Source: Anaeroplasma bactoclasticum (GTDB taxonomy: Bacteria > Bacillota_I > Bacilli_A > Acholeplasmatales > Anaeroplasmataceae). Taken from it: a stretch of 52,392 bases of DNA. The translations under genes and the position numbers were made by a program. The stretch lies in contig NZ_QXEV01000011.1 in NCBI RefSeq assembly GCF_003550015.1, positions 1 through 52,392 of the forward strand. Reading direction: 5' to 3'. This document shows, piece by piece, positions 1-52,392 of this stretch. The notes beneath the pieces were generated by a model. It was not told the origin of the DNA. It was given only the letters and a program-made list of their open reading frames with translations, and did no database searches. The stretch's first letter is position 1. Each line of letters begins with the position of its first letter.

Positions 1-180
1 GACTTATCTAGCTATAGCCTAATCATCCACTGCGGTGGTTGTATGCTAAATGATAAGGAAATAGAATCTAGAATGCTTATGGCCAAAAAAGCCAATATCC
101 CATTTACAAATTATGGTACATCTATTGCTCATATGAATGGAATATTAAATAGAAGTATAAAACCTATTTATAAGGATTAG
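1..180 (+). CDS. hydF: [FeFe]-hydrogenase H-cluster maturation GTPase HydF, C-terminal fragment
   Basis: This open frame enters from the left edge and ends at TAG 178-180, leaving 59 residues. It contains IIHCGGCMLN followed by PFTNYGTSIAHMNGIL. These match the C-terminal metal-cluster domain of HydF, in which conserved cysteines (the CGGC pair is visible here) hold the [4Fe-4S] cluster that carries the 2Fe precursor to hydrogenase. The N-terminal GTPase domain lies outside the window. If the assignment is right, the organism builds an [FeFe]-hydrogenase and evolves or consumes H2, in keeping with the AdhE further right. A strong hairpin terminator follows 5 bases after the stop, so this is the end of its operon. 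Confidence 0.85.
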   Translation, partial: DLSSYSLIIHCGGCMLNDKEIESRMLMAKKANIPFTNYGTSIAHMNGILNRSIKPIYKD

Positions 181-185
181 AACTT

Positions 186-214
186 GTGGAACATTTTTGT
201 TCCACTTTTCTTTT
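186..214 (+). terminator. Intrinsic terminator after hydF
   Basis: Stem GTGGAAC / GTTCCAC (186-192 with 199-205) around a six-base loop, followed by TTTTCTTTT. It closes the hydF transcript. The same stem sequence recurs in the terminator at 2767. Confidence 0.85.
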
Positions 215-308
215 ACTTGTAAATTCCAATTAATTATTCCATTATAACTTCATAAAAAATATTTGTAAAAGAAGATTATTTAAAAAAATAGTTATTTTCA
301 TCTTGTTA

Positions 309-317
309 TGATATAAT
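309..317 (+). promoter_or_regulatory. Extended -10 promoter
   Basis: TG-A-TATAAT, an extended -10 element with no good -35, sits 24 bases before the start at 341. The same TGnTATAAT form recurs before many genes in this window. Confidence 0.55.
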
Positions 318-340
318 CTAATTCGAAGGTGGGAGATATT

Positions 341-811
341 ATGGATTTAATTGCTGAGATTATTTTTGGAATTCTTGAGCTATTGGATTGTCTTGGACCA
401 GTATGTTGTGAAATTGGTAAAATGGAAGCAAATCCAGAATCAAGAAAAAGAATTAAAATTTTTATACACATCCTTTTAGTTATACTTATAGCAGTATTAA
501 TAACAATTTCATTAGTTTATAGAAAAGGTATTTTTAGTATAGTTTCTGTATCTTATTTATGCTATGTTTCCTTATCTTATTATTTAATCTTTTTCTTTAG
601 AGAAATAATGTATAGACCTAGGGTAATTCCTTATGTTTTATGGCCATTAAGAATATTAAAATATGCCTTTGCAATTGCATTAATTGTTATGGCAAATCTA
701 TTATTAACTAATCCTTATGCTAAGGGATGGTTAATTGGTGGTGCAAGTGTAGCATTATTCTTTTATGTATGTATAGATATCCATAGAATTGCAAGATTCT
801 TTCAGGAGTAA
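341..811 (+). CDS. Small integral membrane protein of unknown function
   Basis: The start is the ATG at 341, 6 bases after AAGGTGGGA (326-334); a GTG 12 bases upstream overlaps that ribosome-binding site and is unlikely. The 156 residues begin with an acidic amphipathic stretch containing two adjacent cysteines (GPVCCEIG). Four hydrophobic segments follow at about residues 40-57, 61-85, 105-120 and 126-145, with basic residues between them (ESRKRIKIF, YRPR). I recognise no domain. It is monocistronic, between the hydF terminator and the structured locus at 815-1280. A role linked to that locus is possible only by proximity. Confidence 0.7.
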   Translation: MDLIAEIIFGILELLDCLGPVCCEIGKMEANPESRKRIKIFIHILLVILIAVLITISLVYRKGIFSIVSVSYLCYVSLSYYLIFFFREIMYRPRVIPYVLWPLRILKYAFAIALIVMANLLLTNPYAKGWLIGGASVALFFYVCIDIHRIARFFQE

Positions 812-821
812 TAATCACTTA

Positions 822-849
822 TTGAATATATACAAAAATATGCTATACT
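822..849 (+). promoter_or_regulatory. Promoter of short RNA copy A
   Basis: TTGAAT (822-827), 16-base spacer, TATACT (844-849) with a TGC extension just before the -10. It is nearly identical to the promoter at 952-979, exactly 130 bases downstream. Confidence 0.7.
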
Positions 850-855
850 ATAAGT

Positions 856-920
856 GTCTACGGAGACAACTTTAAGTTAAGAAAAGCGAAAAGGGATGAC
901 TGCAATCATCCCTTTTCTCA
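856..920 (+). ncRNA. Candidate antitoxin-like short RNA, copy A
   Basis: A promoter is followed about 65 bases later by a 12-bp hairpin (888-899 with 906-917, loop CTGCAA), with no start codon or ribosome-binding site between them. That predicts an RNA of about 62-65 nt. Its 5' part has GGAGACAAC and then ACAACTTTAAGTTAAGA (866-882). The latter repeats 1060-1076 with one difference, so this RNA can pair over 17 bp, one of them G-U, with the minus-strand toxin transcript made across 1060-1076. I infer a regulatory RNA acting on the toxin mRNA. The transcript ends are estimates. Confidence 0.55.
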
Positions 921-951
921 TTAGCGAGGACAAAAGTTTAATGGTTTCTTA

Positions 952-979
952 TTGAATAAATATAAAAATATGCTATACT
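952..979 (+). promoter_or_regulatory. Promoter of short RNA copy B
   Basis: TTGAAT (952-957), 16-base spacer, TATACT (974-979) preceded by TGC. Same layout as the promoter at 822. Confidence 0.7.
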
Positions 980-985
980 ATAATT

Positions 986-1050
986 GTCTTGAGGGACAAG
1001 TAGAGTTAAGAAAACGAAAAGGGATGACTGCAATCATCCCTTTTCTCATT
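986..1050 (+). ncRNA. Candidate antitoxin-like short RNA, copy B, convergent with the toxin mRNA
   Basis: This is the second copy of the 130-bp unit. Its 5' region (993-1014) has diverged from copy A, but it keeps GTTAAGAAAA and the same 12-bp hairpin (1016-1027 with 1034-1045). The hairpin is a near-perfect palindrome and also serves as terminator for the minus-strand toxin transcript, so the two RNAs would be fully complementary across it. RNA I and RNA II of the enterococcal par/Fst locus are arranged in this convergent way. No peptide is evident on the plus strand. Confidence 0.55.
1008..1050. terminator. Bidirectional hairpin terminator shared by short RNA B and toxin mRNA
   Basis: Stem GAAAAGGGATGA / TCATCCCTTTTC (1016-1027, 1034-1045). 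On the minus strand it is followed by CGTTTTCTT, a good U-tract; on the plus strand by TCATTTT, a weaker one. Confidence 0.65.
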
Positions 1051-1082
1051 TTGGAAGAAACAACTTCAAGTTAAGATCCTAT

Positions 1083-1154
1083 CTATCGATAGTTCTTCTT
1101 ATTCATGATAATGAGTAATTCCATTATCACAATAAGAATTATTAGGTAATCCAC
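1083..1154 (-). CDS. Small hydrophobic peptide, candidate type I toxin
   Basis: This 23-residue ORF starts at GTG 1154-1152, with a perfect AGGAGG (1166-1161) six bases upstream and an in-frame TAG just before the start, so it cannot extend. The peptide begins VDYLIILIVIMELLIIM and ends NKKNYR: one short membrane-spanning stretch and a basic tail, as in type I toxins such as Ibs or Fst. I see no clear homology to any one of them. The GTG is buried in an 8-bp hairpin (TATTAGGT / ACCTAATA, 1160-1153 with 1147-1140). The coding region holds a second hairpin (1093-1100 with 1131-1138; 1106-1113 with 1122-1129). Both would limit translation. Toxicity is inferred. Confidence 0.6.
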   Translation of the reverse strand: MDYLIILIVIMELLIIMNKKNYR

Positions 1155-1164
1155 CTAATACCTC

Positions 1165-1203
1165 CTAACTACCCGTTGTTTCCTCCGAGTAGAAGTTTAA
1201 CAT
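1165..1203 (-). CDS. Leader peptide ORF coupled to the hydrophobic peptide
   Basis: ATG at 1203-1201 is preceded by AGGAGGAG (1219-1212) at 8-10 bases and encodes MLNFYSEETTGS. Its TAG (1167-1165) overlaps the first base pair of the AGGAGG that serves the downstream peptide. A ribosome ending here would sit on and open the next start region. That is the logic of the mok leader and hok, where toxin translation depends on leader translation. The leader sequence itself looks unremarkable, so the act of translation is probably what matters. Confidence 0.5.
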   Translation of the reverse strand: MLNFYSEETTGS

Positions 1204-1227
1204 TCTGTTGTCTCCTCCTAAAATGAA

Positions 1228-1242
1228 CCATAAAAATATGGC
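1228..1242 (-). other. 5'-terminal stem-loop of the toxin transcript
   Basis: On the minus strand CCATA / TATGG flanks a four-base loop right at the predicted 5' end. Stable 5' hairpins of this kind protect type I toxin mRNAs; the protective role here is inferred. Confidence 0.4.
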
Positions 1243-1248
1243 AATATA

Positions 1249-1277
1249 ATCATACCATTTTTATAGTATGCATTCAA
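1249..1277 (-). promoter_or_regulatory. Promoter of the toxin transcript
   Basis: Minus strand TTGAAT (1277-1272), exactly 17-base spacer, TATGAT (1254-1249). Transcription would start near 1242 and run left to the hairpin at 1045-1016, giving an RNA of about 235 nt. Confidence 0.65.
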
Positions 1278-1295
1278 TAATATATTGTAGATTTG

Positions 1296-1324
1296 TTGAT
1301 TATTTATATTAAAAATGATATATT
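1296..1324 (+). promoter_or_regulatory. Promoter of the HTH-acetyltransferase gene
   Basis: TTGATT (1296-1301), 17-base spacer, TATATT (1319-1324). The predicted transcript starts around 1331, so the leader is very short. This supports the ATG at 1348 over the one at 1333. Confidence 0.55.
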
Positions 1325-1347
1325 GTTAATATATGGAAGGATTTAAT

Positions 1348-2226
1348 ATGGAAAATAAATTTGGTGAAAAAATAAAAGAAATTAGAAAGAAAACAGGTTT
1401 AAATCAAGATGAGTTTGCAAAAGAATTAGGCTATACATCTAGATCTACAATTAATAAGATAGAAAAAGGCGTTAATGATATGAGCCAAGATAAGCTTGAA
1501 TTATTAATTCGTAAGTTTGATGTTGATGTAAACGAGTTATTTGACTCTTTAGTAAAAGATTCTAGTTCTCCTATTATAGATGAAAAGGGAATCAGAAATA
1601 TCAAAGTACCTGACCCCAATTATACATACCCTAAGGCTGGAATTTATAATATGAAAAATATAAAACCAACAATTACAAGGAGTAATATTATTGTTGGTGA
1701 TTATTCCTATTATAGTGGTAAGGATTTTGAAGCAAGAGTAACTCATCATTATGAATTTTTAGGTGACAAATTAATTATTGGTAAGTTTTGTCAAATTGGT
1801 AATAATATTGAATTCATTATGAATGGAGCAAATCATCAAATGAATGCAGCAACTACATTTCCATTTTATGTAATGGATGGTTGGAAACAAGAGTCTCCCA
1901 AAATATCTGATTTACCATTTAAAGGGGATACTATCGTTGGTAATGATTGCTGGATTGGGCAAAATGTTACAGTTTTACCTGGAGTTCATATTGGTAATGG
2001 GGTAATTATAGGTGCTGATTCTGTTGTGACAAAAGATTTACCAGCATATTCTATATGTTGTGGTAATCCATGTAGAGTAAAGAAAATGAGATTTAGTGAT
2101 GATATTATTAAAATCTTAGAAGAACTAAAATGGTGGGATAAAAGTGTAGATGAAATCCAAAAGATTATTCCTATCATTACAAAGGCAAATCCTACTAAAG
2201 AAGAATTAGAAGCATTATTAAAATAG
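1348..2226 (+). CDS. XRE-type HTH fused to a hexapeptide-repeat (Vat/CatB-like) acetyltransferase
   Basis: The 292-residue protein starts at ATG 1348, 7 bases after GGAAGG. Residues 5-62 are an XRE/Cro-type helix-turn-helix (KIKEIRKKTGLNQDEFAKEL, then the recognition region around SRSTINKIEKG). Residues 95-290 are a left-handed beta-helix acetyltransferase of the streptogramin/chloramphenicol type-B family, showing GDYSYYSG, a catalytic-type His in GANHQMN (H163), WIGQNVTVLPGV and GNPCRV. Such enzymes move acetyl from acetyl-CoA to a hydroxyl of an antibiotic or sugar. Related family members normally lack the DNA-binding domain. The NUDIX gene follows 8 bases later, so the two are an operon. 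Autoregulation and an antibiotic substrate are both guesses. Confidence 0.85.
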   Translation: MENKFGEKIKEIRKKTGLNQDEFAKELGYTSRSTINKIEKGVNDMSQDKLELLIRKFDVDVNELFDSLVKDSSSPIIDEKGIRNIKVPDPNYTYPKAGIYNMKNIKPTITRSNIIVGDYSYYSGKDFEARVTHHYEFLGDKLIIGKFCQIGNNIEFIMNGANHQMNAATTFPFYVMDGWKQESPKISDLPFKGDTIVGNDCWIGQNVTVLPGVHIGNGVIIGADSVVTKDLPAYSICCGNPCRVKKMRFSDDIIKILEELKWWDKSVDEIQKIIPIITKANPTKEELEALLK

Positions 2227-2234
2227 GTGGTTGT

Positions 2235-2762
2235 ATGGAAATAGAAGAATTAAATATGAGCTTAGAAGATAATGAGTGGCCTTTTGAATATACTTCTCAT
2301 GATAGAACAATCGCTCGTGCGATTGTATATTTAGAGGATGATTTTTATTTTGTTAAGGTTGATAGAGATGATGATTTTGGTAAGGCATCCTATATCGAAA
2401 CCTCTGGCGGAGGAGTAGATATAGATGAGGCATTAGATTTAGCAATAAAAAGAGAATTAAGTGAAGAATTAGGGGTAGAAGTAAATATCATATCTAAAAT
2501 TGGTATTGTAAGTGATTATTACAATCAAATACATAGACATAATATTAATCATTATTTCTTATGCGAAATTAAATCCTTTGGGAATAAACATATGACAGAA
2601 GATGAAATTAATTTATGGCATTTATCTACTATTAAATTAAAATATGAAGAAGCTTTATCTTTATATGAAAAGAATAGAGATACTAAAATAGGTAGGCTCA
2701 TCGCAAATAGAGAAGTTCCTGTATTAAAGAAAGCAAAAGAGATTTTAGATAATATGAAGTAA
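2235..2762 (+). CDS. NUDIX hydrolase
   Basis: The 175-residue protein begins at ATG 2235, after GGTGG. It has a complete NUDIX box, Gx5Ex7REUxEExGU, starting at GGVDIDE and ending RELSEELGV (about residues 59-80). This is the Mg-binding catalytic loop-helix that hydrolyses nucleoside diphosphates linked to another group. The substrate cannot be read from the sequence. It is co-transcribed with the HTH-acetyltransferase and closed by the terminator at 2767. Confidence 0.85.
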   Translation: MEIEELNMSLEDNEWPFEYTSHDRTIARAIVYLEDDFYFVKVDRDDDFGKASYIETSGGGVDIDEALDLAIKRELSEELGVEVNIISKIGIVSDYYNQIHRHNINHYFLCEIKSFGNKHMTEDEINLWHLSTIKLKYEEALSLYEKNRDTKIGRLIANREVPVLKKAKEILDNMK

Positions 2763-2766
2763 AATT

Positions 2767-2789
2767 GTGGAACTAGTTCCACTTTTTTT
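2767..2789 (+). terminator. Intrinsic terminator after the NUDIX gene
   Basis: Perfect palindrome GTGGAACTAGTTCCAC followed by seven T. The stem is the same as that of the terminator at 186. Confidence 0.85.
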
Positions 2790-2797
2790 AATAATCG

Positions 2798-2806
2798 TGT
2801 TATAAT
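2798..2806 (+). promoter_or_regulatory. Extended -10 promoter
   Basis: TG-T-TATAAT, 32 bases before the start at 2839. GGAGG lies between them at 2822. Confidence 0.5.
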
Positions 2807-2838
2807 AAATAAAAATACGATGGAGGAAAAAATAAAAT

Positions 2839-3345
2839 ATGCAATACAATCAGGAGTATACTTTTCAATTTAGAGATTTACCTAGAGGGAAGGATGAATT
2901 ATTAAGAATTCCAGAAGCTTCTTTAGATAGTCCATTTAAAACTGCAGCTTTAGCATTACTTGTCCTTTGTACTTATAAGCTAAATAAAGAGGCTTGCTAT
3001 GAAATGCTAAATGTATTAAGAGGACCAGAACCATTATCTGTAATGGATAAGCAATTCTTACATGACCGTTTAAATGGTAAAGAATATAAGCCATATTCCT
3101 TCTTTAGAGGAGCTAGTGTAGATAATGGCTATACACCAGGAGTACCTTATACAATTACAGTAAGACAAAATCCATATTCATTTACAGAAGAAAACTATGC
3201 AGTATTATGGGTAAAATCTGTTGGAGCTGATTCAGAGCGTGAAATTAAATTAAGAAAAAAGCCATCTACAGGACAGTGGTTTATTAGAGACTTTGTATGC
3301 CTTGCAGATATAAGAATTCCAAAGGCAGAAGATCCTTGGGCATAA
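2839..3345 (+). CDS. Conserved hypothetical protein
   Basis: This 168-residue soluble protein has GGAGG upstream and its own promoter and terminator. The N-terminal part (YTFQFRDLPRGKDELLRIPE, then SPFKTAALALLVLCTY) looks helical. The C-terminal part (GVPYTITVRQNPYSF, REIKLRKKPSTGQWFIRDF) looks like beta strands, and the protein ends DIRIPKAEDPWA. I believe this type occurs widely in gut Firmicutes as an uncharacterised family, but I cannot assign a function. There is no signal peptide or membrane segment. Confidence 0.7.
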   Translation: MQYNQEYTFQFRDLPRGKDELLRIPEASLDSPFKTAALALLVLCTYKLNKEACYEMLNVLRGPEPLSVMDKQFLHDRLNGKEYKPYSFFRGASVDNGYTPGVPYTITVRQNPYSFTEENYAVLWVKSVGADSEREIKLRKKPSTGQWFIRDFVCLADIRIPKAEDPWA

Positions 3346-3357
3346 TTTATCGAATAA

Positions 3358-3387
3358 ATGGTGAAAATTCACCATTTTTTCTTTTTT
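3358..3387 (+). terminator. Intrinsic terminator
   Basis: ATGGTGAA / TTCACCAT stem followed by TTTTTTCTTTTTT. Confidence 0.85.
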
Positions 3388-3456
3388 GATTAATAAAATA
3401 ATGTTATAATGAAATATAAGATATTCATTTAAAATTATGAGTTATGAGGTGGTTTT

Positions 3457-4773
3457 GTGGAAGAAAAGCTATATTTAGAAGCTGAAAAGAAAGCCAATCT
3501 ATTTAATATATATTTCATGGGAATTATGGCAATAATTTCCATTATTGCATTCATATTAAATGAAATAGGAGTATTTAATTTAAATAAGAGTATAGTTCGT
3601 ATATCCTTATCCTGTGTAATTGTTTTTTTTCTTATTCCTGTTTTAGCTTATTTAATTGGTGAAAAAGCTTTAAAGAAGAATAATATATTAGAAAATAAAC
3701 ACTTCAAATGGTTTATTATTACCTCTGCCTTCTTTAGTATGTTAATACTATGTGTTGCCTTGTCTTTCCAGGCAGTATTAGTATTAGTATTTCCAACCTT
3801 GATGGCAGCCCAATATAAAAACCAAAAATTGATGACAATAATTATATTTATTGCATCGATGCTTATAATTATTTTATCTGTTTATGGTGCTTATTTATTT
3901 GGTATATATGATGCAAATTTATTAAAGCCATTAACGGAAGAAGAGGCTTCTATTTTTGAAAATAGAGTGAATATATTAAAAACGAATAGAGGCTGGATTA
4001 TATTACTTCATTATGTAATTCCAAGAATGCTCATTGTAGCTGCAATTGATTATATAGGACTCGCCATTGCGAAAAGAAATACCTTCATGGTAAATGAACA
4101 AATTATATTAAGCAAACAGGTACAAGATGAAATCTTAGCTAGATCTTCTATGCAAAATGGAGTAATTATGCATTTGGCAGATATTATTGAATCTAGAGAT
4201 TTAGAAACTGGGGAGCATATAAAAAGAACTAAGGAATATGTTTCTATATTAGTTAATGAAATGAAAAAGAAGGATAAATATAAGGATGTATTAACCGATA
4301 AGGTTTCTGAAATAATTATTAATGCTGCACCACTTCATGATATTGGTAAAATTGCTGTAAGTGATTTAATATTATGTAAAAAGGGGAAGCTTACAGATGA
4401 AGAATTTGAAAAAATGAAAATTCATACCGTTAAGGGTGGAGAAATCATTGATAATATATTAAATGATTTAGGCGATAAGGAATTCTTAGAGGTCGCATAT
4501 GATATTGCAATATCCCACCATGAAAAGTGGAATGGGCTTGGATATCCTTATGGATTAAAGGAAGAAAATATTCCACTTTCTGGTAGAATCATGGCAATAG
4601 CCGATGTATATGATGCTCTAACATCAGAAAGATGCTATAAAAAGGCTATGCCTCCTTTAGAGGCAGTAGATATTATATTAAAAGATAGTGGTACTCATTT
4701 TGACCCAAGCATTGTAGAAGTATTTAATAATGTTAAAGATAAATTTATTTCTATCGCAAGTAGTAAAGAATAA
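3457..4773 (+). CDS. Membrane-anchored HD-GYP c-di-GMP phosphodiesterase
   Basis: It starts at GTG 3457 (GAGGTGG upstream) and has 438 residues. The N-terminal 205 residues hold about six hydrophobic segments. The C-terminal part from about residue 230 is an HD-GYP domain: HxxR-type region GEHIKRTKEY, catalytic HD in PLHDIGK (H294-D295), HTVKGGEI, then HHEKWNGLGYP (H354-H355) carrying the GYP signature. Family members hydrolyse cyclic di-GMP to GMP with a bi- or trinuclear metal site. The membrane part presumably senses something outside or within the lipid bilayer. The next gene is a second c-di-GMP enzyme of a different type. Confidence 0.88.
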   Translation: MEEKLYLEAEKKANLFNIYFMGIMAIISIIAFILNEIGVFNLNKSIVRISLSCVIVFFLIPVLAYLIGEKALKKNNILENKHFKWFIITSAFFSMLILCVALSFQAVLVLVFPTLMAAQYKNQKLMTIIIFIASMLIIILSVYGAYLFGIYDANLLKPLTEEEASIFENRVNILKTNRGWIILLHYVIPRMLIVAAIDYIGLAIAKRNTFMVNEQIILSKQVQDEILARSSMQNGVIMHLADIIESRDLETGEHIKRTKEYVSILVNEMKKKDKYKDVLTDKVSEIIINAAPLHDIGKIAVSDLILCKKGKLTDEEFEKMKIHTVKGGEIIDNILNDLGDKEFLEVAYDIAISHHEKWNGLGYPYGLKEENIPLSGRIMAIADVYDALTSERCYKKAMPPLEAVDIILKDSGTHFDPSIVEVFNNVKDKFISIASSKE

Positions 4774-4874
4774 TACACTTGTTTCATTTAATTCATTTGT
4801 AATTGTTTATATTTTATTTTATAATGATATAGAGGTTATTACGATTTTTATAATAAATAAGGAAGGGCGATATT

Positions 4875-7082
4875 ATGCAAACCTTACAAACAGTTTGGAA
4901 CCAAATTAGAAATATACTTGGTTTCAGGAAGAATTCCAAATATGTTTCTAGGCATCTAAATGAGGCAAACATCAGAAGCTCTATTTATATGTGTGCTGTT
5001 GTGTTTGTAATTGAAGTTTGGATGATTATTAGAAGTACAAATAAATATGTCGTTCCAGCAATCAATGAAGGAAAGAACTGGTTTGATGCGATATTCAAAA
5101 ATACATCATTATTCTGGTTATTTATAATTGCCTCTATTGCAATGATGATATTTGGCGTGTTCTATTTAAAAAAGAGTACTTCAAGGAAGTCTTATATTCT
5201 CCCATTTATATTTGGTGGATTATTGATTACATATTCTTTATTAATCATAAAAGAAATATCTCAATTTACTTCATGGGATAATTTAAACGACAGAATTAGT
5301 AATGAAGGCGTATTAGCATTCTATTTATTTGCCTTCTTACTTGGAGTATTTATCGTATTACATACCTTATATTTTATGAAGCATAAACAAAATAGCTATG
5401 GAATATCGATTGTAGTTGTTGTAATGTTTGCACTTATGTGTCTTGCCTTTGGTATAAAGGTTGGATATTCTGATTTCTTCTCAAAGTTTAAGCAGGGTAA
5501 TGGACTTCCAAAGCCTAATAGTGATGGAGAATACGAAATCAAATCTATGCTATGCTTCTTAACTATGGTAATTTATGTTGGTTGCTTACTAATTTGGAAG
5601 CCATATATTTCTATTACTTTGCTAACCTCAATTTTCATGGTGTTCTATGCACTTTTAGATGTAAATAGAGCAAATAGAGTATTTGCAGATGGTGAAAAGG
5701 TTAATTATATTACCTTCTTAATTTCCTTAGTTGTAGTTACAGTAACGATTTATCAGCAGCGTGTAAGAGAAGGAGAAAAATCAGAATCCTTAGAGTATGC
5801 TGCAGAACATGATGAATTAACTGGTATTCATAATTTATATTATTTAGAAAATAAGGCTAAAGAAATTATGGCAAATCCACTAAAGGATATTAGTGGCTAT
5901 ACATTCTTATTTATAAATATTGAAAACTTTAAAACATTTAATGATCAAAAGGGCTTTGCAGAAGGTAATGTATTCTTAAAATCCTTTGCTAAGGAATTAG
6001 AAAGAATATTTGAAGGAGATGTTGTTGCAAGACAAGCCGATGACCACTTTGTGTGCTTGGCTTCCAATGATAATCTACATGAAAGATTAGCTGAATTAAA
6101 TAAATTATTAAATTCAGGTATTTATGATATTTATTTAGAATTAAAGGTTGGAGGATATATTTCAACAAGAAATGATGAAGACCCAAGAAGAGCTATAGAT
6201 AAGGCAAGATATGCCTCAGGCTTAATTCGTCATAAATATGGTATTTATTATAGTGAATATGATGAAGAAACACATAAGAAATACCATAAGAGACAATATA
6301 TTGTTAATCATATTGATCAAGCTGTACAGGAAGGCTGGATTAGACCATATTATCAGCCAGTTGTATGGAGTGATACAAAAGAACTTTGTGGATGCGAAGC
6401 ACTAGCCCGTTGGATTGACCCTAAATATGGCTTCCTATCTCCAGGTGATTTTATTCCTATCTTAGAAGAGCATAGATTAATTCATAAGCTTGATGTTGCA
6501 ATCTTTGAAAGTGTATGCAAGGATTTAAGAAGCCATATGGATAGTGGTAAGCCATTTGTTCCGGTATCCTTAAATTTCTCTAGACTAGACTTTGAGCTTA
6601 TGGATGCTGTTACTGTATTAAATGATTTAGTAACTAAATATAATGTTCCAAGAGACTATATCCATGTAGAGGTTACAGAAAGTGCCTTAACAGATAATAT
6701 GGATATTCTAAAGCAATCCATGGACCGCTTCCATGAGCTTGGCTTTGCAATCTGGCTTGATGATTTTGGCTCTGGCTATTCCAGTTTAAATGTATTAAAG
6801 GATTATAGATTTGATGTATTAAAGATTGATATGAAATTCTTATCTAGCTTTGATACAAACCCTAAATCTAAGGATATCATTAAGAGTGTTGTAGATTTAG
6901 CTAAGAAGGTTGGAATGAAGACTCTAACTGAGGGTGTTGAAACAAAGGAACAAGCAGAATTCTTGAATGTAGTTGGCTGTGGTAGACTTCAAGGATACCT
7001 ATTTGGTAAGCCACTACCTGTAGCGGATATTGATGATGGAATCGAAACTGGAAAATATACTGTTTCTAAGGCAATAATCTAA
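4875..7082 (+). CDS. Membrane GGDEF-EAL protein, probable c-di-GMP phosphodiesterase
   Basis: The 735-residue protein starts at ATG 4875 after AAGGAAGGG. About eight membrane segments fill residues 30-295. A GGDEF-like domain follows (about 305-470), but its signature is degenerate, QADDHF at 387-392, so cyclase activity is unlikely. The EAL domain (about 480-725) looks intact: E508 in CEALARW, SLNFS, EVTESAL, DDFGSGYSSL, KIDMKFL and EGVETKEQ. The best reading is a phosphodiesterase whose GGDEF-like part is regulatory, for example as a GTP sensor as known in related proteins. No active diguanylate cyclase is in this window. Confidence 0.87.
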   Translation: MQTLQTVWNQIRNILGFRKNSKYVSRHLNEANIRSSIYMCAVVFVIEVWMIIRSTNKYVVPAINEGKNWFDAIFKNTSLFWLFIIASIAMMIFGVFYLKKSTSRKSYILPFIFGGLLITYSLLIIKEISQFTSWDNLNDRISNEGVLAFYLFAFLLGVFIVLHTLYFMKHKQNSYGISIVVVVMFALMCLAFGIKVGYSDFFSKFKQGNGLPKPNSDGEYEIKSMLCFLTMVIYVGCLLIWKPYISITLLTSIFMVFYALLDVNRANRVFADGEKVNYITFLISLVVVTVTIYQQRVREGEKSESLEYAAEHDELTGIHNLYYLENKAKEIMANPLKDISGYTFLFINIENFKTFNDQKGFAEGNVFLKSFAKELERIFEGDVVARQADDHFVCLASNDNLHERLAELNKLLNSGIYDIYLELKVGGYISTRNDEDPRRAIDKARYASGLIRHKYGIYYSEYDEETHKKYHKRQYIVNHIDQAVQEGWIRPYYQPVVWSDTKELCGCEALARWIDPKYGFLSPGDFIPILEEHRLIHKLDVAIFESVCKDLRSHMDSGKPFVPVSLNFSRLDFELMDAVTVLNDLVTKYNVPRDYIHVEVTESALTDNMDILKQSMDRFHELGFAIWLDDFGSGYSSLNVLKDYRFDVLKIDMKFLSSFDTNPKSKDIIKSVVDLAKKVGMKTLTEGVETKEQAEFLNVVGCGRLQGYLFGKPLPVADIDDGIETGKYTVSKAII

Positions 7083-7110
7083 AAAAGAAGGCACAAGCCT
7101 TCTTTTGTTT
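7083..7110 (+). terminator. Intrinsic terminator after the EAL gene
   Basis: AAAAGAAGGC / GCCTTCTTTT around ACAA, then TTTTGTTT. It begins at the stop codon. It rules out the in-frame TTG at 7105 as a start of the next gene. Confidence 0.8.
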
Positions 7111-7143
7111 AAAAATTATAATGTATTAAAGGATGTGGTATTC

Positions 7144-7854
7144 TTGGAAAAGAATAATGAATTATTTTTAAATTTATATAAAAAATTAGAATCTGTTTTA
7201 TCCTGTACGGTTAAAGCTAGACCTCAGGATTCTCCTATTTGGGTATTCGAAAATCAATTAAAAAAATCCGAAGACCCTAAAAAGAAGGCAAGAAGTGAAA
7301 AATATTCTACTGTACGTCAAATGAGAAATATATTAGCTCATGATGAAATGGGTGATGACGAACCATTTACAGTAAATGATGATACTATAGAGTTTTTAGA
7401 ATCAGAAATTAAAGCCTTAGAAGAACAAAAAAGAGCATTAGATGTATGTGTTCCTTTTTCAAGGCTTTTATATGCAACTAAAAATTCCTTAGTTACAGTT
7501 ATCGCAACTAAGATGCTAGAAAAGGGAATTACAAATGTTCCTATTTTAAATGAGAAAAAGGTTATTGGTATGTTTAATGGTAAAGCATTCATTCATATTA
7601 TGAAAAGTAGAAAGGGAGTTACTATTGATGAGCATACAAAAATGAAGGATATTAAGCAATTCCTATATCTAGATATGAATGATGGTATAAGATATGAATT
7701 TGTAGCTAAGGATACAAAATTAGATATTTTATCTCAAGCATTTAAAAGAACAAATAAGGGTAAAATAGAGCTTTTAATTGTAACAGATTCAGGAGATAAA
7801 TATGAACCAGTCTTGGGTGTAATATCCCCACATGACATCTTAGAAAGAGGTTAA
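7144..7854 (+). CDS. HEPN-like domain fused to a CBS-domain pair
   Basis: I take TTG 7144 as the start. A TATAAT at 7117-7122 puts the transcript start near 7129, and AAAGGATGTGG (7128-7138) fits as a ribosome-binding site; a GTG at 7135 is the alternative. The 236-residue protein has an N-terminal helical region ending in MRNILAH (R61, N62, H66), the RNxxxH signature of HEPN RNases and RNA-binding domains. Two CBS domains follow (about 105-150 and 160-235; VTVIATKML, GITNVPIL, GVISPHDIL), which usually bind adenosine nucleotides. A nucleotide-controlled RNA-acting protein is a plausible inference, not a demonstrated function. Confidence 0.7.
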   Translation: MEKNNELFLNLYKKLESVLSCTVKARPQDSPIWVFENQLKKSEDPKKKARSEKYSTVRQMRNILAHDEMGDDEPFTVNDDTIEFLESEIKALEEQKRALDVCVPFSRLLYATKNSLVTVIATKMLEKGITNVPILNEKKVIGMFNGKAFIHIMKSRKGVTIDEHTKMKDIKQFLYLDMNDGIRYEFVAKDTKLDILSQAFKRTNKGKIELLIVTDSGDKYEPVLGVISPHDILERG

Positions 7855-7859
7855 AACTT

Positions 7860-7893
7860 GACAATCTACTATTTATAGTGGATTGTCTTTTTT
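7860..7893 (+). terminator. Intrinsic terminator
   Basis: GACAATC / GATTGTC outer stem with an inner ACTAT / ATAGT stem, then TTTTTT. Confidence 0.8.
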
Positions 7894-7960
7894 CTTTAAA
7901 AATGATTTTTAAATACACTCTATTATGATATAATATTTTTTGTTTGAAGGAGGGATGATG

Positions 7961-8509
7961 ATGCAAAATGAAGAAAATAAAGATATAAGAAATATCCCTC
8001 TTATTTTAGATGAGGCTAATTATTTAAAAGACGAATCTAAAGAAATATATGATGATTTAAATGAAATATATGAAACAAATGAATGGAATCATTATAATGA
8101 ATTTGATGGGTTTGATGTAAAAGCTAAATCAAAATCAAAAACAATAGGTATGGTAACAGGTGTAGGTATTTCATCCATAGGATTTTTAACCTTCTTTGTT
8201 GCGATTATATTTTCTATGATGATGAATAATTCCTTTACACCTACAGTTACTAACCCTAAAATAGAGGTAATCCATCGAAATACAATTAGTTATTCCTTTA
8301 GCTTTACAAACCCATATGGCATTAGTATGTATTGTGATATAGAAAATGAAAATAAAGAATCCTTAGCTAAAACAATAATACAGGGATATGGAACATTTAA
8401 TGGTGAATTTGAAAATCTAGAGGCTGGTAGTTATACTTTAGTTGTATATTCGGCTCAATATGGCACAAAGGCTTATTATTATACATCAGATGTTATTAAG
8501 ATATATTAA
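7961..8509 (+). CDS. Single-pass membrane protein with extracytoplasmic domain, unknown function
   Basis: Three ATGs lie in a row; I choose 7961 because AAGGAGGG (7947-7954) is then 6 bases away. The 182 residues start with an acidic cytoplasmic part (about 1-65), one transmembrane helix (about 68-90, VGISSIGFLTFFVAIIFSMM) and a beta-rich outer domain (YSFSFTNPYGISMYC, FENLEAGSYTLVVYSA) that resembles an Ig-like or carboxypeptidase-regulatory-like fold in outline. Its stop is 11 bases before the start of the mechanosensitive channel gene, so the two are co-transcribed and the product may act with that channel. I recognise no family. Confidence 0.65.
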   Translation: MQNEENKDIRNIPLILDEANYLKDESKEIYDDLNEIYETNEWNHYNEFDGFDVKAKSKSKTIGMVTGVGISSIGFLTFFVAIIFSMMMNNSFTPTVTNPKIEVIHRNTISYSFSFTNPYGISMYCDIENENKESLAKTIIQGYGTFNGEFENLEAGSYTLVVYSAQYGTKAYYYTSDVIKIY

Positions 8510-8520
8510 TGGGGGATTAT

Positions 8521-9630
8521 ATGCAAGAAAAGAAAAAAGCACCTTCCAAAAAGAAGGTACGTGTACAAGAAAAGTTAATAGAAATACAAACAAAGGAAGC
8601 GAAAAGTAGAAGAAGAAAAAGAGCCTTCCGTAAGATTAGAGCTTGGGGTTTAGCAATAATAGGAATAGCTATTGTCATTCTTATTCTATTTTCTAAGAAT
8701 ATTTTTGGTAAAGATTTATTAAATAATGGAGAAGAAAATACATTTATTTCCTCTATTGGTGATTGGTTTTGCAAAACTACAACCTCTTGGATACATACAG
8801 GATTAACCATTATTTTAACATTACTAGCAATATTCTTACTTAAGGTAATAAGAAAAGGTGTTGGTATGAAAAATAAGAAGGTTGCAACCTTCATTTCTAT
8901 CTCATTTTCCTTATTAAAATGGATTATTATCATTGTAGCCTTAATCCGTATTCTAATGGTATGGGGCGTAGATGTATTAACTATTTTAGCTGGTTTAGGT
9001 ATTGTCGCATTAATCATAGGTTTAGGATGTCAATCCTTAATCTCTGATATTGTTGCAGGAATCTTCTTGGTAGTAGATAATGCATTTGAGGTTGGAGATA
9101 TTGTAGTAATTGATGGCTTTAGAGGTAAAGTTAAAGAGATTGGCTTAAAATCTACCAAAATAGAAGATGTTGGTGGTAATGTTAAGCTAATTCAAAACTC
9201 CGATATCGCAACTGTAGTGAATTTAACTAATTCCTATAGTGTTGCAGTAAATGAAATTGGTATTGGCTATAATGAAAATATTAAAAAGGTAGAAGCTTTA
9301 GTTTCTGAAAATATGGATGAAATTGTATATGGTATTCATGGAATTATTAAAGGACCATTTTATAAGGGTGTATCTTCTATGTCAGATTCTTCTGTAATCT
9401 TAAGATTTGTTACTACCTGTCTAGAAGAAGATAGATTCCAAATTGAGCGTGAGCTTAATCGTAATTTCTTAATCTTCTTACATGATCATGATATTACAAT
9501 TCCATTCCCACAAGTTACTGTAAATAAACCAGATCCAAATCACCTAAAGACAACAAAAACAGCGGAAAAGAAATCGGAAGAATTCTTAGATGGTCAAAGA
9601 AAAGAGTCTTTAGGAATAGAAGAAAACTAA
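8521..9630 (+). CDS. MscS-family small-conductance mechanosensitive channel
   Basis: Start chosen at ATG 8521 behind GGGGGAT (8511-8517); an ATG at 8509 overlaps the previous stop and lacks a site. The 369-residue protein has a very basic N-terminus, a first membrane helix near residues 40-60, a second near 90-110, and the MscS core. The pore helix is GLGIVALIIGLGCQSLISDIVAG, and the beta domain is DNAFEVGDIVVIDGFRGKVKEIGLKSTKI with NSDI. Such channels open under membrane tension and release solutes in hypo-osmotic shock. Confidence 0.9.
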   Translation: MQEKKKAPSKKKVRVQEKLIEIQTKEAKSRRRKRAFRKIRAWGLAIIGIAIVILILFSKNIFGKDLLNNGEENTFISSIGDWFCKTTTSWIHTGLTIILTLLAIFLLKVIRKGVGMKNKKVATFISISFSLLKWIIIIVALIRILMVWGVDVLTILAGLGIVALIIGLGCQSLISDIVAGIFLVVDNAFEVGDIVVIDGFRGKVKEIGLKSTKIEDVGGNVKLIQNSDIATVVNLTNSYSVAVNEIGIGYNENIKKVEALVSENMDEIVYGIHGIIKGPFYKGVSSMSDSSVILRFVTTCLEEDRFQIERELNRNFLIFLHDHDITIPFPQVTVNKPDPNHLKTTKTAEKKSEEFLDGQRKESLGIEEN

Positions 9631-9653
9631 GATGCGATATTGCATCTTTTTCT
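9630..9653 (+). terminator. Intrinsic terminator after the MscS gene
   Basis: AGATGC / GCATCT stem, loop GATATT, then TTTTTCT. Confidence 0.65.
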
Positions 9654-9720
9654 ATTGGTAAACTCTTTCATAAATCCACTTTATGAATTTGTGCTAAAAT
9701 TAATTAAGCGAGGTATTTTT

Positions 9721-10644
9721 ATGGAATTAAAGGAAAAAACTAAAAAATATCTAAATAAGAAATGTCAAAGCTTAGATGGAAAGACAATTGTTCTTACAGG
9801 TGCAACCTCTGGTGTTGGCTTAAAAGCATTAGAAGAGCTTTTATTCTTAGGAGCAAATGTAATTATGGCTGTAAGAAATCAAGAAAAGGCAGAGGAGATA
9901 AAAAAGGAAATGCTATTTGAATTTCCAAATGCGAATATTCAAATCTATCCTTTAGATTTATCTAGCTTTGATTCAATTAAGAAATTTGCGGCAAGAATTA
10001 AAAGAAATAAAATTGATGTTTATGGCTTTGTTAATAATGCAGGAGTATTTAAAAGTGATAAGAACAAAACTATAGATGGCTATAATATGGTCATGGGTAC
10101 AAACTATTTAGGTACTTATTTACTTATTGAAAGATTACTTCCATACCTGCAAACATTACCTCATGAGGTAAAGCTAATTAATACAACATCTATCTCTTAT
10201 AAATGGGGTAAGATTAATTATAATGATTTCCTTTTTGACAAAAAGAAAAAAAGACCTCTTAAGGTCTATTCAAGAAGTAAGCTTTGTATAACAAAATATT
10301 CTATTTATATGGCAAATAAATTAATGGATAGTAATATAGTAACGATCATGACTCATCCAGGAATTGTAAAAACAAATCTTTTAATGGAAATGTTTAAGCC
10401 ATGGTATATGAGAATATTTAAACCACTTGCGAATATATTCATGAAGCCTGAAAAGGGTGCATTATCTATACCTTATGCACTTACAAATAAAATTAGAAGT
10501 GGTAGCTTAATTGGACCTAATGGTCCATTTAAGGGCTGGGGTAAGCCAAAACTAAATAAGCTAAAGAAGAAGGCTTATAATGATATTGAAAGATTAATTG
10601 TTCATACGAAAGGTATTATTACAATAACAAATAAGGACATTTAA
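9721..10644 (+). CDS. Short-chain dehydrogenase/reductase
   Basis: Start at ATG 9721, after GCGAGG and a TGC-TAAAAT promoter element (9692-9700). The 307 residues show the classical SDR fold: TGATSGVG cofactor loop (TGxxxGxG, about residues 25-32), NNAG, the catalytic Ser region NTTSIS and YSRSK (YxxxK). The layout is like the retinol dehydrogenase/WW-oxidoreductase group of NADP-dependent SDRs. The substrate is unknown. Upstream in-frame codons exist but overlap the mscS terminator. A bidirectional terminator separates it from the convergent glucosidase. Confidence 0.85.
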   Translation: MELKEKTKKYLNKKCQSLDGKTIVLTGATSGVGLKALEELLFLGANVIMAVRNQEKAEEIKKEMLFEFPNANIQIYPLDLSSFDSIKKFAARIKRNKIDVYGFVNNAGVFKSDKNKTIDGYNMVMGTNYLGTYLLIERLLPYLQTLPHEVKLINTTSISYKWGKINYNDFLFDKKKKRPLKVYSRSKLCITKYSIYMANKLMDSNIVTIMTHPGIVKTNLLMEMFKPWYMRIFKPLANIFMKPEKGALSIPYALTNKIRSGSLIGPNGPFKGWGKPKLNKLKKKAYNDIERLIVHTKGIITITNKDI

Positions 10645-10670
10645 AAAACGCAGTTTGACTGCGTTTTTTC
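10643..10670. terminator. Bidirectional terminator between SDR and glucosidase genes
   Basis: AAAAAACGCAG / CTGCGTTTTTT with a TTTGA loop. The flanking A and T tracts serve both converging transcripts. Confidence 0.9.
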
Positions 10671-10671
10671 T

Positions 10672-12294
10672 TTATTCTAAATAGACTATTGCTTCATATG
10701 GAGATAAGGTAATATTTGTATTATTATATTCCTTATCATAATTCTTTAATAATACCTTATTAATACTATGAGGTAAATTATAAGCTATTTCCTTATCCTT
10801 CATATTTACTAAAACAATGATGGATTGATTATTATATTCTCTTTTAAATAAGAATATATCTTTATTATCTTCATCTATTGCAATAAATTTACCATAGACA
10901 AATGTATCCTTATAAAGTGGATTCTTTCTTAAGCGTATTAATTCTTTATAGAAGGATAGGATAGATTTTGGATCATTTTCTTCTACCTTAGCATTAACCT
11001 CTTTATAATCCTTATTGATTTTAAGCCAAGGCTTTGCCCCCTTGTTGAAGCCTGCATTAATACTATCATCCCATTGGAATGGAATTCTATTATTATCTCT
11101 AGCTTCCTTAAAGCATGCTTCCATGAAATCCTCATGAGTAATATCCTTTAAGGTTAAAACGAAATCCTTATATGCTCCATGAACCTCTACATCATCATAA
11201 TCATCTAAAGAATCCATTCTTATATTAGTCATACCAATTTCTTGTCCTTGGTAAATATATGGAGTTCCCTTTTGTAAATAAACCATAGTGGCTATCGCTT
11301 TGGCAGATTCATTTTTATACTCAAGGCTACCAAAACGATTAATACATCTACCTAAGTCATGATTTTCTACAAATAATGCATTCCATGAGCAATCATTTAA
11401 ACCATATTGATATTTAATCCATGTATCCTTACAGAATTTCATATCAATAGGCTTTGGTGTAAATTTACCATGCTTGGAATTATCATTTGTAGAAGAAGTA
11501 CATTCAAATTGAAATACCATATTGAATTCATGTCTTTCTGGTAATGTGAAATCCTTTGCATCATCAAGTGAGCCCCAAGCCTCACCTACAGTGATAATGT
11601 CATAATTACCATAGCTTGTTCTATATAATTCCTGTACTCTTTCATGTAATTTTGGACCATATCCATAAATTCCATTATCTATTTGCTTTCCAATCATATG
11701 GATAACATCAAATCGAATTCCTCTTATACCCTTTTTCATCCAGAAATTAATTGCATTTTCAATTTCTTCCATAATCTTTGGATTATCAAAATTTAAATCT
11801 GGTTGTTCTTTAGCAAATTCATGGAAATAATATTGATTTAAGGATTCAACATATTCCCAAGCCTCTCCACCAAAGCAAGATCTATGCTCTGGATGTATGG
11901 GCTTATCTCTAAAAATAAAATAATCATGATATGGATTATCCTTAGATTTAATAGCTTCTTGGAACCATCTATGCTTATTCGAACAATGGTTTGCAACCAT
12001 ATCCATCATAATATAGATTTCTCTTTTTTTAGCCTCTTCAATTAATAAATCCATATCTGCCATAGTACCAAATAATGGATTGATATCACAATAATCAGCT
12101 ATATCATAGCCATTATCTACCATTGGAGATGTAAAAAATGGGGTTAACCATAAAATATCTACACCTAAATTCTTTAAATAATCAAGCTTTTCAATGATTC
12201 CTTTAATATCTCCAATTCCATCATTATTGGAATCCTTGAAGCTTTTTGGATAAATCTGATAAACAAATTTATCATGCCACCATTTTCTTTCCAT
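10672..12294 (-). CDS. GH13 alpha-glucosidase (oligo-1,6-glucosidase / trehalose-6-phosphate hydrolase type)
   Basis: The 540-residue protein starts with MERKWWHDKFVYQIYPKSF, behind GGAGGAG on the minus strand. GH13 conserved regions are all present: MDMVANH (I), GIRFDVIH with the nucleophile Asp (II), TVGEAWG with the acid/base Glu (III) and VENHD (IV), plus QGTPYIYQGQE-like KGTPYIYQGQEIGMTN. Length and motifs match intracellular exo-glucosidases that split isomaltose-type oligosaccharides or trehalose-6-phosphate. I cannot separate these two from sequence alone. There is no signal peptide, and no sugar transporter lies beside it, so it probably works on imported sugars in the cytoplasm. Confidence 0.87.
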   Translation of the reverse strand: MERKWWHDKFVYQIYPKSFKDSNNDGIGDIKGIIEKLDYLKNLGVDILWLTPFFTSPMVDNGYDIADYCDINPLFGTMADMDLLIEEAKKREIYIMMDMVANHCSNKHRWFQEAIKSKDNPYHDYFIFRDKPIHPEHRSCFGGEAWEYVESLNQYYFHEFAKEQPDLNFDNPKIMEEIENAINFWMKKGIRGIRFDVIHMIGKQIDNGIYGYGPKLHERVQELYRTSYGNYDIITVGEAWGSLDDAKDFTLPERHEFNMVFQFECTSSTNDNSKHGKFTPKPIDMKFCKDTWIKYQYGLNDCSWNALFVENHDLGRCINRFGSLEYKNESAKAIATMVYLQKGTPYIYQGQEIGMTNIRMDSLDDYDDVEVHGAYKDFVLTLKDITHEDFMEACFKEARDNNRIPFQWDDSINAGFNKGAKPWLKINKDYKEVNAKVEENDPKSILSFYKELIRLRKNPLYKDTFVYGKFIAIDEDNKDIFLFKREYNNQSIIVLVNMKDKEIAYNLPHSINKVLLKNYDKEYNNTNITLSPYEAIVYLE

Positions 12295-12377
12295 ATACTC
12301 CTCCTCGTTTTACTAATATCATTTTAGCATGTTTATAAATTATTGTGAAAGAAAAATGGCATAACTTTTAGGATTTG

Positions 12378-12386
12378 TGATATAAT
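12378..12386 (+). promoter_or_regulatory. Extended -10 promoter
   Basis: TG-A-TATAAT, 35 bases before the start at 12421. Confidence 0.5.
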
Positions 12387-12420
12387 CAACCTAAATTGAG
12401 TGAGTTTTTGGAGGATGTTT

Positions 12421-14040
12421 ATGAAAAGTATTGGCTTAAAGAAGTTCTTTTTGTACATTACTGGATTCTTTTGTGGAATGAGTGTAATGGCAATAGAGCT
12501 TGGTGCATCAAGATTAATGGCACCATATTTTTCTTCTAGCCAGGTTGTATACACAATCATTATTGGTACAGTAATGATTGCGATGGCAATTGGTAATATC
12601 TTGGGTGGAAAGATGGCAGATAAATATAAAAACCCAGATTAATTATTTTTAATGATATTTATAGCTGCTGCATGGATTTGTCTTATCCCTGTAACTGGTA
12701 AATATATTATTGCAGGAATTGCATTACTTTTAGCTGCAAGCCCACTAGGATCTAATTTTTTAGTTTGGGCAGCATTCCTATCCTGCTTAGTAGTATTTGT
12801 ATTCCCACTATTAGTATTAGGTATGGTAACACCAAACCTAATTAAGTTTGCAGTTGGTAATTTAAATGAGAATGGTAAGGTTGTAGGTACAATAGAAGCA
12901 TTAAATACAATTGGTTCTATTATTGGTACATTTATGCCAACCTTCGTAACTATTCCATATATAGGTACATCCTTAACATTTATTATATTTGCAGGAGTAT
13001 TATTTGCGATATGCTTGGTATATACATTCGCAGTAAGACCAAAGCTTAAAAGAGAAATATTATTTTCTATATTTTCTTTAACTATTTTTGTTTCATCTAT
13101 TTTTGGTGCTAAGGCAACAGGAATAGCATTTTGGACAAATAGTACAATTTATGAGGGTGAATCTATTTATAATTATTTAAGAGTAGAAGATAAAAGCGAT
13201 CGTGTAATTTTATCTACTAATGTATTATTTGATGTACAGTCTATAAAGATGAAAACCAATGAAATGACCCATATGTATTATGATTATGCCCTTGCAGCAA
13301 ATTCTATGGTACAAGATGATGATGGTACTGTAGATGTATTAATTTTGGGCCTTGGTACTGGTACTTTCGCAACAGAAAGTATGAATTATTATAATAATTT
13401 AAGAATCGATGGAGTTGAAATTGATCAAAAAATTGTCGATTTAGCTTATGAATATTTTGATTTACCAAAGGAAGTAAATGCTTATACCATGGATGGTAGA
13501 AGCTATATAACTAACTGTGATAAGAAATATGATATTATCATGGTAGATGCATATCAAGATATTACGATTCCTTTTCAAATGTCTAGTTTGGAATTCTTTA
13601 CTATTGTTGGGGATCATTTAAATCCTGGTGGAGTTATGGTAGTAAATATGAATATGAAAACCAACAAGGAAGGCGGAATCGTAGATTATTTATGTGGTAC
13701 TATCAAAAATGTATTTAATAATGCATATACTGTAGATTGTGGAACGAATAGAGAATTATTTGCTTGTAATGGATTTGATTTAAAGGAATCCTTAAATAAC
13801 AATTTAACAAAGGTTGAAAATATTGATTTAAAGAATCATTTAACATTTATTAAGGATAATTTGGTTTATGTAGAGGATAAACCATATATCTTAACTGATG
13901 ATAAGGCTCCTGTTGAGCTTTTAGGTATGGATGTACTTGATGATATGATTTTTGATGAATTAGAGTATTATAGAGGAAAATTGAAAGGAAAGAGTATTTC
14001 TGAAATCATTGATATGGTAATGAATGGAGAATTATTCTAA
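12421..14040 (+). pseudogene. Membrane-fused aminopropyltransferase-like (spermidine synthase-like) gene, interrupted by an in-frame TAA
   Basis: ATG 12421 follows GGAGG by six bases. The frame reads through a first membrane helix pair and DKYKNPD, then meets TAA at 12640-12642. It continues in the same frame as LFLMIFIAAAW for another 466 codons. Homologues of this class have a run-on such as NPxxLxLLIxxAA, so the TAA replaces one residue; AAA to TAA would do it. After about seven helices comes a methyltransferase-like fold: LGLGTGTFA, GVEIDQ, MDGRSYI and VDAYQD, as in SpeE. The internal ATG at 12652 has no ribosome-binding site. It could be a pseudogene, a sequencing error, or two separately made parts. 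aroE follows 10 bases later. Confidence 0.75.
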
Positions 14041-14050
14041 GGTATAAGAT

Positions 14051-14854
14051 ATGAAATTAAAAATGGCAGTAGTAGGTAAGGATGTATCTAAATCCTTAAG
14101 TCCCAAGATGCATACATTTATATTAAATAAATTAAGTATTGAATGCACATATGATAAGGTATCTATTGATATAGATGAATTTGATAAGAAGTTTCCTAAG
14201 GTATTAAAGGAATATGATACATTAAATGTTACTATTCCTTATAAACTATCTTGTATTCCTTATTTAGATAATGTACTTGATGATGCCAGCACATTTGGTG
14301 CTGTAAATACAATTGATGCAAGAATTAAATCTGGCTATAACACAGATGGTATGGGATTTATGTTAATGCTTGAGAATAATAATATTCTAGTAGAAAATAA
14401 AAATATATTAGTCCTAGGTAGTGGTGGAGTTGGAAGAAGCGTTATAAAGAAGCTAATCGATGCGAATGCGAATGTATTTGCATATGATTTAAATAAAGAA
14501 GGCCTACTTAATGTATATAAAGAATTTAATGGCTTTACTCCACTAGATGAAATAGAGAATAAGCCATATGATGTTATTATTAACTGTACTGGTGTTGGTA
14601 TGCATAAAACAGAGGGTAAATCTCCTGTATCTGAGGATTTAATTAAATTATGTAATGCGGCAGTAGATTTAATTTATGAGCCTAAGGTTAGTGAGTTTTT
14701 ACGCTTAGCTTTAGTGAATGGAAAAACGATTTGTAATGGGGAGGCAATGCTATTTTATCAGGCATATTATGCAGATTGCTATTTCTTAGGTTTAAAAAAG
14801 AATGCGAAGCTCGCAAAGGAATTATTTGAAGAATACCAAAAATTAGCTAAATAG
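14051..14854 (+). CDS. aroE: Shikimate dehydrogenase
   Basis: The 267-residue protein has the AroE signatures SKSLSPKMH (shikimate binding), LNVTIPYK with the catalytic Lys, GAVNTI, NTDGMGF and the NADP loop GSGGVGRSV, then NCTGVGM. It reduces 3-dehydroshikimate to shikimate in aromatic amino acid synthesis. It lies 10 bases after the interrupted aminopropyltransferase-like gene with only a weak ribosome-binding site (TAAGGTATAAG), so it is probably read from the same mRNA. Other aro genes are not in the window. Confidence 0.92.
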   Translation: MKLKMAVVGKDVSKSLSPKMHTFILNKLSIECTYDKVSIDIDEFDKKFPKVLKEYDTLNVTIPYKLSCIPYLDNVLDDASTFGAVNTIDARIKSGYNTDGMGFMLMLENNNILVENKNILVLGSGGVGRSVIKKLIDANANVFAYDLNKEGLLNVYKEFNGFTPLDEIENKPYDVIINCTGVGMHKTEGKSPVSEDLIKLCNAAVDLIYEPKVSEFLRLALVNGKTICNGEAMLFYQAYYADCYFLGLKKNAKLAKELFEEYQKLAK

Positions 14855-14882
14855 GATGGATTTTTATCCATCTTTTGTTTTA
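14855..14882 (+). terminator. Intrinsic terminator after aroE
   Basis: GATGGA / TCCATC stem with loop TTTTTA, then TTTTGTTTT. Confidence 0.8.
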
Positions 14883-14911
14883 TAATAAATATATCGATGG
14901 AGTGTGATAGT

Positions 14912-15772
14912 ATGATTCGTGCAATTGCGACTGATTTAGATGGTACTTTATTCTATCCCAAAAGAAAGCTTCGCTTACTTAAAAGTAAGAATCGAAAGTT
15001 TTTAAAAAAGCTAGTAAATAGTGATGTTGAAATTGTATTAGTTACAGGTAGAAATAGAAGTATTGCAGAAAAAATTGAAAAAAGAATCAAATCCAAAAGA
15101 AAGCTTTCTATGGTTGGCTGTAGTGGTGCATTTATTGTTCATGATGGTGAACTTATAAGAGAAAATGCATTAGATAAAAAAGAAATTCCTGATTTATTTA
15201 AGGAATTTGATAAGGATAAAAATATAGTCTCTGTTGTATTAATGGGTAATTTTAAAGGTATGCTAATCGATTTAATCCACTTCCCATCGATTTTTACTCC
15301 ATTCGCTTTATTAGGCTTAAAGATGCAAGGAGCATATTATGAGTTTTCAAGATTTGGTAGAAAAAGAATAAATAGAATGCTAGAGGATCCAAATTCTAAG
15401 GTATATAAGGTAATGCCTTTATTTGGCTTTTCTGAAAACAATAAAAAGGGTATGCAAAAGGCAAAGGAATTTGCAGAAAGAATGCGTAATATCTTAGGTG
15501 ATTATTATGAATTCTTTGAATCTGGTACAGCTGTTGAAATTGTAGCTAAGGGTACCAATAAGGCAGAATCCTTAAGAGAATTATTCCAAAGATCCAATAT
15601 TAGTGATGATGAGGTTATTGTTGTTGGAGATTCTGGAAATGATATTCCTATGCTAGATGCCTTTAAAAATAGCTTTGCTATGAAAAGTGCTCCAAGCTAT
15701 GTAAGAGAGCATGCCTCTGGAGAAATCAATTATGTTTATGAATTAGAAGACTATCTGAAGACCACAAAATAA
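14912..15772 (+). CDS. HAD-superfamily (Cof-type) phosphatase
   Basis: Start ATG 14912, after GGAGTGTGATAGT; the in-frame start at 14897 would lie over the ribosome-binding site. The 286-residue protein has motif I DLDGT, motif II VTGRN, a C2-type cap in between, the K of KGTNKAESLREL and motif III/IV VVGDSGNDIPML. Cof/YidA-like enzymes dephosphorylate sugar phosphates, FMN, PLP or similar small molecules. The substrate cannot be predicted. Its stop codon lies within the terminator hairpin at 15760. Confidence 0.88.
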   Translation: MIRAIATDLDGTLFYPKRKLRLLKSKNRKFLKKLVNSDVEIVLVTGRNRSIAEKIEKRIKSKRKLSMVGCSGAFIVHDGELIRENALDKKEIPDLFKEFDKDKNIVSVVLMGNFKGMLIDLIHFPSIFTPFALLGLKMQGAYYEFSRFGRKRINRMLEDPNSKVYKVMPLFGFSENNKKGMQKAKEFAERMRNILGDYYEFFESGTAVEIVAKGTNKAESLRELFQRSNISDDEVIVVGDSGNDIPMLDAFKNSFAMKSAPSYVREHASGEINYVYELEDYLKTTK

Positions 15773-15786
15773 TTGTGGTCTTTTTT
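15760..15786 (+). terminator. Intrinsic terminator overlapping the HAD gene stop
   Basis: GACCACA / TGTGGTC, then TTTTTT. The stop codon is in the loop. The next gene's ribosome-binding site lies 5 bases downstream, so some read-through is likely. Confidence 0.75.
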
Positions 15787-15802
15787 CAAAAAGGAGGGCC
15801 TT

Positions 15803-17272
15803 ATGAAAAGTGTTGCAATTATAGGTGCAGGAATTTCTGGACTAGCTAGTGGTATATATCTTTTAAAAAATGGTTTTGATGTAACTATTTATGAAAAGAA
15901 TTCCTATGCTGGTGGATTTTTAACTATATGGAAAAGAAAAAATTCTATCATCGATGGCTGCATGCACTGGATGCAAGGGTCTAAGGATGGTACAAGATTA
16001 AATAAGATTTGGAAGGAATTAGGTGCAATAGATTCTAAAACAGAAATGATTCATCCAAATTCCTTTTGTACTGTTGAATACCAAGGGAATGTTTTCCATT
16101 GGTATATGGATATAGATAGCCTAGAAAAAGAATTTTATAAATATTCGAAAGATGATGATTTAGAATGCAAAATATTTATAGATGCAGTAAGACAAATGGG
16201 TATTATGGAAATACCATCGGATATTCCATATGAGCTAATAGATCCAAAAGAATTAAAAATGGATATGAATATTATGCGTAAGATGAGATATTATCTTTCC
16301 TTATCTATTGGCGAGGTTGCAGATAGATTTCATAGTGAAGTCATTAAATATGCTTTAAAGAATTGTTTAGTGAATGAGCACTTTAGTGCATTTTATTTCA
16401 TTCAAACAATTTCTAATTTCACTAATGGAAATTCTTCAATCCCTAAGGGATGCAGTAAGAGGATGAGAGATGGAATATTAAATAAATATTTATCCTTAGG
16501 TGGTAAAATTTATTATAATAGTCCAGTGGATGAAATCCTAATTGAGGATACTAAAGCAATAGGAATTATGCTTGAAGATGGGAAGAAGTATTATGCAGAT
16601 TATATTATTCCTGCATGTGATATTCATTATTTAGATAATCATATTTTAAAAGGTAAATATAATTTAACTCCTTTTAAGGAATATGATAATAATAAAGAGA
16701 AATATCCAACCTATAGCTATGTAATCGCATCCTATAGAACTAAGATGAATTTTAGCAATATGGATATTGCAGTAATAAAGAAAATAGAAGAATATAATTT
16801 TAAAGGTATTAAAGGAGACGCCTTGTCCATAAGACAATATGGCTATGATGAGGAATTAATTACTAATGGATATTCTACCGTCCAGGTTTATCTTACAACC
16901 TATGAGGATGATTATGAAATAATCAAAGCTATGTCTAAAGAAGAATATCAAAGCTTTAAACAAATGGTAGGAGAATTCTTTAAAAATAAGCTTATGGAAT
17001 ATTATCAAACAAATGATTTTGAGCTTATAGATGTATTAACTCCACTTACCTATGAAAGATATAATAATTCATATAAAGGCTCATTTATGACCTATGCTTT
17101 AACTCCTAAGGTACCCCAGGTATCAAGAAGTGCATTTATCGATGGATTAGATAATGTAATTATAGCTAATCAGTGGCTAATGCTTCCTGGTGGTACTGGA
17201 GTTGCGGCAGTATCTGGTAAGTTTTCTGCTTCCTTAATTTTATTTAAGGAAGGATTGAATTATAAGCTATGA
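15803..17272 (+). CDS. CrtI-like FAD-dependent oxidoreductase
   Basis: ATG 15803 is preceded by AAGGAGGG. The 489-residue protein opens with the Rossmann FAD loop IIGAGISGLASGIYLL (GxGxxG) and YEKNSYAGGF. It has a central DGCMHWMQG stretch and a C-terminal NVIIANQWLMLPGGTGVAAVSGK. This is the plan of phytoene desaturase and carotenoid isomerase-type flavoproteins. No other carotenoid gene is nearby, and many Firmicutes have such enzymes of unknown substrate, so I do not call it a carotenoid enzyme. It may be weakly coupled to the HAD gene by terminator read-through. Confidence 0.82.
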   Translation: MKSVAIIGAGISGLASGIYLLKNGFDVTIYEKNSYAGGFLTIWKRKNSIIDGCMHWMQGSKDGTRLNKIWKELGAIDSKTEMIHPNSFCTVEYQGNVFHWYMDIDSLEKEFYKYSKDDDLECKIFIDAVRQMGIMEIPSDIPYELIDPKELKMDMNIMRKMRYYLSLSIGEVADRFHSEVIKYALKNCLVNEHFSAFYFIQTISNFTNGNSSIPKGCSKRMRDGILNKYLSLGGKIYYNSPVDEILIEDTKAIGIMLEDGKKYYADYIIPACDIHYLDNHILKGKYNLTPFKEYDNNKEKYPTYSYVIASYRTKMNFSNMDIAVIKKIEEYNFKGIKGDALSIRQYGYDEELITNGYSTVQVYLTTYEDDYEIIKAMSKEEYQSFKQMVGEFFKNKLMEYYQTNDFELIDVLTPLTYERYNNSYKGSFMTYALTPKVPQVSRSAFIDGLDNVIIANQWLMLPGGTGVAAVSGKFSASLILFKEGLNYKL

Positions 17273-17277
17273 TTTTA

Positions 17278-17305
17278 TTGCGAAATTAAGAAAAACTGAT
17301 ATAAT
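17278..17305 (+). promoter_or_regulatory. Promoter of the 17342 gene
   Basis: TTGCGA (17278-17283), 16-base spacer, TATAAT (17300-17305) with a TGA extension. Confidence 0.6.
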
Positions 17306-17341
17306 AAATTTATGATGTTTTAGAAAAAGAGGTTTTATATT

Positions 17342-18091
17342 ATGGCAACAGTTGAAATTAATATTCCTATATTTGAAAGGAATTTAAAATTATTTAATAA
17401 AAAGGGTTTAAGAAGAAGCTATGCTTCTGTATTAAACCGTTATAGTGAATATTTACAAATTCCACCTTTAGCCGCTACAACAAATTATGTTTTAGAGGTT
17501 ACATTGGATAAGGATTATGTAAAAGAATTCCAAGAATTATTAACGAAAAAGGGCTTCACAATTTTGGGCTCTGAAAACACTTATCATATCGATAACTTTT
17601 TAGTTGATTATGAAAAGTATAAAGAATATTTTAAGGATACACCAGTAGACGTTGAAGCTGTTAAAAAGGAAAGAGATACCTTAAAAGAGGAAACTAAAGA
17701 ATTTAAAGAAATTGAAAATGATGATGTTAAATTCTTTTTCCTACCATATAATGAAGGAGTTTCTACATTATATGAATTCATTAAAACAAACAGGGATGAT
17801 ATTTTAGCCTATGCTAAGGAAAAGGATATTACAATTATGATGAAGCTTGTTCCTTTCAATAAGCAGGTTGAAGGATTCTTTGGATTTAATTTCTTTGATG
17901 CAGATCAAAAGGAAGAGGTTGTTGTTGATTATGCTGCAAGAATTGTTGTAGCAGTAGACTTCAATAAGTTTATTACAGCATTCCAAGGAGCAGTACTTTT
18001 AAGTGGTATTGGTGAGACTAAGGAAGAATTAGCTGATTCTGATTTAAATGTACATTTAGTTGCTGAAAATATTAAATATAAAGAGGCATAA
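17342..18091 (+). CDS. Conserved-looking hypothetical cytoplasmic protein
   Basis: The 249-residue soluble protein starts at ATG 17342 after AGAGG. It is rich in Lys, Glu and aromatic residues, without signal peptide or membrane helices. A charged stretch at about residues 108-128 (VKKERDTLKEETKEFKEI) probably forms a coiled coil separating an N-terminal domain (TNYVLEVTLDKDYVKEFQEL) from a C-terminal one (ITIMMKLVPFNK, DYAARIVVAVDFNKF). I recognise no family. It is monocistronic, with its own promoter and terminator. Confidence 0.6.
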   Translation: MATVEINIPIFERNLKLFNKKGLRRSYASVLNRYSEYLQIPPLAATTNYVLEVTLDKDYVKEFQELLTKKGFTILGSENTYHIDNFLVDYEKYKEYFKDTPVDVEAVKKERDTLKEETKEFKEIENDDVKFFFLPYNEGVSTLYEFIKTNRDDILAYAKEKDITIMMKLVPFNKQVEGFFGFNFFDADQKEEVVVDYAARIVVAVDFNKFITAFQGAVLLSGIGETKEELADSDLNVHLVAENIKYKEA

Positions 18092-18092
18092 G

Positions 18093-18135
18093 AAAAAAAG
18101 AGATTTCATCGTCGAAATCTCTCTTTCTTTTTGTC
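18093..18135. terminator. Bidirectional terminator
   Basis: AGAGATTTC / GAAATCTCT (18099-18107, 18114-18122) with A-rich and T-rich flanks serving the two converging genes. Confidence 0.85.
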
Positions 18136-18136
18136 T

Positions 18137-18883
18137 TTAAATTGCTGGAGAAGTTTTACCTGTAACATAGTAATCATCATAGCTGAAATGGATTACATAG
18201 AAGTTTAAAACCTCATTACCCTTTTCTTCAGTTAGGAATACTAATAATACATAAGCCTCTGGTGCATTTACAGTAACAGGAATTAAGCTTCCTTCTGCCT
18301 TCATTGGGAATTCTTCACCATCTTTAAATGAAACAGTAATTGTTTTTTTGGTAGTATTTTCAAATGTGCTTTCTATACTAGATTTTGTAATATAGGAATA
18401 GCTTGAAGAATAATTACAAACTCCAACCTTATCTGCAGCTACACAAATAGAAGCATAAGCTCTATATGTAGAATCAGCAGTTTTAGTAAAAGTATTATTT
18501 GAATAACGAATTGGAATTAATTCTGGTGAGTTTTCATTTTTAACAACATATAAGTCAAAGGTTGCCTTTTTGGCATCATGTGTATCAATGGATACTGCTT
18601 CAAGCTTAACATCAAATAATTGGAAATCCTTATATTCAACAAAAACAGGATCTATAATTAATTCCTGATGATCTTCATCTTGGTATGGATAAACCTTGTT
18701 CCCTGTATTTACCTTTATAAATTGTACTGTAAGAACTATAGCTCCAATAATTAGTAGTAATCCTATGATACCACCAATCATAATTAAATAGGTTCCTAAG
18801 TTTCTGCCTAAATGAAATTTATTAGGGTCTTTTGGTTCCTTTTTTTTCTTGTTATCGTTTATTCTTTTTGCTTTGTACGACAT
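18137..18883 (-). CDS. Single-pass membrane protein with large extracytoplasmic domain, unknown function
   Basis: The start is the ATG at 18883 behind GAGGTGA (6-base gap), which drops a spurious 24-residue upstream extension. The 248-residue product has a strongly basic cytoplasmic head (YKAKRINDNKKKKEPKDP), one transmembrane helix at about 31-56 (LGTYLIMIGGIIGLLLIIGAIVL is its core, in two parts here) and a beta-rich outer domain of about 190 residues. No known fold is recognised. An extended -10 (TGATATAAT, 18914-18906) lies upstream. It diverges from rny. Confidence 0.65.
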   Translation of the reverse strand: MSYKAKRINDNKKKKEPKDPNKFHLGRNLGTYLIMIGGIIGLLLIIGAIVLTVQFIKVNTGNKVYPYQDEDHQELIIDPVFVEYKDFQLFDVKLEAVSIDTHDAKKATFDLYVVKNENSPELIPIRYSNNTFTKTADSTYRAYASICVAADKVGVCNYSSSYSYITKSSIESTFENTTKKTITVSFKDGEEFPMKAEGSLIPVTVNAPEAYVLLVFLTEEKGNEVLNFYVIHFSYDDYYVTGKTSPAI

Positions 18884-18994
18884 AAAATTCACCTCGTATA
18901 AAACTATTATATCAAAAAGATTATAAAATAAAATGATTAAATTAAATTTGTCCATTTACTTAAGAAAATACTTTCATATTTGTCCATATCTTCA

Positions 18995-19023
18995 TTGACT
19001 AACGTTTTCAAAAAAAGTATAAT
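18995..19023 (+). promoter_or_regulatory. Near-consensus promoter of rny
   Basis: TTGACT (18995-19000), 17-base spacer, TATAAT (19018-19023). A small hairpin (GAGTTT / AAACTC, about 19032-19046) forms in the 5' leader. Confidence 0.8.
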
Positions 19024-19074
19024 AAGACTAGAGTTTGCGAAAACTCGAGGAATATAATAGGGAGGCCAAATAAA

Positions 19075-20643
19075 ATGGATTGGTTACACATTTTATTGTC
19101 TGTCCTTATTGTTTTGGGGTCAGCTGCTGGAGTTTTTGTAGGATATTTCGTTCGTATAAAAAAGAATGATAAGACTATTGCTTCAGCAAAGCAAGAAGCT
19201 GAAAGAATTTTAGCTGATGCAGATGCAGAGGCTGAAAAAGCAAAGAAAGAACGTATTCTTGAAGGAAAGGCTGAGATTCAGGCATTAAAGGCTGAAGCTG
19301 AGCAGGATATTAAAGAAAGAAAATCCACTGTTGTTGAATTAGAGAATAAACTAAATCAGCGTGAGGATACTCTTGATCGTCGTGCTACAAACCTAGACCG
19401 CCGTGAAGAGATGTTAAATTCCAAAGAGAATAAGATTGATGAAAAGAAAGCAGAATTAGAACAACAAAATAATAAGGTAGAAGCAATACTAAAGGCTCAG
19501 GAACAAAAGCTTGTAGAAATTGCTGGACTTACTAGAGAAGAAGCACGTAAGGTTGTAATGGATACTGTTCGTGAATCCATGAAGGTTGAAGTTGCAACAT
19601 ATATCAAAGAGGAAGAAGAGCGTGCTAGACTTGAAGTAAAGTCAAAGTCTAAGAATATCTTAGCACTTGCAATTCAAAAGTATGCTGGAGAGACTGCTGG
19701 AGAGGCTACAGTAACTACTGTTTCACTTCCTTCTGAGGAACTAAAGGGTAGAATTATTGGTCGTGAAGGTAGAAATATCCGTGCAATTGAGTCTCTAACT
19801 GGTGTTGATTTAATTATTGATGATACACCTGAAGCCGTAGTACTGTCTGGATTTGACCCTGTCCGCCGTGAAATCGCAAAGCGATCCTTAGAAATTTTAG
19901 TATCTGATGGTAGAATCCATCCAGCAAGAATTGAAGAGGTCGTAGATAGATGCCGCGGTGAAGTTGAAATGGTTATCAGAGAAATGGGTGAGGATGCCGT
20001 ATTTAAAACAGGTATCGGTAAGATTCATCCAGATTTGGTAAGATTGATTGGTCGTTTGAACTTCCGTACAAGTTATGGCCAAAACGTCCTAAAGCATTCT
20101 ATTGAAACAGCAATGCTAGCAGGAAAGCTTGCATCGGAAATTGGAGAAAATGAAATATTGGCAAGACGTGCAGGATTATTACACGATATTGGTAAGGCTG
20201 TCGATCATGAGATTGAAGGAAGCCATGTTGAAATCGGTGTAGAGCTTGCTACAAAGTATCATGAGCCTAAAGAGGTTATTGATGCAATCGCATCCCATCA
20301 TGAGGATGTTGCTCCAAAATCTATTATTGCAGTTTTGGTTGCTGCTGCAGATGCATTATCTTCAGCTAGACCAGGTGCTCGTAGTGATTCTTTAGAAAAT
20401 TACACAAAGAGACTTGAGAATCTTGAAGCTATTTCAAATAGTATTAAGGGTGTTAAAACATCCTTTGCTATTCAGGCAGGTAGAGAGGTTAGAGTTATCG
20501 TTAACCCTGAAGAGGTTGATGATTTATCTACAATTACTATTGCCCGTCAAATCAAGGAGGAAATTGAGAATAAATTATCCTACCCTGGTACGATTAAGGT
20601 AACAGTAATCCGTGAAATCCGTTCAGTGGATGTTGCTAAGTAA
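19075..20643 (+). CDS. rny: Ribonuclease Y
   Basis: The 522-residue protein has the RNase Y order. One N-terminal membrane helix (about 4-25) is followed by a long coiled coil (about 35-180, rich in Glu/Lys/Ala). Next comes a KH RNA-binding domain ([17 protein letters not shown], about 223-239) and an HD nuclease domain (HSIETAMLA, then [21 protein letters not shown] with the catalytic HD). It starts mRNA decay by endonucleolytic cleavage at the membrane. GGGAGG lies 9 bases before ATG 19075. Its partner genes ymdB and the ricA-like gene follow, as in B. subtilis. Confidence 0.96.
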
Positions 20644-20644
20644 G

Positions 20645-20675
20645 AAAAAAGGGTGAGTAATGTCACCCTTTTTTT
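20645..20675 (+). terminator. Terminator between rny and ymdB
   Basis: GGGTGA / TCACCC with loop GTAATG, A-tract before and seven T after. ymdB's ribosome-binding site follows closely, so this probably sets the rny:ymdB ratio rather than ending the operon outright. Confidence 0.8.
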
Positions 20676-20695
20676 GAAAATTTAAGGAGGTAATT

Positions 20696-21457
20696 ATGAG
20701 AATATTATATTTAGGAGATATTGTTGGTGAAAGAACAATTGATGTCTTAAAGAATAATTTAGAAGCATTAAAGCAGGAATATAAAATTAATTTAGTTTTA
20801 GTGAATGCAGAAAATGTAAGTGGTGGAAAGGGTATGACAGAAAAGCATTACAAGCAATTAAAGGCTTTGGGTATTGCTGGTATGTCTATGGGAAACCATA
20901 CGTTTTCTAAATCTGAAATTAAAAATTATATCGATGATGCAACTATTGTACGCCCTGCAAACTTAAATACCTCTTATGGTAAAGATATATTATATATTAA
21001 ATATAATGATAAGATTATCGCAATCATAAATTTATTAGGAAGAGTATATACATATACACCACTAGATGATCCATTTAAAACAATGGATAATCTATTAGAA
21101 AAAATAGAAGCGGATTATATTATTGTTGATTTCCATGGGGATGCAACAAGTGAAAAGAAAGCCTTCTTTTATGATTTTTCAGGCAAGGTAGATGCTATTT
21201 TAGGTTCTCATACCCATACCCAAACTGCAGATGAGCAGGTATATAATAATACATGCTTCATTACAGATATGGGAATGTGTGGTGCCTATGAATCTATTTT
21301 AGGTGATGATAAGGATATGGTTATTCAAAGATTTAGAACAGGAATGTTTGAGCCATTAAAATGTGCACCTGGTAATGAATTTATGTTAAATGGTGTAATC
21401 TTAGATTTTGGTATTAAGAATACCATTACTAGAATTAATAAAAAATATACACTTTAA
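20696..21457 (+). CDS. ymdB: YmdB-type metallophosphoesterase (2',3'-cyclic nucleotide phosphodiesterase)
   Basis: The 253-residue protein carries the family's metal ligands: LGDIVGERT (D), NAENVSGGKGMTE (N/E), GNHTFSK (NH), DFHGDATSEK, then GSHTHTQTAD. In B. subtilis YmdB hydrolyses 2',3'-cAMP and affects biofilm and sporulation decisions; rny lies immediately upstream there too. AAGGAGG precedes the ATG. Assignment to the family is firm; its role in this organism is inferred. Confidence 0.92.
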   Translation: MRILYLGDIVGERTIDVLKNNLEALKQEYKINLVLVNAENVSGGKGMTEKHYKQLKALGIAGMSMGNHTFSKSEIKNYIDDATIVRPANLNTSYGKDILYIKYNDKIIAIINLLGRVYTYTPLDDPFKTMDNLLEKIEADYIIVDFHGDATSEKKAFFYDFSGKVDAILGSHTHTQTADEQVYNNTCFITDMGMCGAYESILGDDKDMVIQRFRTGMFEPLKCAPGNEFMLNGVILDFGIKNTITRINKKYTL

Positions 21458-21462
21458 TAATG

Positions 21463-21500
21463 GAAGAGGAATTTTATCTTGAAATTCCTTTTCTTTTTAT
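21463..21500 (+). terminator. Intrinsic terminator after ymdB
   Basis: GAGGAATTT / AAATTCCTT stem followed by TTCTTTTT. Confidence 0.75.
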
Positions 21501-21528
21501 TGTATAATCGACTAGCGTGGTGATAATA

Positions 21529-22956
21529 ATGAAAAATGTAAAGGCAATGCCATCTTTAAAAGAGGCAAAACTTAGACGTAACTTGGATATAGAAACTATC
21601 CATTACAAAATGAATAATAAATATCAGAATTTAGGAAAAGGTAAATTATACTATATCTACACCTATGGCTGTCAGGGAAATGAGGCAGATAGTGAGGTTA
21701 TGGCAGGTATATTAGAAGAAATTGGCTATAAGCTTGCAGATAATCCACTAGATGCAGATTTAGTATTATTAAATACATGTGCCATAAGAGAAAATGCAGA
21801 ACAAAGAATCTGGGGTGTTTTAGGCCAGCTTAAGGGGAGAAAAAGAGATAATCCAGATCTACTTGTAGGTATTTGTGGCTGTATGCCACAGGAAGAATCT
21901 GCAACAGAGAAGATTATTAATTCTTATGATGTAGATATTATCTTTGGTACACATAATAGAGACCATTTACCAGATTTAATCTATGAAGCATATATGACAA
22001 AAGCCAAGGTAGTAGAGGTGTTATCCAACGAGGGTAATATTTTAGAGGATGCTCCAAAGCATAGAGCATCTACACATAAGGCTTGGGTAAATATTATGTA
22101 TGGCTGTGATGAGTTCTGTACTTATTGTATTGTTCCATATACTAGAGGTAGAGAAAGAAGCCGTAGTAAGGATGCTATTATTGAAGAGGTTAAGGATTTA
22201 GTAGCTCATGGCTATAAGGAAGTTACTCTACTAGGCCAAAATGTTAATGCCTATGGTAAGGATTTAGGTCTTGATTACACATTTGGTGATCTATTATATG
22301 ATTTAGATAAGACTGGAATTGAAAGAATTCGTTATACTACCAGCCACCCAAGAGACTTAGATTTAAAAACTATGGAGGCTATGAGAGATTGTAAGAGTGT
22401 AATGCCACACTTGCATCTTCCTGTACAAAGTGGAGATAATGATATCTTAAAAATCATGAATAGAAAATATACTCATGAAGTATATATGGAAAAGATTAAT
22501 AAGCTAAGAGAGCTTGTTCCTGATATTTCTATTACTACAGATATTATTGTTGGCTTCCCTAATGAAACAGAAGAACAATTCTTACACACATTAGATTTAT
22601 GCCATGAGGCAGGCTTTGAGGGAGCATTTACTTTTATTTATTCTAAAAGAGAAGGTACTCCTGCAGCTCGTATGATAGATAATACCCCTGAAGAAGAAAA
22701 GAAGGAAAGATTAAACCGTCTTATTGAGGTAACAAATGAAGGCTACCTAAAGGGTCATGAAAGATTTTTAGGTAGAGTTGTTAAGGTATTAGTCGATGGC
22801 GAATCTAAAAATGGTGAAGGCATGATGTGTGGATATTCTGAACACAACAAGCTTACTCATTTTAAGAGTACAGATACATCTTTAGTTGGTAAGATTGTTA
22901 ATGTAAAAGTAACTGAGGCTAAAACTTGGTTCATGATTGGTGAGCTTTGTGAGTAA
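21529..22956 (+). CDS. miaB: tRNA-2-methylthio-N6-dimethylallyladenosine synthase MiaB
   Basis: Start set at ATG 21529; the GTG codons 9-12 bases upstream form part of the ribosome-binding region GGTGATAAT. The 475-residue protein shows the methylthiotransferase domains in order. The N-terminal cluster domain has YTYGCQGNEADSE, NTCAIRENAEQ and GICGCMPQE. The radical-SAM triad is CDEFCTYCIVPYTRGRERSR. The TRAM domain begins near FLGRVVKVLVDGE. It adds a methylthio group to i6A37 of tRNAs that read UNN codons. TATAAT at 21502-21507 may be its promoter. The ricA-like gene overlaps its end. Confidence 0.95.
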   Translation: MKNVKAMPSLKEAKLRRNLDIETIHYKMNNKYQNLGKGKLYYIYTYGCQGNEADSEVMAGILEEIGYKLADNPLDADLVLLNTCAIRENAEQRIWGVLGQLKGRKRDNPDLLVGICGCMPQEESATEKIINSYDVDIIFGTHNRDHLPDLIYEAYMTKAKVVEVLSNEGNILEDAPKHRASTHKAWVNIMYGCDEFCTYCIVPYTRGRERSRSKDAIIEEVKDLVAHGYKEVTLLGQNVNAYGKDLGLDYTFGDLLYDLDKTGIERIRYTTSHPRDLDLKTMEAMRDCKSVMPHLHLPVQSGDNDILKIMNRKYTHEVYMEKINKLRELVPDISITTDIIVGFPNETEEQFLHTLDLCHEAGFEGAFTFIYSKREGTPAARMIDNTPEEEKKERLNRLIEVTNEGYLKGHERFLGRVVKVLVDGESKNGEGMMCGYSEHNKLTHFKSTDTSLVGKIVNVKVTEAKTWFMIGELCE

Positions 22957-23245
22957 TATTTCTCCTTTAAAGGAATACTTTTCAAACCTCCCTGAGGTTA
23001 AAAGAATAAAAGAATTAGAAAAATATATTGATACGAATGAAGAAATAAAAAAATCCTTTAATGAGATTAAAAGGATTCAAAAGAATTTAGTTTCATCTAA
23101 AGAATTTCATCAGGATAATCAGTATCAAATGTATTTAGAAGAATATAAGAATGCTAAGATGCATCTACTTGATCTTCCATTTGTAGAAGAATACCTAGAA
23201 TTAATTGAAATTGTAGGTACAAAGCTTAAGGATGCATCAAGCTGA
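22949..23245 (+). CDS. YlbF/YmcA (RicA-like) family protein
   Basis: I choose GTG 22949, which overlaps the miaB stop by 8 bases, with GGTGAG just upstream; TTG 22937 and GTG 22940 are in-frame alternatives. The 98-residue product is almost all helix (EVKRIKELEKYIDTNEEIKKSFNEIK..., cut here), as in the YlbF/YmcA family. Position right after miaB matches B. subtilis ymcA (ricA). RicA works with RicF and RicT in a complex that steers RNase Y. It is shorter than B. subtilis RicA and has no cysteine, so the Fe-S binding tail known there seems absent. Confidence 0.75.
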   Translation: MSNISPLKEYFSNLPEVKRIKELEKYIDTNEEIKKSFNEIKRIQKNLVSSKEFHQDNQYQMYLEEYKNAKMHLLDLPFVEEYLELIEIVGTKLKDASS

Positions 23246-23272
23246 ATTGAAGAAGAACTTCAAAAAACAATT

Positions 23273-23300
23273 AATGGATGAGCAACTCATCCATTTTTTT
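23273..23300 (+). terminator. Intrinsic terminator
   Basis: AATGGATGAG / CTCATCCATT with a three-base loop, then TTTTTTT. Confidence 0.88.
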
Positions 23301-23371
23301 AAAATTATAGAAAACATTTATAAAAATTTCTATTTTTAATCGTTTATATAGTGTAAGGAGAGTAAATGATT

Positions 23372-24376
23372 ATGAGAAAACTAGTTAAATTTATGTTGCC
23401 TATTGCAACAAGTATTTTATCTTTGTCATTAGGGGCTTGTGCAAAGCAGGATTTATCACAAATTAATGAGGAACCTAATAACATAATCGCTGAAGCTATT
23501 AATGTAGAAGGATTTACTAAGCTTGAATCAATTCAAAAGGATGATTTTTTAAATGGTACTACATTTAAAAAGGAAGAGGATATAAAAAAGGAATACAAAT
23601 CCTTAACCACAACCACAAACTATTCATATCATGGAGCTAATCATCTAAATGAGGATTGTGTAAAGATATATAAGAAAGTAACTATTGATTTTAGCACATT
23701 TAATCTATCCTATTTTGAAAGCATGTGGATTGAAGGAGAGGAAAGAGGAGTAATCTCTATGGAAACAGCTAAGGTGGATAATAGTTATACTGTTCTATAT
23801 TCCATTAGCTATAATAGCTTTCCTATGGATAGCTTGGATTATCAACGTTATGGTGTAAAATCTAGAGCATTCTACCATTACGATTATTATCCAAAGAAGC
23901 AGGTAAGTGGAAAAACAAAGGGATATTTTTTATTGTCCTCTAATGAAGAATATATGAATACCCTACTTAGTGAAAGTATAGGAAATTGTATTTATGAGGA
24001 AAACTATTTTAATCTTTGTTATACTACTGGATATAAGAAGGATGATACCTATATTGTTCTTGCAATGAATAATCAAATAGGCTTAGAGTTTAATAATGGT
24101 ATAGTTACTAAAAAGATGGATTATGATAGAACAAGGCAAACATCCTTTGGATATTATGAGGCATATGTATTAAATGGTTCTAATCAATTAGATAGAGCCT
24201 TAGAAATGAGTGATGAATATAAGAAAATAGAAGGAATCAATCTAAATGATGAATATTTACCTTTAGCAAGGCCTGATTTTTCATTGCTTTATTACATTTC
24301 AAATAGCTTAAATAATGAGAATTACTATCCAAAAGAAGTATTAAATGATTTAACAATTGTAGATTGTGAGGAATAA
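23372..24376 (+). CDS. Surface lipoprotein of unknown function
   Basis: AAGGAGAG (23355-23362) favours ATG 23372 over the ATG two codons earlier. The 334-residue product begins with a lipoprotein signal (MRKLVKFMLPIATS, then SLSLGAC with lipobox Cys near residue 24), so it is anchored outside the membrane by a lipidated cysteine. The mature part is rich in Tyr, Asn and Ser, without a recognisable domain. No transporter genes adjoin it, so a solute-binding role is not suggested. Confidence 0.75.
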   Translation: MRKLVKFMLPIATSILSLSLGACAKQDLSQINEEPNNIIAEAINVEGFTKLESIQKDDFLNGTTFKKEEDIKKEYKSLTTTTNYSYHGANHLNEDCVKIYKKVTIDFSTFNLSYFESMWIEGEERGVISMETAKVDNSYTVLYSISYNSFPMDSLDYQRYGVKSRAFYHYDYYPKKQVSGKTKGYFLLSSNEEYMNTLLSESIGNCIYEENYFNLCYTTGYKKDDTYIVLAMNNQIGLEFNNGIVTKKMDYDRTRQTSFGYYEAYVLNGSNQLDRALEMSDEYKKIEGINLNDEYLPLARPDFSLLYYISNSLNNENYYPKEVLNDLTIVDCEE

Positions 24377-24382
24377 ATTCAT

Positions 24383-24407
24383 AAATCCTGGTTTTCCAGG
24401 ATTTTTT
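24383..24407 (+). terminator. Intrinsic terminator after the lipoprotein gene
   Basis: AAATCCTGG / CCAGGATTT with loop TTTT, then T's. Confidence 0.85.
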
Positions 24408-24411
24408 GCGT

Positions 24412-24436
24412 AAAAAAAGAGGTGAAAATCCACCTC
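24412..24436 (-). terminator. Intrinsic terminator of the trpS operon
   Basis: GAGGTG / CACCTC stem (24419-24424, 24431-24436); on the minus strand it is followed by seven U. Confidence 0.8.
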
Positions 24437-24440
24437 AAAA

Positions 24441-24758
24441 TTATTTAGTTTCAGCCTCATTTATAATTATGGATTTCGCTAAGGCTTTATAGCTTACTCC
24501 AAAGAATAATCCAAAGATAGATATAACCATGATTATAAAGGGAATAATAGAGAATAGAATAGTTTCATTATAGCTTCTTATTCCTATAATTAACAATATA
24601 ATAAATGCTATTAAGGATAATCCAATAAGAATAGAAGAAGATAAAAGAAGAATAAGTGCTTTTTTATGAAGCTTATTCTTTAATTCTTTAGCTTCCTTTT
24701 GGCTTTCTGGATTATCTAAATCAAAGTTTAGCTGTGTGATAATCTCTTCATAGTCCAT
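24441..24758 (-). CDS. Small two-helix membrane protein
   Basis: The 105-residue product has a charged N-terminal third (MDYEEIITQLNFDLDNPESQ, then KEAKELKNKLHKK) and two hydrophobic helices at about 33-58 and 67-90. Its ATG overlaps the trpS stop (TAATG), so it is translationally coupled to trpS and falls under the same T-box. No family is recognised. Linkage to trpS may be incidental. Confidence 0.7.
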   Translation of the reverse strand: MDYEEIITQLNFDLDNPESQKEAKELKNKLHKKALILLLSSSILIGLSLIAFIILLIIGIRSYNETILFSIIPFIIMVISIFGLFFGVSYKALAKSIIINEAETK

Positions 24759-25753
24759 TATCTTTTTCTACCTAGACCAACCTTGTTGTAAACCTTAGAA
24801 AGCTTTCTTTGAGCTAAATACTTAGCATAATCTCTACCACTATCTAATACACTATCAAGCATAGGAGAATCAATGATTTCATAATAACGCTTTTGAATTG
24901 GTTCAAGTTCAGCAACTACTGCGTTTGCAACATCCTCTTTGAATGTGGCATAATTAGAATCCTTATATTTCTCTACTAATTCTTCAATAGGTGTATTTGT
25001 ACAACAGGATAGAATAGTTAATAAATTCGAAATACCAGGCTTATTATCTGGGTCAAATTTAATAACTCCATCAGAATCTGTAACTGCAGATTTAATCTTT
25101 TTCTTAATTACAGGAATCTCATCTAATAAAGAAATGAATGCCTTTGGATTAGGATCAGACTTACTCATTTTCTTTTCTGGTTCTGTTAAAGACATAATCT
25201 TTGCGCCGGTTTGGGGAAAGAATGGCTCTGGAACGACAAATGTTTCTCCATATTTATTATTAAATCTTTCAGCTAGTGTTCTAGTTAATTCTAGGTGTTG
25301 CTTTTGGTCTTTTCCAACTGGAACGACATCAGCATCATATAGTAGGATATCTGCTGCCATTAAAGAAGGATAAGTAAGTAATCCTGCAGAAACACCTTGA
25401 ACCTGCTTTTCCTTTTTATCCTTAAATTGTGTCATACGCTCTAGCTCACCAATGTAGCTATTGCATTCTAATACCCATGCAAGTTCAGCGTGCTCAGCCA
25501 CTTCAGACTGAATAAAGATATGTACCTTCTCTGGGTTTAGTCCACAAGCTAAATAAATAGCTGCTAAAGAACGAATACTCTTTCTTAATGTTTGTTTTTC
25601 CTGTGGGACAGTAATTGCATGCATATCAGCAATAAAAACGATAAAATCGGTAAAATCCGGATGATCTTGTAATTTTACAAATTGTTTTACTGCACCAATG
25701 TAGTTTCCAAGTGTTATATTGCCACTTGGCTGAATTCCTGATAAAAATCTCAT
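24758..25753 (-). CDS. trpS: Tryptophanyl-tRNA synthetase
   Basis: The 331-residue class I synthetase shows SGIQPSGNITLGNYIGA (HIGH-equivalent region), IADMHAIT, the GxDQ-type loop PVGKDQKQHLELTR and KKMSKSDPN (KMSKS loop). It charges tRNA-Trp. AGGAGG lies upstream. Expression is controlled by the T-box leader at 25776-25944, whose specifier reads TGG. A small membrane protein gene is coupled downstream. Confidence 0.96.
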   Translation of the reverse strand: MRFLSGIQPSGNITLGNYIGAVKQFVKLQDHPDFTDFIVFIADMHAITVPQEKQTLRKSIRSLAAIYLACGLNPEKVHIFIQSEVAEHAELAWVLECNSYIGELERMTQFKDKKEKQVQGVSAGLLTYPSLMAADILLYDADVVPVGKDQKQHLELTRTLAERFNNKYGETFVVPEPFFPQTGAKIMSLTEPEKKMSKSDPNPKAFISLLDEIPVIKKKIKSAVTDSDGVIKFDPDNKPGISNLLTILSCCTNTPIEELVEKYKDSNYATFKEDVANAVVAELEPIQKRYYEIIDSPMLDSVLDSGRDYAKYLAQRKLSKVYNKVGLGRKR

Positions 25754-25775
25754 AAATAATAACCTCCTAATAAAA

Positions 25776-25944
25776 CAAAAAAAAGCGTCTTAAGAAAATT
25801 CTTAAGGACGCTTGTAAGCGCGGTGCCACCTTAATTCCGAATAAATCGGCTCTTTTTATTAAAACTAAAATCCAATTCTTCTAGTGAATACTCTAGCCTT
25901 TCACCAACGCTAGTCGCTAAATAGTTGATTCAAAAAGAATACTA
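25776..25944 (-). promoter_or_regulatory. Trp T-box riboswitch leader
   Basis: Read on the minus strand: a stem I region with GAATTGGATTTT, where TGG fits the Trp specifier; the T-box core AAGGTGGCACCGCG, which binds the uncharged tRNA 3' end; and a terminator (AAGCGTCCTTAAGAA pairing with TTCTTAAGACGCTT) with a U-tract, all before trpS. Uncharged tRNA-Trp would stabilise the antiterminator. The minus-strand -10 is TATAAT at 25955-25950, giving a start near 25943. Confidence 0.92.
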
Positions 25945-25955
25945 ATATAATTATA

Positions 25956-26316
25956 TAGGAAAGAAGAAGAAAAATCAATGAAATTAAGCAATATATTTTG
26001 TTGGACAAAAACAATATTTTTGTTTATTGAGCGATATACAAAGCATATATTTTTGTCTATTTATAAAATTATTTTCGGCAAAGCATAAAAAAAAGATTTC
26101 TCAACAAAATAAAATTTTAATAAACTGCAATTTTGCCGAATAAAATTGAAAAAACATCAAAATGTGGGATTTTTACTGTAAAAAAATGAGAAAATTAAAA
26201 AAATATTATTGCATTACATAAAAAAAAAGAATATAATAACAATAAATTTCAAACACTTCTAGCAAATTATTACTACAAGTTTTGGGAGAATAATATCAAA
26301 AAAGGAGATTTAATTT
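25956..26316. other. AT-rich intergenic region between the divergent trpS and opp operons
   Basis: No coding frame is evident. It holds the trpS -35 area, an ACAAAAA / TTTTTGT inverted repeat near 26005-26023, the long-range inverted repeat TTCGGCAAA / TTTGCCGAA (26074-26082 and 26132-26140), the oppA promoter and an unstructured A-rich 5' leader of about 70 nt ending in AAAAAAGGAG. Confidence 0.6.
26209..26237 (+). promoter_or_regulatory. oppA promoter
   Basis: TTGCAT (26209-26214), 17-base spacer made almost wholly of A, TATAAT (26232-26237). The A-tract spacer and the consensus -10 suggest strong expression. Confidence 0.75.
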
Positions 26317-28455
26317 ATGAAATTAAAAAAATTAACTTTTGCTGCTTTAGCAACAGTAACTACTGTAGTTGCATTAGCTTCTTGTGGTCAAAATAGTGCT
26401 TCATATGGTTCAATGGAAAAGCACTATAGTGGTTCCTTAAAGGCTGGTTACACTTCTTTAGCTAACACTAATGAAAATGGCAAATTAGATGCTGCTAATA
26501 GCACATACACTGTAGCTGGAAAGACAATTAAGACTTCTCCAGTATTAAAGACTGTTTATCAGACAGAAACTTCAAATGATCAGTTCAATTATTTAACAAA
26601 TCAGTGGCAACAGAACTCTGACCAGTATTGTAATATGGTTGATGGTTTAGTAGCTAATGATAAGTATGCAAACGTAGTTGGCGCTTTAGCATTAGGTTAC
26701 AAGACTGAAATTGCTGGTTCTAAGCAGGTTTGGACTTTCCAGTTAAAGGAAGGCGTTAAGTGGGTTGATAACAAGACTGGCGAAGAAAAGGGCGAAGTAA
26801 AGGCTGATGACTTCGTTGCTGCAATTGAGTATGTTTTAAATCCAATCAACAACTCTAAGACAGTTGGTATCGTATCAGGCGTAATTGATGGCGCTGAAGA
26901 TTACATTAAGTCTTTAACTAATGAAGATAAGACTGATGATAAGTCATTTGATACAGTTGGTGTTAAGGCAATTGATGATTATACAATTCAGTATACATTA
27001 TTTGAACCAACACCTTATTTCTTAACATGTTTAACATATTCTCCATTCTTACCAGTTTCAAGAGCATATCTTGAATCTCAGGGTACTGAATTTGGTAAGT
27101 CTGAGAATGATATCCTTGTAAATGGTGCATTTAGAATGACTAAGCATACTAAGGAGTCTGAAATTGTTTTAACAAAGAATGATATGTATTGGGATGCTGA
27201 GCATGTATATGTTGGTCAGGTTATTCAAAAGTTCGTGCCTTCAACTGCAACATCTGCTGATATTCGTAAGTGGTTCGAGTCTGGCGATATTGATTCATTC
27301 TCTCCAAATGCTAAGGATGAGCAGGGTTACAAGAAGTATGTATTAGGTGAAGATGGTAAGGGTTCTGTTAAGGCTCCAGCATCTGATGATTGTTGTGCAG
27401 TTCAGTCTGTTGCAGATAGAACATTCAACGGTTTCTTCAACTTTAACCGTCAAGCTTATGAGTACAAGGATAGCTCTAAGGCTAAGACTGATGCACAGAA
27501 GAATGCAACAAAGATTGCATTACAGAACGTTAACTTCCGTAAGGGTTTCTTATATGGATTAAATGTTCTTGAATACTTAAAGATTTATAATCCAAAGGCT
27601 CCAATCGAGTTCTTAGGACGTAGCTTTACTATTAGAGATTTATGTACAGCTGATGGTAAGGACTATGTAGATTACTTAAATGATGTATATAACAGAGAAC
27701 AAGGAACTACTGGTGTTGATTTAACAGGTATCAACAATGGTTCTGACCCTATCTTTGATAAGGCTAAGGCTGCAGCGTTCTTCCAGGCTGCTAAAGAGGA
27801 ATTAATTTCTTCTGGAAAATTAACTGCAAGTGATTTTCCAATTAAGGTTGATGTTGTTAGAACAGAAACAGTTGAAGATCAGCCATATGAAGATGCAACA
27901 TATGCTCCATTAAAGGAAGCTGCTGCTGGTGTTATGGATTTAGTCCTTCAGATTGCTGGTGATGACACAACATATGATGAGTGGGTTACTGAAGATGCAA
28001 ACTATGACTTCAATATGTTAACTGGTTGGGGTCCTGACTATGCTGACCCTAAGACATTCTTACATTGCTATGTTGAGGATGGCGATAGCGTTATGTATTT
28101 AGGTTTTGGTGATACATCTGATCCTGAAGTTGCTGCATTACAGACATCTATCTTAGGTGCTTATACTGAAAAGTTCAATGAGGGTGCTGCAATTACTGAT
28201 GCAACTAAGCTTGCTGAACGTTATCAGAAGTTTGCTGAAGCTGAATATAAGTTAATTTATGAAGATGCAATTATCATTCCATGGTTAACAAATACTGGTT
28301 GGAGAGCTAGCGTAACTAAGATTTTACCTTACCATGCTAAGAGAGCAAGCTATGGTTTATCTTCAACAAAGTTCAGTGATTGCATCGTATCTACTGAAGT
28401 TGTTACTAAGGAATTAAGAGAAGCTATTAAGGCTGATTATGATTCTAAGAAGTAA
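26317..28455 (+). CDS. oppA: Oligopeptide ABC transporter substrate-binding lipoprotein
   Basis: The 712-residue protein starts MKLKKLTFAALATVTTVVAL and has the lipobox ALASC, so it is a lipoprotein. The mature part is a family 5 solute-binding protein: EIAGSKQVWTFQLKEGVKWVD, ADDFVAAIEYVLNP, YTIQYTLFEPTPYFLTCL, then WGPDYADPKTFLHCY. It captures peptides outside the cell for OppBCDF. Codon choice differs from most neighbours: CAG is favoured for Gln, and AAC and TAC are common, as also in gap and adhE. That is usual for highly expressed genes. A hairpin lies between it and oppB. Confidence 0.93.
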   Translation: MKLKKLTFAALATVTTVVALASCGQNSASYGSMEKHYSGSLKAGYTSLANTNENGKLDAANSTYTVAGKTIKTSPVLKTVYQTETSNDQFNYLTNQWQQNSDQYCNMVDGLVANDKYANVVGALALGYKTEIAGSKQVWTFQLKEGVKWVDNKTGEEKGEVKADDFVAAIEYVLNPINNSKTVGIVSGVIDGAEDYIKSLTNEDKTDDKSFDTVGVKAIDDYTIQYTLFEPTPYFLTCLTYSPFLPVSRAYLESQGTEFGKSENDILVNGAFRMTKHTKESEIVLTKNDMYWDAEHVYVGQVIQKFVPSTATSADIRKWFESGDIDSFSPNAKDEQGYKKYVLGEDGKGSVKAPASDDCCAVQSVADRTFNGFFNFNRQAYEYKDSSKAKTDAQKNATKIALQNVNFRKGFLYGLNVLEYLKIYNPKAPIEFLGRSFTIRDLCTADGKDYVDYLNDVYNREQGTTGVDLTGINNGSDPIFDKAKAAAFFQAAKEELISSGKLTASDFPIKVDVVRTETVEDQPYEDATYAPLKEAAAGVMDLVLQIAGDDTTYDEWVTEDANYDFNMLTGWGPDYADPKTFLHCYVEDGDSVMYLGFGDTSDPEVAALQTSILGAYTEKFNEGAAITDATKLAERYQKFAEAEYKLIYEDAIIIPWLTNTGWRASVTKILPYHAKRASYGLSSTKFSDCIVSTEVVTKELREAIKADYDSKK

Positions 28456-28520
28456 TTAGAGTAGACTGTGTAGTAAAGAAGTAGTTAAAAATTAAAATTT
28501 AATTATTGATTATAAACAAA

Positions 28521-28556
28521 TAGGAGAAGCATGTTTTATGCTTCTCCTAATTTTGT
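28521..28556 (+). terminator. Attenuating terminator between oppA and oppB
   Basis: TAGGAGAAGCAT / ATGCTTCTCCTA, a 12-bp stem with loop GTTTT, followed by AATTTTGT. The weak U-tract should let some polymerase through, so oppA would be made in excess over the permease and ATPases. Confidence 0.75.
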
Positions 28557-28600
28557 CGTTTAAATAACATTTAGTATAAAGTAGAGAAAGGGGCATAGTT

Positions 28601-29737
28601 ATGGGAATGACTGCTCAAAGCGAAAAGAAAGAATCAAAATTTCTTGTTTTCCTTCGCGAAAAAATTATTGAGAATATGACTCTAAGATATGTGCTTAAAA
28701 GAATCGGTGCATCACTAATTACTTTGATTTTATTAGTTGCAATCGTTACAGCACTTATTCGAGCAATACCTGATACCAAACTATATAGTATGCAGGTTTA
28801 TAACAAGATTAAAGGCTCTTTAGGAGCTACAATTGCTGATAATTATATAAAAAAGGAATTATATAAGTATGGTAGATACACTATTGATGGTAGACCTGTA
28901 TCAGTAATTGAAAATATTTTTACTTATATTTATTATATTTTACCAATTTATAAGGAAGTGCCTTATGCTTTTGATTTAAATTATGAAAAGGCAATTAAGT
29001 CATGGAAAGGATTTATTTATTTAGGCCGTTCAATTTCTACAAATGAATTTGTTGCTGAAGACTTAATTCAATCTATGCCTATTTCCTTATATATTTCTTT
29101 AGTTTCAGTATTCTTTACATATTTATTTGCTTTCCCACTTGGCGTTTCAATGGCTAAAAAACCTGGTGGTATAGTTGATAAGATTGGTACTGTATTTATT
29201 GTATTAAACTATGCAATTCCTGCTTTAGTATTCTATTTGTTATTATGGAGTTTTGCTGGTGATAAAAATGGTCCTCTTGGATTCTTTAATTTTGGATATA
29301 GATTTGATGAGAATAATTTCTTCGGCTCATTGTTTATTCCAATTTTTGCTATTGTATTCTTAAGTATCCCTGGTGTTATTGTTTGGGTAAGAAGATTCAT
29401 GGTTGATGAATTAAATTCTGATTATGTAAAGTTCGCAAGATCTAAGGGTTTATCTGAAAATTCAATCATGTATACTCATGTATTAAGAAATGCATCTGTG
29501 CCACTAGTAAGAAATATTCCTGCAACATTACTTTCAGCAATGATTGGATCATACTTCGTTGAGAAGATTTGGAGTATTCCTGGTACAGGTAAAATGCTTA
29601 TTAATGCATTATATAGTACAGATGTTTCTGCAATTCAAGGTTTAACTTTCCTTTATAGTGCAATTTCAATGCTTGCATTCTTATTAGGAGACTTAGTTAC
29701 AGTTGCATTTGACCCAAGAATTAAATTACAAGGATAA
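28601..29737 (+). CDS. oppB: Oligopeptide ABC transporter permease OppB
   Basis: The 378-residue membrane protein starts at ATG 28601 (AAAGGGG upstream). A first helix follows a cytoplasmic head (YVLKRIGASLITLILLVAIV), then a large outer loop, then five helices. The EAA-type coupling motif is near ELNSDYVKFARSKGLSENSIMYTHVLRNASVP (two pieces: DYVKFARSKGL and HVLRNASVP). The C-terminal end has DLVTVAFDPRIKL, typical of OppB. It forms the translocation pore with OppC. Confidence 0.92.
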   Translation: MGMTAQSEKKESKFLVFLREKIIENMTLRYVLKRIGASLITLILLVAIVTALIRAIPDTKLYSMQVYNKIKGSLGATIADNYIKKELYKYGRYTIDGRPVSVIENIFTYIYYILPIYKEVPYAFDLNYEKAIKSWKGFIYLGRSISTNEFVAEDLIQSMPISLYISLVSVFFTYLFAFPLGVSMAKKPGGIVDKIGTVFIVLNYAIPALVFYLLLWSFAGDKNGPLGFFNFGYRFDENNFFGSLFIPIFAIVFLSIPGVIVWVRRFMVDELNSDYVKFARSKGLSENSIMYTHVLRNASVPLVRNIPATLLSAMIGSYFVEKIWSIPGTGKMLINALYSTDVSAIQGLTFLYSAISMLAFLLGDLVTVAFDPRIKLQG

Positions 29738-29748
29738 GAGGTGAAAGT

Positions 29749-30714
29749 ATGTCAGAAATTGCATTAAACAATGAATATGAATTAGATCATTCATTAGATG
29801 ATTTATTTGTGCCTGTCAAGATTGATGAAGAAGAATCAGAGCATTTATCTGCTGAACCTTATTCTTATTGGAAATCTGTATTCCGTGTATTTATTCATAA
29901 GCCAGCGGCTATTATTTCAATCATTACATTTATTATTTTAATTATTGGTATAGTAGTAATTCCTCAATTCGCAAGCGCAACTGATTTCGAGGGTGGAGTT
30001 GCTTTTGTAAATGCAGCACCTTCTGCAAATCATATTTGGGGTTGTGATTCAAAAGGTAGAGATTTATTCTTTATTACCTGGTCTGGAGCAGGAAGCTCAC
30101 TAGGACTTGCGTTAATTTCGTCTGCTATTGTAACTGTATTAGGTGTTATTTTTGGTTTGACATGGGGCTATTTGAAGAAAATCGATTGGTTCTTTGTTGA
30201 ATTATATAACTTAGTAGTAAATATTCCATCACTATTAGTATATATGTTATTATCTACAATATTCTCTCATTCCCTTCCATGGATTTCTCCTGAAGGAAGA
30301 TTGATTTTCTCGTTATGTATTACAGGTTGGTTAGGCCTTGCATATATGATTAGAAACCAGGTATTAATTATTGATAATAGAGAATACAATGTAGCATCTA
30401 AGACACTTGCGACACCTGCAAGTAGAATTATGTTTAAAAACTATTTGCCATTCATTTTAGGTATCATTATTACAGATTTCTCTTTAATCGTACCAGGAAT
30501 GATTTCAAGCGAAGTTTCTATGAGTTACTTTGGAGTTGGTCTTCCAAAGGATAGAATTGCAATCGGTGCTATTCTTGAACTTGGTACTAAGGAATTCCAG
30601 CAAAGACCATGGCAGGTTCTTGCACCAGGTTTATTAATGGCAATTATTATCTTTATTTTCTTCTTATTTGGTATGGCATTATCTGATGCACTTGATCCAA
30701 AGAAGCATCGTTAG
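29749..30714 (+). CDS. oppC: Oligopeptide ABC transporter permease OppC
   Basis: The 321-residue protein starts at ATG 29749 (GAGGTGA upstream), 11 bases after oppB. The acidic cytoplasmic N-terminus is longer than usual (about 45 residues), followed by the first helix and the OppC hallmark ANHIWGCDSKGRDLFFITWSG. Further helices come next, with the coupling region NREYNVASKTLATPASRIMF and the C-terminal LFGMALSDALDPKKHR. It pairs with OppB. Confidence 0.92.
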   Translation: MSEIALNNEYELDHSLDDLFVPVKIDEEESEHLSAEPYSYWKSVFRVFIHKPAAIISIITFIILIIGIVVIPQFASATDFEGGVAFVNAAPSANHIWGCDSKGRDLFFITWSGAGSSLGLALISSAIVTVLGVIFGLTWGYLKKIDWFFVELYNLVVNIPSLLVYMLLSTIFSHSLPWISPEGRLIFSLCITGWLGLAYMIRNQVLIIDNREYNVASKTLATPASRIMFKNYLPFILGIIITDFSLIVPGMISSEVSMSYFGVGLPKDRIAIGAILELGTKEFQQRPWQVLAPGLLMAIIIFIFFLFGMALSDALDPKKHR

Positions 30715-30723
30715 GAGACAATT

Positions 30724-31833
30724 ATGAAAGAAAAAATTGAAGTAAATTTAAATCCTATTGACAATGTAAAGCAAGGAGAAACAATTCTTTCCGTTAAGGA
30801 TTTAGTGGTAAGATTCTCTGTAAGAAATAAAATTCTTACTGCCATTCGTAAAGTATCCTTAGATATTTATAAAGGTGAGATTATTGCCATTGTTGGTGAA
30901 TCCGGTTCTGGTAAATCTGTATTTACAAAGTGCTTCACTGGTATGCTAGAAGAAAATGGTAGCATAGATTCAGAATCTCAAATTATGTATGCAGGTGTGG
31001 ATATATCTAAGTTCACAACAAATGAAGAATGGTTAAACATTCGTGGAAAAAGAATTTCAACTATTTTCCAGGACCCTATGACTTCTTTAAACCCATTAAG
31101 AAGAATTGGTTCTCAGATAGCAGAAGTAATTAGACTTCATAGAGGCTATTCTAAGGAAGAAGCAAAAGCAGAAGCTATTAAGCTTTTAAAACGTGTTGGT
31201 ATTAAGGATGCTGAACAAAGATATGATGATTATCCTTTTCAGTATTCTGGTGGTATGAGACAAAGAGTAGTTATTGCAATTGCTCTTGCATGTAATCCTG
31301 ATATCTTAATTTGTGATGAGCCAACTACAGCACTTGACGTTACAATTCAAGCACAAATTTTAAATCTAATTAAAGAATTAAAAGAAGAGTATGGCTTTAC
31401 AATTATATTTATCACTCATGACTTAGGTGTCGTTGCTGAAATTGCAGATAGAGTTGCCGTTATGTATGGTGGACAAATCATTGAATATGGTACAGCAAAG
31501 GAAATCTTCTATGACCCACAACATCCATATACATGGGCATTACTATCTTCATTACCACAGCTTGGTGAAAAGGGAGAAAAATTGTATTCTATTACAGGTA
31601 CTCCACCAAGCTTGTTTAACGAGATAAAGGGTGATGCTTTTGCACCAAGAAATCCATATGCTTTAGCAGTTGATTTTGTAAAAGAACCACCTTTATTTAA
31701 GGTAACAGATACGCATTATGCAAAAACTTGGTTATTAGATCCAAGAGCACCAAAAGTAGAGCGTCCACAGATTATTGCTGAAATTAGTGAACGTGTGGCA
31801 AAAATCTATTCAGGAGGTGATCATAATGAATAA
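30724..31833 (+). CDS. oppD: Oligopeptide ABC transporter ATPase OppD
   Basis: The 369-residue ATPase has Walker A GESGSGKS (about residue 59), Q-loop FQDPMTSLNP, signature YSGGMRQR, Walker B LICDEPTTALDVT and switch His ITHDLGVVAEI. The C-terminal oligopeptide-transporter extension (PYTWALLSSLPQL, TGTPPSL) is present. Where the Fe-S type OppD proteins have a Cys cluster this one shows none. It overlaps oppF by 8 bases (ATGAATAA), so the two are translationally coupled. Confidence 0.94.
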   Translation: MKEKIEVNLNPIDNVKQGETILSVKDLVVRFSVRNKILTAIRKVSLDIYKGEIIAIVGESGSGKSVFTKCFTGMLEENGSIDSESQIMYAGVDISKFTTNEEWLNIRGKRISTIFQDPMTSLNPLRRIGSQIAEVIRLHRGYSKEEAKAEAIKLLKRVGIKDAEQRYDDYPFQYSGGMRQRVVIAIALACNPDILICDEPTTALDVTIQAQILNLIKELKEEYGFTIIFITHDLGVVAEIADRVAVMYGGQIIEYGTAKEIFYDPQHPYTWALLSSLPQLGEKGEKLYSITGTPPSLFNEIKGDAFAPRNPYALAVDFVKEPPLFKVTDTHYAKTWLLDPRAPKVERPQIIAEISERVAKIYSGGDHNE

Positions 31834-34540
31834 TACCACTTCTGAAAGAAGAGTATTAAATGATGAAGTTTTAAAACAATTTACAACCGAGGATATTGCA
31901 AAAATTCAGGCTGAATATGATGTAAATAAAGATGGCTTTCCTGCAATTATACCTCAAAAAAATAGATTAGGAAAAAATGTCGTATTAAGCTTTTATAAGG
32001 CTCAAATTAAAAGCTTAGATGGAAAGTTATTAGATGAAGAAGAAGCAACATTTGATATTTTAGACAACGAAGAGTTCAATGCAAATGATCCGTTAGCAAG
32101 AACAAAAGTAAAATATTTGAGTGCTTTATTCTCTGTTAATCGTTTTGTAGATGGTGGTGTATATTTCTATGGAAATTATTACACTAGAAAGATGACTCCA
32201 AAGTTTGCAAAAGTATTAACAAAAAGATTCATGGATAACTATTTCCATATTGAAGATGGAGATCTTATCTATGAATTTTTCGACAAGATGGATGGTGGTT
32301 ACCTTCCATATTGGCCACAAAAGAGTTATGAAGAAGGAAAAGAAGCAATCTTTTCTGCAGTAAATGCAACCGTTGTAAAGCTTGGAAATGAGACAAAATC
32401 TCCTTTAACCTTCAACTTTAATATTTTCGGAAACGAAACCTTTGATTTAACAAAGGATGGAAAGAGAATTGAAGTAATTAAATCTTTACTTGATTCAAAT
32501 ATGTTAGTTAGTGGCTTCTATTATAAAGGCCGTTTATTGCCTAATAAGTTAGATGATAAATTCAAATTATATATCGAAAAGACTTTTATTAGAAGAAACT
32601 TTACGGTTAATCAAAAGGAATTCTTATTATTGAATTTCTCTAAAGATAAGAAGACAAACTATCCATTGTTCTGGCCTAGAAAGGATAAGGATGGTCGTGC
32701 TATTAAAATTTCTGTATTAGATGCAGATGTATCTCTTATAGATGTAGATTCAAAATATGCAAGTTTTGATTTATACTGTGATGAACCTTTTGATTTAAAT
32801 AACGAAGAAAATAGAATTAAGTTTAATGTTATCCAGGGTATTTATTCTGATAAATCTATGCTTAGAGGTGCCTTATATTTTGATGGTATTTTAGTTACTG
32901 GAGAAATTAGCAAGGCAGATAGAGAATTTAGAAAGAATATTGTTGAAAGACAATACAAGTTCTATATTGATGATAATGAGGACTTCATAAGAATTAATAA
33001 GAATTTTACAATTGAAGACCGCTTCCAACTTCTAAATCTTACAAAGATTTATAATGATTATTATCCAAACAATATTGATTTAATTCCTAATAAGGATGCA
33101 ACTTATGATGCAAAAAATGAGAATTGCCCAATATTACGTTTTGATCGAGTTAATTTCGTAGATGAATATGGTAAGTTTGTATTAGAAAAAGAATTCTCAA
33201 TGGATATTAATTCTAATACAAAATATGCTGATGTTGCATCTTCTGAATTTGATATGCTACTTGAGGCAGTATTCACATTAGAGGTTAAGCTAAGAGGTGC
33301 AGTATACTTTAAAGGAAAGAATGTTGCACAAAAGAAGAAATCTCCAAGATATGAAGAATTATTATCCTTCTTGTCTGGCTTCTTACCAAGTGATTTACTT
33401 AAAAGATTAAACGAGAATAAGCATAAGGAATTCTATAAATATACTATTGATAAAAAGACTGGTATGTTAAAGTATTGGCCAACAGTAGATAAGGATGGTA
33501 AGGAAGTATTATTATCTGTTGTAAAAGCGGATATGTTCTTTGCAAATGGTAAAAGAGTTGTAAAGGCATGTAATTCCTTAAATTTTGATATTTATGTTGG
33601 AGAAACCTTTGGTCTAGTTGGAGAATCAGGTTCTGGAAAGACAACTATTTCACGTGCTATTTTAGGTGTTTATAACCTAACAAATGGTGCAATTTATTTT
33701 AGAGGTCGTTTAATATCTGGTAAGCAAACTGCTCAAGAATTAAAGAATAATAAGAAGAATATCCAGATGATTTTCCAAGATCCTGCTGCTTCATTAAATG
33801 AACGTGCAAATATTGACTATATCGTATCTGAAGGTTTATATAACTTCAAGTTATTCAAGAGTAAGGAAGAAAGATTGGATAAGGTTTCTAGAATGATGAA
33901 ATCTGTAGGATTACTACCAGAACATTTATCTAGATACCCTCATGAATTCTCAGGTGGACAGCGTCAGAGAATTGGTATTGCAAGAGCGCTTGTAATTGAG
34001 CCAGAATTAGTATTGGCAGACGAGCCAATTTCTGCGCTTGACGTATCTATTCGTGCTCAGGTATTAAATCTATTAAAGAAACTTCAAAATGAGAAGAGCT
34101 TAACTTATTTATTCATCGCGCACGATTTATCAATCATTCGTTATATTTCTGATCGTATTGCAGTTATGCACAATGGTCATATTGTTGAATTAGGTAAGGC
34201 AGAAGATATTTATTCTAATCCAATTCATCCATATACTCGTGCATTATTAACTGCTATTCCACAACCTGATCCAGATAGTAAGAATAAGAGAAAGAAACTT
34301 GTTTATAACAAGGCGGATTTAGATTATGATAAATGCAATTGGATTATGATTAAGCCAAATCATTATATTCTTTCTACTGAAGACCTTGCTCAAAAGTGGT
34401 TAAATAATGATATTGATAAGAAATATCTTATTGATGCAAAAGAGATTTTCTCTAATGTGAATTTAGAAAAAGCTGATACTTTAAAAGAAGAGGCAATTGA
34501 CGTTAAAGTAAATGAAAACGTCAAAGAAGAAAATGAATAA
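31826..34540 (+). CDS. oppF: OppF-type ATPase with four degenerate N-lobe repeats before the catalytic domain
   Basis: ATG 31826 follows GGAGGTGAT and gives 904 residues, nearly three times a normal OppF. The functional ATPase is only the C-terminal third: Walker A GESGSGKTT (599-607), Q-loop FQDPAASL, signature FSGGQRQR, Walker B LVLADEPISALD, switch IAHDLS. Before it lie four diverged copies of the ATPase N-lobe start. Each has a P-x2-3-P-x-K linker (IIPQK, YWPQK, FWPRKDKDG, LIPNKD; then YWPTVDKDG before the real domain), a beta strand and a G-x2-YF-x-G-like motif at residues 113, 232, 351, 494 and 624. None of the four has a Walker A. It energises peptide import with OppD; the role of the repeats is unknown. 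Confidence 0.9.
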   Translation: MNNTTSERRVLNDEVLKQFTTEDIAKIQAEYDVNKDGFPAIIPQKNRLGKNVVLSFYKAQIKSLDGKLLDEEEATFDILDNEEFNANDPLARTKVKYLSALFSVNRFVDGGVYFYGNYYTRKMTPKFAKVLTKRFMDNYFHIEDGDLIYEFFDKMDGGYLPYWPQKSYEEGKEAIFSAVNATVVKLGNETKSPLTFNFNIFGNETFDLTKDGKRIEVIKSLLDSNMLVSGFYYKGRLLPNKLDDKFKLYIEKTFIRRNFTVNQKEFLLLNFSKDKKTNYPLFWPRKDKDGRAIKISVLDADVSLIDVDSKYASFDLYCDEPFDLNNEENRIKFNVIQGIYSDKSMLRGALYFDGILVTGEISKADREFRKNIVERQYKFYIDDNEDFIRINKNFTIEDRFQLLNLTKIYNDYYPNNIDLIPNKDATYDAKNENCPILRFDRVNFVDEYGKFVLEKEFSMDINSNTKYADVASSEFDMLLEAVFTLEVKLRGAVYFKGKNVAQKKKSPRYEELLSFLSGFLPSDLLKRLNENKHKEFYKYTIDKKTGMLKYWPTVDKDGKEVLLSVVKADMFFANGKRVVKACNSLNFDIYVGETFGLVGESGSGKTTISRAILGVYNLTNGAIYFRGRLISGKQTAQELKNNKKNIQMIFQDPAASLNERANIDYIVSEGLYNFKLFKSKEERLDKVSRMMKSVGLLPEHLSRYPHEFSGGQRQRIGIARALVIEPELVLADEPISALDVSIRAQVLNLLKKLQNEKSLTYLFIAHDLSIIRYISDRIAVMHNGHIVELGKAEDIYSNPIHPYTRALLTAIPQPDPDSKNKRKKLVYNKADLDYDKCNWIMIKPNHYILSTEDLAQKWLNNDIDKKYLIDAKEIFSNVNLEKADTLKEEAIDVKVNENVKEENE

Positions 34541-34874
34541 TAATTACAAAAAGAAGCGAATATTAACAATAATTGTGTTTTCTTCAATTCTAATTATCAC
34601 TCCAATTATTATTGGAATTCCATTGGTTTTTGGATTAAATCGTAAAGAATTATTTGAAATAGTTTTTGTTGTTTTTGGCTTATTAGAATTATTAGCTGTT
34701 ATGATTATGTATCAATTTAAAGTGAGAAGATTATTTAAGACAGGCACAACAAACGAGGATTTTAAGAAAACTCCAAATTATAATAAGTATAACACAGCAA
34801 AATTAGTTTTATTATCTACAGCACTTGTTAATTTATTGTTATCTTTATTGTATTTTTATATATTCCTTGTATAA
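34533..34874 (+). CDS. Small three-helix membrane protein at the end of the opp operon
   Basis: I choose ATG 34533, which overlaps the oppF stop in ATGAATAA exactly as oppF overlaps oppD; an in-frame ATG at 34512 is the alternative. The 113-residue product has a basic start (NNNYKKKR), then three hydrophobic helices at about 11-32, 37-58 and 88-112. It is coupled to the peptide importer and may be an accessory subunit, but no family is recognised. Confidence 0.6.
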   Translation: MNNNYKKKRILTIIVFSSILIITPIIIGIPLVFGLNRKELFEIVFVVFGLLELLAVMIMYQFKVRRLFKTGTTNEDFKKTPNYNKYNTAKLVLLSTALVNLLLSLLYFYIFLV

Positions 34875-34924
34875 AATCTTATAATTTAGTATCTACCAAA
34901 TTGAATAAAAGTGGTAAAACGACT

Positions 34925-34956
34925 AAAAGGCATGTTTGATTACATGCCTTTTATGT
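34925..34956 (+). terminator. Terminator of the opp operon
   Basis: AAAAGGCATG / CATGCCTTTT with loop TTTGATTA, then TTAT. Confidence 0.75.
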
Positions 34957-35090
34957 AAGTTGAAGGCTTTTATAGCATAACAATTGTAAAACTCGGGTAA
35001 TAAATCACATACCCTAGATTTATCTAATAATTGTAAAAAGGCTGTGAGACCCAACTATTTAAAAGTTAGGTTTTTCACAGCCCCTTTTTT
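34957..35090. other. Structured intergenic segment ending in a bidirectional hairpin
   Basis: It contains two direct AATTGTAAAA copies (34982-34991 and 35030-35039), a GGGTA / TACCC hairpin between them, and a strong terminator-like hairpin: GGCTGTGA / TCACAGCC (35040-35047, 35075-35082) with an inner CCCAAC / GTTAGG stem, T-run after it and A-run before it. The last element can end the CYTH gene on the minus strand. Whether the whole is a small RNA is open. Confidence 0.5.
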
Positions 35091-35138
35091 GCATCTTTTT
35101 AAGAAAAACGTATAGGTTATTTGCCAACACGAAGTATC

Positions 35139-35681
35139 TTATTTTCTATTATCAAATGCTCTTTTGGATTTACGAATAGATTCAACATAAGTGATGTTAT
35201 GCTTTTCTAAGAAATGCTTAAATTCCTTTAAACCTTGCTTAACATCATCTACTTCAAATTCTATTTCATAATCTACTTTGCCATAATATACGCTCTTATC
35301 AAAGAAGATAGTACCAGATTTATAAGGGGCACTGCAGCGGTATGTTGTAAGCTCGGCTACCTTTTTTACAAAATAAGGTAAATCAATGATTCTAGCATCA
35401 AGTCCATTAGCTAAATAATCTAGGGCTTTATCCTTTGAAAGAAGAATATGAGTTTCATCTGCGCCCACATCCGCTCTAGTTTTTTTAGTTAGCTTGTAAT
35501 TGGAGCCCTTTTGGCGAATTCGAAGTACAGTTTTTTCTTTTAATAACTTTGTATCTTCTGTGTCAAAATAATGATTAATTTGCTCGAAAATATTATTTTC
35601 AAGGCCGAATTCCTTAACTAATTCGTGATATGTTTCTTCAGAAATAAAGGTTTTAAATTCAATTTCTTTATTAAGATACAT
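35139..35681 (-). CDS. CYTH-domain protein (YjbK-like triphosphate tunnel enzyme)
   Basis: Start taken at ATG 35681 (GGTGGT upstream), giving MYLNKEIEFKTF with the ExExK signature of the CYTH superfamily close to the N-terminus. The 180-residue protein has the expected alternating basic and acidic strands: TVLRIRQKGSNYKLTKK, KVDYEIEFEVDD and SIRKSKRAFDNRK. CYTH enzymes act on triphosphates (inorganic triphosphate, thiamine triphosphate) in a tunnel of Arg/Lys and metal-binding Glu. In B. subtilis yjbK lies near the NAD kinase gene; here it is divergent from it. Confidence 0.85.
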   Translation of the reverse strand: MYLNKEIEFKTFISEETYHELVKEFGLENNIFEQINHYFDTEDTKLLKEKTVLRIRQKGSNYKLTKKTRADVGADETHILLSKDKALDYLANGLDARIIDLPYFVKKVAELTTYRCSAPYKSGTIFFDKSVYYGKVDYEIEFEVDDVKQGLKEFKHFLEKHNITYVESIRKSKRAFDNRK

Positions 35682-35783
35682 ACATACCACCACCCTTCTT
35701 AAAAAAATTACTTATCTTATTATCTAATATTTGTAGAGAAAAATCAAGTATTATGGTAAAATAATACCTAAAGTGGTGATAAT

Positions 35784-36560
35784 ATGAAATATTGTATTTT
35801 AATCAAAAATGATGATCTATCAAAGGAATTAGCAGCATATATACGTAAGAATATTAAATATTCTTATGATGAAAATAACCCTGATATTACAATCGCTATT
35901 GGAGGGGATGGAACAATTTTACAAGCGTTCCATAAATATCCTTCTAGTGTTGTTTTTGGACTTCATACAGGGCATTTAGGATTCTTTGCAAATTATAATC
36001 CAGATACCATAGACTTATTAATTGAGGATATTAATAATCATCAATATAAAATTGATGAAATGGAGCTTTTATCCTGTAAGATAGAAGAAGCAAATGGAAA
36101 TACATATTATGCAGATTCAATTAATGAATCTACTATATTATCTCCAAAGAAGACATTAATTTTAGATGTTAAAATTGATGGAGAGCTTTTAGAAAAATAT
36201 AGAGGTACTGGTTTATGTGTATCTACAAATTATGGCTCTACAGGATATAATAAATCCTTACATGGAGCAGTTGTTGATCATGATTTAACAATTATGCAGC
36301 TATCTGAGGTTGCAAGTATTAATTCTAATGCATATAGATCCTTAGGCTCACCACTTATTTTATCAAGTAAAAAAAGCATTACCTTAGAGAGTGAAAATCC
36401 AATTGAGGTATCCGCCTCTGTAGATAATCTTTCTTATGATGTAAAAGAATTTAAAAAAGCTACATTCTTTTATCAGGGACATATGATGAAAATGGGGTAT
36501 CATACCCCTGAAGGATTCATCAAAAGAATTGCTAGAACCTTCATAGATTCGGGTAAATAA
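35784..36560 (+). CDS. nadK: NAD kinase
   Basis: The 258-residue protein has the defining GGDGT motif (AIGGDGTILQAFHKY), HTGHLGFFANY, the NES region (SINESTI) and GSTGYNKSLHGAVVDHDL. It phosphorylates NAD to NADP. The start at 35784 has GTGGTGATA upstream, a form used by several genes here. TGG-TAAAAT just upstream may be its -10. Divergent to the CYTH gene. Confidence 0.95.
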   Translation: MKYCILIKNDDLSKELAAYIRKNIKYSYDENNPDITIAIGGDGTILQAFHKYPSSVVFGLHTGHLGFFANYNPDTIDLLIEDINNHQYKIDEMELLSCKIEEANGNTYYADSINESTILSPKKTLILDVKIDGELLEKYRGTGLCVSTNYGSTGYNKSLHGAVVDHDLTIMQLSEVASINSNAYRSLGSPLILSSKKSITLESENPIEVSASVDNLSYDVKEFKKATFFYQGHMMKMGYHTPEGFIKRIARTFIDSGK

Positions 36561-36561
36561 G

Positions 36562-36575
36562 TGAAAGCATTTACA
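36562..36575 (+). promoter_or_regulatory. Weak cre-like site upstream of gap
   Basis: TGAAAGCATTTACA matches the CcpA consensus TGWAANCGNTNWCA except for A in place of the central G. That central base matters for CcpA, so this is only a candidate. Confidence 0.25.
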
Positions 36576-36608
36576 CCTTTTGATTTTAGTTGGCACACTA
36601 AAATATTA

Positions 36609-36637
36609 TTGCAAGGGGTTTACAAAAGTGATAAAAT
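36609..36637 (+). promoter_or_regulatory. gap promoter
   Basis: TTGCAA (36609-36614), 17-base spacer, TAAAAT (36632-36637) with TGA extension. Confidence 0.7.
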
Positions 36638-36678
36638 ATAAATTGCAAAAAACTATTATTTAGGAGGAATATATTATT

Positions 36679-37749
36679 ATGGCTGTTAAAGTCGCAATTA
36701 ATGGTTTTGGTCGTATTGGCCGTTTAGCATTCAGACAGATGTTTGGTGCAGAGGGTTATGAAGTTGTAGCAATCAACGATTTAACTTCTCCAAAGATGTT
36801 AGCTAACTTATTAAAGTATGATACTGCTCAGGGTGGTTATGCTGGTAAGATTGGTGAAAACTTACATACAGTATCTTCTAAGGAGCCAGTTTTAGCTGAA
36901 GATGGTAAGACTGTTGTTACTCCAGGTTCTATTACTGTTGATGGTAAGGAAATCACTATCTACGCTATGCCAAAGGCACAGGATTTACCTTGGGGTGCAT
37001 TAGATGTAGATGTTGTTTTAGAGTGTACAGGTTTCTATACTTCTAAGGCTAAGGCAGAAGCTCATATTGAAGCAGGTGCTAAGAAGGTTGTTATTTCTGC
37101 TCCAGCAGGAAAGGATTTACCTACAATCGTATTCGGTGTTAATGAGAAGACATTAACTCCAGCTGATACAGTTATTTCTGCAGCTTCTTGTACAACTAAC
37201 TGTTTAGCTCCTATGGCTGACGCTTTAAATAAGTATGCTCCAATCCAGTCTGGTATCATGTCTACAATTCATGCATACACTGGTGACCAGATGATTCTTG
37301 ATGGACCACACAGAAAGGGTGACTTACGTCGTGCTCGTGCTGGTGCAGCAAACATCGTTCCAAACTCTACAGGTGCTGCAAAGGCAATCGGTTTAGTTAT
37401 TCCTGAATTAAATGGTAAGCTAATCGGTTCTGCTCAGCGTGTTCCAGTTCCTACAGGATCTACTACAATCTTAACTGCAGTAGTAAAGGGCAAGGACGTT
37501 ACTGTTGAAGGCATCAATGCTGCTATGAAGGCTGCTGCAAATCAGTCTTTCGGTTACAACGAAGACCAGATCGTATCTTCTGACGTTATCGGTATGAGAT
37601 TTGGTTCTTTATTCGACGCTACTCAGACAATGGTTGCTCAGGTAGCTGAGGATACTTACCAGGTACAGGTTGTTTCTTGGTATGACAACGAGAACTCTTA
37701 TACAAGCCAGATGGTTCGTACAATCAAGTATTTCGCTGAATTAAAGTAA
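36679..37749 (+). CDS. gap: Glyceraldehyde-3-phosphate dehydrogenase
   Basis: The 356-residue enzyme starts [19 protein letters not shown] (NAD loop) and has the catalytic cysteine in [13 protein letters not shown], the [15 protein letters not shown] loop and [13 protein letters not shown]. It makes 1,3-bisphosphoglycerate in glycolysis. It is about 20 residues longer than typical, mainly from an insertion near residues 60-85 ([17 protein letters not shown]). AGGAGG precedes the start. Codon use is of the highly expressed type. It stands alone; the other glycolytic genes are not adjacent. Confidence 0.96.
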
Positions 37750-37774
37750 TAATATTCTGATTTAATATAAGATT

Positions 37775-37801
37775 AGCCTGAAGAATTTCTTCAGGCTTTT
37801 C
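37775..37801 (+). terminator. Intrinsic terminator after gap
   Basis: AGCCTGAAGA / TCTTCAGGCT with a short loop, then TTTTCATTT. Confidence 0.85.
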
Positions 37802-37849
37802 ATTTGTCTTAAAAATAGATATAATATAAGCGAATTTTGGAGGTTTCCT

Positions 37850-38497
37850 ATGGAATGGATAGATTTTATTAACAAAGAAAAAAAACAAGACTATTTCATA
37901 AATCTTATGAAGAAGGTAGAAGAAGAATATAAGAATCATACTTGTTATCCTGAATATAAAAATATATTTCATGCATTTGAGGAAACTCCCCTTAATAATG
38001 TTAAAGTTGTTATTTTAGGCCAAGACCCATATCATGAGCCAAATCAGGCACATGGGCTTGCATTTTCTGTTTTATGTGATAAACTACCACCATCCTTAGT
38101 GAATATATATAAGGAGATGGAAAGTGATTTAGGTATAAAAATAAACCAAGATGGTAATTTAGATTATTTAGCTAAGCAAGGTGTTCTTTTATTAAATACT
38201 GTTTTAACTGTAAGAGAGCATGAAGCATTCTCTCATAAGAATTTTGGATGGGTAACTTTTACTGATCATGTTATTCAATTTTTAGATAGCTTAGATCAAC
38301 CAATGGTATTTATATTATGGGGAAGCCCAAGTCAAAAGAAGAAGGCTTTACTTAAAAATAAAAAGCATTTAATCATAGAATCTGCACATCCATCTCCACT
38401 TTCTGCATATCGTGGATTCTTTGGTTCAAAGCCTTTTTCGAAAACAAATGAGTACTTATACGAAAATAATTGCAATGAAATAGTTTGGTATAAGTAA
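37850..38497 (+). CDS. ung: Uracil-DNA glycosylase
   Basis: The 215-residue protein has the family-1 UDG active site VVILGQDPYHEPNQAHGLAFS with the catalytic Asp, LLLNTVLTV, FILWGSPSQKKK and the HPSPLSAYRGFFG DNA-intercalation loop. It removes uracil from DNA. GGAGG lies 7 bases before the ATG. Confidence 0.95.
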   Translation: MEWIDFINKEKKQDYFINLMKKVEEEYKNHTCYPEYKNIFHAFEETPLNNVKVVILGQDPYHEPNQAHGLAFSVLCDKLPPSLVNIYKEMESDLGIKINQDGNLDYLAKQGVLLLNTVLTVREHEAFSHKNFGWVTFTDHVIQFLDSLDQPMVFILWGSPSQKKKALLKNKKHLIIESAHPSPLSAYRGFFGSKPFSKTNEYLYENNCNEIVWYK

Positions 38498-38520
38498 AGA
38501 ATATCCTAAAATATTATTAG

Positions 38521-38547
38521 GGCTATCAATGGATAGCCTGTTTTTTA
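38521..38547 (+). terminator. Intrinsic terminator after ung
   Basis: GGCTATC / GATAGCC stem followed by TGTTTTTT. Confidence 0.82.
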
Positions 38548-38562
38548 TTTTATAAATTATCC

Positions 38563-38597
38563 TGTAAACGATTACAAAAATATGGAAATCGTTTACC
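38563..38597 (+). promoter_or_regulatory. Paired inverted cre-like operators upstream of adhE
   Basis: TGTAAACGATTACA (38563-38576) fits the catabolite-response consensus TGWAANCGNTNWCA at every position. A mirror-image half, GGAAATCGTTTACC (38584-38597), reads on the minus strand as a weaker cre. Together they form a 10-bp inverted repeat GTAAACGATT / AATCGTTTAC. The pair lies just upstream of the predicted -35, where CcpA usually activates. Confidence 0.65.
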
Positions 38598-38598
38598 C

Positions 38599-38627
38599 TT
38601 TTCAATTTGTAAAATTTCACGTATAAT
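38599..38627 (+). promoter_or_regulatory. adhE promoter
   Basis: TTTTCA (38599-38604), 17-base spacer, TATAAT (38622-38627). The operator pair ends two bases before the -35. Confidence 0.6.
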
Positions 38628-38685
38628 GAAAGTGAAATGACAGGTTAGTGATTTTAATATTTCTTATTTTACTTGGAGGATTAGA

Positions 38686-41310
38686 ATGGAAGAAAAAATC
38701 TTAACACCTCAAGAAGAGGTTGACGAGCTAGTTCAAAAGGGTTTAAAGGCTTTAGACGAATACGCTCATTTTACTCAAGAACAAATCGATTATATCGTTG
38801 CTAAGTGTTCTGTTGCTGCACTTGATAAGCATGGGGATCTTGCTAAAGCAGCAATTGAAGAAACTGGCCGTGGTGTATTTGAAGACAAAGCAACTAAGAA
38901 TCTATTTGCTTGTGAATATGTTACAAACAACATGAAGCGTTTAAAAACTGTTGGTGTTATCCGTGAGGATGATGTAACAGGTATGGTTGAGCTTGCAGAG
39001 CCAGTTGGTGTTGTAGCCGGTATTACTCCAGTTACAAACCCTACATCTACAGCAATCTTCAAATCATTAATTTGTATTAAGACTAGAAACCCAATTATCT
39101 TTGGTTTCCACCCAAGTGCACAGAAGTGCTCTGTTGAGGCTGCAAAGGTAGTTTATGAGGCTGCTATTGCTGCTGGTGCACCAAAGAATTGTATTCAGTG
39201 GATTGAACATCCTTCTATGGATGCAACAACTGCTTTAATGCAGCACCCAGGAGTTGCTACAATTTTAGCAACAGGCGGTAATGCTATGGTTCGCGCCGCT
39301 TATTCTTGTGGTAAGCCAGCTTTAGGTGTAGGTGCAGGTAACGTTCCAGCATATATGGAAAAGACTTGTAACATTCGCCAGGCTGTAAATGATATCGTAA
39401 TGTCTAAGGCATTCGATAATGGTATGATTTGTGCTTCTGAGCAGTCTGTTATTGTAGATCAGGAAATCTATGAAGAGACTAAAGAAGAATTCAAGAAGTT
39501 TGGTGTTTATTTTGCTTCTAAGGCTGAAAAGAAGAAGCTTGAAGCATTTATGTTTGGCGTAAATTCTAAGGAAGAAGTAGAAAACGCAAAATTAAATCCA
39601 GCAATCGTTGGTAAGTATGCTACATGGATTGCTGAACAGGCAGGCTTTGAGGTTCCAGCAAATACTGTAATTATCATGGTTGAATGTTCTACAATTGGTG
39701 TATCTGAACCATTAACTAGAGAAAAGCTTTCTCCAGTATTAGCTATGGTTAAGTCAACTTCTACACAGGAAGGCTTCGATTTAGCTAAGGCTTCTGTATG
39801 CTTCAATGGTTTAGGTCACTCTGCTGCAATTCATACAGCTAACCAGGAATTATGCACTAAGTTTGGTGATTATATTCCTGCAATTCGTATTATTTGTAAT
39901 TCACCTTCTACATTCGGTGGAATTGGTAATGTTTATAACTCATTCATTCCATCATTAACATTGGGCTGCGGTTCTTATGGTCACAACTCTGTTGCAGGTA
40001 ACGTAGGTCCATTAAACTTATTAAATATTAAGAAAGTAGGACGTAGAAGAAATAATATGCAGTGGTTTAAGATTCCATCTAAGATTTATTTTGAAAGAGA
40101 TGCCATCGAGTACTTACATCAGATGAAGGAAATGAAGAAGGCATTAATCGTTACTGACCGTTCACTTGTTGAACTTGGTTATGTACAAAAGATTATTGAT
40201 CAGTTACAGCTAAGAAGCCCACAGGTTCCATATCAGCTATTCTGTGATGTTGAACCAGATCCATCTATTCAAACAGTATTAAAGGGTGTTGAATTAATGA
40301 GATCCTTTGAACCAGATACAATCATTGCACTTGGTGGTGGTTCTTCTATGGATGCTGCTAAGGGTATTTGGTTATTCTATGAGCACCCAGATGTAAACTT
40401 CAATGACTTAAAGCAGAAGTTCATGGATATCCGTAAGAGAGCATTCCAGTATCCAGAATTAGGCAAGAAGGCTAAGTTAGTATGTATTCCTACAACATCT
40501 GGTACAGGTTCTGAGGTTACTCCATTCGCAGTTATCACAGATAAGGTTGAGCATAAGAAGTATCCATTAACAGACTACTCCTTAACTCCAACTGTAGCTA
40601 TCATCGACCCAGCATTCGTTATGAACCTACCTAGATCTATCGCTGCTGATACAGGTATGGACGTATTAACTCATGCACTTGAGGCATATGTATCTACACT
40701 TGCTTCTGATTTTACAGATGGTTTAGCTATTCAGGCTATTAAGCTAGTATTTAAGTATTTAGAGCGTTCTTATAAGAATGGTAAGAATGACCCTGAGGCT
40801 AGAGAGAAGATGCATAATGCTTCTACACTTGCTGGTATGGCATTCGCTAACGCATTCTTAGGTATGAACCACTCTATGGCTCATAAGGTTGGTGCTGAAT
40901 TCCATGTTCCTCATGGACGTGCTAACGCAATTCTATTACCTTACACAATTCGTTACAATGGTCAAAAGCCTCAGAAGCTTTCTACATGGCCAAAGTACAA
41001 CTACTACCGTGCAGATGAAAGATATGCTGAAATCGCTCAGATTTTAGGCCTTCCTGCATCTACAGTTGAAGAGGGTGTTGAATCCTTAGCTAAGGCAGTA
41101 GGTGATTTAGGTAGAAGAGTTGGTATCAAGATGAACTTCCAGTCTCAGGGTCTTGACCGTGAAACTTGGATGTCTCAGGTTGAAAAGCTTTCTTATTTAG
41201 CATATGAGGATCAGTGTTCTCCTGCAAACCCTAGAGTACCTATGGTTGAGGATATGCAGAAGATTTTACGAGATGCATATGACACAACTGAATTCTTAGA
41301 TAAAGAATAA
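38686..41310 (+). CDS. adhE: Bifunctional acetaldehyde-CoA/alcohol dehydrogenase AdhE
   Basis: The 874-residue fusion enzyme converts acetyl-CoA to acetaldehyde to ethanol. The N-terminal aldehyde dehydrogenase half (about 1-440) has GVVAGITPVTNPTS, GVGAGNVPAYM and the catalytic Cys in FDNGMICASEQS. A linker around VGRRRNNMQWFKIPSKIYF leads to the C-terminal iron alcohol dehydrogenase half, with GGGSSMDAAKGIW, PTTSGTGSEVTPF and the iron-binding GMNHSMAHKVGAEFHVPHGRA (two pieces: MNHSMAHKVG and FHVPHGRAN). It reoxidises NADH in anaerobic fermentation. Codon use is of the highly expressed type, and control by CcpA is likely from the operators upstream. Confidence 0.97.
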   Translation: MEEKILTPQEEVDELVQKGLKALDEYAHFTQEQIDYIVAKCSVAALDKHGDLAKAAIEETGRGVFEDKATKNLFACEYVTNNMKRLKTVGVIREDDVTGMVELAEPVGVVAGITPVTNPTSTAIFKSLICIKTRNPIIFGFHPSAQKCSVEAAKVVYEAAIAAGAPKNCIQWIEHPSMDATTALMQHPGVATILATGGNAMVRAAYSCGKPALGVGAGNVPAYMEKTCNIRQAVNDIVMSKAFDNGMICASEQSVIVDQEIYEETKEEFKKFGVYFASKAEKKKLEAFMFGVNSKEEVENAKLNPAIVGKYATWIAEQAGFEVPANTVIIMVECSTIGVSEPLTREKLSPVLAMVKSTSTQEGFDLAKASVCFNGLGHSAAIHTANQELCTKFGDYIPAIRIICNSPSTFGGIGNVYNSFIPSLTLGCGSYGHNSVAGNVGPLNLLNIKKVGRRRNNMQWFKIPSKIYFERDAIEYLHQMKEMKKALIVTDRSLVELGYVQKIIDQLQLRSPQVPYQLFCDVEPDPSIQTVLKGVELMRSFEPDTIIALGGGSSMDAAKGIWLFYEHPDVNFNDLKQKFMDIRKRAFQYPELGKKAKLVCIPTTSGTGSEVTPFAVITDKVEHKKYPLTDYSLTPTVAIIDPAFVMNLPRSIAADTGMDVLTHALEAYVSTLASDFTDGLAIQAIKLVFKYLERSYKNGKNDPEAREKMHNASTLAGMAFANAFLGMNHSMAHKVGAEFHVPHGRANAILLPYTIRYNGQKPQKLSTWPKYNYYRADERYAEIAQILGLPASTVEEGVESLAKAVGDLGRRVGIKMNFQSQGLDRETWMSQVEKLSYLAYEDQCSPANPRVPMVEDMQKILRDAYDTTEFLDKE

Positions 41311-41319
41311 TATGAATTT

Positions 41320-41347
41320 ACTCCTTTAGAAATAAAGGAGTTTTTCT
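41320..41347 (+). terminator. Intrinsic terminator after adhE
   Basis: ACTCCTTTA / TAAAGGAGT with a GAAA tetraloop, then TTTTTC. Confidence 0.88.
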
Positions 41348-41396
41348 TTTACTAAAAGTATGATAAAATGTCTTTGAATTGAAATGAGGTTTTATT

Positions 41397-41693
41397 ATGC
41401 TAACAACAAAACAAAAGGTGTATTTAAGAAGTTTAGCTCAAAAGATTAAGCCTGTAGCCCAAATTGGTAAAGAAGGCTTAAGTGATAATTTAATGGAAAC
41501 AGTTCTATCTTATTTAAAAAAGCATGAGCTAATGAAGATATCTATTTTACAAAATTCCTATGTAACATTTGAAGAGGCAGAAGAATTCTTTAGAAATGAA
41601 GAAATTGAATTTGTACAATCTATCGGAAGACAAATTGTTTTATATAAGCAAAGTGATGATGCGATAGATCCAATTAAGTTTCCTAAAAAATAA
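41397..41693 (+). CDS. yhbY: YhbY/YqeI-type CRM-domain RNA-binding protein
   Basis: The 98-residue protein is a complete single CRM domain: LTTKQKVYLRSLAQKIKPV, QIGKEGLSDN (the GxxG-like RNA loop), KISIL and FVQSIGRQIVLYKQS. Bacterial members associate with pre-50S ribosomal subunits. In B. subtilis the homologue lies in the yqe operon; here it stands alone. Confidence 0.92.
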   Translation: MLTTKQKVYLRSLAQKIKPVAQIGKEGLSDNLMETVLSYLKKHELMKISILQNSYVTFEEAEEFFRNEEIEFVQSIGRQIVLYKQSDDAIDPIKFPKK

Positions 41694-41708
41694 TATCTAT
41701 TATTTTTG

Positions 41709-41740
41709 AACAACCCAATAAATTTTGGGTTGTTTTCTTT
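41709..41740 (+). terminator. Intrinsic terminator after yhbY
   Basis: AACAACCCA / TGGGTTGTT stem followed by TTCTTT. Confidence 0.82.
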
Positions 41741-41795
41741 CAATTTAATAACTCTTTTGTTATAATAGGATTATATTTGAATGGTCGGTGATAGT

Positions 41796-44420
41796 ATGAA
41801 AAGAATGATATTAGTTGATGGAAATTCCTTAATGTATAGAGCATATTATGGAATGAGTGCAGGTGGAAATCCAACTGCGAACTCCAAAGGCTTATTTACA
41901 AATGCCATCTATGGCTTTGCTCGTATGATGAATAATTTAATTATGGGGGAATACGATAGTATTTTAGTTGCCTTTGATGCTGGAAAGAAAACCTTCCGTC
42001 ATGATATTTTAGGTGATTATAAGGCAGGTAGAGCCCCTATGCCAGATGAATTCCGTATGCAAATATCCTATATCAAGGAATTCTTAGATATCATGAGAAT
42101 TAAAAGATGGGAACAGGATTTATATGAAGCAGATGATATCATAGGTACTATGGCTAAAAGGGCAGAAGATGAAGGATATCATGTAGATATCTATTCATCC
42201 GATAAGGATTTATTACAGCTAATTAGTAATAACACAACCGTTCATATGACAAAAAAAGGCTTTAGTGAGCTTGAGGATTTCACCCCAGAGCATTTCAAAG
42301 AGGTATATGGTATTGAATATACCGAATGGGTAGATTTAAAGGCTTTAATGGGAGATAAAAGTGATAATTTAGCTGGTGTACCAGGAATTGGTGAAAAAAC
42401 TGGTGTAAAGCTTTTAAATACCTATGGTAACCTAGAAGGTATCCTAGAGCATAAGGATGAAATAAAGGGATCTGTTGGTGAAAAAATAAGGGGAAATGTA
42501 GAATCAGCTACAGTATGTAAGAAGATGGCTACCATCTTAAGAGATTTTCCTATTGGAGTATCCCTAGATGAAACTAAAAGAAAGGAATGCGATAAGGAAA
42601 GATTAATCGCATTCTATCAAGAATTAGAATTTAAATCCTTACTAAAGGAATTAACACTTGAAGCACCAAAGGTAACTATGAATGTTTCTGAATATGAATA
42701 TATAGGAAATGTATCTCGCTTAGGTGAGGTATTAGAGCCATATTCTGCAATGATCTTTGAAACATTTGAATATAATTATCATAAGAGCCCACTATTAGCT
42801 ATTGGTATTAAAAATAGTAAGGGAACATTTATTGTTGACCCTAACATCATTTTTAATTCTATGGACTTTATGATGTTTTTAGCCGATAAGGAAAATCATA
42901 AAACAATCTTTGATTATAAAAGAGCCTATGTTCTATGTAAAAGATTAGGGCTAGAGCTTTTAGGTATAGATTTTGATTTATTACTTGCAACCTATATCAT
43001 TAATCCATCTGCTGCCAAAGAAGAATTTAGAGGAATTGCTGATTTTTATGGCTATAGTGATGTATATTATGATGAAGCAGTTTATGGTAAGGGTGCTAAA
43101 AAATTCATTCCAGAAAAACCAGTATTATATCAGCATATAGCGAAAAAGGTAAATTGCCTATATGAGCTTAAGGATGAGGCATTAAATCGCTTAAAGGAAA
43201 AAAATCAGCTAGATTTATTAACTGAAATTGAAATTCCATTATCTAAGGTATTAGGTAAGATGGAATTTCAGGGTATGAAGGTTGATTTAGAGGAATTAAA
43301 CCGCCAGGAATATAATCTAAGCCAGGATATTAATAATCTAGAGGCTAAAATTCATGAAATTGCAGGTCATCCATTTAATATATCCTCCCCTAAACAATTA
43401 GGCACAGTATTATTTGATGAAATGGGATTACCATATCCAAAGAAGAAGGGACAATCCTATTCTACAGATATTGATGTATTAGAGGCTATATATGAGGCAA
43501 GCCCAATTGTACCTTTAATTATGGAATATCGTGCAAAGTCAAAGCTTATGTCAACCTATGTAACTGGCCTAAGAGAAATGATTTACCCAGACGATAAGGT
43601 ACATACTATTTACCAACAGGCATTAACTCAAACCGGAAGATTATCCTCCATTGAGCCTAATTTACAAAATATTCCAATTAGAACTGAAGAAGGACATAAG
43701 ATTAGAAAAATGTTTATCCCAGAGAATAAGGAAAATAGCTTATATTCATCCGATTATTCTCAGGTAGAATTAAGAGTGCTTGCCCATATGGCAAATGTAT
43801 CTAAGCTAATTGAAGCATTTAAAAATGGAGAGGATATTCATACAAGAACTGCCCAGGAGGTCTTTGGAACTAAGGAAGTAACTCCAGAAGAAAGAAGAAG
43901 AGCTAAGGCAGTAAACTTTGGTATCGTTTATGGTATATCCGCATTCGGACTGGCTCAGGATTTACATATTTCAAATATTATGGCTCAGGATTTCATAAAG
44001 AAATATTATGAGGCCTATCCTGAAATTAAAACATTTATGGATAATACAATAGAATTCTGTAAAGAAAATGGCTATGTAAAAACAATGAAGAATCGTATCC
44101 GCTATATACCAGATATTAATTCTAAAATTTATATGCAAAGAGAATTTGCAAAAAGAACTGCAATGAATGCCCCAATCCAAGGTAGTGCTGCAGATATTAT
44201 TAAAATTGCAATGGTCATGATTGATAAGGAAATGGAAGAAAGAAATATCAAAAGTAAAATGCTAGTTCAGGTACACGATGAGCTTGTATTTGAGGTATCT
44301 AAGGGAGAAGAAGAAATATTAGCTGAGCTTGTAAGAAGAAATATGGAATCTGCAGTGAAGCTTAATGTACCTCTAATTGTAGATGATTCCTTCGGTAAGG
44401 ATTGGTATGAGGTAAAATAA
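41796..44420 (+). CDS. polA: DNA polymerase I
   Basis: I start at ATG 41796 (GGTGATAGT upstream), giving MKRMILVDGNSLMYRAYYG, which aligns with other PolA starts; the in-frame ATG at 41781 would precede the binding site. The 874-residue protein has the 5'-3' nuclease (about 1-290; YEADDIIGTMA, SDKDLLQL, GIGEKTGVKLL), a middle domain and the polymerase (DYSQVELRVLAHM motif A, RRAKAVNFGIVYGIS motif B, QVHDELVFEV motif C). In the middle domain the DxE of exonuclease motif I is replaced (MIFETFEYN), so proofreading is probably lost, as in Bacillus PolA. First gene of the replication/repair cluster. Confidence 0.96.
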   Translation: MKRMILVDGNSLMYRAYYGMSAGGNPTANSKGLFTNAIYGFARMMNNLIMGEYDSILVAFDAGKKTFRHDILGDYKAGRAPMPDEFRMQISYIKEFLDIMRIKRWEQDLYEADDIIGTMAKRAEDEGYHVDIYSSDKDLLQLISNNTTVHMTKKGFSELEDFTPEHFKEVYGIEYTEWVDLKALMGDKSDNLAGVPGIGEKTGVKLLNTYGNLEGILEHKDEIKGSVGEKIRGNVESATVCKKMATILRDFPIGVSLDETKRKECDKERLIAFYQELEFKSLLKELTLEAPKVTMNVSEYEYIGNVSRLGEVLEPYSAMIFETFEYNYHKSPLLAIGIKNSKGTFIVDPNIIFNSMDFMMFLADKENHKTIFDYKRAYVLCKRLGLELLGIDFDLLLATYIINPSAAKEEFRGIADFYGYSDVYYDEAVYGKGAKKFIPEKPVLYQHIAKKVNCLYELKDEALNRLKEKNQLDLLTEIEIPLSKVLGKMEFQGMKVDLEELNRQEYNLSQDINNLEAKIHEIAGHPFNISSPKQLGTVLFDEMGLPYPKKKGQSYSTDIDVLEAIYEASPIVPLIMEYRAKSKLMSTYVTGLREMIYPDDKVHTIYQQALTQTGRLSSIEPNLQNIPIRTEEGHKIRKMFIPENKENSLYSSDYSQVELRVLAHMANVSKLIEAFKNGEDIHTRTAQEVFGTKEVTPEERRRAKAVNFGIVYGISAFGLAQDLHISNIMAQDFIKKYYEAYPEIKTFMDNTIEFCKENGYVKTMKNRIRYIPDINSKIYMQREFAKRTAMNAPIQGSAADIIKIAMVMIDKEMEERNIKSKMLVQVHDELVFEVSKGEEEILAELVRRNMESAVKLNVPLIVDDSFGKDWYEVK

Positions 44421-45229
44421 TGCCAGAATTACCAGAGGTTGAAACCGTAAGAAGAGTATTAAAAAAATCCTTAGTTGGAAAGAGAATTAAGGATATTGAT
44501 ATTAGATATAATCCTATAATTGAAAATGATACTAATTCCTTTAAAGAAAATGTTATAGGAAAAGAAATAATAGATATTGCTAGATACGGTAAATATTTAA
44601 TGTTTTGCTTAAATAAAGGCTTTATATTATCTCATTTAAGAATGGAAGGTAAATACTTCTATATGAAAGAAAAAATGGATAATAAGCATATCCATGTCGT
44701 ATTCTATTTCGATGATGATTCTATTCTTTATTACCAGGATGTAAGAAAATTTGGTAGAATGCAATATCTAGATGGTGATATTTATAATATCCCTCCATTA
44801 TCCTTGATGGGTCCTGATTTAGTCTTAAATAATGATATTTCTATCATAGATTTATACAATAAGATTCATAAAAGTAATAAGACAATTAAGCAATTATTAT
44901 TAGATCAAGGAATAGTTGCAGGGCTTGGTAATATCTATGTAGATGAGGTATTATATGCATCTCATATCTCTCCAAAGAAAAAAGGAGATAAAATTACTAA
45001 AAGAAATATTGAAGATATAATTAAAGAATCGAAAAGAATTTTATCTAAGGCAATAGAGTTAAAGGGTACTACAATAAGAAGCTATACCTCCTCTTTAGGG
45101 GTTATAGGAGGATACCAGGATTTTTTACAAGTTCATACAAAAATAGTATGTCCTAATTGCAAAATGACACTAAATCGTGTTAAAATAGAAGGAAGAATGA
45201 CATACTATTGTAAGAAATGTCAGAGGTGA
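44420..45229 (+). CDS. mutM: Formamidopyrimidine-DNA glycosylase
   Basis: The 269-residue protein begins PELPEVETVRR after the Met, with the catalytic Pro2-Glu3, and has the H2TH region (LLDQGIVAGLGNIYVDEVLY). It ends in a four-cysteine zinc finger CPNCKM ... YYCKKCQ. It removes 8-oxoguanine and nicks the abasic site. Its ATG overlaps the polA stop (TAATG), so it is coupled, as in the B. subtilis order polA-mutM-coaE. Confidence 0.96.
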   Translation: MPELPEVETVRRVLKKSLVGKRIKDIDIRYNPIIENDTNSFKENVIGKEIIDIARYGKYLMFCLNKGFILSHLRMEGKYFYMKEKMDNKHIHVVFYFDDDSILYYQDVRKFGRMQYLDGDIYNIPPLSLMGPDLVLNNDISIIDLYNKIHKSNKTIKQLLLDQGIVAGLGNIYVDEVLYASHISPKKKGDKITKRNIEDIIKESKRILSKAIELKGTTIRSYTSSLGVIGGYQDFLQVHTKIVCPNCKMTLNRVKIEGRMTYYCKKCQR

Positions 45230-45234
45230 GGCAA

Positions 45235-45822
45235 ATGAAGAAGGTAATAGGCGTTACAGGAGGTATTGCCTCTGGAAAGAGTAACGTTCTTAGTGTCATT
45301 AAAAATCTTGGATATAAGGTTATAGACACAGATATTATTGCTCACGAGCTTCAACAAAAGAATATGCCTATTTATAATGCAATTAAAGAGACATTTGGAA
45401 GTGAATATTTCACTTTAGATGGAGAATTGGATAGGAAAAAGCTTGGAAGCCTAATATTTCATAATGAAGAGGCTAAAAATAAGCTTAATTCTATTTCTCA
45501 TCCCTTAATTCATGAGGTTGTATTAGATGAAATAGGTAAATCAAATGGAATTATCTTTATTGATGTTCCACTTCTATATGAGTCAGGATTTGATTCTTTA
45601 TGCGATAAGGTTATATGTGTATACCTAAATAGAGAAACTCAAATAAAAAGGCTTATGGAAAGGGATAATATTGATTTAGAATATGCGAAATCAAAAATTA
45701 ATTCCCAGATGGATTTAAATAAAAAGAAGGAAATGGCAGATTATGTAATCGATAGTAAAGGGAGCTTCGGTGAAACAAGATGTCAGGTTCTTAAAATATT
45801 AGAAGAAATTAAAGGAGTGTAG
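45235..45822 (+). CDS. coaE: Dephospho-CoA kinase
   Basis: ATG 45235 is preceded by GAGGTGAGG, 5 bases after the mutM stop. The 195-residue protein opens with the P-loop VTGGIASGKSNV and has DTDIIAHEL, HPLIHEVV, DVPLLYESGFDSLCD and ERDNIDLEYAKSKINSQM (LID region). It performs the last step of coenzyme A synthesis. Confidence 0.95.
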   Translation: MKKVIGVTGGIASGKSNVLSVIKNLGYKVIDTDIIAHELQQKNMPIYNAIKETFGSEYFTLDGELDRKKLGSLIFHNEEAKNKLNSISHPLIHEVVLDEIGKSNGIIFIDVPLLYESGFDSLCDKVICVYLNRETQIKRLMERDNIDLEYAKSKINSQMDLNKKKEMADYVIDSKGSFGETRCQVLKILEEIKGV

Positions 45823-45826
45823 AAAA

Positions 45827-46180
45827 ATGGCAGACTTTATCACAAGCGAAAACGCAAAATCATTAGAATTACAAACACACTATTATAAGGCTACTTATGA
45901 ACAGCTAAAGGAAGAATATATGCATATTCTTAATAAGGAGCATTATAAGATTGTTTCTGAAAATGATGATTACTGTGAGGTTTATGCAGAAGCCCCACAT
46001 ATGGAGGTCATCGCTAAAATCACTCAGCTAGACCCAGCAAATCCTGAAACCTCTATTGACTTTGAGGTTCATGCTGACTTTGTTGTAGGTGCAGCAAAAA
46101 GAGCTACAGCCTTCATCAAGGATGTACTAGAGAAATTAGAAGAAAAATTCGAATTCAAGGGCGTTTCCCTTCATAAGTAG
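45827..46180 (+). CDS. Hypothetical protein in the replication-loader operon
   Basis: The 117-residue protein has AAAGGAG before ATG 45827, only 4 bases after coaE and 6 before dnaB, so it is inside a tight operon. It looks alpha/beta: two N-terminal helices (LELQTHYYKATYEQLKEEYM), strands (YKIVSENDDYCEVYAEA, MEVIAKITQL, IDFEVHAD) and a C-terminal helix (GAAKRATAFIKDVLEKLEEK). In B. subtilis this gap holds gapB, speD and nrdR. It is not NrdR: no zinc ribbon or ATP-cone is visible. I do not recognise the family. Confidence 0.7.
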   Translation: MADFITSENAKSLELQTHYYKATYEQLKEEYMHILNKEHYKIVSENDDYCEVYAEAPHMEVIAKITQLDPANPETSIDFEVHADFVVGAAKRATAFIKDVLEKLEEKFEFKGVSLHK

Positions 46181-46186
46181 GAGACC

Positions 46187-47380
46187 ATGGCCCAGAGTCT
46201 AGTGGCTGGCACATCAAAATTTCATATTTATTCTAGCTTTAATTTATCTTCCGATGATGTTAGTGCATTATCCCTTTTATATGCGCCTTTAATCGGTAAT
46301 GATGCATTTACGCTTTATATGGGGCTTTCCGCCCTTTTAAATCGTAATAATTTAAAAAGTGAAGAAATTATACATCAGGACCTATTCGATATTTACTCCT
46401 TGAAGCCTGTGGATTTTTTGAAATCCAAAAACAAGTTAGAGGGAATAGGTCTTTTACTTACATATGAAAAAAACGGGGACTATATTTATGTGCTGTTACC
46501 ACCCCTATCCCCTAAAAACTTTATAAAGGATGCTATTTACGGTTTATACCTATATTCCAAGGTAAGAAAAGAAACTTATGAGTTTATTAAAAATCATTTC
46601 TCTATTGAAAAGCCAGAGGTATCTGGCTATAAGGAAATCACAAAATCTTTTGATGAGGTATATTCTTCTAGAGTAAATAGTGATGAAACATTTGAAAAAT
46701 TCTCCTATATTTTAGGTAAGAATCCAACAAATTATTTAGAAATAAAGAATGCAACATTTGATTTTGAAAAGTTTACAAAGGAAATCAACGAAGACTTCTT
46801 AGAAGCTGGCATTGATAATACATTTAAAGAACAAATTATTAAATTATCTTTTGTATACTTATTTAATGAGCATGATATGGCTACATTATTTATGGATTCT
46901 ATTAACAAAAATGGCTTCTTTGATTATCGTATATTAAAGAAGAAGGCAAATGTATTATTCGAATATAGAAGAAATATGAATGCACCTAAGCTTGTTGAAA
47001 AGGAAAATCTAGATGGTAAGCCATCGGATTTAATTTCATTCTTGGATAATGCATCTCCAAGCCAGGTATTACAAATGGTTAATCCAAATTATCCATCAAC
47101 ATACCTATCTACTATAGATGAAATCTATAATACAATTTCCCTACCTCGAGGTGTAATTAATTGTATGATTATTAAAACCCTAAGAGATAAGGGTGGAGAA
47201 TTACCACCAGTAACTTATTTTAAGAAGGTTGCAGAATCTTGGATAACTGATAATGTATTATCTACTAAGGATGCAGTACAATATATTACAACGGCAAAGG
47301 AATTACAAAGACCTAAATCCAAAAAGGATAGAGAATTCTCTTCAGAATCTAAAACAAAAGTAGTATGGGAGGAGGCATAA
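46187..47380 (+). CDS. dnaB: Replication initiation/helicase-loading protein DnaB (B. subtilis type)
   Basis: The 397-residue protein has the N-terminal DDBH1-type start FHIYSSFNLSSDDVSALSLLYAPLIGNDAFTLYM (key piece LYAPLIGNDAFTLYM) and a C-terminal DnaD-like DDBH2 region around residues 300-370 (ISLPRGVINCMIIKTL, FKKVAESWITDNV). It is the Firmicute loader protein, not the replicative helicase. It works with DnaI to place the helicase at the origin. dnaI starts 2 bases after its stop. Confidence 0.9.
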   Translation: MAQSLVAGTSKFHIYSSFNLSSDDVSALSLLYAPLIGNDAFTLYMGLSALLNRNNLKSEEIIHQDLFDIYSLKPVDFLKSKNKLEGIGLLLTYEKNGDYIYVLLPPLSPKNFIKDAIYGLYLYSKVRKETYEFIKNHFSIEKPEVSGYKEITKSFDEVYSSRVNSDETFEKFSYILGKNPTNYLEIKNATFDFEKFTKEINEDFLEAGIDNTFKEQIIKLSFVYLFNEHDMATLFMDSINKNGFFDYRILKKKANVLFEYRRNMNAPKLVEKENLDGKPSDLISFLDNASPSQVLQMVNPNYPSTYLSTIDEIYNTISLPRGVINCMIIKTLRDKGGELPPVTYFKKVAESWITDNVLSTKDAVQYITTAKELQRPKSKKDREFSSESKTKVVWEEA

Positions 47381-47381
47381 A

Positions 47382-48236
47382 ATGGACAAAATTAAAATGC
47401 CTGAATTTGATATAGAACAAGTAGATAAGTTTATTTCAGATGTAGCCTCTTTATACCCTAAGCATAATGTTAACATTAACAATGTTAATGATTTTGCGCT
47501 AATGTTTGAAGAAAAAAGAAATTGTGCAAGATGTAAAGGATTAGCCTATTGTAAAAATAATAATGTAGGCTTTTGTCTATCTTGTAATGATAAGGATGAA
47601 TTTTCCTTTGAGGCTTGTAGATATAAAAAGGAAGATGACAAAAAGAGAAATTCCTTAATTAAAACATTATATCTACCAGATGAGGTATTAGAAGCTAAAT
47701 TAGAGAATTTTGATGTAAAGGGTTCTGATTCTAGAGAAAAAATTTATAAGCATATTGTAGAATATGGACAGGATAAAGACTTTGAAAAAGGATTATACTT
47801 ATATGGATCATTCGCTGTAGGTAAAACATACTCTTTAGCAGTAATCGCAAATGAGCTTGCAAAAAAGGGTATTGAATCCTTACTTATTTATTTCCCTGAT
47901 TTAGTATTAGATTTAAAAAGTGCACTTGGATCTTCTAGATTTGAAGAGCTCATCAATATGATTAAAGATATTGATGTATTAATGCTAGATGACTTAGGTA
48001 GTGAAAATATGACACCATGGCTAAGAGATGAAATCTTAGGTCCTGTTATTAATTATCGTATGATGGCTAAAAAGCCATTATATATTTCATCTAATTTAAA
48101 TCCTAAGGATTTACAAAATCATTTTTCAATTGATGATACAAAACCATCTAATTTAAAGGCGGAAAGAATTCTTTCAAGAATGACATCTTTAGCAGTATCC
48201 TTAAACATGAATGATTCAAAATCCTATAAAAGATAA
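47382..48236 (+). CDS. dnaI: Primosomal helicase loader DnaI
   Basis: The 284-residue protein has the N-terminal zinc-binding region CARCKGLAYC ... GFCLSC (about residues 47-69) and a C-terminal AAA+ domain: Walker A GSFAVGKTY (about 143-151), Walker B DVLMLDDLGSE, sensor ISSNLNP and the arginine-finger region AERILSRM. It loads the hexameric replicative helicase in Firmicutes. It ends in the terminator at 48235. Confidence 0.93.
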   Translation: MDKIKMPEFDIEQVDKFISDVASLYPKHNVNINNVNDFALMFEEKRNCARCKGLAYCKNNNVGFCLSCNDKDEFSFEACRYKKEDDKKRNSLIKTLYLPDEVLEAKLENFDVKGSDSREKIYKHIVEYGQDKDFEKGLYLYGSFAVGKTYSLAVIANELAKKGIESLLIYFPDLVLDLKSALGSSRFEELINMIKDIDVLMLDDLGSENMTPWLRDEILGPVINYRMMAKKPLYISSNLNPKDLQNHFSIDDTKPSNLKAERILSRMTSLAVSLNMNDSKSYKR

Positions 48237-48264
48237 TGGAGGCTAGCCTCCATTTCTTTTTTTC
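48235..48264 (+). terminator. Intrinsic terminator after dnaI
   Basis: AATGGAGGC / GCCTCCATT stem with a two-base TA spacer, then TCTTTTTTT. Nearly the same stem recurs at 49237. Confidence 0.85.
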
Positions 48265-48319
48265 TTGAATATTGGAACTATAAATAGTATTATTATAATG
48301 CAAAATGAGGGTGAGAATT

Positions 48320-49213
48320 ATGAAAGGAAATTACATTAAAGAGAATAGATTAAGGCTAAATATGACTCAAAGTGATTTAGCTGAAAAGCTAGATGTTAGT
48401 GTTTTAAAAATATCTAGATGGGAAGATGATTCTATAGAACCTAGCTTAGATGAAATATCAAAGATGGCATCCATTTTTGGTGAAGGTGATAATTTAGAAG
48501 AAAATATTGATAATACTAATCAGAGTTTAGAATTACTAAATGAAGAGAATGCTATAGAGGATAGTACCTTAGATGAACTAAAGGTAGATACACCCCTCTT
48601 TGAGGATAGTTTAAAACAATCTAAAGTAATTCATGAGACTTGTAGAAGATGTGGTAAAACAATTACAAATAAAGATGATTTATTTGTAATAATTCATTCT
48701 GATTCAGATAATGTTAAACCATCGATTAGAGAAGAATATGTTTGTAGAATATGTAAATTTGCTAGTGAAAATAAACCAATAGTTTTAAAATCATGTCTAA
48801 AGAGTCCTTATTTTTTGGTACTAAGTATTCATGCAATTGTATGGCCTTTAATTCATATAATGATCTTTTTAGGTATTGCTTTTAGTTATTTTTTTGAAGG
48901 TAATACAGCATTATTTATATTTTTTACTCTATTTGCAGTTATTATTTCTACATATATTGGATGTGTAATTTCACATAATAATTTTATTTCTAAGATATTC
49001 TATATTGGAATAGATTATATAAGGAATGCAGCAAAAAAATATAAACCTTGCAGTCGGTTTGATTTTGCGGGTTGTGCAAGGAATGAAAGAGCGTTTAGAT
49101 TTTCAGGGCATATATTGCTCTTTTCGTTTTTAGCTTCTTTGTTTGTTGGTATTTTTACAAGTATATTTGTTTATCCATATGCATTAATCAAAAATTTGAA
49201 AAGAGCATTTTAA
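48320..49213 (+). CDS. XRE-type HTH, zinc-ribbon, three-helix membrane protein
   Basis: ATG 48320 is preceded by GAGGGTGAG. Residues 3-55 form an XRE helix-turn-helix (IKENRLRLNMTQSDLAEKL, then ISRWEDDSIEPS). An acidic linker follows. A four-cysteine zinc ribbon (CRRCGK ... CRICKF) lies at about 112-156. The C-terminal part has three or four membrane helices, SIHAIVWPLIHIMIFLGI to GIFTSIFVYPYALIKN. This is the shape of a membrane-tethered DNA-binding protein. Its membrane part is paralogous to that of the next gene. No function is known to me. Confidence 0.75.
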   Translation: MKGNYIKENRLRLNMTQSDLAEKLDVSVLKISRWEDDSIEPSLDEISKMASIFGEGDNLEENIDNTNQSLELLNEENAIEDSTLDELKVDTPLFEDSLKQSKVIHETCRRCGKTITNKDDLFVIIHSDSDNVKPSIREEYVCRICKFASENKPIVLKSCLKSPYFLVLSIHAIVWPLIHIMIFLGIAFSYFFEGNTALFIFFTLFAVIISTYIGCVISHNNFISKIFYIGIDYIRNAAKKYKPCSRFDFAGCARNERAFRFSGHILLFSFLASLFVGIFTSIFVYPYALIKNLKRAF

Positions 49214-49236
49214 TAAGAATAAGAATATAAAAGATG

Positions 49237-49265
49237 ATGGAGGCACTTGCCTCCATTTCTATTTT
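49237..49265 (+). terminator. Intrinsic terminator
   Basis: ATGGAGGC / GCCTCCAT with loop ACTT, then TTCTATTTTT. Confidence 0.85.
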
Positions 49266-49316
49266 TGTTGCATTTTTTCTTAATTGTTTTATAATATGTT
49301 TTGGAGGAGAGATATT

Positions 49317-49796
49317 ATGATTAGTGAAGAATTAAAAGAGAATAAGGAAGAAGAACCTGTTAAGAAAAAACAAAAAGAGCCTATTTTAGTTATGCTTAGA
49401 ATTCATGCGATTGTATGGCCACTACTTCATCTTGCAATCTTTTTACCAATAGGTATTTATGATATTCAAAATGGTAGCTTAGGCTTAGGTATTTTCTTTA
49501 TTGCATTTGCTGTAACAATTGCAGTATCTATTGGATCTATAATACTTCAAAATAATTTTGTTTCTGCTATATTCTTTAGCGGATTAGATCCATTGACTGA
49601 ACAATATGATAGCCATGTTAAAGGTACCCACACAGGGTTAAGAGATTTTAATAGAAAGTCTTTGCTTGTTGATGCACTATTTTATGCATTTTTATTTACA
49701 GCACTATTTTCTATCATTATAGGTGCAGTTGTTGGTATATTTGTTTACCCATATGCACTTATTAAGAACATAAAGCATTCTTATTTCTATATTTAA
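49317..49796 (+). CDS. Membrane protein paralogous to the C-terminal part of the preceding gene product
   Basis: Start at ATG 49317, after GGAGGAG; the longer frame from 49284 runs over that site. The 159-residue protein has a short charged head (EELKENKEEEPVKKKQKE) and the same membrane module as its neighbour: HAIVWPLLHLAIFLP, FIAFAVTIAVSIGSIILQNNFVSAIFF (in part) and GIFVYPYALIKN. It lacks the HTH and the zinc ribbon. The pair looks like a tandem duplication followed by domain gain or loss. Function unknown. Confidence 0.7.
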   Translation: MISEELKENKEEEPVKKKQKEPILVMLRIHAIVWPLLHLAIFLPIGIYDIQNGSLGLGIFFIAFAVTIAVSIGSIILQNNFVSAIFFSGLDPLTEQYDSHVKGTHTGLRDFNRKSLLVDALFYAFLFTALFSIIIGAVVGIFVYPYALIKNIKHSYFYI

Positions 49797-49816
49797 AAGA
49801 CATATAAATATAATTA

Positions 49817-49845
49817 TTGATTTCAAGCGTACAATCGATTATAAT
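49817..49845 (+). promoter_or_regulatory. thrS promoter
   Basis: TTGATT (49817-49822), 17-base spacer, TATAAT (49840-49845). Confidence 0.78.
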
Positions 49846-49851
49846 ACATAT

Positions 49852-50077
49852 AGTCAATGAAAAGGACAAGATATAAAGATTATTTTCTTTATAAGAGATG
49901 GCTAGAAGGTGAAAATGCCAAAGAAAACCTTTATATTACTACCTTGGAGATGAATGAAGGAAATGTCATTCCGTACGCTTGCGTTAAAAGCTTATTGAGT
50001 GTCAGGCTTTTTTAGCCTGGAAGATAAGGTGGTACCGCGATAATACGTCCTTAAGAATTTTCTTAAGGATTTTTTTT
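49852..50077 (+). promoter_or_regulatory. Thr T-box riboswitch leader
   Basis: A long stem I region (about 49870-49960) contains ATTACTACCTTGG, where ACC or ACT fits a Thr specifier. The T-box core AAGGTGGTACCGCG is at about 50026-50039. A terminator (TCCTTAAGAA / TTCTTAAGGA, 50048-50069) with eight T follows. Uncharged tRNA-Thr would favour antitermination. The terminator stem is almost the same as that of the trpS leader. Confidence 0.92.
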
Positions 50078-50092
50078 ATGGAGGAAGAAAAA

Positions 50093-52012
50093 ATGTTAAA
50101 GATTACTTTAAAGGATGAAAGTGTAATTGAGGTAGAAGAAGGCAAATTAATTATTGAAGTAGCTAAGAGTCTATCTTCTAGCCTTGCAAAGAAATGTGCT
50201 GTTGCAGAATTCAACGGCAAGCTTGTTGATTTAAAAATGCCATTAACTGAAGATGGTAAGCTAGATTTAGTAACATTTGAAGATGAAAGAGCATTTGAGG
50301 TTATTAACCATTCCTGCGCTCACTTAATGGCTCAGGCGATGAATAGATTATACCCAGGCACAAAGTTTGGTGTAGGTCCTGCAATTGAAGAAGGATTCTA
50401 CTATGACTTTGCAATTCCTGAGGCTATTACAAATGAGGATTTACCTAAGATTGAAAAGGAAATGCAGAAGATTGTTAAGGAAAATCTTCCTATTGTTCAC
50501 TATATGCTATCTAAGGCTGATGCAAAGGCTAAATTTGCAAGCGATAAGTATAAGCTAGAATTAATTGATGCCATTGATGATGATATGGTTGGTATTTATG
50601 AACAGGGTGAATATACTGATGTTTGCCGTGGACCTCATGTAATGTCTACTGGCTTAATCAAGAACTTTAAGCTTTTAAGTGTTGCTGGTGCATATTGGAG
50701 AGGAGACTCTAAAAATGATGTATTAACTAGAGTTTATGGTACTTGCTGGCCAACTCCAGAGGCTTTAGCTCATCATTTAGAGGTGTTAGAGGATAGAAAG
50801 CAGCGTGACCATAGAAAGCTTGGTAAGGATATGCAGATTTTCATGTTCGATGATTTAGTTGGACGTGGACTTCCTATGTGGTTACCTAATGGCTTTATTG
50901 TAAGAAGATTATTATCTGATTACATTATGGATAAGGAATATGATTTAGGTTATCAGCATGTTATGACTCCATCTTTGGGTAATGTTGAATTATATAAGAC
51001 TTCTGGTCACTGGGCTCATTATAAGGACGATATGTTCCCTGCAATGGAGCTTGATGATGAGGCATATGTTTTAAGACCTATGAACTGTCCTCATCATATG
51101 GTAATGTTTAGATCTAAGCCACATTCTTATCGTGATTTACCAGTAAGAATTGCTGAAATCGCAAATGACTTCCGTTTTGAAGCATCTGGTGCTTTAACTG
51201 GTATTGAAAGAACAAGAGCATTCTCTCAAAATGACTCTCATATTTTCTGCCGTCCTGATCAGATTGCCCAGGAATTCAAGGCAGTTACTAAATTAATTTT
51301 GGATGTTTATAAGGATTTTGGATTCGAAAAATATAGATTCCGTCTATCCTTAAGAGATAAAGAAAATACAGAGAAGTATTTCGGTAATGATGAATTATGG
51401 GAAAAAAGTGAAAATGAGCTTCGTAATGTATTAAAAGAATTAGGCGTTGATTATTATGAGGCTTTAGGTGAGGCTGCCTTCTATGGCCCTAAGCTTGACG
51501 TTCAGGTTAGAAGTGCCATTGGTCATGATGTAACTCTATCTACAATTCAGCTAGATTACCAGCTTCCTGAAAGATTTGAATTAACTTATATTGATCAAAA
51601 CAATCAAAAGGTACGTCCTGTAGTTATTCATAGAGCTATTTTAGGCTCTATGGACCGTTTCATTGCCTTCTTACTAGAAGAAACTAAGGGTGTACTTCCT
51701 GTATGGCTAGCTCCAGTACAGGCTATGGTTATTCCTGTTAATAACCAATTCCATTTAGATTATGCAAATGAAATTGTAGAAATGCTTAGAAAGAAGAAAA
51801 TTCGTGTTAAGATGGATGATAGAGATGAAAAGCTTGGCTACAAGATTCGTGAAGCTCAAATGAAAAAGATTCCATATCAGCTAGTTATTGGTGATAATGA
51901 GGTTAAGGATGGTACTATCACATATAGACAGTATGGAAAGAAGGAACAGGTAACTGTTTCTAAAGAAGAATTCTTAAATATGATGGTAGCATTTAACGAA
52001 GAAAGAAAGTAA
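50093..52012 (+). CDS. thrS: Threonyl-tRNA synthetase
   Basis: The 639-residue class II synthetase starts at ATG 50093, behind GGAGG; the in-frame ATG at 50078 overlaps the T-box terminator tail. Domains in order: TGS (1-60), editing domain with HSCAHLMAQA and CRGPH (about 65-225), catalytic core with LRPMNCPHHM (zinc/Thr-binding Cys and His), RIAEIANDFRFEASG, GxER-type GSMDRFIAFL, and the C-terminal anticodon-binding domain (PVQAMVIPVNN, IRVKMDDR). It charges tRNA-Thr and is controlled by the T-box. Confidence 0.97.
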   Translation: MLKITLKDESVIEVEEGKLIIEVAKSLSSSLAKKCAVAEFNGKLVDLKMPLTEDGKLDLVTFEDERAFEVINHSCAHLMAQAMNRLYPGTKFGVGPAIEEGFYYDFAIPEAITNEDLPKIEKEMQKIVKENLPIVHYMLSKADAKAKFASDKYKLELIDAIDDDMVGIYEQGEYTDVCRGPHVMSTGLIKNFKLLSVAGAYWRGDSKNDVLTRVYGTCWPTPEALAHHLEVLEDRKQRDHRKLGKDMQIFMFDDLVGRGLPMWLPNGFIVRRLLSDYIMDKEYDLGYQHVMTPSLGNVELYKTSGHWAHYKDDMFPAMELDDEAYVLRPMNCPHHMVMFRSKPHSYRDLPVRIAEIANDFRFEASGALTGIERTRAFSQNDSHIFCRPDQIAQEFKAVTKLILDVYKDFGFEKYRFRLSLRDKENTEKYFGNDELWEKSENELRNVLKELGVDYYEALGEAAFYGPKLDVQVRSAIGHDVTLSTIQLDYQLPERFELTYIDQNNQKVRPVVIHRAILGSMDRFIAFLLEETKGVLPVWLAPVQAMVIPVNNQFHLDYANEIVEMLRKKKIRVKMDDRDEKLGYKIREAQMKKIPYQLVIGDNEVKDGTITYRQYGKKEQVTVSKEEFLNMMVAFNEERK

Positions 52013-52017
52013 TATTA

Positions 52018-52046
52018 TAGGCCTAAGAATTTCTTAGGCCTTTATT
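52018..52046 (+). terminator. Intrinsic terminator after thrS
   Basis: AGGCCTAAGAA / TTCTTAGGCCT with a one- to three-base loop, then TTATTT. Confidence 0.85.
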
Positions 52047-52120
52047 TAAAAAAGCCTACTATAAATAAATCAAGAGAGATTTGAAAAAATAATTAAGATT
52101 TATTTATATCAAGCATAAAA

Positions 52121-52153
52121 ATCCTCGATTTTGAGATTTTTAAAAACGAGGAT
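52121..52153 (-). terminator. Terminator-like hairpin downstream of the transposase
   Basis: ATCCTCG / CGAGGAT stem. On the minus strand it is followed by TTTTTATG, so it can end the transposase transcript or mark the edge of the element. Confidence 0.55.
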
Positions 52154-52187
52154 ATGAATTATCTAGCTCTTTGAAAATTATATATGG

Positions 52188-52392
52188 TTATTTTTGTGGA
52201 ATAAAAGATTGCTTATTCTTTAAAAGAGAGAAAATAACTCTTACTAGTTTTTTGTCAATATGACCAATTGCTACATAATGATGTTTACCTTCGTTAATCT
52301 TTTTAGAATAATAATCACCAAATGTTTTATCCCATCTCCAAATACCTGATGAGACTTGGTGAATAGACCATCTTAAGTATTTAGAACCACGT
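52188..52392 (-). mobile_element. IS110-family transposase, C-terminal part, cut by the window edge
   Basis: The minus-strand frame from the right edge to TAA 52190-52188 reads RGSKYLRWSIHQVSSG, then TFGDYYSKKINEGKHHYVAIG and KLVRVIFSLLKN. This is the conserved end of the IS116/IS110/IS902 transposase domain (GSKYLRW, GKHxxVAxGHxxRKL). These elements use a DEDD/Ser transposase, usually without terminal inverted repeats, and recent work shows they carry guide-like bridge RNAs. Only 67 residues are visible, so intactness cannot be judged. It sits next to thrS, after its terminator. Confidence 0.88.

What the first reader, a model, noticed from the sequence alone, without database searches (positions are those of the whole stretch)
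1053..1219. Predicted 5'-3' closure of the toxin mRNA that hides its ribosome-binding sites
The motif GGAGGAAACAAC (minus 1186-1175) and GGAGGAGACAAC (1218-1207) contain the Shine-Dalgarno sequences. The 3' part of the same transcript contains GTTGTTTCTTCC (complement of 1053-1064). Either 5' motif can form 12 continuous pairs with it (one or two G-U). Short RNA A carries the same sense motif and would compete for this 3' segment. The peptide's GTG is also inside an 8-bp hairpin. 3' end trimming would therefore switch translation on, as known for hok and AapA mRNAs.
Basis: partly seen in the sequence, partly recalled or inferred. Interest (0 to 1): 0.75.

Follow-up and report, generated by a model that had tools for sequence, protein, structure and literature searches.

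The report
Self-closing mRNA of a toxin-like peptide
A short bacterial mRNA for a toxin-like membrane peptide is predicted, with strong evolutionary support from 41 related copies, to tie its own two ends together so that ribosomes cannot start, while a small RNA made from the opposite strand pairs with the same knot; how the knot is opened remains unknown.

Summary
The 12-nt motifs and their complement are at the stated coordinates, and the folded mRNA closes with a 19-bp 5'-3' helix (z = -9.5). The pairing recurs with different letters in 41 relatives from rumen Mollicutes-type genomes: each leader pairs better with its own 3' segment than with those of other clusters (0 of 20,000 permutations).

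The interpretation needs correcting. Motif 1 carries the Shine-Dalgarno (SD) of a conserved 12-codon leader ORF, not of the toxin. Motif 2 lies inside that ORF and is no ribosome site. The toxin's own SD overlaps the leader stop, and its GTG sits in a local hairpin that opens little when the 3' end is removed. Closure therefore silences the leader, and the toxin presumably by coupling, as in mok/hok.

The convergent short RNA carries the same sense motif, and its best site is that 3' segment in 44 of 45 loci. Trimming the segment away would open the mRNA and also delete the antitoxin target, so the hok/AapA scheme does not transfer directly.

No RNA or toxicity data exist. This is a new variant of type I toxin-antitoxin systems, absent from Pfam, NCBIfam and Rfam at their cut-offs.

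The parts
1249..1277 (-). toxin mRNA promoter: TTGAAT, 17 nt, TATGAT with TG before the -10; start about 1242
   Evidence: consensus scan; similar elements in relatives; start site inferred
1006..1242 (-). predicted toxin mRNA, about 237 nt, with a small 5' hairpin at 1242-1227
1207..1226 (-). 5' arm of the closing helix; contains motif 1 (1218-1207), the Shine-Dalgarno of the leader ORF
   Evidence: fold; conservation
1165..1203 (-). leader ORF MLNFYSEETTGS, 12 codons plus TAG; the stop overlaps the toxin SD
   Evidence: (41 of 45 relatives have such a leader; shuffles 2.3 +/- 1.5, maximum 7)
1175..1186 (-). motif 2 GGAGGAAACAAC inside the leader ORF, in the loop of hairpin 1192-1187/1174-1169; alternative partner of the 3' segment
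1161..1166 (-). toxin Shine-Dalgarno AGGAGG
   Evidence: sequence
1140..1160 (-). start-codon hairpin UAUUAGGUG-GAU-UACCUAAUA holding the GTG
   Evidence: partial covariation
1083..1154 (-). toxin-like peptide, GTG start, MDYLIILIVIMELLIIMNKKNYR, 23 aa
   Evidence: family alignments; toxicity untested
1046..1076 (-). 3' hub segment: 1076-1062 pairs with the free part of RNA A, 1064-1046 pairs with the leader
1016..1045 (.). bidirectional terminator shared by the toxin mRNA and RNA B
   Evidence: found on both strands
952..1050 (+). short RNA B: promoter 952-979, start about 986; 5' part only partly matched to the 3' segment (-19.4 kcal/mol)
822..922 (+). short RNA A: promoter 822-849, start about 856, terminator 888-917; 5' part well matched to the 3' segment (-28.2 kcal/mol)

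Best explanation
This is a chromosomal type I toxin-antitoxin-like locus. The full-length toxin mRNA folds so that a 3' segment just before its terminator pairs with the 5' leader and hides the Shine-Dalgarno and start of a short leader ORF. The toxin is probably made only when that leader is translated, because the leader stop overlaps the toxin SD and the toxin GTG is locked in its own hairpin. The closed mRNA is therefore silent. The convergent short RNA binds the same 3' segment, with a second contact at the shared terminator. Its most likely effect is repression, by RNase III decay of the duplex and/or by keeping the mRNA in the leader-SD-closed fold: in the window, RNA A with its 5' hairpin intact occupies 1076-1062, leaves the leader SD paired and blocks the alternative fold through motif 2. 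Shown by sequence analysis: the pairings and their coevolution, the leader ORF, the shared terminator. Inferred: the transcripts themselves, leader-toxin coupling, repression by the short RNA, toxicity. What opens the mRNA is open: 3' trimming, refolding between the motif 1 and motif 2 states, or loss of the antitoxin.
For: Fold z -9.5. Own versus swapped partners across 17 sequence clusters: motif 1 -16.9 against -11.4, motif 2 -20.1 against -12.3, antitoxin -21.0 against -8.5 kcal/mol, each 0 of 20,000 permutations. All 41 relatives are predicted to pair leader and 3' segment by at least 8 bp; the leader site costs a median 7.4 kcal/mol to open in full-length RNA and 3.2 when trimmed. Leader ORF in 41 of 45 against 2.3 +/- 1.5 in shuffles; the best antitoxin site is the 3' segment in 44 of 45. 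G-U exceeds A-C mismatches beyond the swapped null for all three pairings, p about 0.03, 0.03 and 0.006. A second copy in the same genome uses other letters and is orthogonal.
Against: There is no expression, probing, processing or toxicity data; transcript ends are inferred. In 13 of 41 relatives the ensemble favours motif 2, which leaves the leader SD less protected. If the antitoxin pairs over its whole length it would open the leader rather than close it, so its sign of action is not settled by sequence. The leader peptide sequence is not conserved between subfamilies, so coupling rests on ORF position alone. Permutation and Fisher values do not correct for shared ancestry within clusters.
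Confidence: 0.7

Rival explanations
1. hok/AapA-type two-step control: a 3' exonuclease removes the 3' segment, which activates the mRNA, and the antitoxin then silences the active form.
For: In a truncation series the leader site opens from about 11 to about 3 kcal/mol once the 3' end passes 1054-1072. Same logic as hok (PMC4147584) and aapA (PMC6733600).
Against: The only long antitoxin site is the segment that would be removed (44 of 45 loci), so a trimmed mRNA could no longer be silenced. Gram-positive type I mRNAs such as par and txpA appear to lack processing (PMC11228461).
Confidence: 0.25
2. The short RNA is an opener: being a same-sense copy of the leader region it competes for the 3' segment, frees the leader SD and so activates translation of the peptide.
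For: Maximal pairing lowers the median leader-site cost from 7.2 to 3.0 kcal/mol, like deletion of the 3' segment.
Against: With the antitoxin's 5' hairpin kept (predicted in 38 of 42) the window mRNA stays closed. The convergent antisense layout matches known repressing antitoxins, and a long duplex should attract RNase III.
Confidence: 0.1
3. TxpA/RatA-like: the only relevant act is 3'-UTR pairing followed by RNase III decay; the 5'-3' closure merely keeps a silent pool.
For: Convergent RNAs overlapping at their 3' ends are usual for Gram-positive type I systems, and RatA acts by decay (PMC4147584).
Against: Does not by itself explain the coevolution of two leader motifs with the 3' segment.
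Confidence: 0.3
4. DNA-level inverted repeats (element ends or protein sites), with RNA pairing incidental.
For: Inverted repeats of this motif family are present around the gene.
Against: G-U excess over A-C on the toxin strand, position locked to the leader SD and terminator, different letters in each subfamily.
Confidence: 0.03

Closest known systems
hok/mok/Sok (plasmid R1)
   Same: leader ORF needed for toxin translation and a full-length mRNA folded 5' to 3' that ribosomes cannot use (PMC4147584)
   Different: here the antitoxin binds the 3' segment, not the leader; no sequence relation; convergent shared terminator; 23-aa peptide; trimming not shown
aapA/IsoA (Helicobacter)
   Same: 5'-3' long-distance interaction hides a Shine-Dalgarno (PMC6733600)
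   Different: there the toxin's own SD is hidden and 3' truncation activates; here a leader ORF is the target and the antitoxin shares the 3' segment
par / Fst (RNA I and RNA II, pAD1)
   Same: convergent RNAs of similar size, shared bidirectional terminator, direct repeats read in opposite directions, 5' helix on the toxin mRNA (PMC7472228)
   Different: the repeat on the toxin mRNA is in the 3' UTR, not at the toxin start; leader ORF and 5'-3' closure; the peptide lacks the Fst/Ldr signature
txpA/RatA and bsrG/SR4 (B. subtilis)
   Same: antitoxin pairs with the toxin mRNA 3' region; SR4 also tightens the distant ribosome site (PMC4147584)
   Different: peptide unrelated; no leader ORF or 5'-3' closure is described for these in the review passages read
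timP/TimR
   Same: control by switching between exclusive mRNA folds without processing (PMC11228461)
   Different: timP uses a pseudoknot and no leader coupling, and TimR binds the 5' UTR

Membership tests
type I toxin-antitoxin system | short hydrophobic peptide gene with a convergent or antisense small RNA complementary to its mRNA | tested here: met
   (sequence level only)
type I toxin-antitoxin system | peptide toxic when produced alone and neutralised by the small RNA | not testable with these tools
   needs expression in a laboratory strain
hok/sok | leader ORF upstream of and coupled to the toxin | tested here: inconclusive
   ORF and stop position conserved in 41 of 45; coupling itself untested
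hok/sok | antitoxin complementary to the leader (mok) region | tested here: not met
   best site is the 3' segment in 44 of 45
hok/sok and aapA | 5'-3' fold-back hides a ribosome site | tested here: met
   predicted folds and coevolution
hok/sok and aapA | activation by 3' trimming | not testable with these tools
   no RNA data; only shows what trimming would do to the fold
par/Fst | convergent promoters, bidirectional terminator, direct repeats flanking it | tested here: met
par/Fst | direct-repeat pairing at the toxin initiation site | tested here: not met
   pairing is in the 3' UTR
par/Fst | Fst/Ldr peptide signature (PXXXG-type motif, W before a charged tail) | tested here: not met
   alignment; no Pfam or NCBIfam assignment
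any Rfam family | match above gathering score | tested here: not met

The most novel reading that the evidence does not exclude
One 3' hub serves three same-sense partners: the leader SD (motif 1), the leader body up to the toxin SD (motif 2), and the small RNA, which imitates the leader. The mRNA switches between two closed folds without processing, and the small RNA works as an allosteric lock (or key) by taking half of the hub, not by covering a ribosome site.
Probability: 0.3. Interest if true: 0.78.

Novelty: new variant of a known kind. Interest (0 to 1): 0.62.

Why it matters
It appears to join two control schemes so far described apart: hok-like leader coupling with 5'-3' closure, and par/txpA-like convergent antitoxins acting at the 3' end. 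It occurs in a family of small peptides that none of the libraries searched names. Dozens of natural variants with different letters, two of them orthogonal in one genome, make the rules of pairing testable. It also offers a candidate for toxin-mRNA control by refolding without processing, a question raised openly for Gram-positive systems (PMC11228461).

Tried and rejected
BLASTN of the locus against plasmids and phages found nothing. The peptide-pattern scan of named genomes confirmed nothing, probably because the start is GTG and the peptide is short; a DNA pattern gave names instead. Rfam at permissive thresholds gave only chance-level hits. A DNA-level inverted-repeat reading was tested through G-U versus A-C mismatches and disfavoured. 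The idea that the antitoxin targets the leader was tested and rejected. A simple hok-type trimming model was kept only as a rival because trimming would delete the antitoxin site. A covariance model was not built, since the swap test needs no alignment of divergent motifs. AlphaFold was not run: a 23-aa hydrophobic helix would not settle the question.

Full report
What was checked. The closing helix is longer than stated: 1226-1220 with 1052-1046 and 1218-1207 with 1064-1053, 19 pairs, plus an inner 5-bp helix. Without the 3' segment the leader opens.

Anatomy. The minus-strand promoter is at 1277-1249. Behind a small 5' hairpin come motif 1, a leader ORF at 1203-1165 (MLNFYSEETTGS), the toxin SD at 1166-1161 overlapping the leader stop, and the 23-aa hydrophobic peptide from GTG 1154 to stop 1083. 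Then follow the 3' segment and a terminator (1045-1016) that also scores as a terminator on the plus strand. Two plus-strand short RNAs, A and B, come from tandem copies. So motif 1 carries a Shine-Dalgarno, but of the leader, and motif 2 lies inside the leader ORF. The toxin's own site is held mainly by its start-codon hairpin: opening cost 9.1 kcal/mol full length, 7.1 without the 3' segment. The leader site costs 10.9 and 3.1.

Relatives. DNA and profile searches found the same module across the genus, the family and part of the order. Named hits are metagenome-assembled genomes, several from rumen, most labelled Acholeplasmatales. Forty-eight distinct loci encode peptides of the form M[ED][YFS]L[IV]. 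The start codon is GTG in the window's subfamily and ATG in many others. Terminator, convergent promoter and antitoxin 5' region were delimited for nearly all (two terminator assignments fixed by hand, three unusable loci dropped). Four distant members in another family of the class were also found, and two of them show 5'-3' complementarity by eye with unrelated letters; these were not tested further.

Is the closure selected? In 41 loci with all parts, the leader and the 3' segment were paired with own and foreign partners. Over 17 sequence clusters the own pairing is better for motif 1 (-16.9 against -11.4 kcal/mol), motif 2 (-20.1 against -12.3) and the antitoxin (-21.0 against -8.5); none of 20,000 permutations reached the observed values. 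All 41 are predicted to pair leader and 3' segment by at least 8 bp; 28 favour motif 1 and 13 motif 2. The leader ribosome site is harder to open by more than 2 kcal/mol in 31 of 41. Mismatches in these duplexes are G-U rather than A-C more often than in swapped pairs (50:15, 53:12 and 41:15; one-sided p 0.027, 0.028, 0.006), as expected for RNA on the toxin strand. The excess is modest and ancestry is not corrected for. The window's genome holds a second copy (L111) whose parts pair among themselves but poorly with the window's, for example antitoxin -26.9 against -5.7 kcal/mol.

Leader ORF. A start with SD, 8-20 codons and a stop next to the toxin SD is found in 41 of 45 loci, against 2.3 +/- 1.5 (maximum 7) in 300 shuffled sets. 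The reading frame shifts between close relatives (L004 against the others) while the ORF stays closed at nearly the same place. This suggests that translation up to the toxin SD matters more than the peptide. That is inference; coupling was not tested.

The small RNA. It is a same-sense copy of the leader motif, and its best site is the 3' segment in 44 of 45 loci. In the window RNA A is well matched (-28.2) and RNA B less so (-19.4). The 3' segment is a hub with three exclusive or partly exclusive partners. If RNA A keeps its predicted 5' hairpin it occupies about 1076-1062 and leaves the leader SD paired (leader-site cost 13.5); if it pairs maximally the leader opens (5.0). Across the set the medians are 7.2 unbound, 5.4 with the hairpin kept, 3.0 with maximal pairing and 3.1 with the 3' segment removed. 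Sequence alone does not fix the sign of its action. Repression through RNase III decay or through locking is preferred because the layout matches known antitoxins (PMC4147584, PMC7472228).

The trimming claim. But the same cut deletes the only long antitoxin site. In hok the antitoxin acts on the trimmed mRNA. A literal hok scheme would leave the active mRNA unregulated, so trimming is one of several ways out of the closed state and is not shown.

Comparison. By working parts this resembles hok/mok (leader coupling, fold-back), aapA (5'-3' interaction) and par (convergent RNAs, shared terminator, direct repeats). It meets no single definition: the antitoxin does not target the leader, the repeat pairing is not at the toxin start, and the peptide has no Fst/Ldr signature and no convincing Pfam, NCBIfam or PHROGs match. 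Rfam has no match to the module. A literature search found no paper joining type I systems and Anaeroplasma; one paper states that type I systems are known in Tenericutes, and in the passages read it does not name these (PMC12390103). The library holds only open papers, so absence is weak evidence.

Limits. Transcripts, their ends and toxicity are unproven. Energies are nearest-neighbour predictions for isolated RNAs. Named relatives are metagenome bins. The taxonomic placement rests on those named relatives, not on the window's own record.

Noticed in passing
window 809-941 (plus strand): The RNA A unit carries a decayed copy of the 3' hub beside its terminator (minus strand, about 941-919), so it looks like a duplicated module that lost its toxin; L032 has a similar tandem antitoxin unit.
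   Followed up: partly
L111 1501 (G000 contig 36, 10355): A second, orthogonal copy of the module in the same genome: MEYLIILVIMLYIIYKDNRGGTSKK with a 12-codon leader MFLKRSEETMND.
   Followed up: partly
window 1333-2226: Gene next to the toxin promoter fuses an HTH (XRE-type) domain to a hexapeptide acetyltransferase of the Vat kind, below the Vat family cut-off; L004 has a similar HTH reading frame beside its toxin copy.
   Followed up: no
L109, L110, L113, L118: Related peptides in another family of the class; L109 and L113 show 11-nt 5'-3' complementarity with unrelated letters.
   Followed up: partly
L030 (minus strand, toxin start 1030): Copy whose leader SD and motif 1 have been replaced; probably an inactive or truncated member.
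   Followed up: no
window 49848-50055: T-box leader (Rfam RF00230).
   Followed up: no

Follow-up and report, generated by a model that had tools for sequence, protein, structure and literature searches.

The HEPN-CBS gene and its flanks

The window, the whole 52,392-nucleotide stretch of Anaeroplasma bactoclasticum DNA that was analysed, encodes a protein of 236 residues in which the assignment of an N-terminal HEPN-type domain, joined to a pair of CBS domains, is well supported (Table 1). Its TTG is a credible start codon, as an earlier note on this DNA had proposed, since a possible ribosome-binding site lies upstream and a relative that is 78% identical (L002) has an ATG at the same point. 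Between these two genes dN was 0.14 and dS 1.44 (dS of the HEPN part alone was not estimable).

The earlier note had also given the gene its own promoter and low, separate expression. Strong hairpins lie on both sides of the gene and thus support a separate transcription unit in part; the upstream hairpin is absent from the list produced by the consensus terminator scan. The promoter was not borne out. A promoter scan of positions 6950 to 8050 gave 7 promoter-like sites against 6.9 expected, and the space that separates the HEPN-CBS start from the upstream gene has no + strand site; an exact TATAAT read from the sequence at 7117–7122 has no recognisable partner hexamer. Nothing speaks to the level of expression.

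The upstream gene (4875–7082) encodes a GGDEF-EAL protein with the EAL motif kept; in place of GGDEF it seems to have ADDHF, which probably leaves the cyclase half inactive. Elsewhere in the window (1333–2226), one protein unusually combines an XRE-type helix-turn-helix (Pfam HTH_3) with a hexapeptide-repeat transferase (Pfam Hexapep).

Table 1. Coordinates of the HEPN-CBS gene, its domains and its flanking elements in the window.
Feature	Position	Strand	Basis
Terminator-like hairpin, T-rich arm, between GGDEF-EAL gene and HEPN-CBS gene	7083..7106	+	-13.4 kcal/mol, z -5.24
Possible ribosome-binding site AAAGGA	7128..7133	+	read from sequence
HEPN-CBS gene	7144..7854	+	236-aa frame, TTG start
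N-terminal HEPN-type domain, residues 1-99	7144..7440	+	structure model, structural matches, HepT profile matches
R61-N62-x3-H66, predicted active-site motif	7324..7341	+	invariant in 48/48 aligned relatives
First CBS domain, about residues 107-147	7462..7584	+	best PF00571 stretch
Second CBS domain, about residues 184-233, limits approximate	7693..7842	+	second PF00571 stretch, CNNM alignment, conservation
Intrinsic terminator 3' of HEPN-CBS gene	7860..7893	+	consensus scan; -15.5 kcal/mol, z -6.44

The N-terminal domain resembles HEPN domains

The window protein alone had no HEPN match in Pfam and matched nothing in NCBIfam up to E 5. Against PHROGs and PADLOC it gave weak matches, including one to CARF-HEPN (E 0.028, residues 16–74). 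The model of its first 99 residues (pLDDT 89.5, pTM 0.80) has helices at 2–20, 31–40, 45–69 and 79–98, and R61 and H66 lie near the end of the third.

When this model was compared with known structures by VIA-align (128 chains aligned), HEPN structures took ranks 1–7 and 9, that is, 8 of the top 9. These chains (1wwp, 8xeh, 1wty, 3o10, 7bxo, 6m6u, 6m6w and 5yep; we take 1wty to be a HEPN structure) aligned over 85–96 residues at an rmsd of 2.9–3.8 and Z of 5.4–7.1, values that fall under the level of about 13 below which, as the program warns, a match between helical bundles can reflect a common arrangement. Designed three-helix bundles (Z 5.2–5.6, one at rank 8) were interleaved with the lowest HEPN rows, and Foldseek gave no match for residues 1–99 at E ≤ 0.001. 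Of the top-ranked chains, 1wwp is listed as HEPN in Anantharaman et al. (PMC3710099).

Sequence profiles pointed the same way. A profile of the N-terminal domains of the family, run against 177,635 distinct PDB sequences, matched three HepT chains (E 0.0023, 0.0042 and 0.0042), and no other match was better than E 8.3; its RN-x3-H was aligned on the RN-x3-H of HepT. Among 39 N-terminal domains, weak Pfam matches at E ≤ 0.1 were obtained to RiboL-PSP-HEPN (13), HepT-like (13) and Cthe2314-like (8), while Swt1-like HEPN matched 2 and DUF6548, a Pfam family of unknown function, matched 24. The fold check proposed in the earlier note thus yields a HEPN-like fold at modest Z, and the fused arrangement that it had described, an intact motif in a HEPN-type domain ahead of a CBS pair, holds on the model, the structural matches, the HepT profile and the conservation presented below.

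The RN-x3-H motif is invariant

The earlier note had started from MRNILAH (residues 60–66), read as an R-x4-H motif in front of two CBS domains. The codons of R61 (7324–7326), N62 (7327–7329) and H66 (7339–7341) are indeed followed by two Pfam CBS stretches. The motif by itself proves little, since R-x4-H turned up in 16% of 20,000 shuffles of the window protein (RN-x3-H in 0.8%), and it is the conservation that carries the argument. Some HEPN families are without the motif (Table 1 of PMC3710099).

Across 48 distinct rows of the family alignment R61, N62, H66 and P133 were invariant, and among 39 aligned N-terminal domains R61, N62 and H66 were the only invariant residues, as would be expected for catalysis. 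RN-x3-H was also found at the expected place in 30 of 32 loci examined later (13 and 19), including plasmid-borne ones from Chloroflexota and Rhodococcus; the other two, L062 and L109, do not cover the motif region, and in L060 the motif was readable. The 48 rows and the later loci together give a reading of the motif for all 66 genomes of the class that have a family member. The members were collected with profiles that contain the motif, which makes this conservation partly circular, though several of them first matched mainly via residues 46 onwards. The conservation of R61 and H66 that had been set beforehand as a check was found in every relative in which the residues could be read, and predicted RNase activity is likely.

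The 48 rows leave out identical copies, matches above E 1e-8 and four loci removed by hand because their matches fell in the CBS part (L011, L012, L044 and L045). L039, an incomplete frame, was kept as its open segment, and L149, which ends early at a stop codon, was left unmended. Removing near-duplicates and L039 gave 41 rows, and removing two with short N-termini from these gave the 39 N-terminal domains.

The CBS half

CBS was the only Pfam domain above cut-off in the window protein (PF00571, E 2.3e-7, 31.5 bits against a cut-off of 24), and residues 96–234 align to the CBS pairs of CNNM proteins of solved structure. CBS was found in all 41 members at E ≤ 1. In the second domain G225 is kept in 37 of 41 members and D231 in 38, which is consistent with putative nucleotide binding by the pair. 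The CBS half of the full-length model was poor (ten-residue means of 26–56), and no HEPN or CBS structure was among the matches listed for that model in fold searches. Diadenylate cyclase was present in 30 of 30 carrier genomes examined, so that c-di-AMP is neither singled out nor excluded as the ligand.

Spread of the family

The family is diverse: in the 41-row alignment, identity to the window protein is 16–33% for 39 of 40 relatives. When a profile built from three relatives was run at E ≤ 0.001, it hit 12 of 160 genomes from the order, 38 of 295 in the draw from the phylum and 49 of 247 in that from the class, counts that include weak CBS-only matches. At E ≤ 1e-20, the 41-row profile found a family member in 66 of 395 genomes of the class.

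With the window protein as query no homologue was found in viral contigs, plasmids or phages, and an origin of the window gene from any of these was rejected; searches of viral contigs with three subfamily alignments were likewise empty. Queries with other members gave, search by search, 2, 5, 5 (the query's own included) and no plasmid records, and three phage records in one search and none in another. The three "phage" records (L107, L108 and L109, labelled as Listeria/Enterococcus phages) are unannotated, UNVERIFIED wastewater contigs. Two of them carry cellular genes: signal peptidase II in L107 and L108, with pseudouridine synthase and phosphoribosyltransferase checked in L108. Two Rhodococcus plasmids, L063 and L064, carry the homologue as two pieces in different frames beside IS21 elements. 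They share the same motif stretch, their frames were left unmended, and they are probably broken copies.

Gene neighbourhoods

We compared 47 regions. A family gene was located in all of them but L062 and L080, which leaves 45 regions; these include the window, and some are truncated at contig ends. Neighbouring genes were mechanical ORFs. Names were confirmed by Pfam in one or two examples each for L17, S9, L13, RimP, NusA, S18, signal peptidase II, pseudouridine synthase, LigT and Sua5, and the others were assigned by reading the sequences.

A connection with c-di-GMP, which the earlier note had drawn from the two phosphodiesterase-type neighbours, did not hold up and was rejected. Homologues of the GGDEF-EAL and HD-GYP genes of the window lie within three genes in no other of the 45 regions, and none adjoin the gene in L002. 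At a distance of 4 to 7 genes GGDEF-EAL homologues occurred in three regions and HD-GYP homologues in none.

The most frequent gene cluster within three genes of the family, that of ABC ATPases, occurs in 9 of the 45 regions. Synteny is kept within groups. Of the 10 regions of group f29, 7 have ecfT-like genes downstream and 6 have rplQ no more than three genes away; L085 and L086 have neither. In parts of group f9 the gene lies near rplM-rpsI (L065, L069), rimP-nusA (L068, L074, L075) or rpsR (L081). In group f14, it starts 2–3 nt after a gene for a LigT-type phosphoesterase in 4 of 5 regions (L082, where Pfam confirmed the LigT-type gene, L083, L084 and L100); the fifth, L099, ends about 290 nt upstream, without sign of such a gene. 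RNA with 2',3'-cyclic ends, the presumed product of HEPN RNases, can be a substrate of LigT-type enzymes. The HEPN-CBS gene overlaps a Sua5-type gene by 4 nt in L101 and L102. In L108 the overlap, likewise of 4 nt, is with lspA, and rluD and pyr genes come next; lspA is also downstream in L107. The neighbourhood of ribosomal and translation genes, seen in several groups, is no more than a lead.

Overall, the gene appears to be chromosomal and to have no fixed partner, and its relatives are mostly among housekeeping genes. Around the plasmid relatives there are methyltransferase, HNH, SIR2 or DUF87 genes, possibly a defence setting. In one locus (L090, genome G431, 7072–9160) two HEPN-CBS paralogues flank a NUDIX-like gene, so named from reading its sequence.

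Proposed function and alternatives

We propose, with a probability of about 0.6, that the window protein is a stand-alone, self-regulated and adenylate-gated chromosomal ribonuclease, where we infer the RNase activity, the dimer, the ligand, the direction of gating and the target RNA. The HEPN domain (residues 1–99) would pair in a dimer with its two RN-x3-H motifs face to face, and this dimer would cut RNA via R61 and H66 in a metal-independent way. Binding of an adenine nucleotide (AMP, ATP or a derivative) to the C-terminal CBS pair would alter the HEPN dimer and so switch the RNase on or off. A shift in the adenylate pool may then lead to trimming or destruction of cellular RNA, with the RNAs of translation as the favoured guess. 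The dimer, the cutting of RNA and the switching by CBS are proposed by analogy with DS-11 and HepT, which are compared below, and an RNase acting on cellular RNA is most likely because of the mostly housekeeping settings and the lack of a recurring partner gene.

A probable relative in Enterococcus faecalis bears on the role of the family. EF1724, a "CBS domain-containing protein", is classed as Important AC with a dVal of 0.020 and has a conservation of 100 in 24 enterococci, where it is among the genes that tell Enterococcus from Vagococcus (PMC7701990). Since ef1723 is lipoprotein signal peptidase II (PMC7117660), and the HEPN-CBS gene of L108 adjoins that gene, EF1724 is probably the E. 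faecalis relative of the window protein. The fitness effect at EF1724 could possibly arise via polarity on lspA-rluD.

More tentatively, the family may be a widespread housekeeping, non-defensive and energy-gated RNase of Bacilli, in which the CBS pair would read the adenylate state and the HEPN dimer would cut tRNA or rRNA, slowing or remodelling translation. It would account for the family's place in Enterococcus, where it is probably core to the genus and important for fitness, and for the sites by or near rplQ, rplM-rpsI, rpsR, rimP-nusA, Sua5/tsaC, LigT-type genes and lspA-rluD.

Could the protein instead be an anti-phage abortive-infection effector like DS-11, in which the HEPN RNase is freed when the CBS pair binds an adenine derivative induced by phage? 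We regard this as rather unlikely. DS-11 does act as a CBS and HEPN defence protein in Escherichia coli (PMC13092281), and the gene is patchy, being rare in the window's own taxonomic family (3 of 55 genomes, its own included). The surroundings of the plasmid relatives would also fit, as would the weak matches of single members to PADLOC models such as Csx1 (E 0.00097) and CARF-HEPN. Set against these are the absence of window homologues from viral contigs, plasmids and phages, the many relatives in housekeeping settings with local synteny, and the lack of a DS-11 match for the window protein itself. In addition, the probable relative EF1724 aids growth in a medium without added phage (PMC7701990).

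It is improbable that the HEPN domain serves as a dimerisation or RNA-binding module in a CBS-gated regulator that binds RNA or ribosomes, in a role comparable to that of archaeal CBS hibernation factors. CBS modules bind ribosomes in archaeal HibA and Dri (PMC13324472) and some relatives lie beside ribosomal or translation genes, but R61, N62 and H66 are the sole invariant residues of the 39 N-terminal domains, as a catalytic role would predict. Least of all do we expect a HepT/MntA-like toxin with a separate antitoxin, for although sequence profiles place HepT closest among solved structures and 3 of 41 members weakly match the NCBIfam HepT model, the tyrosine at H+2 is missing in 48 of 48 relatives, Pfam found no nucleotidyltransferase (MntA-type) among four window neighbours, and the commonest neighbouring gene cluster lies within three genes in 9 of the 45 regions.

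If the adenylate-gated ribonuclease is real, one small protein would combine the sensing of adenine nucleotides with RNase activity in a direct link that needs neither an antitoxin nor a second protein, and would belong to the ordinary chromosome of many Bacilli. The interest of the family lies in its wide spread in the class, its mostly housekeeping settings, its invariant motif and its probable importance for fitness in one species; precedents exist.

Comparison with known systems

The general HEPN-CBS concept is already in print. Fusions of HEPN and CBS domains, some with HD, were predicted in 2013 and proposed to respond to nucleotides in regulating RNA stability (Anantharaman et al. 2013, PMC3710099). 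These include alr3009 and a Pelobacter propionicus protein, which share the fusion of HEPN to CBS with the window protein. In contrast, alr3009 is listed there under Swt1-like HEPN with CBS and HD, whereas the window protein has no HD match in its 236 residues. In our searches of open-access literature on HEPN with CBS, CBS in ribosome hibernation or c-di-AMP, DUF6548 and lspA-rluD, we found no study of the present version.

The HepT toxins of HEPN-MNT pairs (PDB 6m6w, 6m6u and 5yep) are the closest solved proteins by profile and share the aligned RN-x3-H and a similar helical bundle. The motif of HepT has the form R-x4-H-x-Y. The window protein differs in being without the tyrosine of H-x-Y, in having no nucleotidyltransferase partner that we could see, and in its fused CBS pair.

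The archaeal ribosome hibernation factors HibA and Dri share CBS modules with the window protein, and in both these modules are described as ribosome-binding elements (PMC13324472). The CBS module of HibA prefers AMP, and AMP or ATP produced no clear change in its ribosome binding (PMC13324472). HibA has four CBS domains and an HPF/RaiA-like domain and Dri consists of CBS modules, so the likeness to the window protein is one of analogy and not of family.

DS-11 is likewise a single protein with CBS and HEPN domains, with validated phage defence in E. coli (DefensePredictor, Science 2026, PMC13092281). Its defence was lost in Y157A, a change of a CBS residue, and in HEPN catalytic mutants (PMC13092281). 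The window protein had no match up to E 0.1 to its model (NCBIfam NF053863.1, DS11_antiphage, 305 positions, cut-off 260 bits), and no protein exceeded the cut-off in any of 198 genomes of the class. Among the 41 members, 13 matched at E ≤ 0.01 (best E 1.7e-6), and of ten proteins scanned singly three matched, the best at 21.1 bits; these matches begin at residues 81, 100 and 112. Where limits are known, matches of the family and of other CBS proteins are confined to positions 67–195 of the 305, which suggests that the HEPN domain of DS-11 is C-terminal, the reverse of the order in the window protein. If our reading is right, the window protein would provide an assayable link from energy state to RNA turnover, and a non-defence counterpart to DS-11 for the gating of HEPN nucleases by CBS domains.
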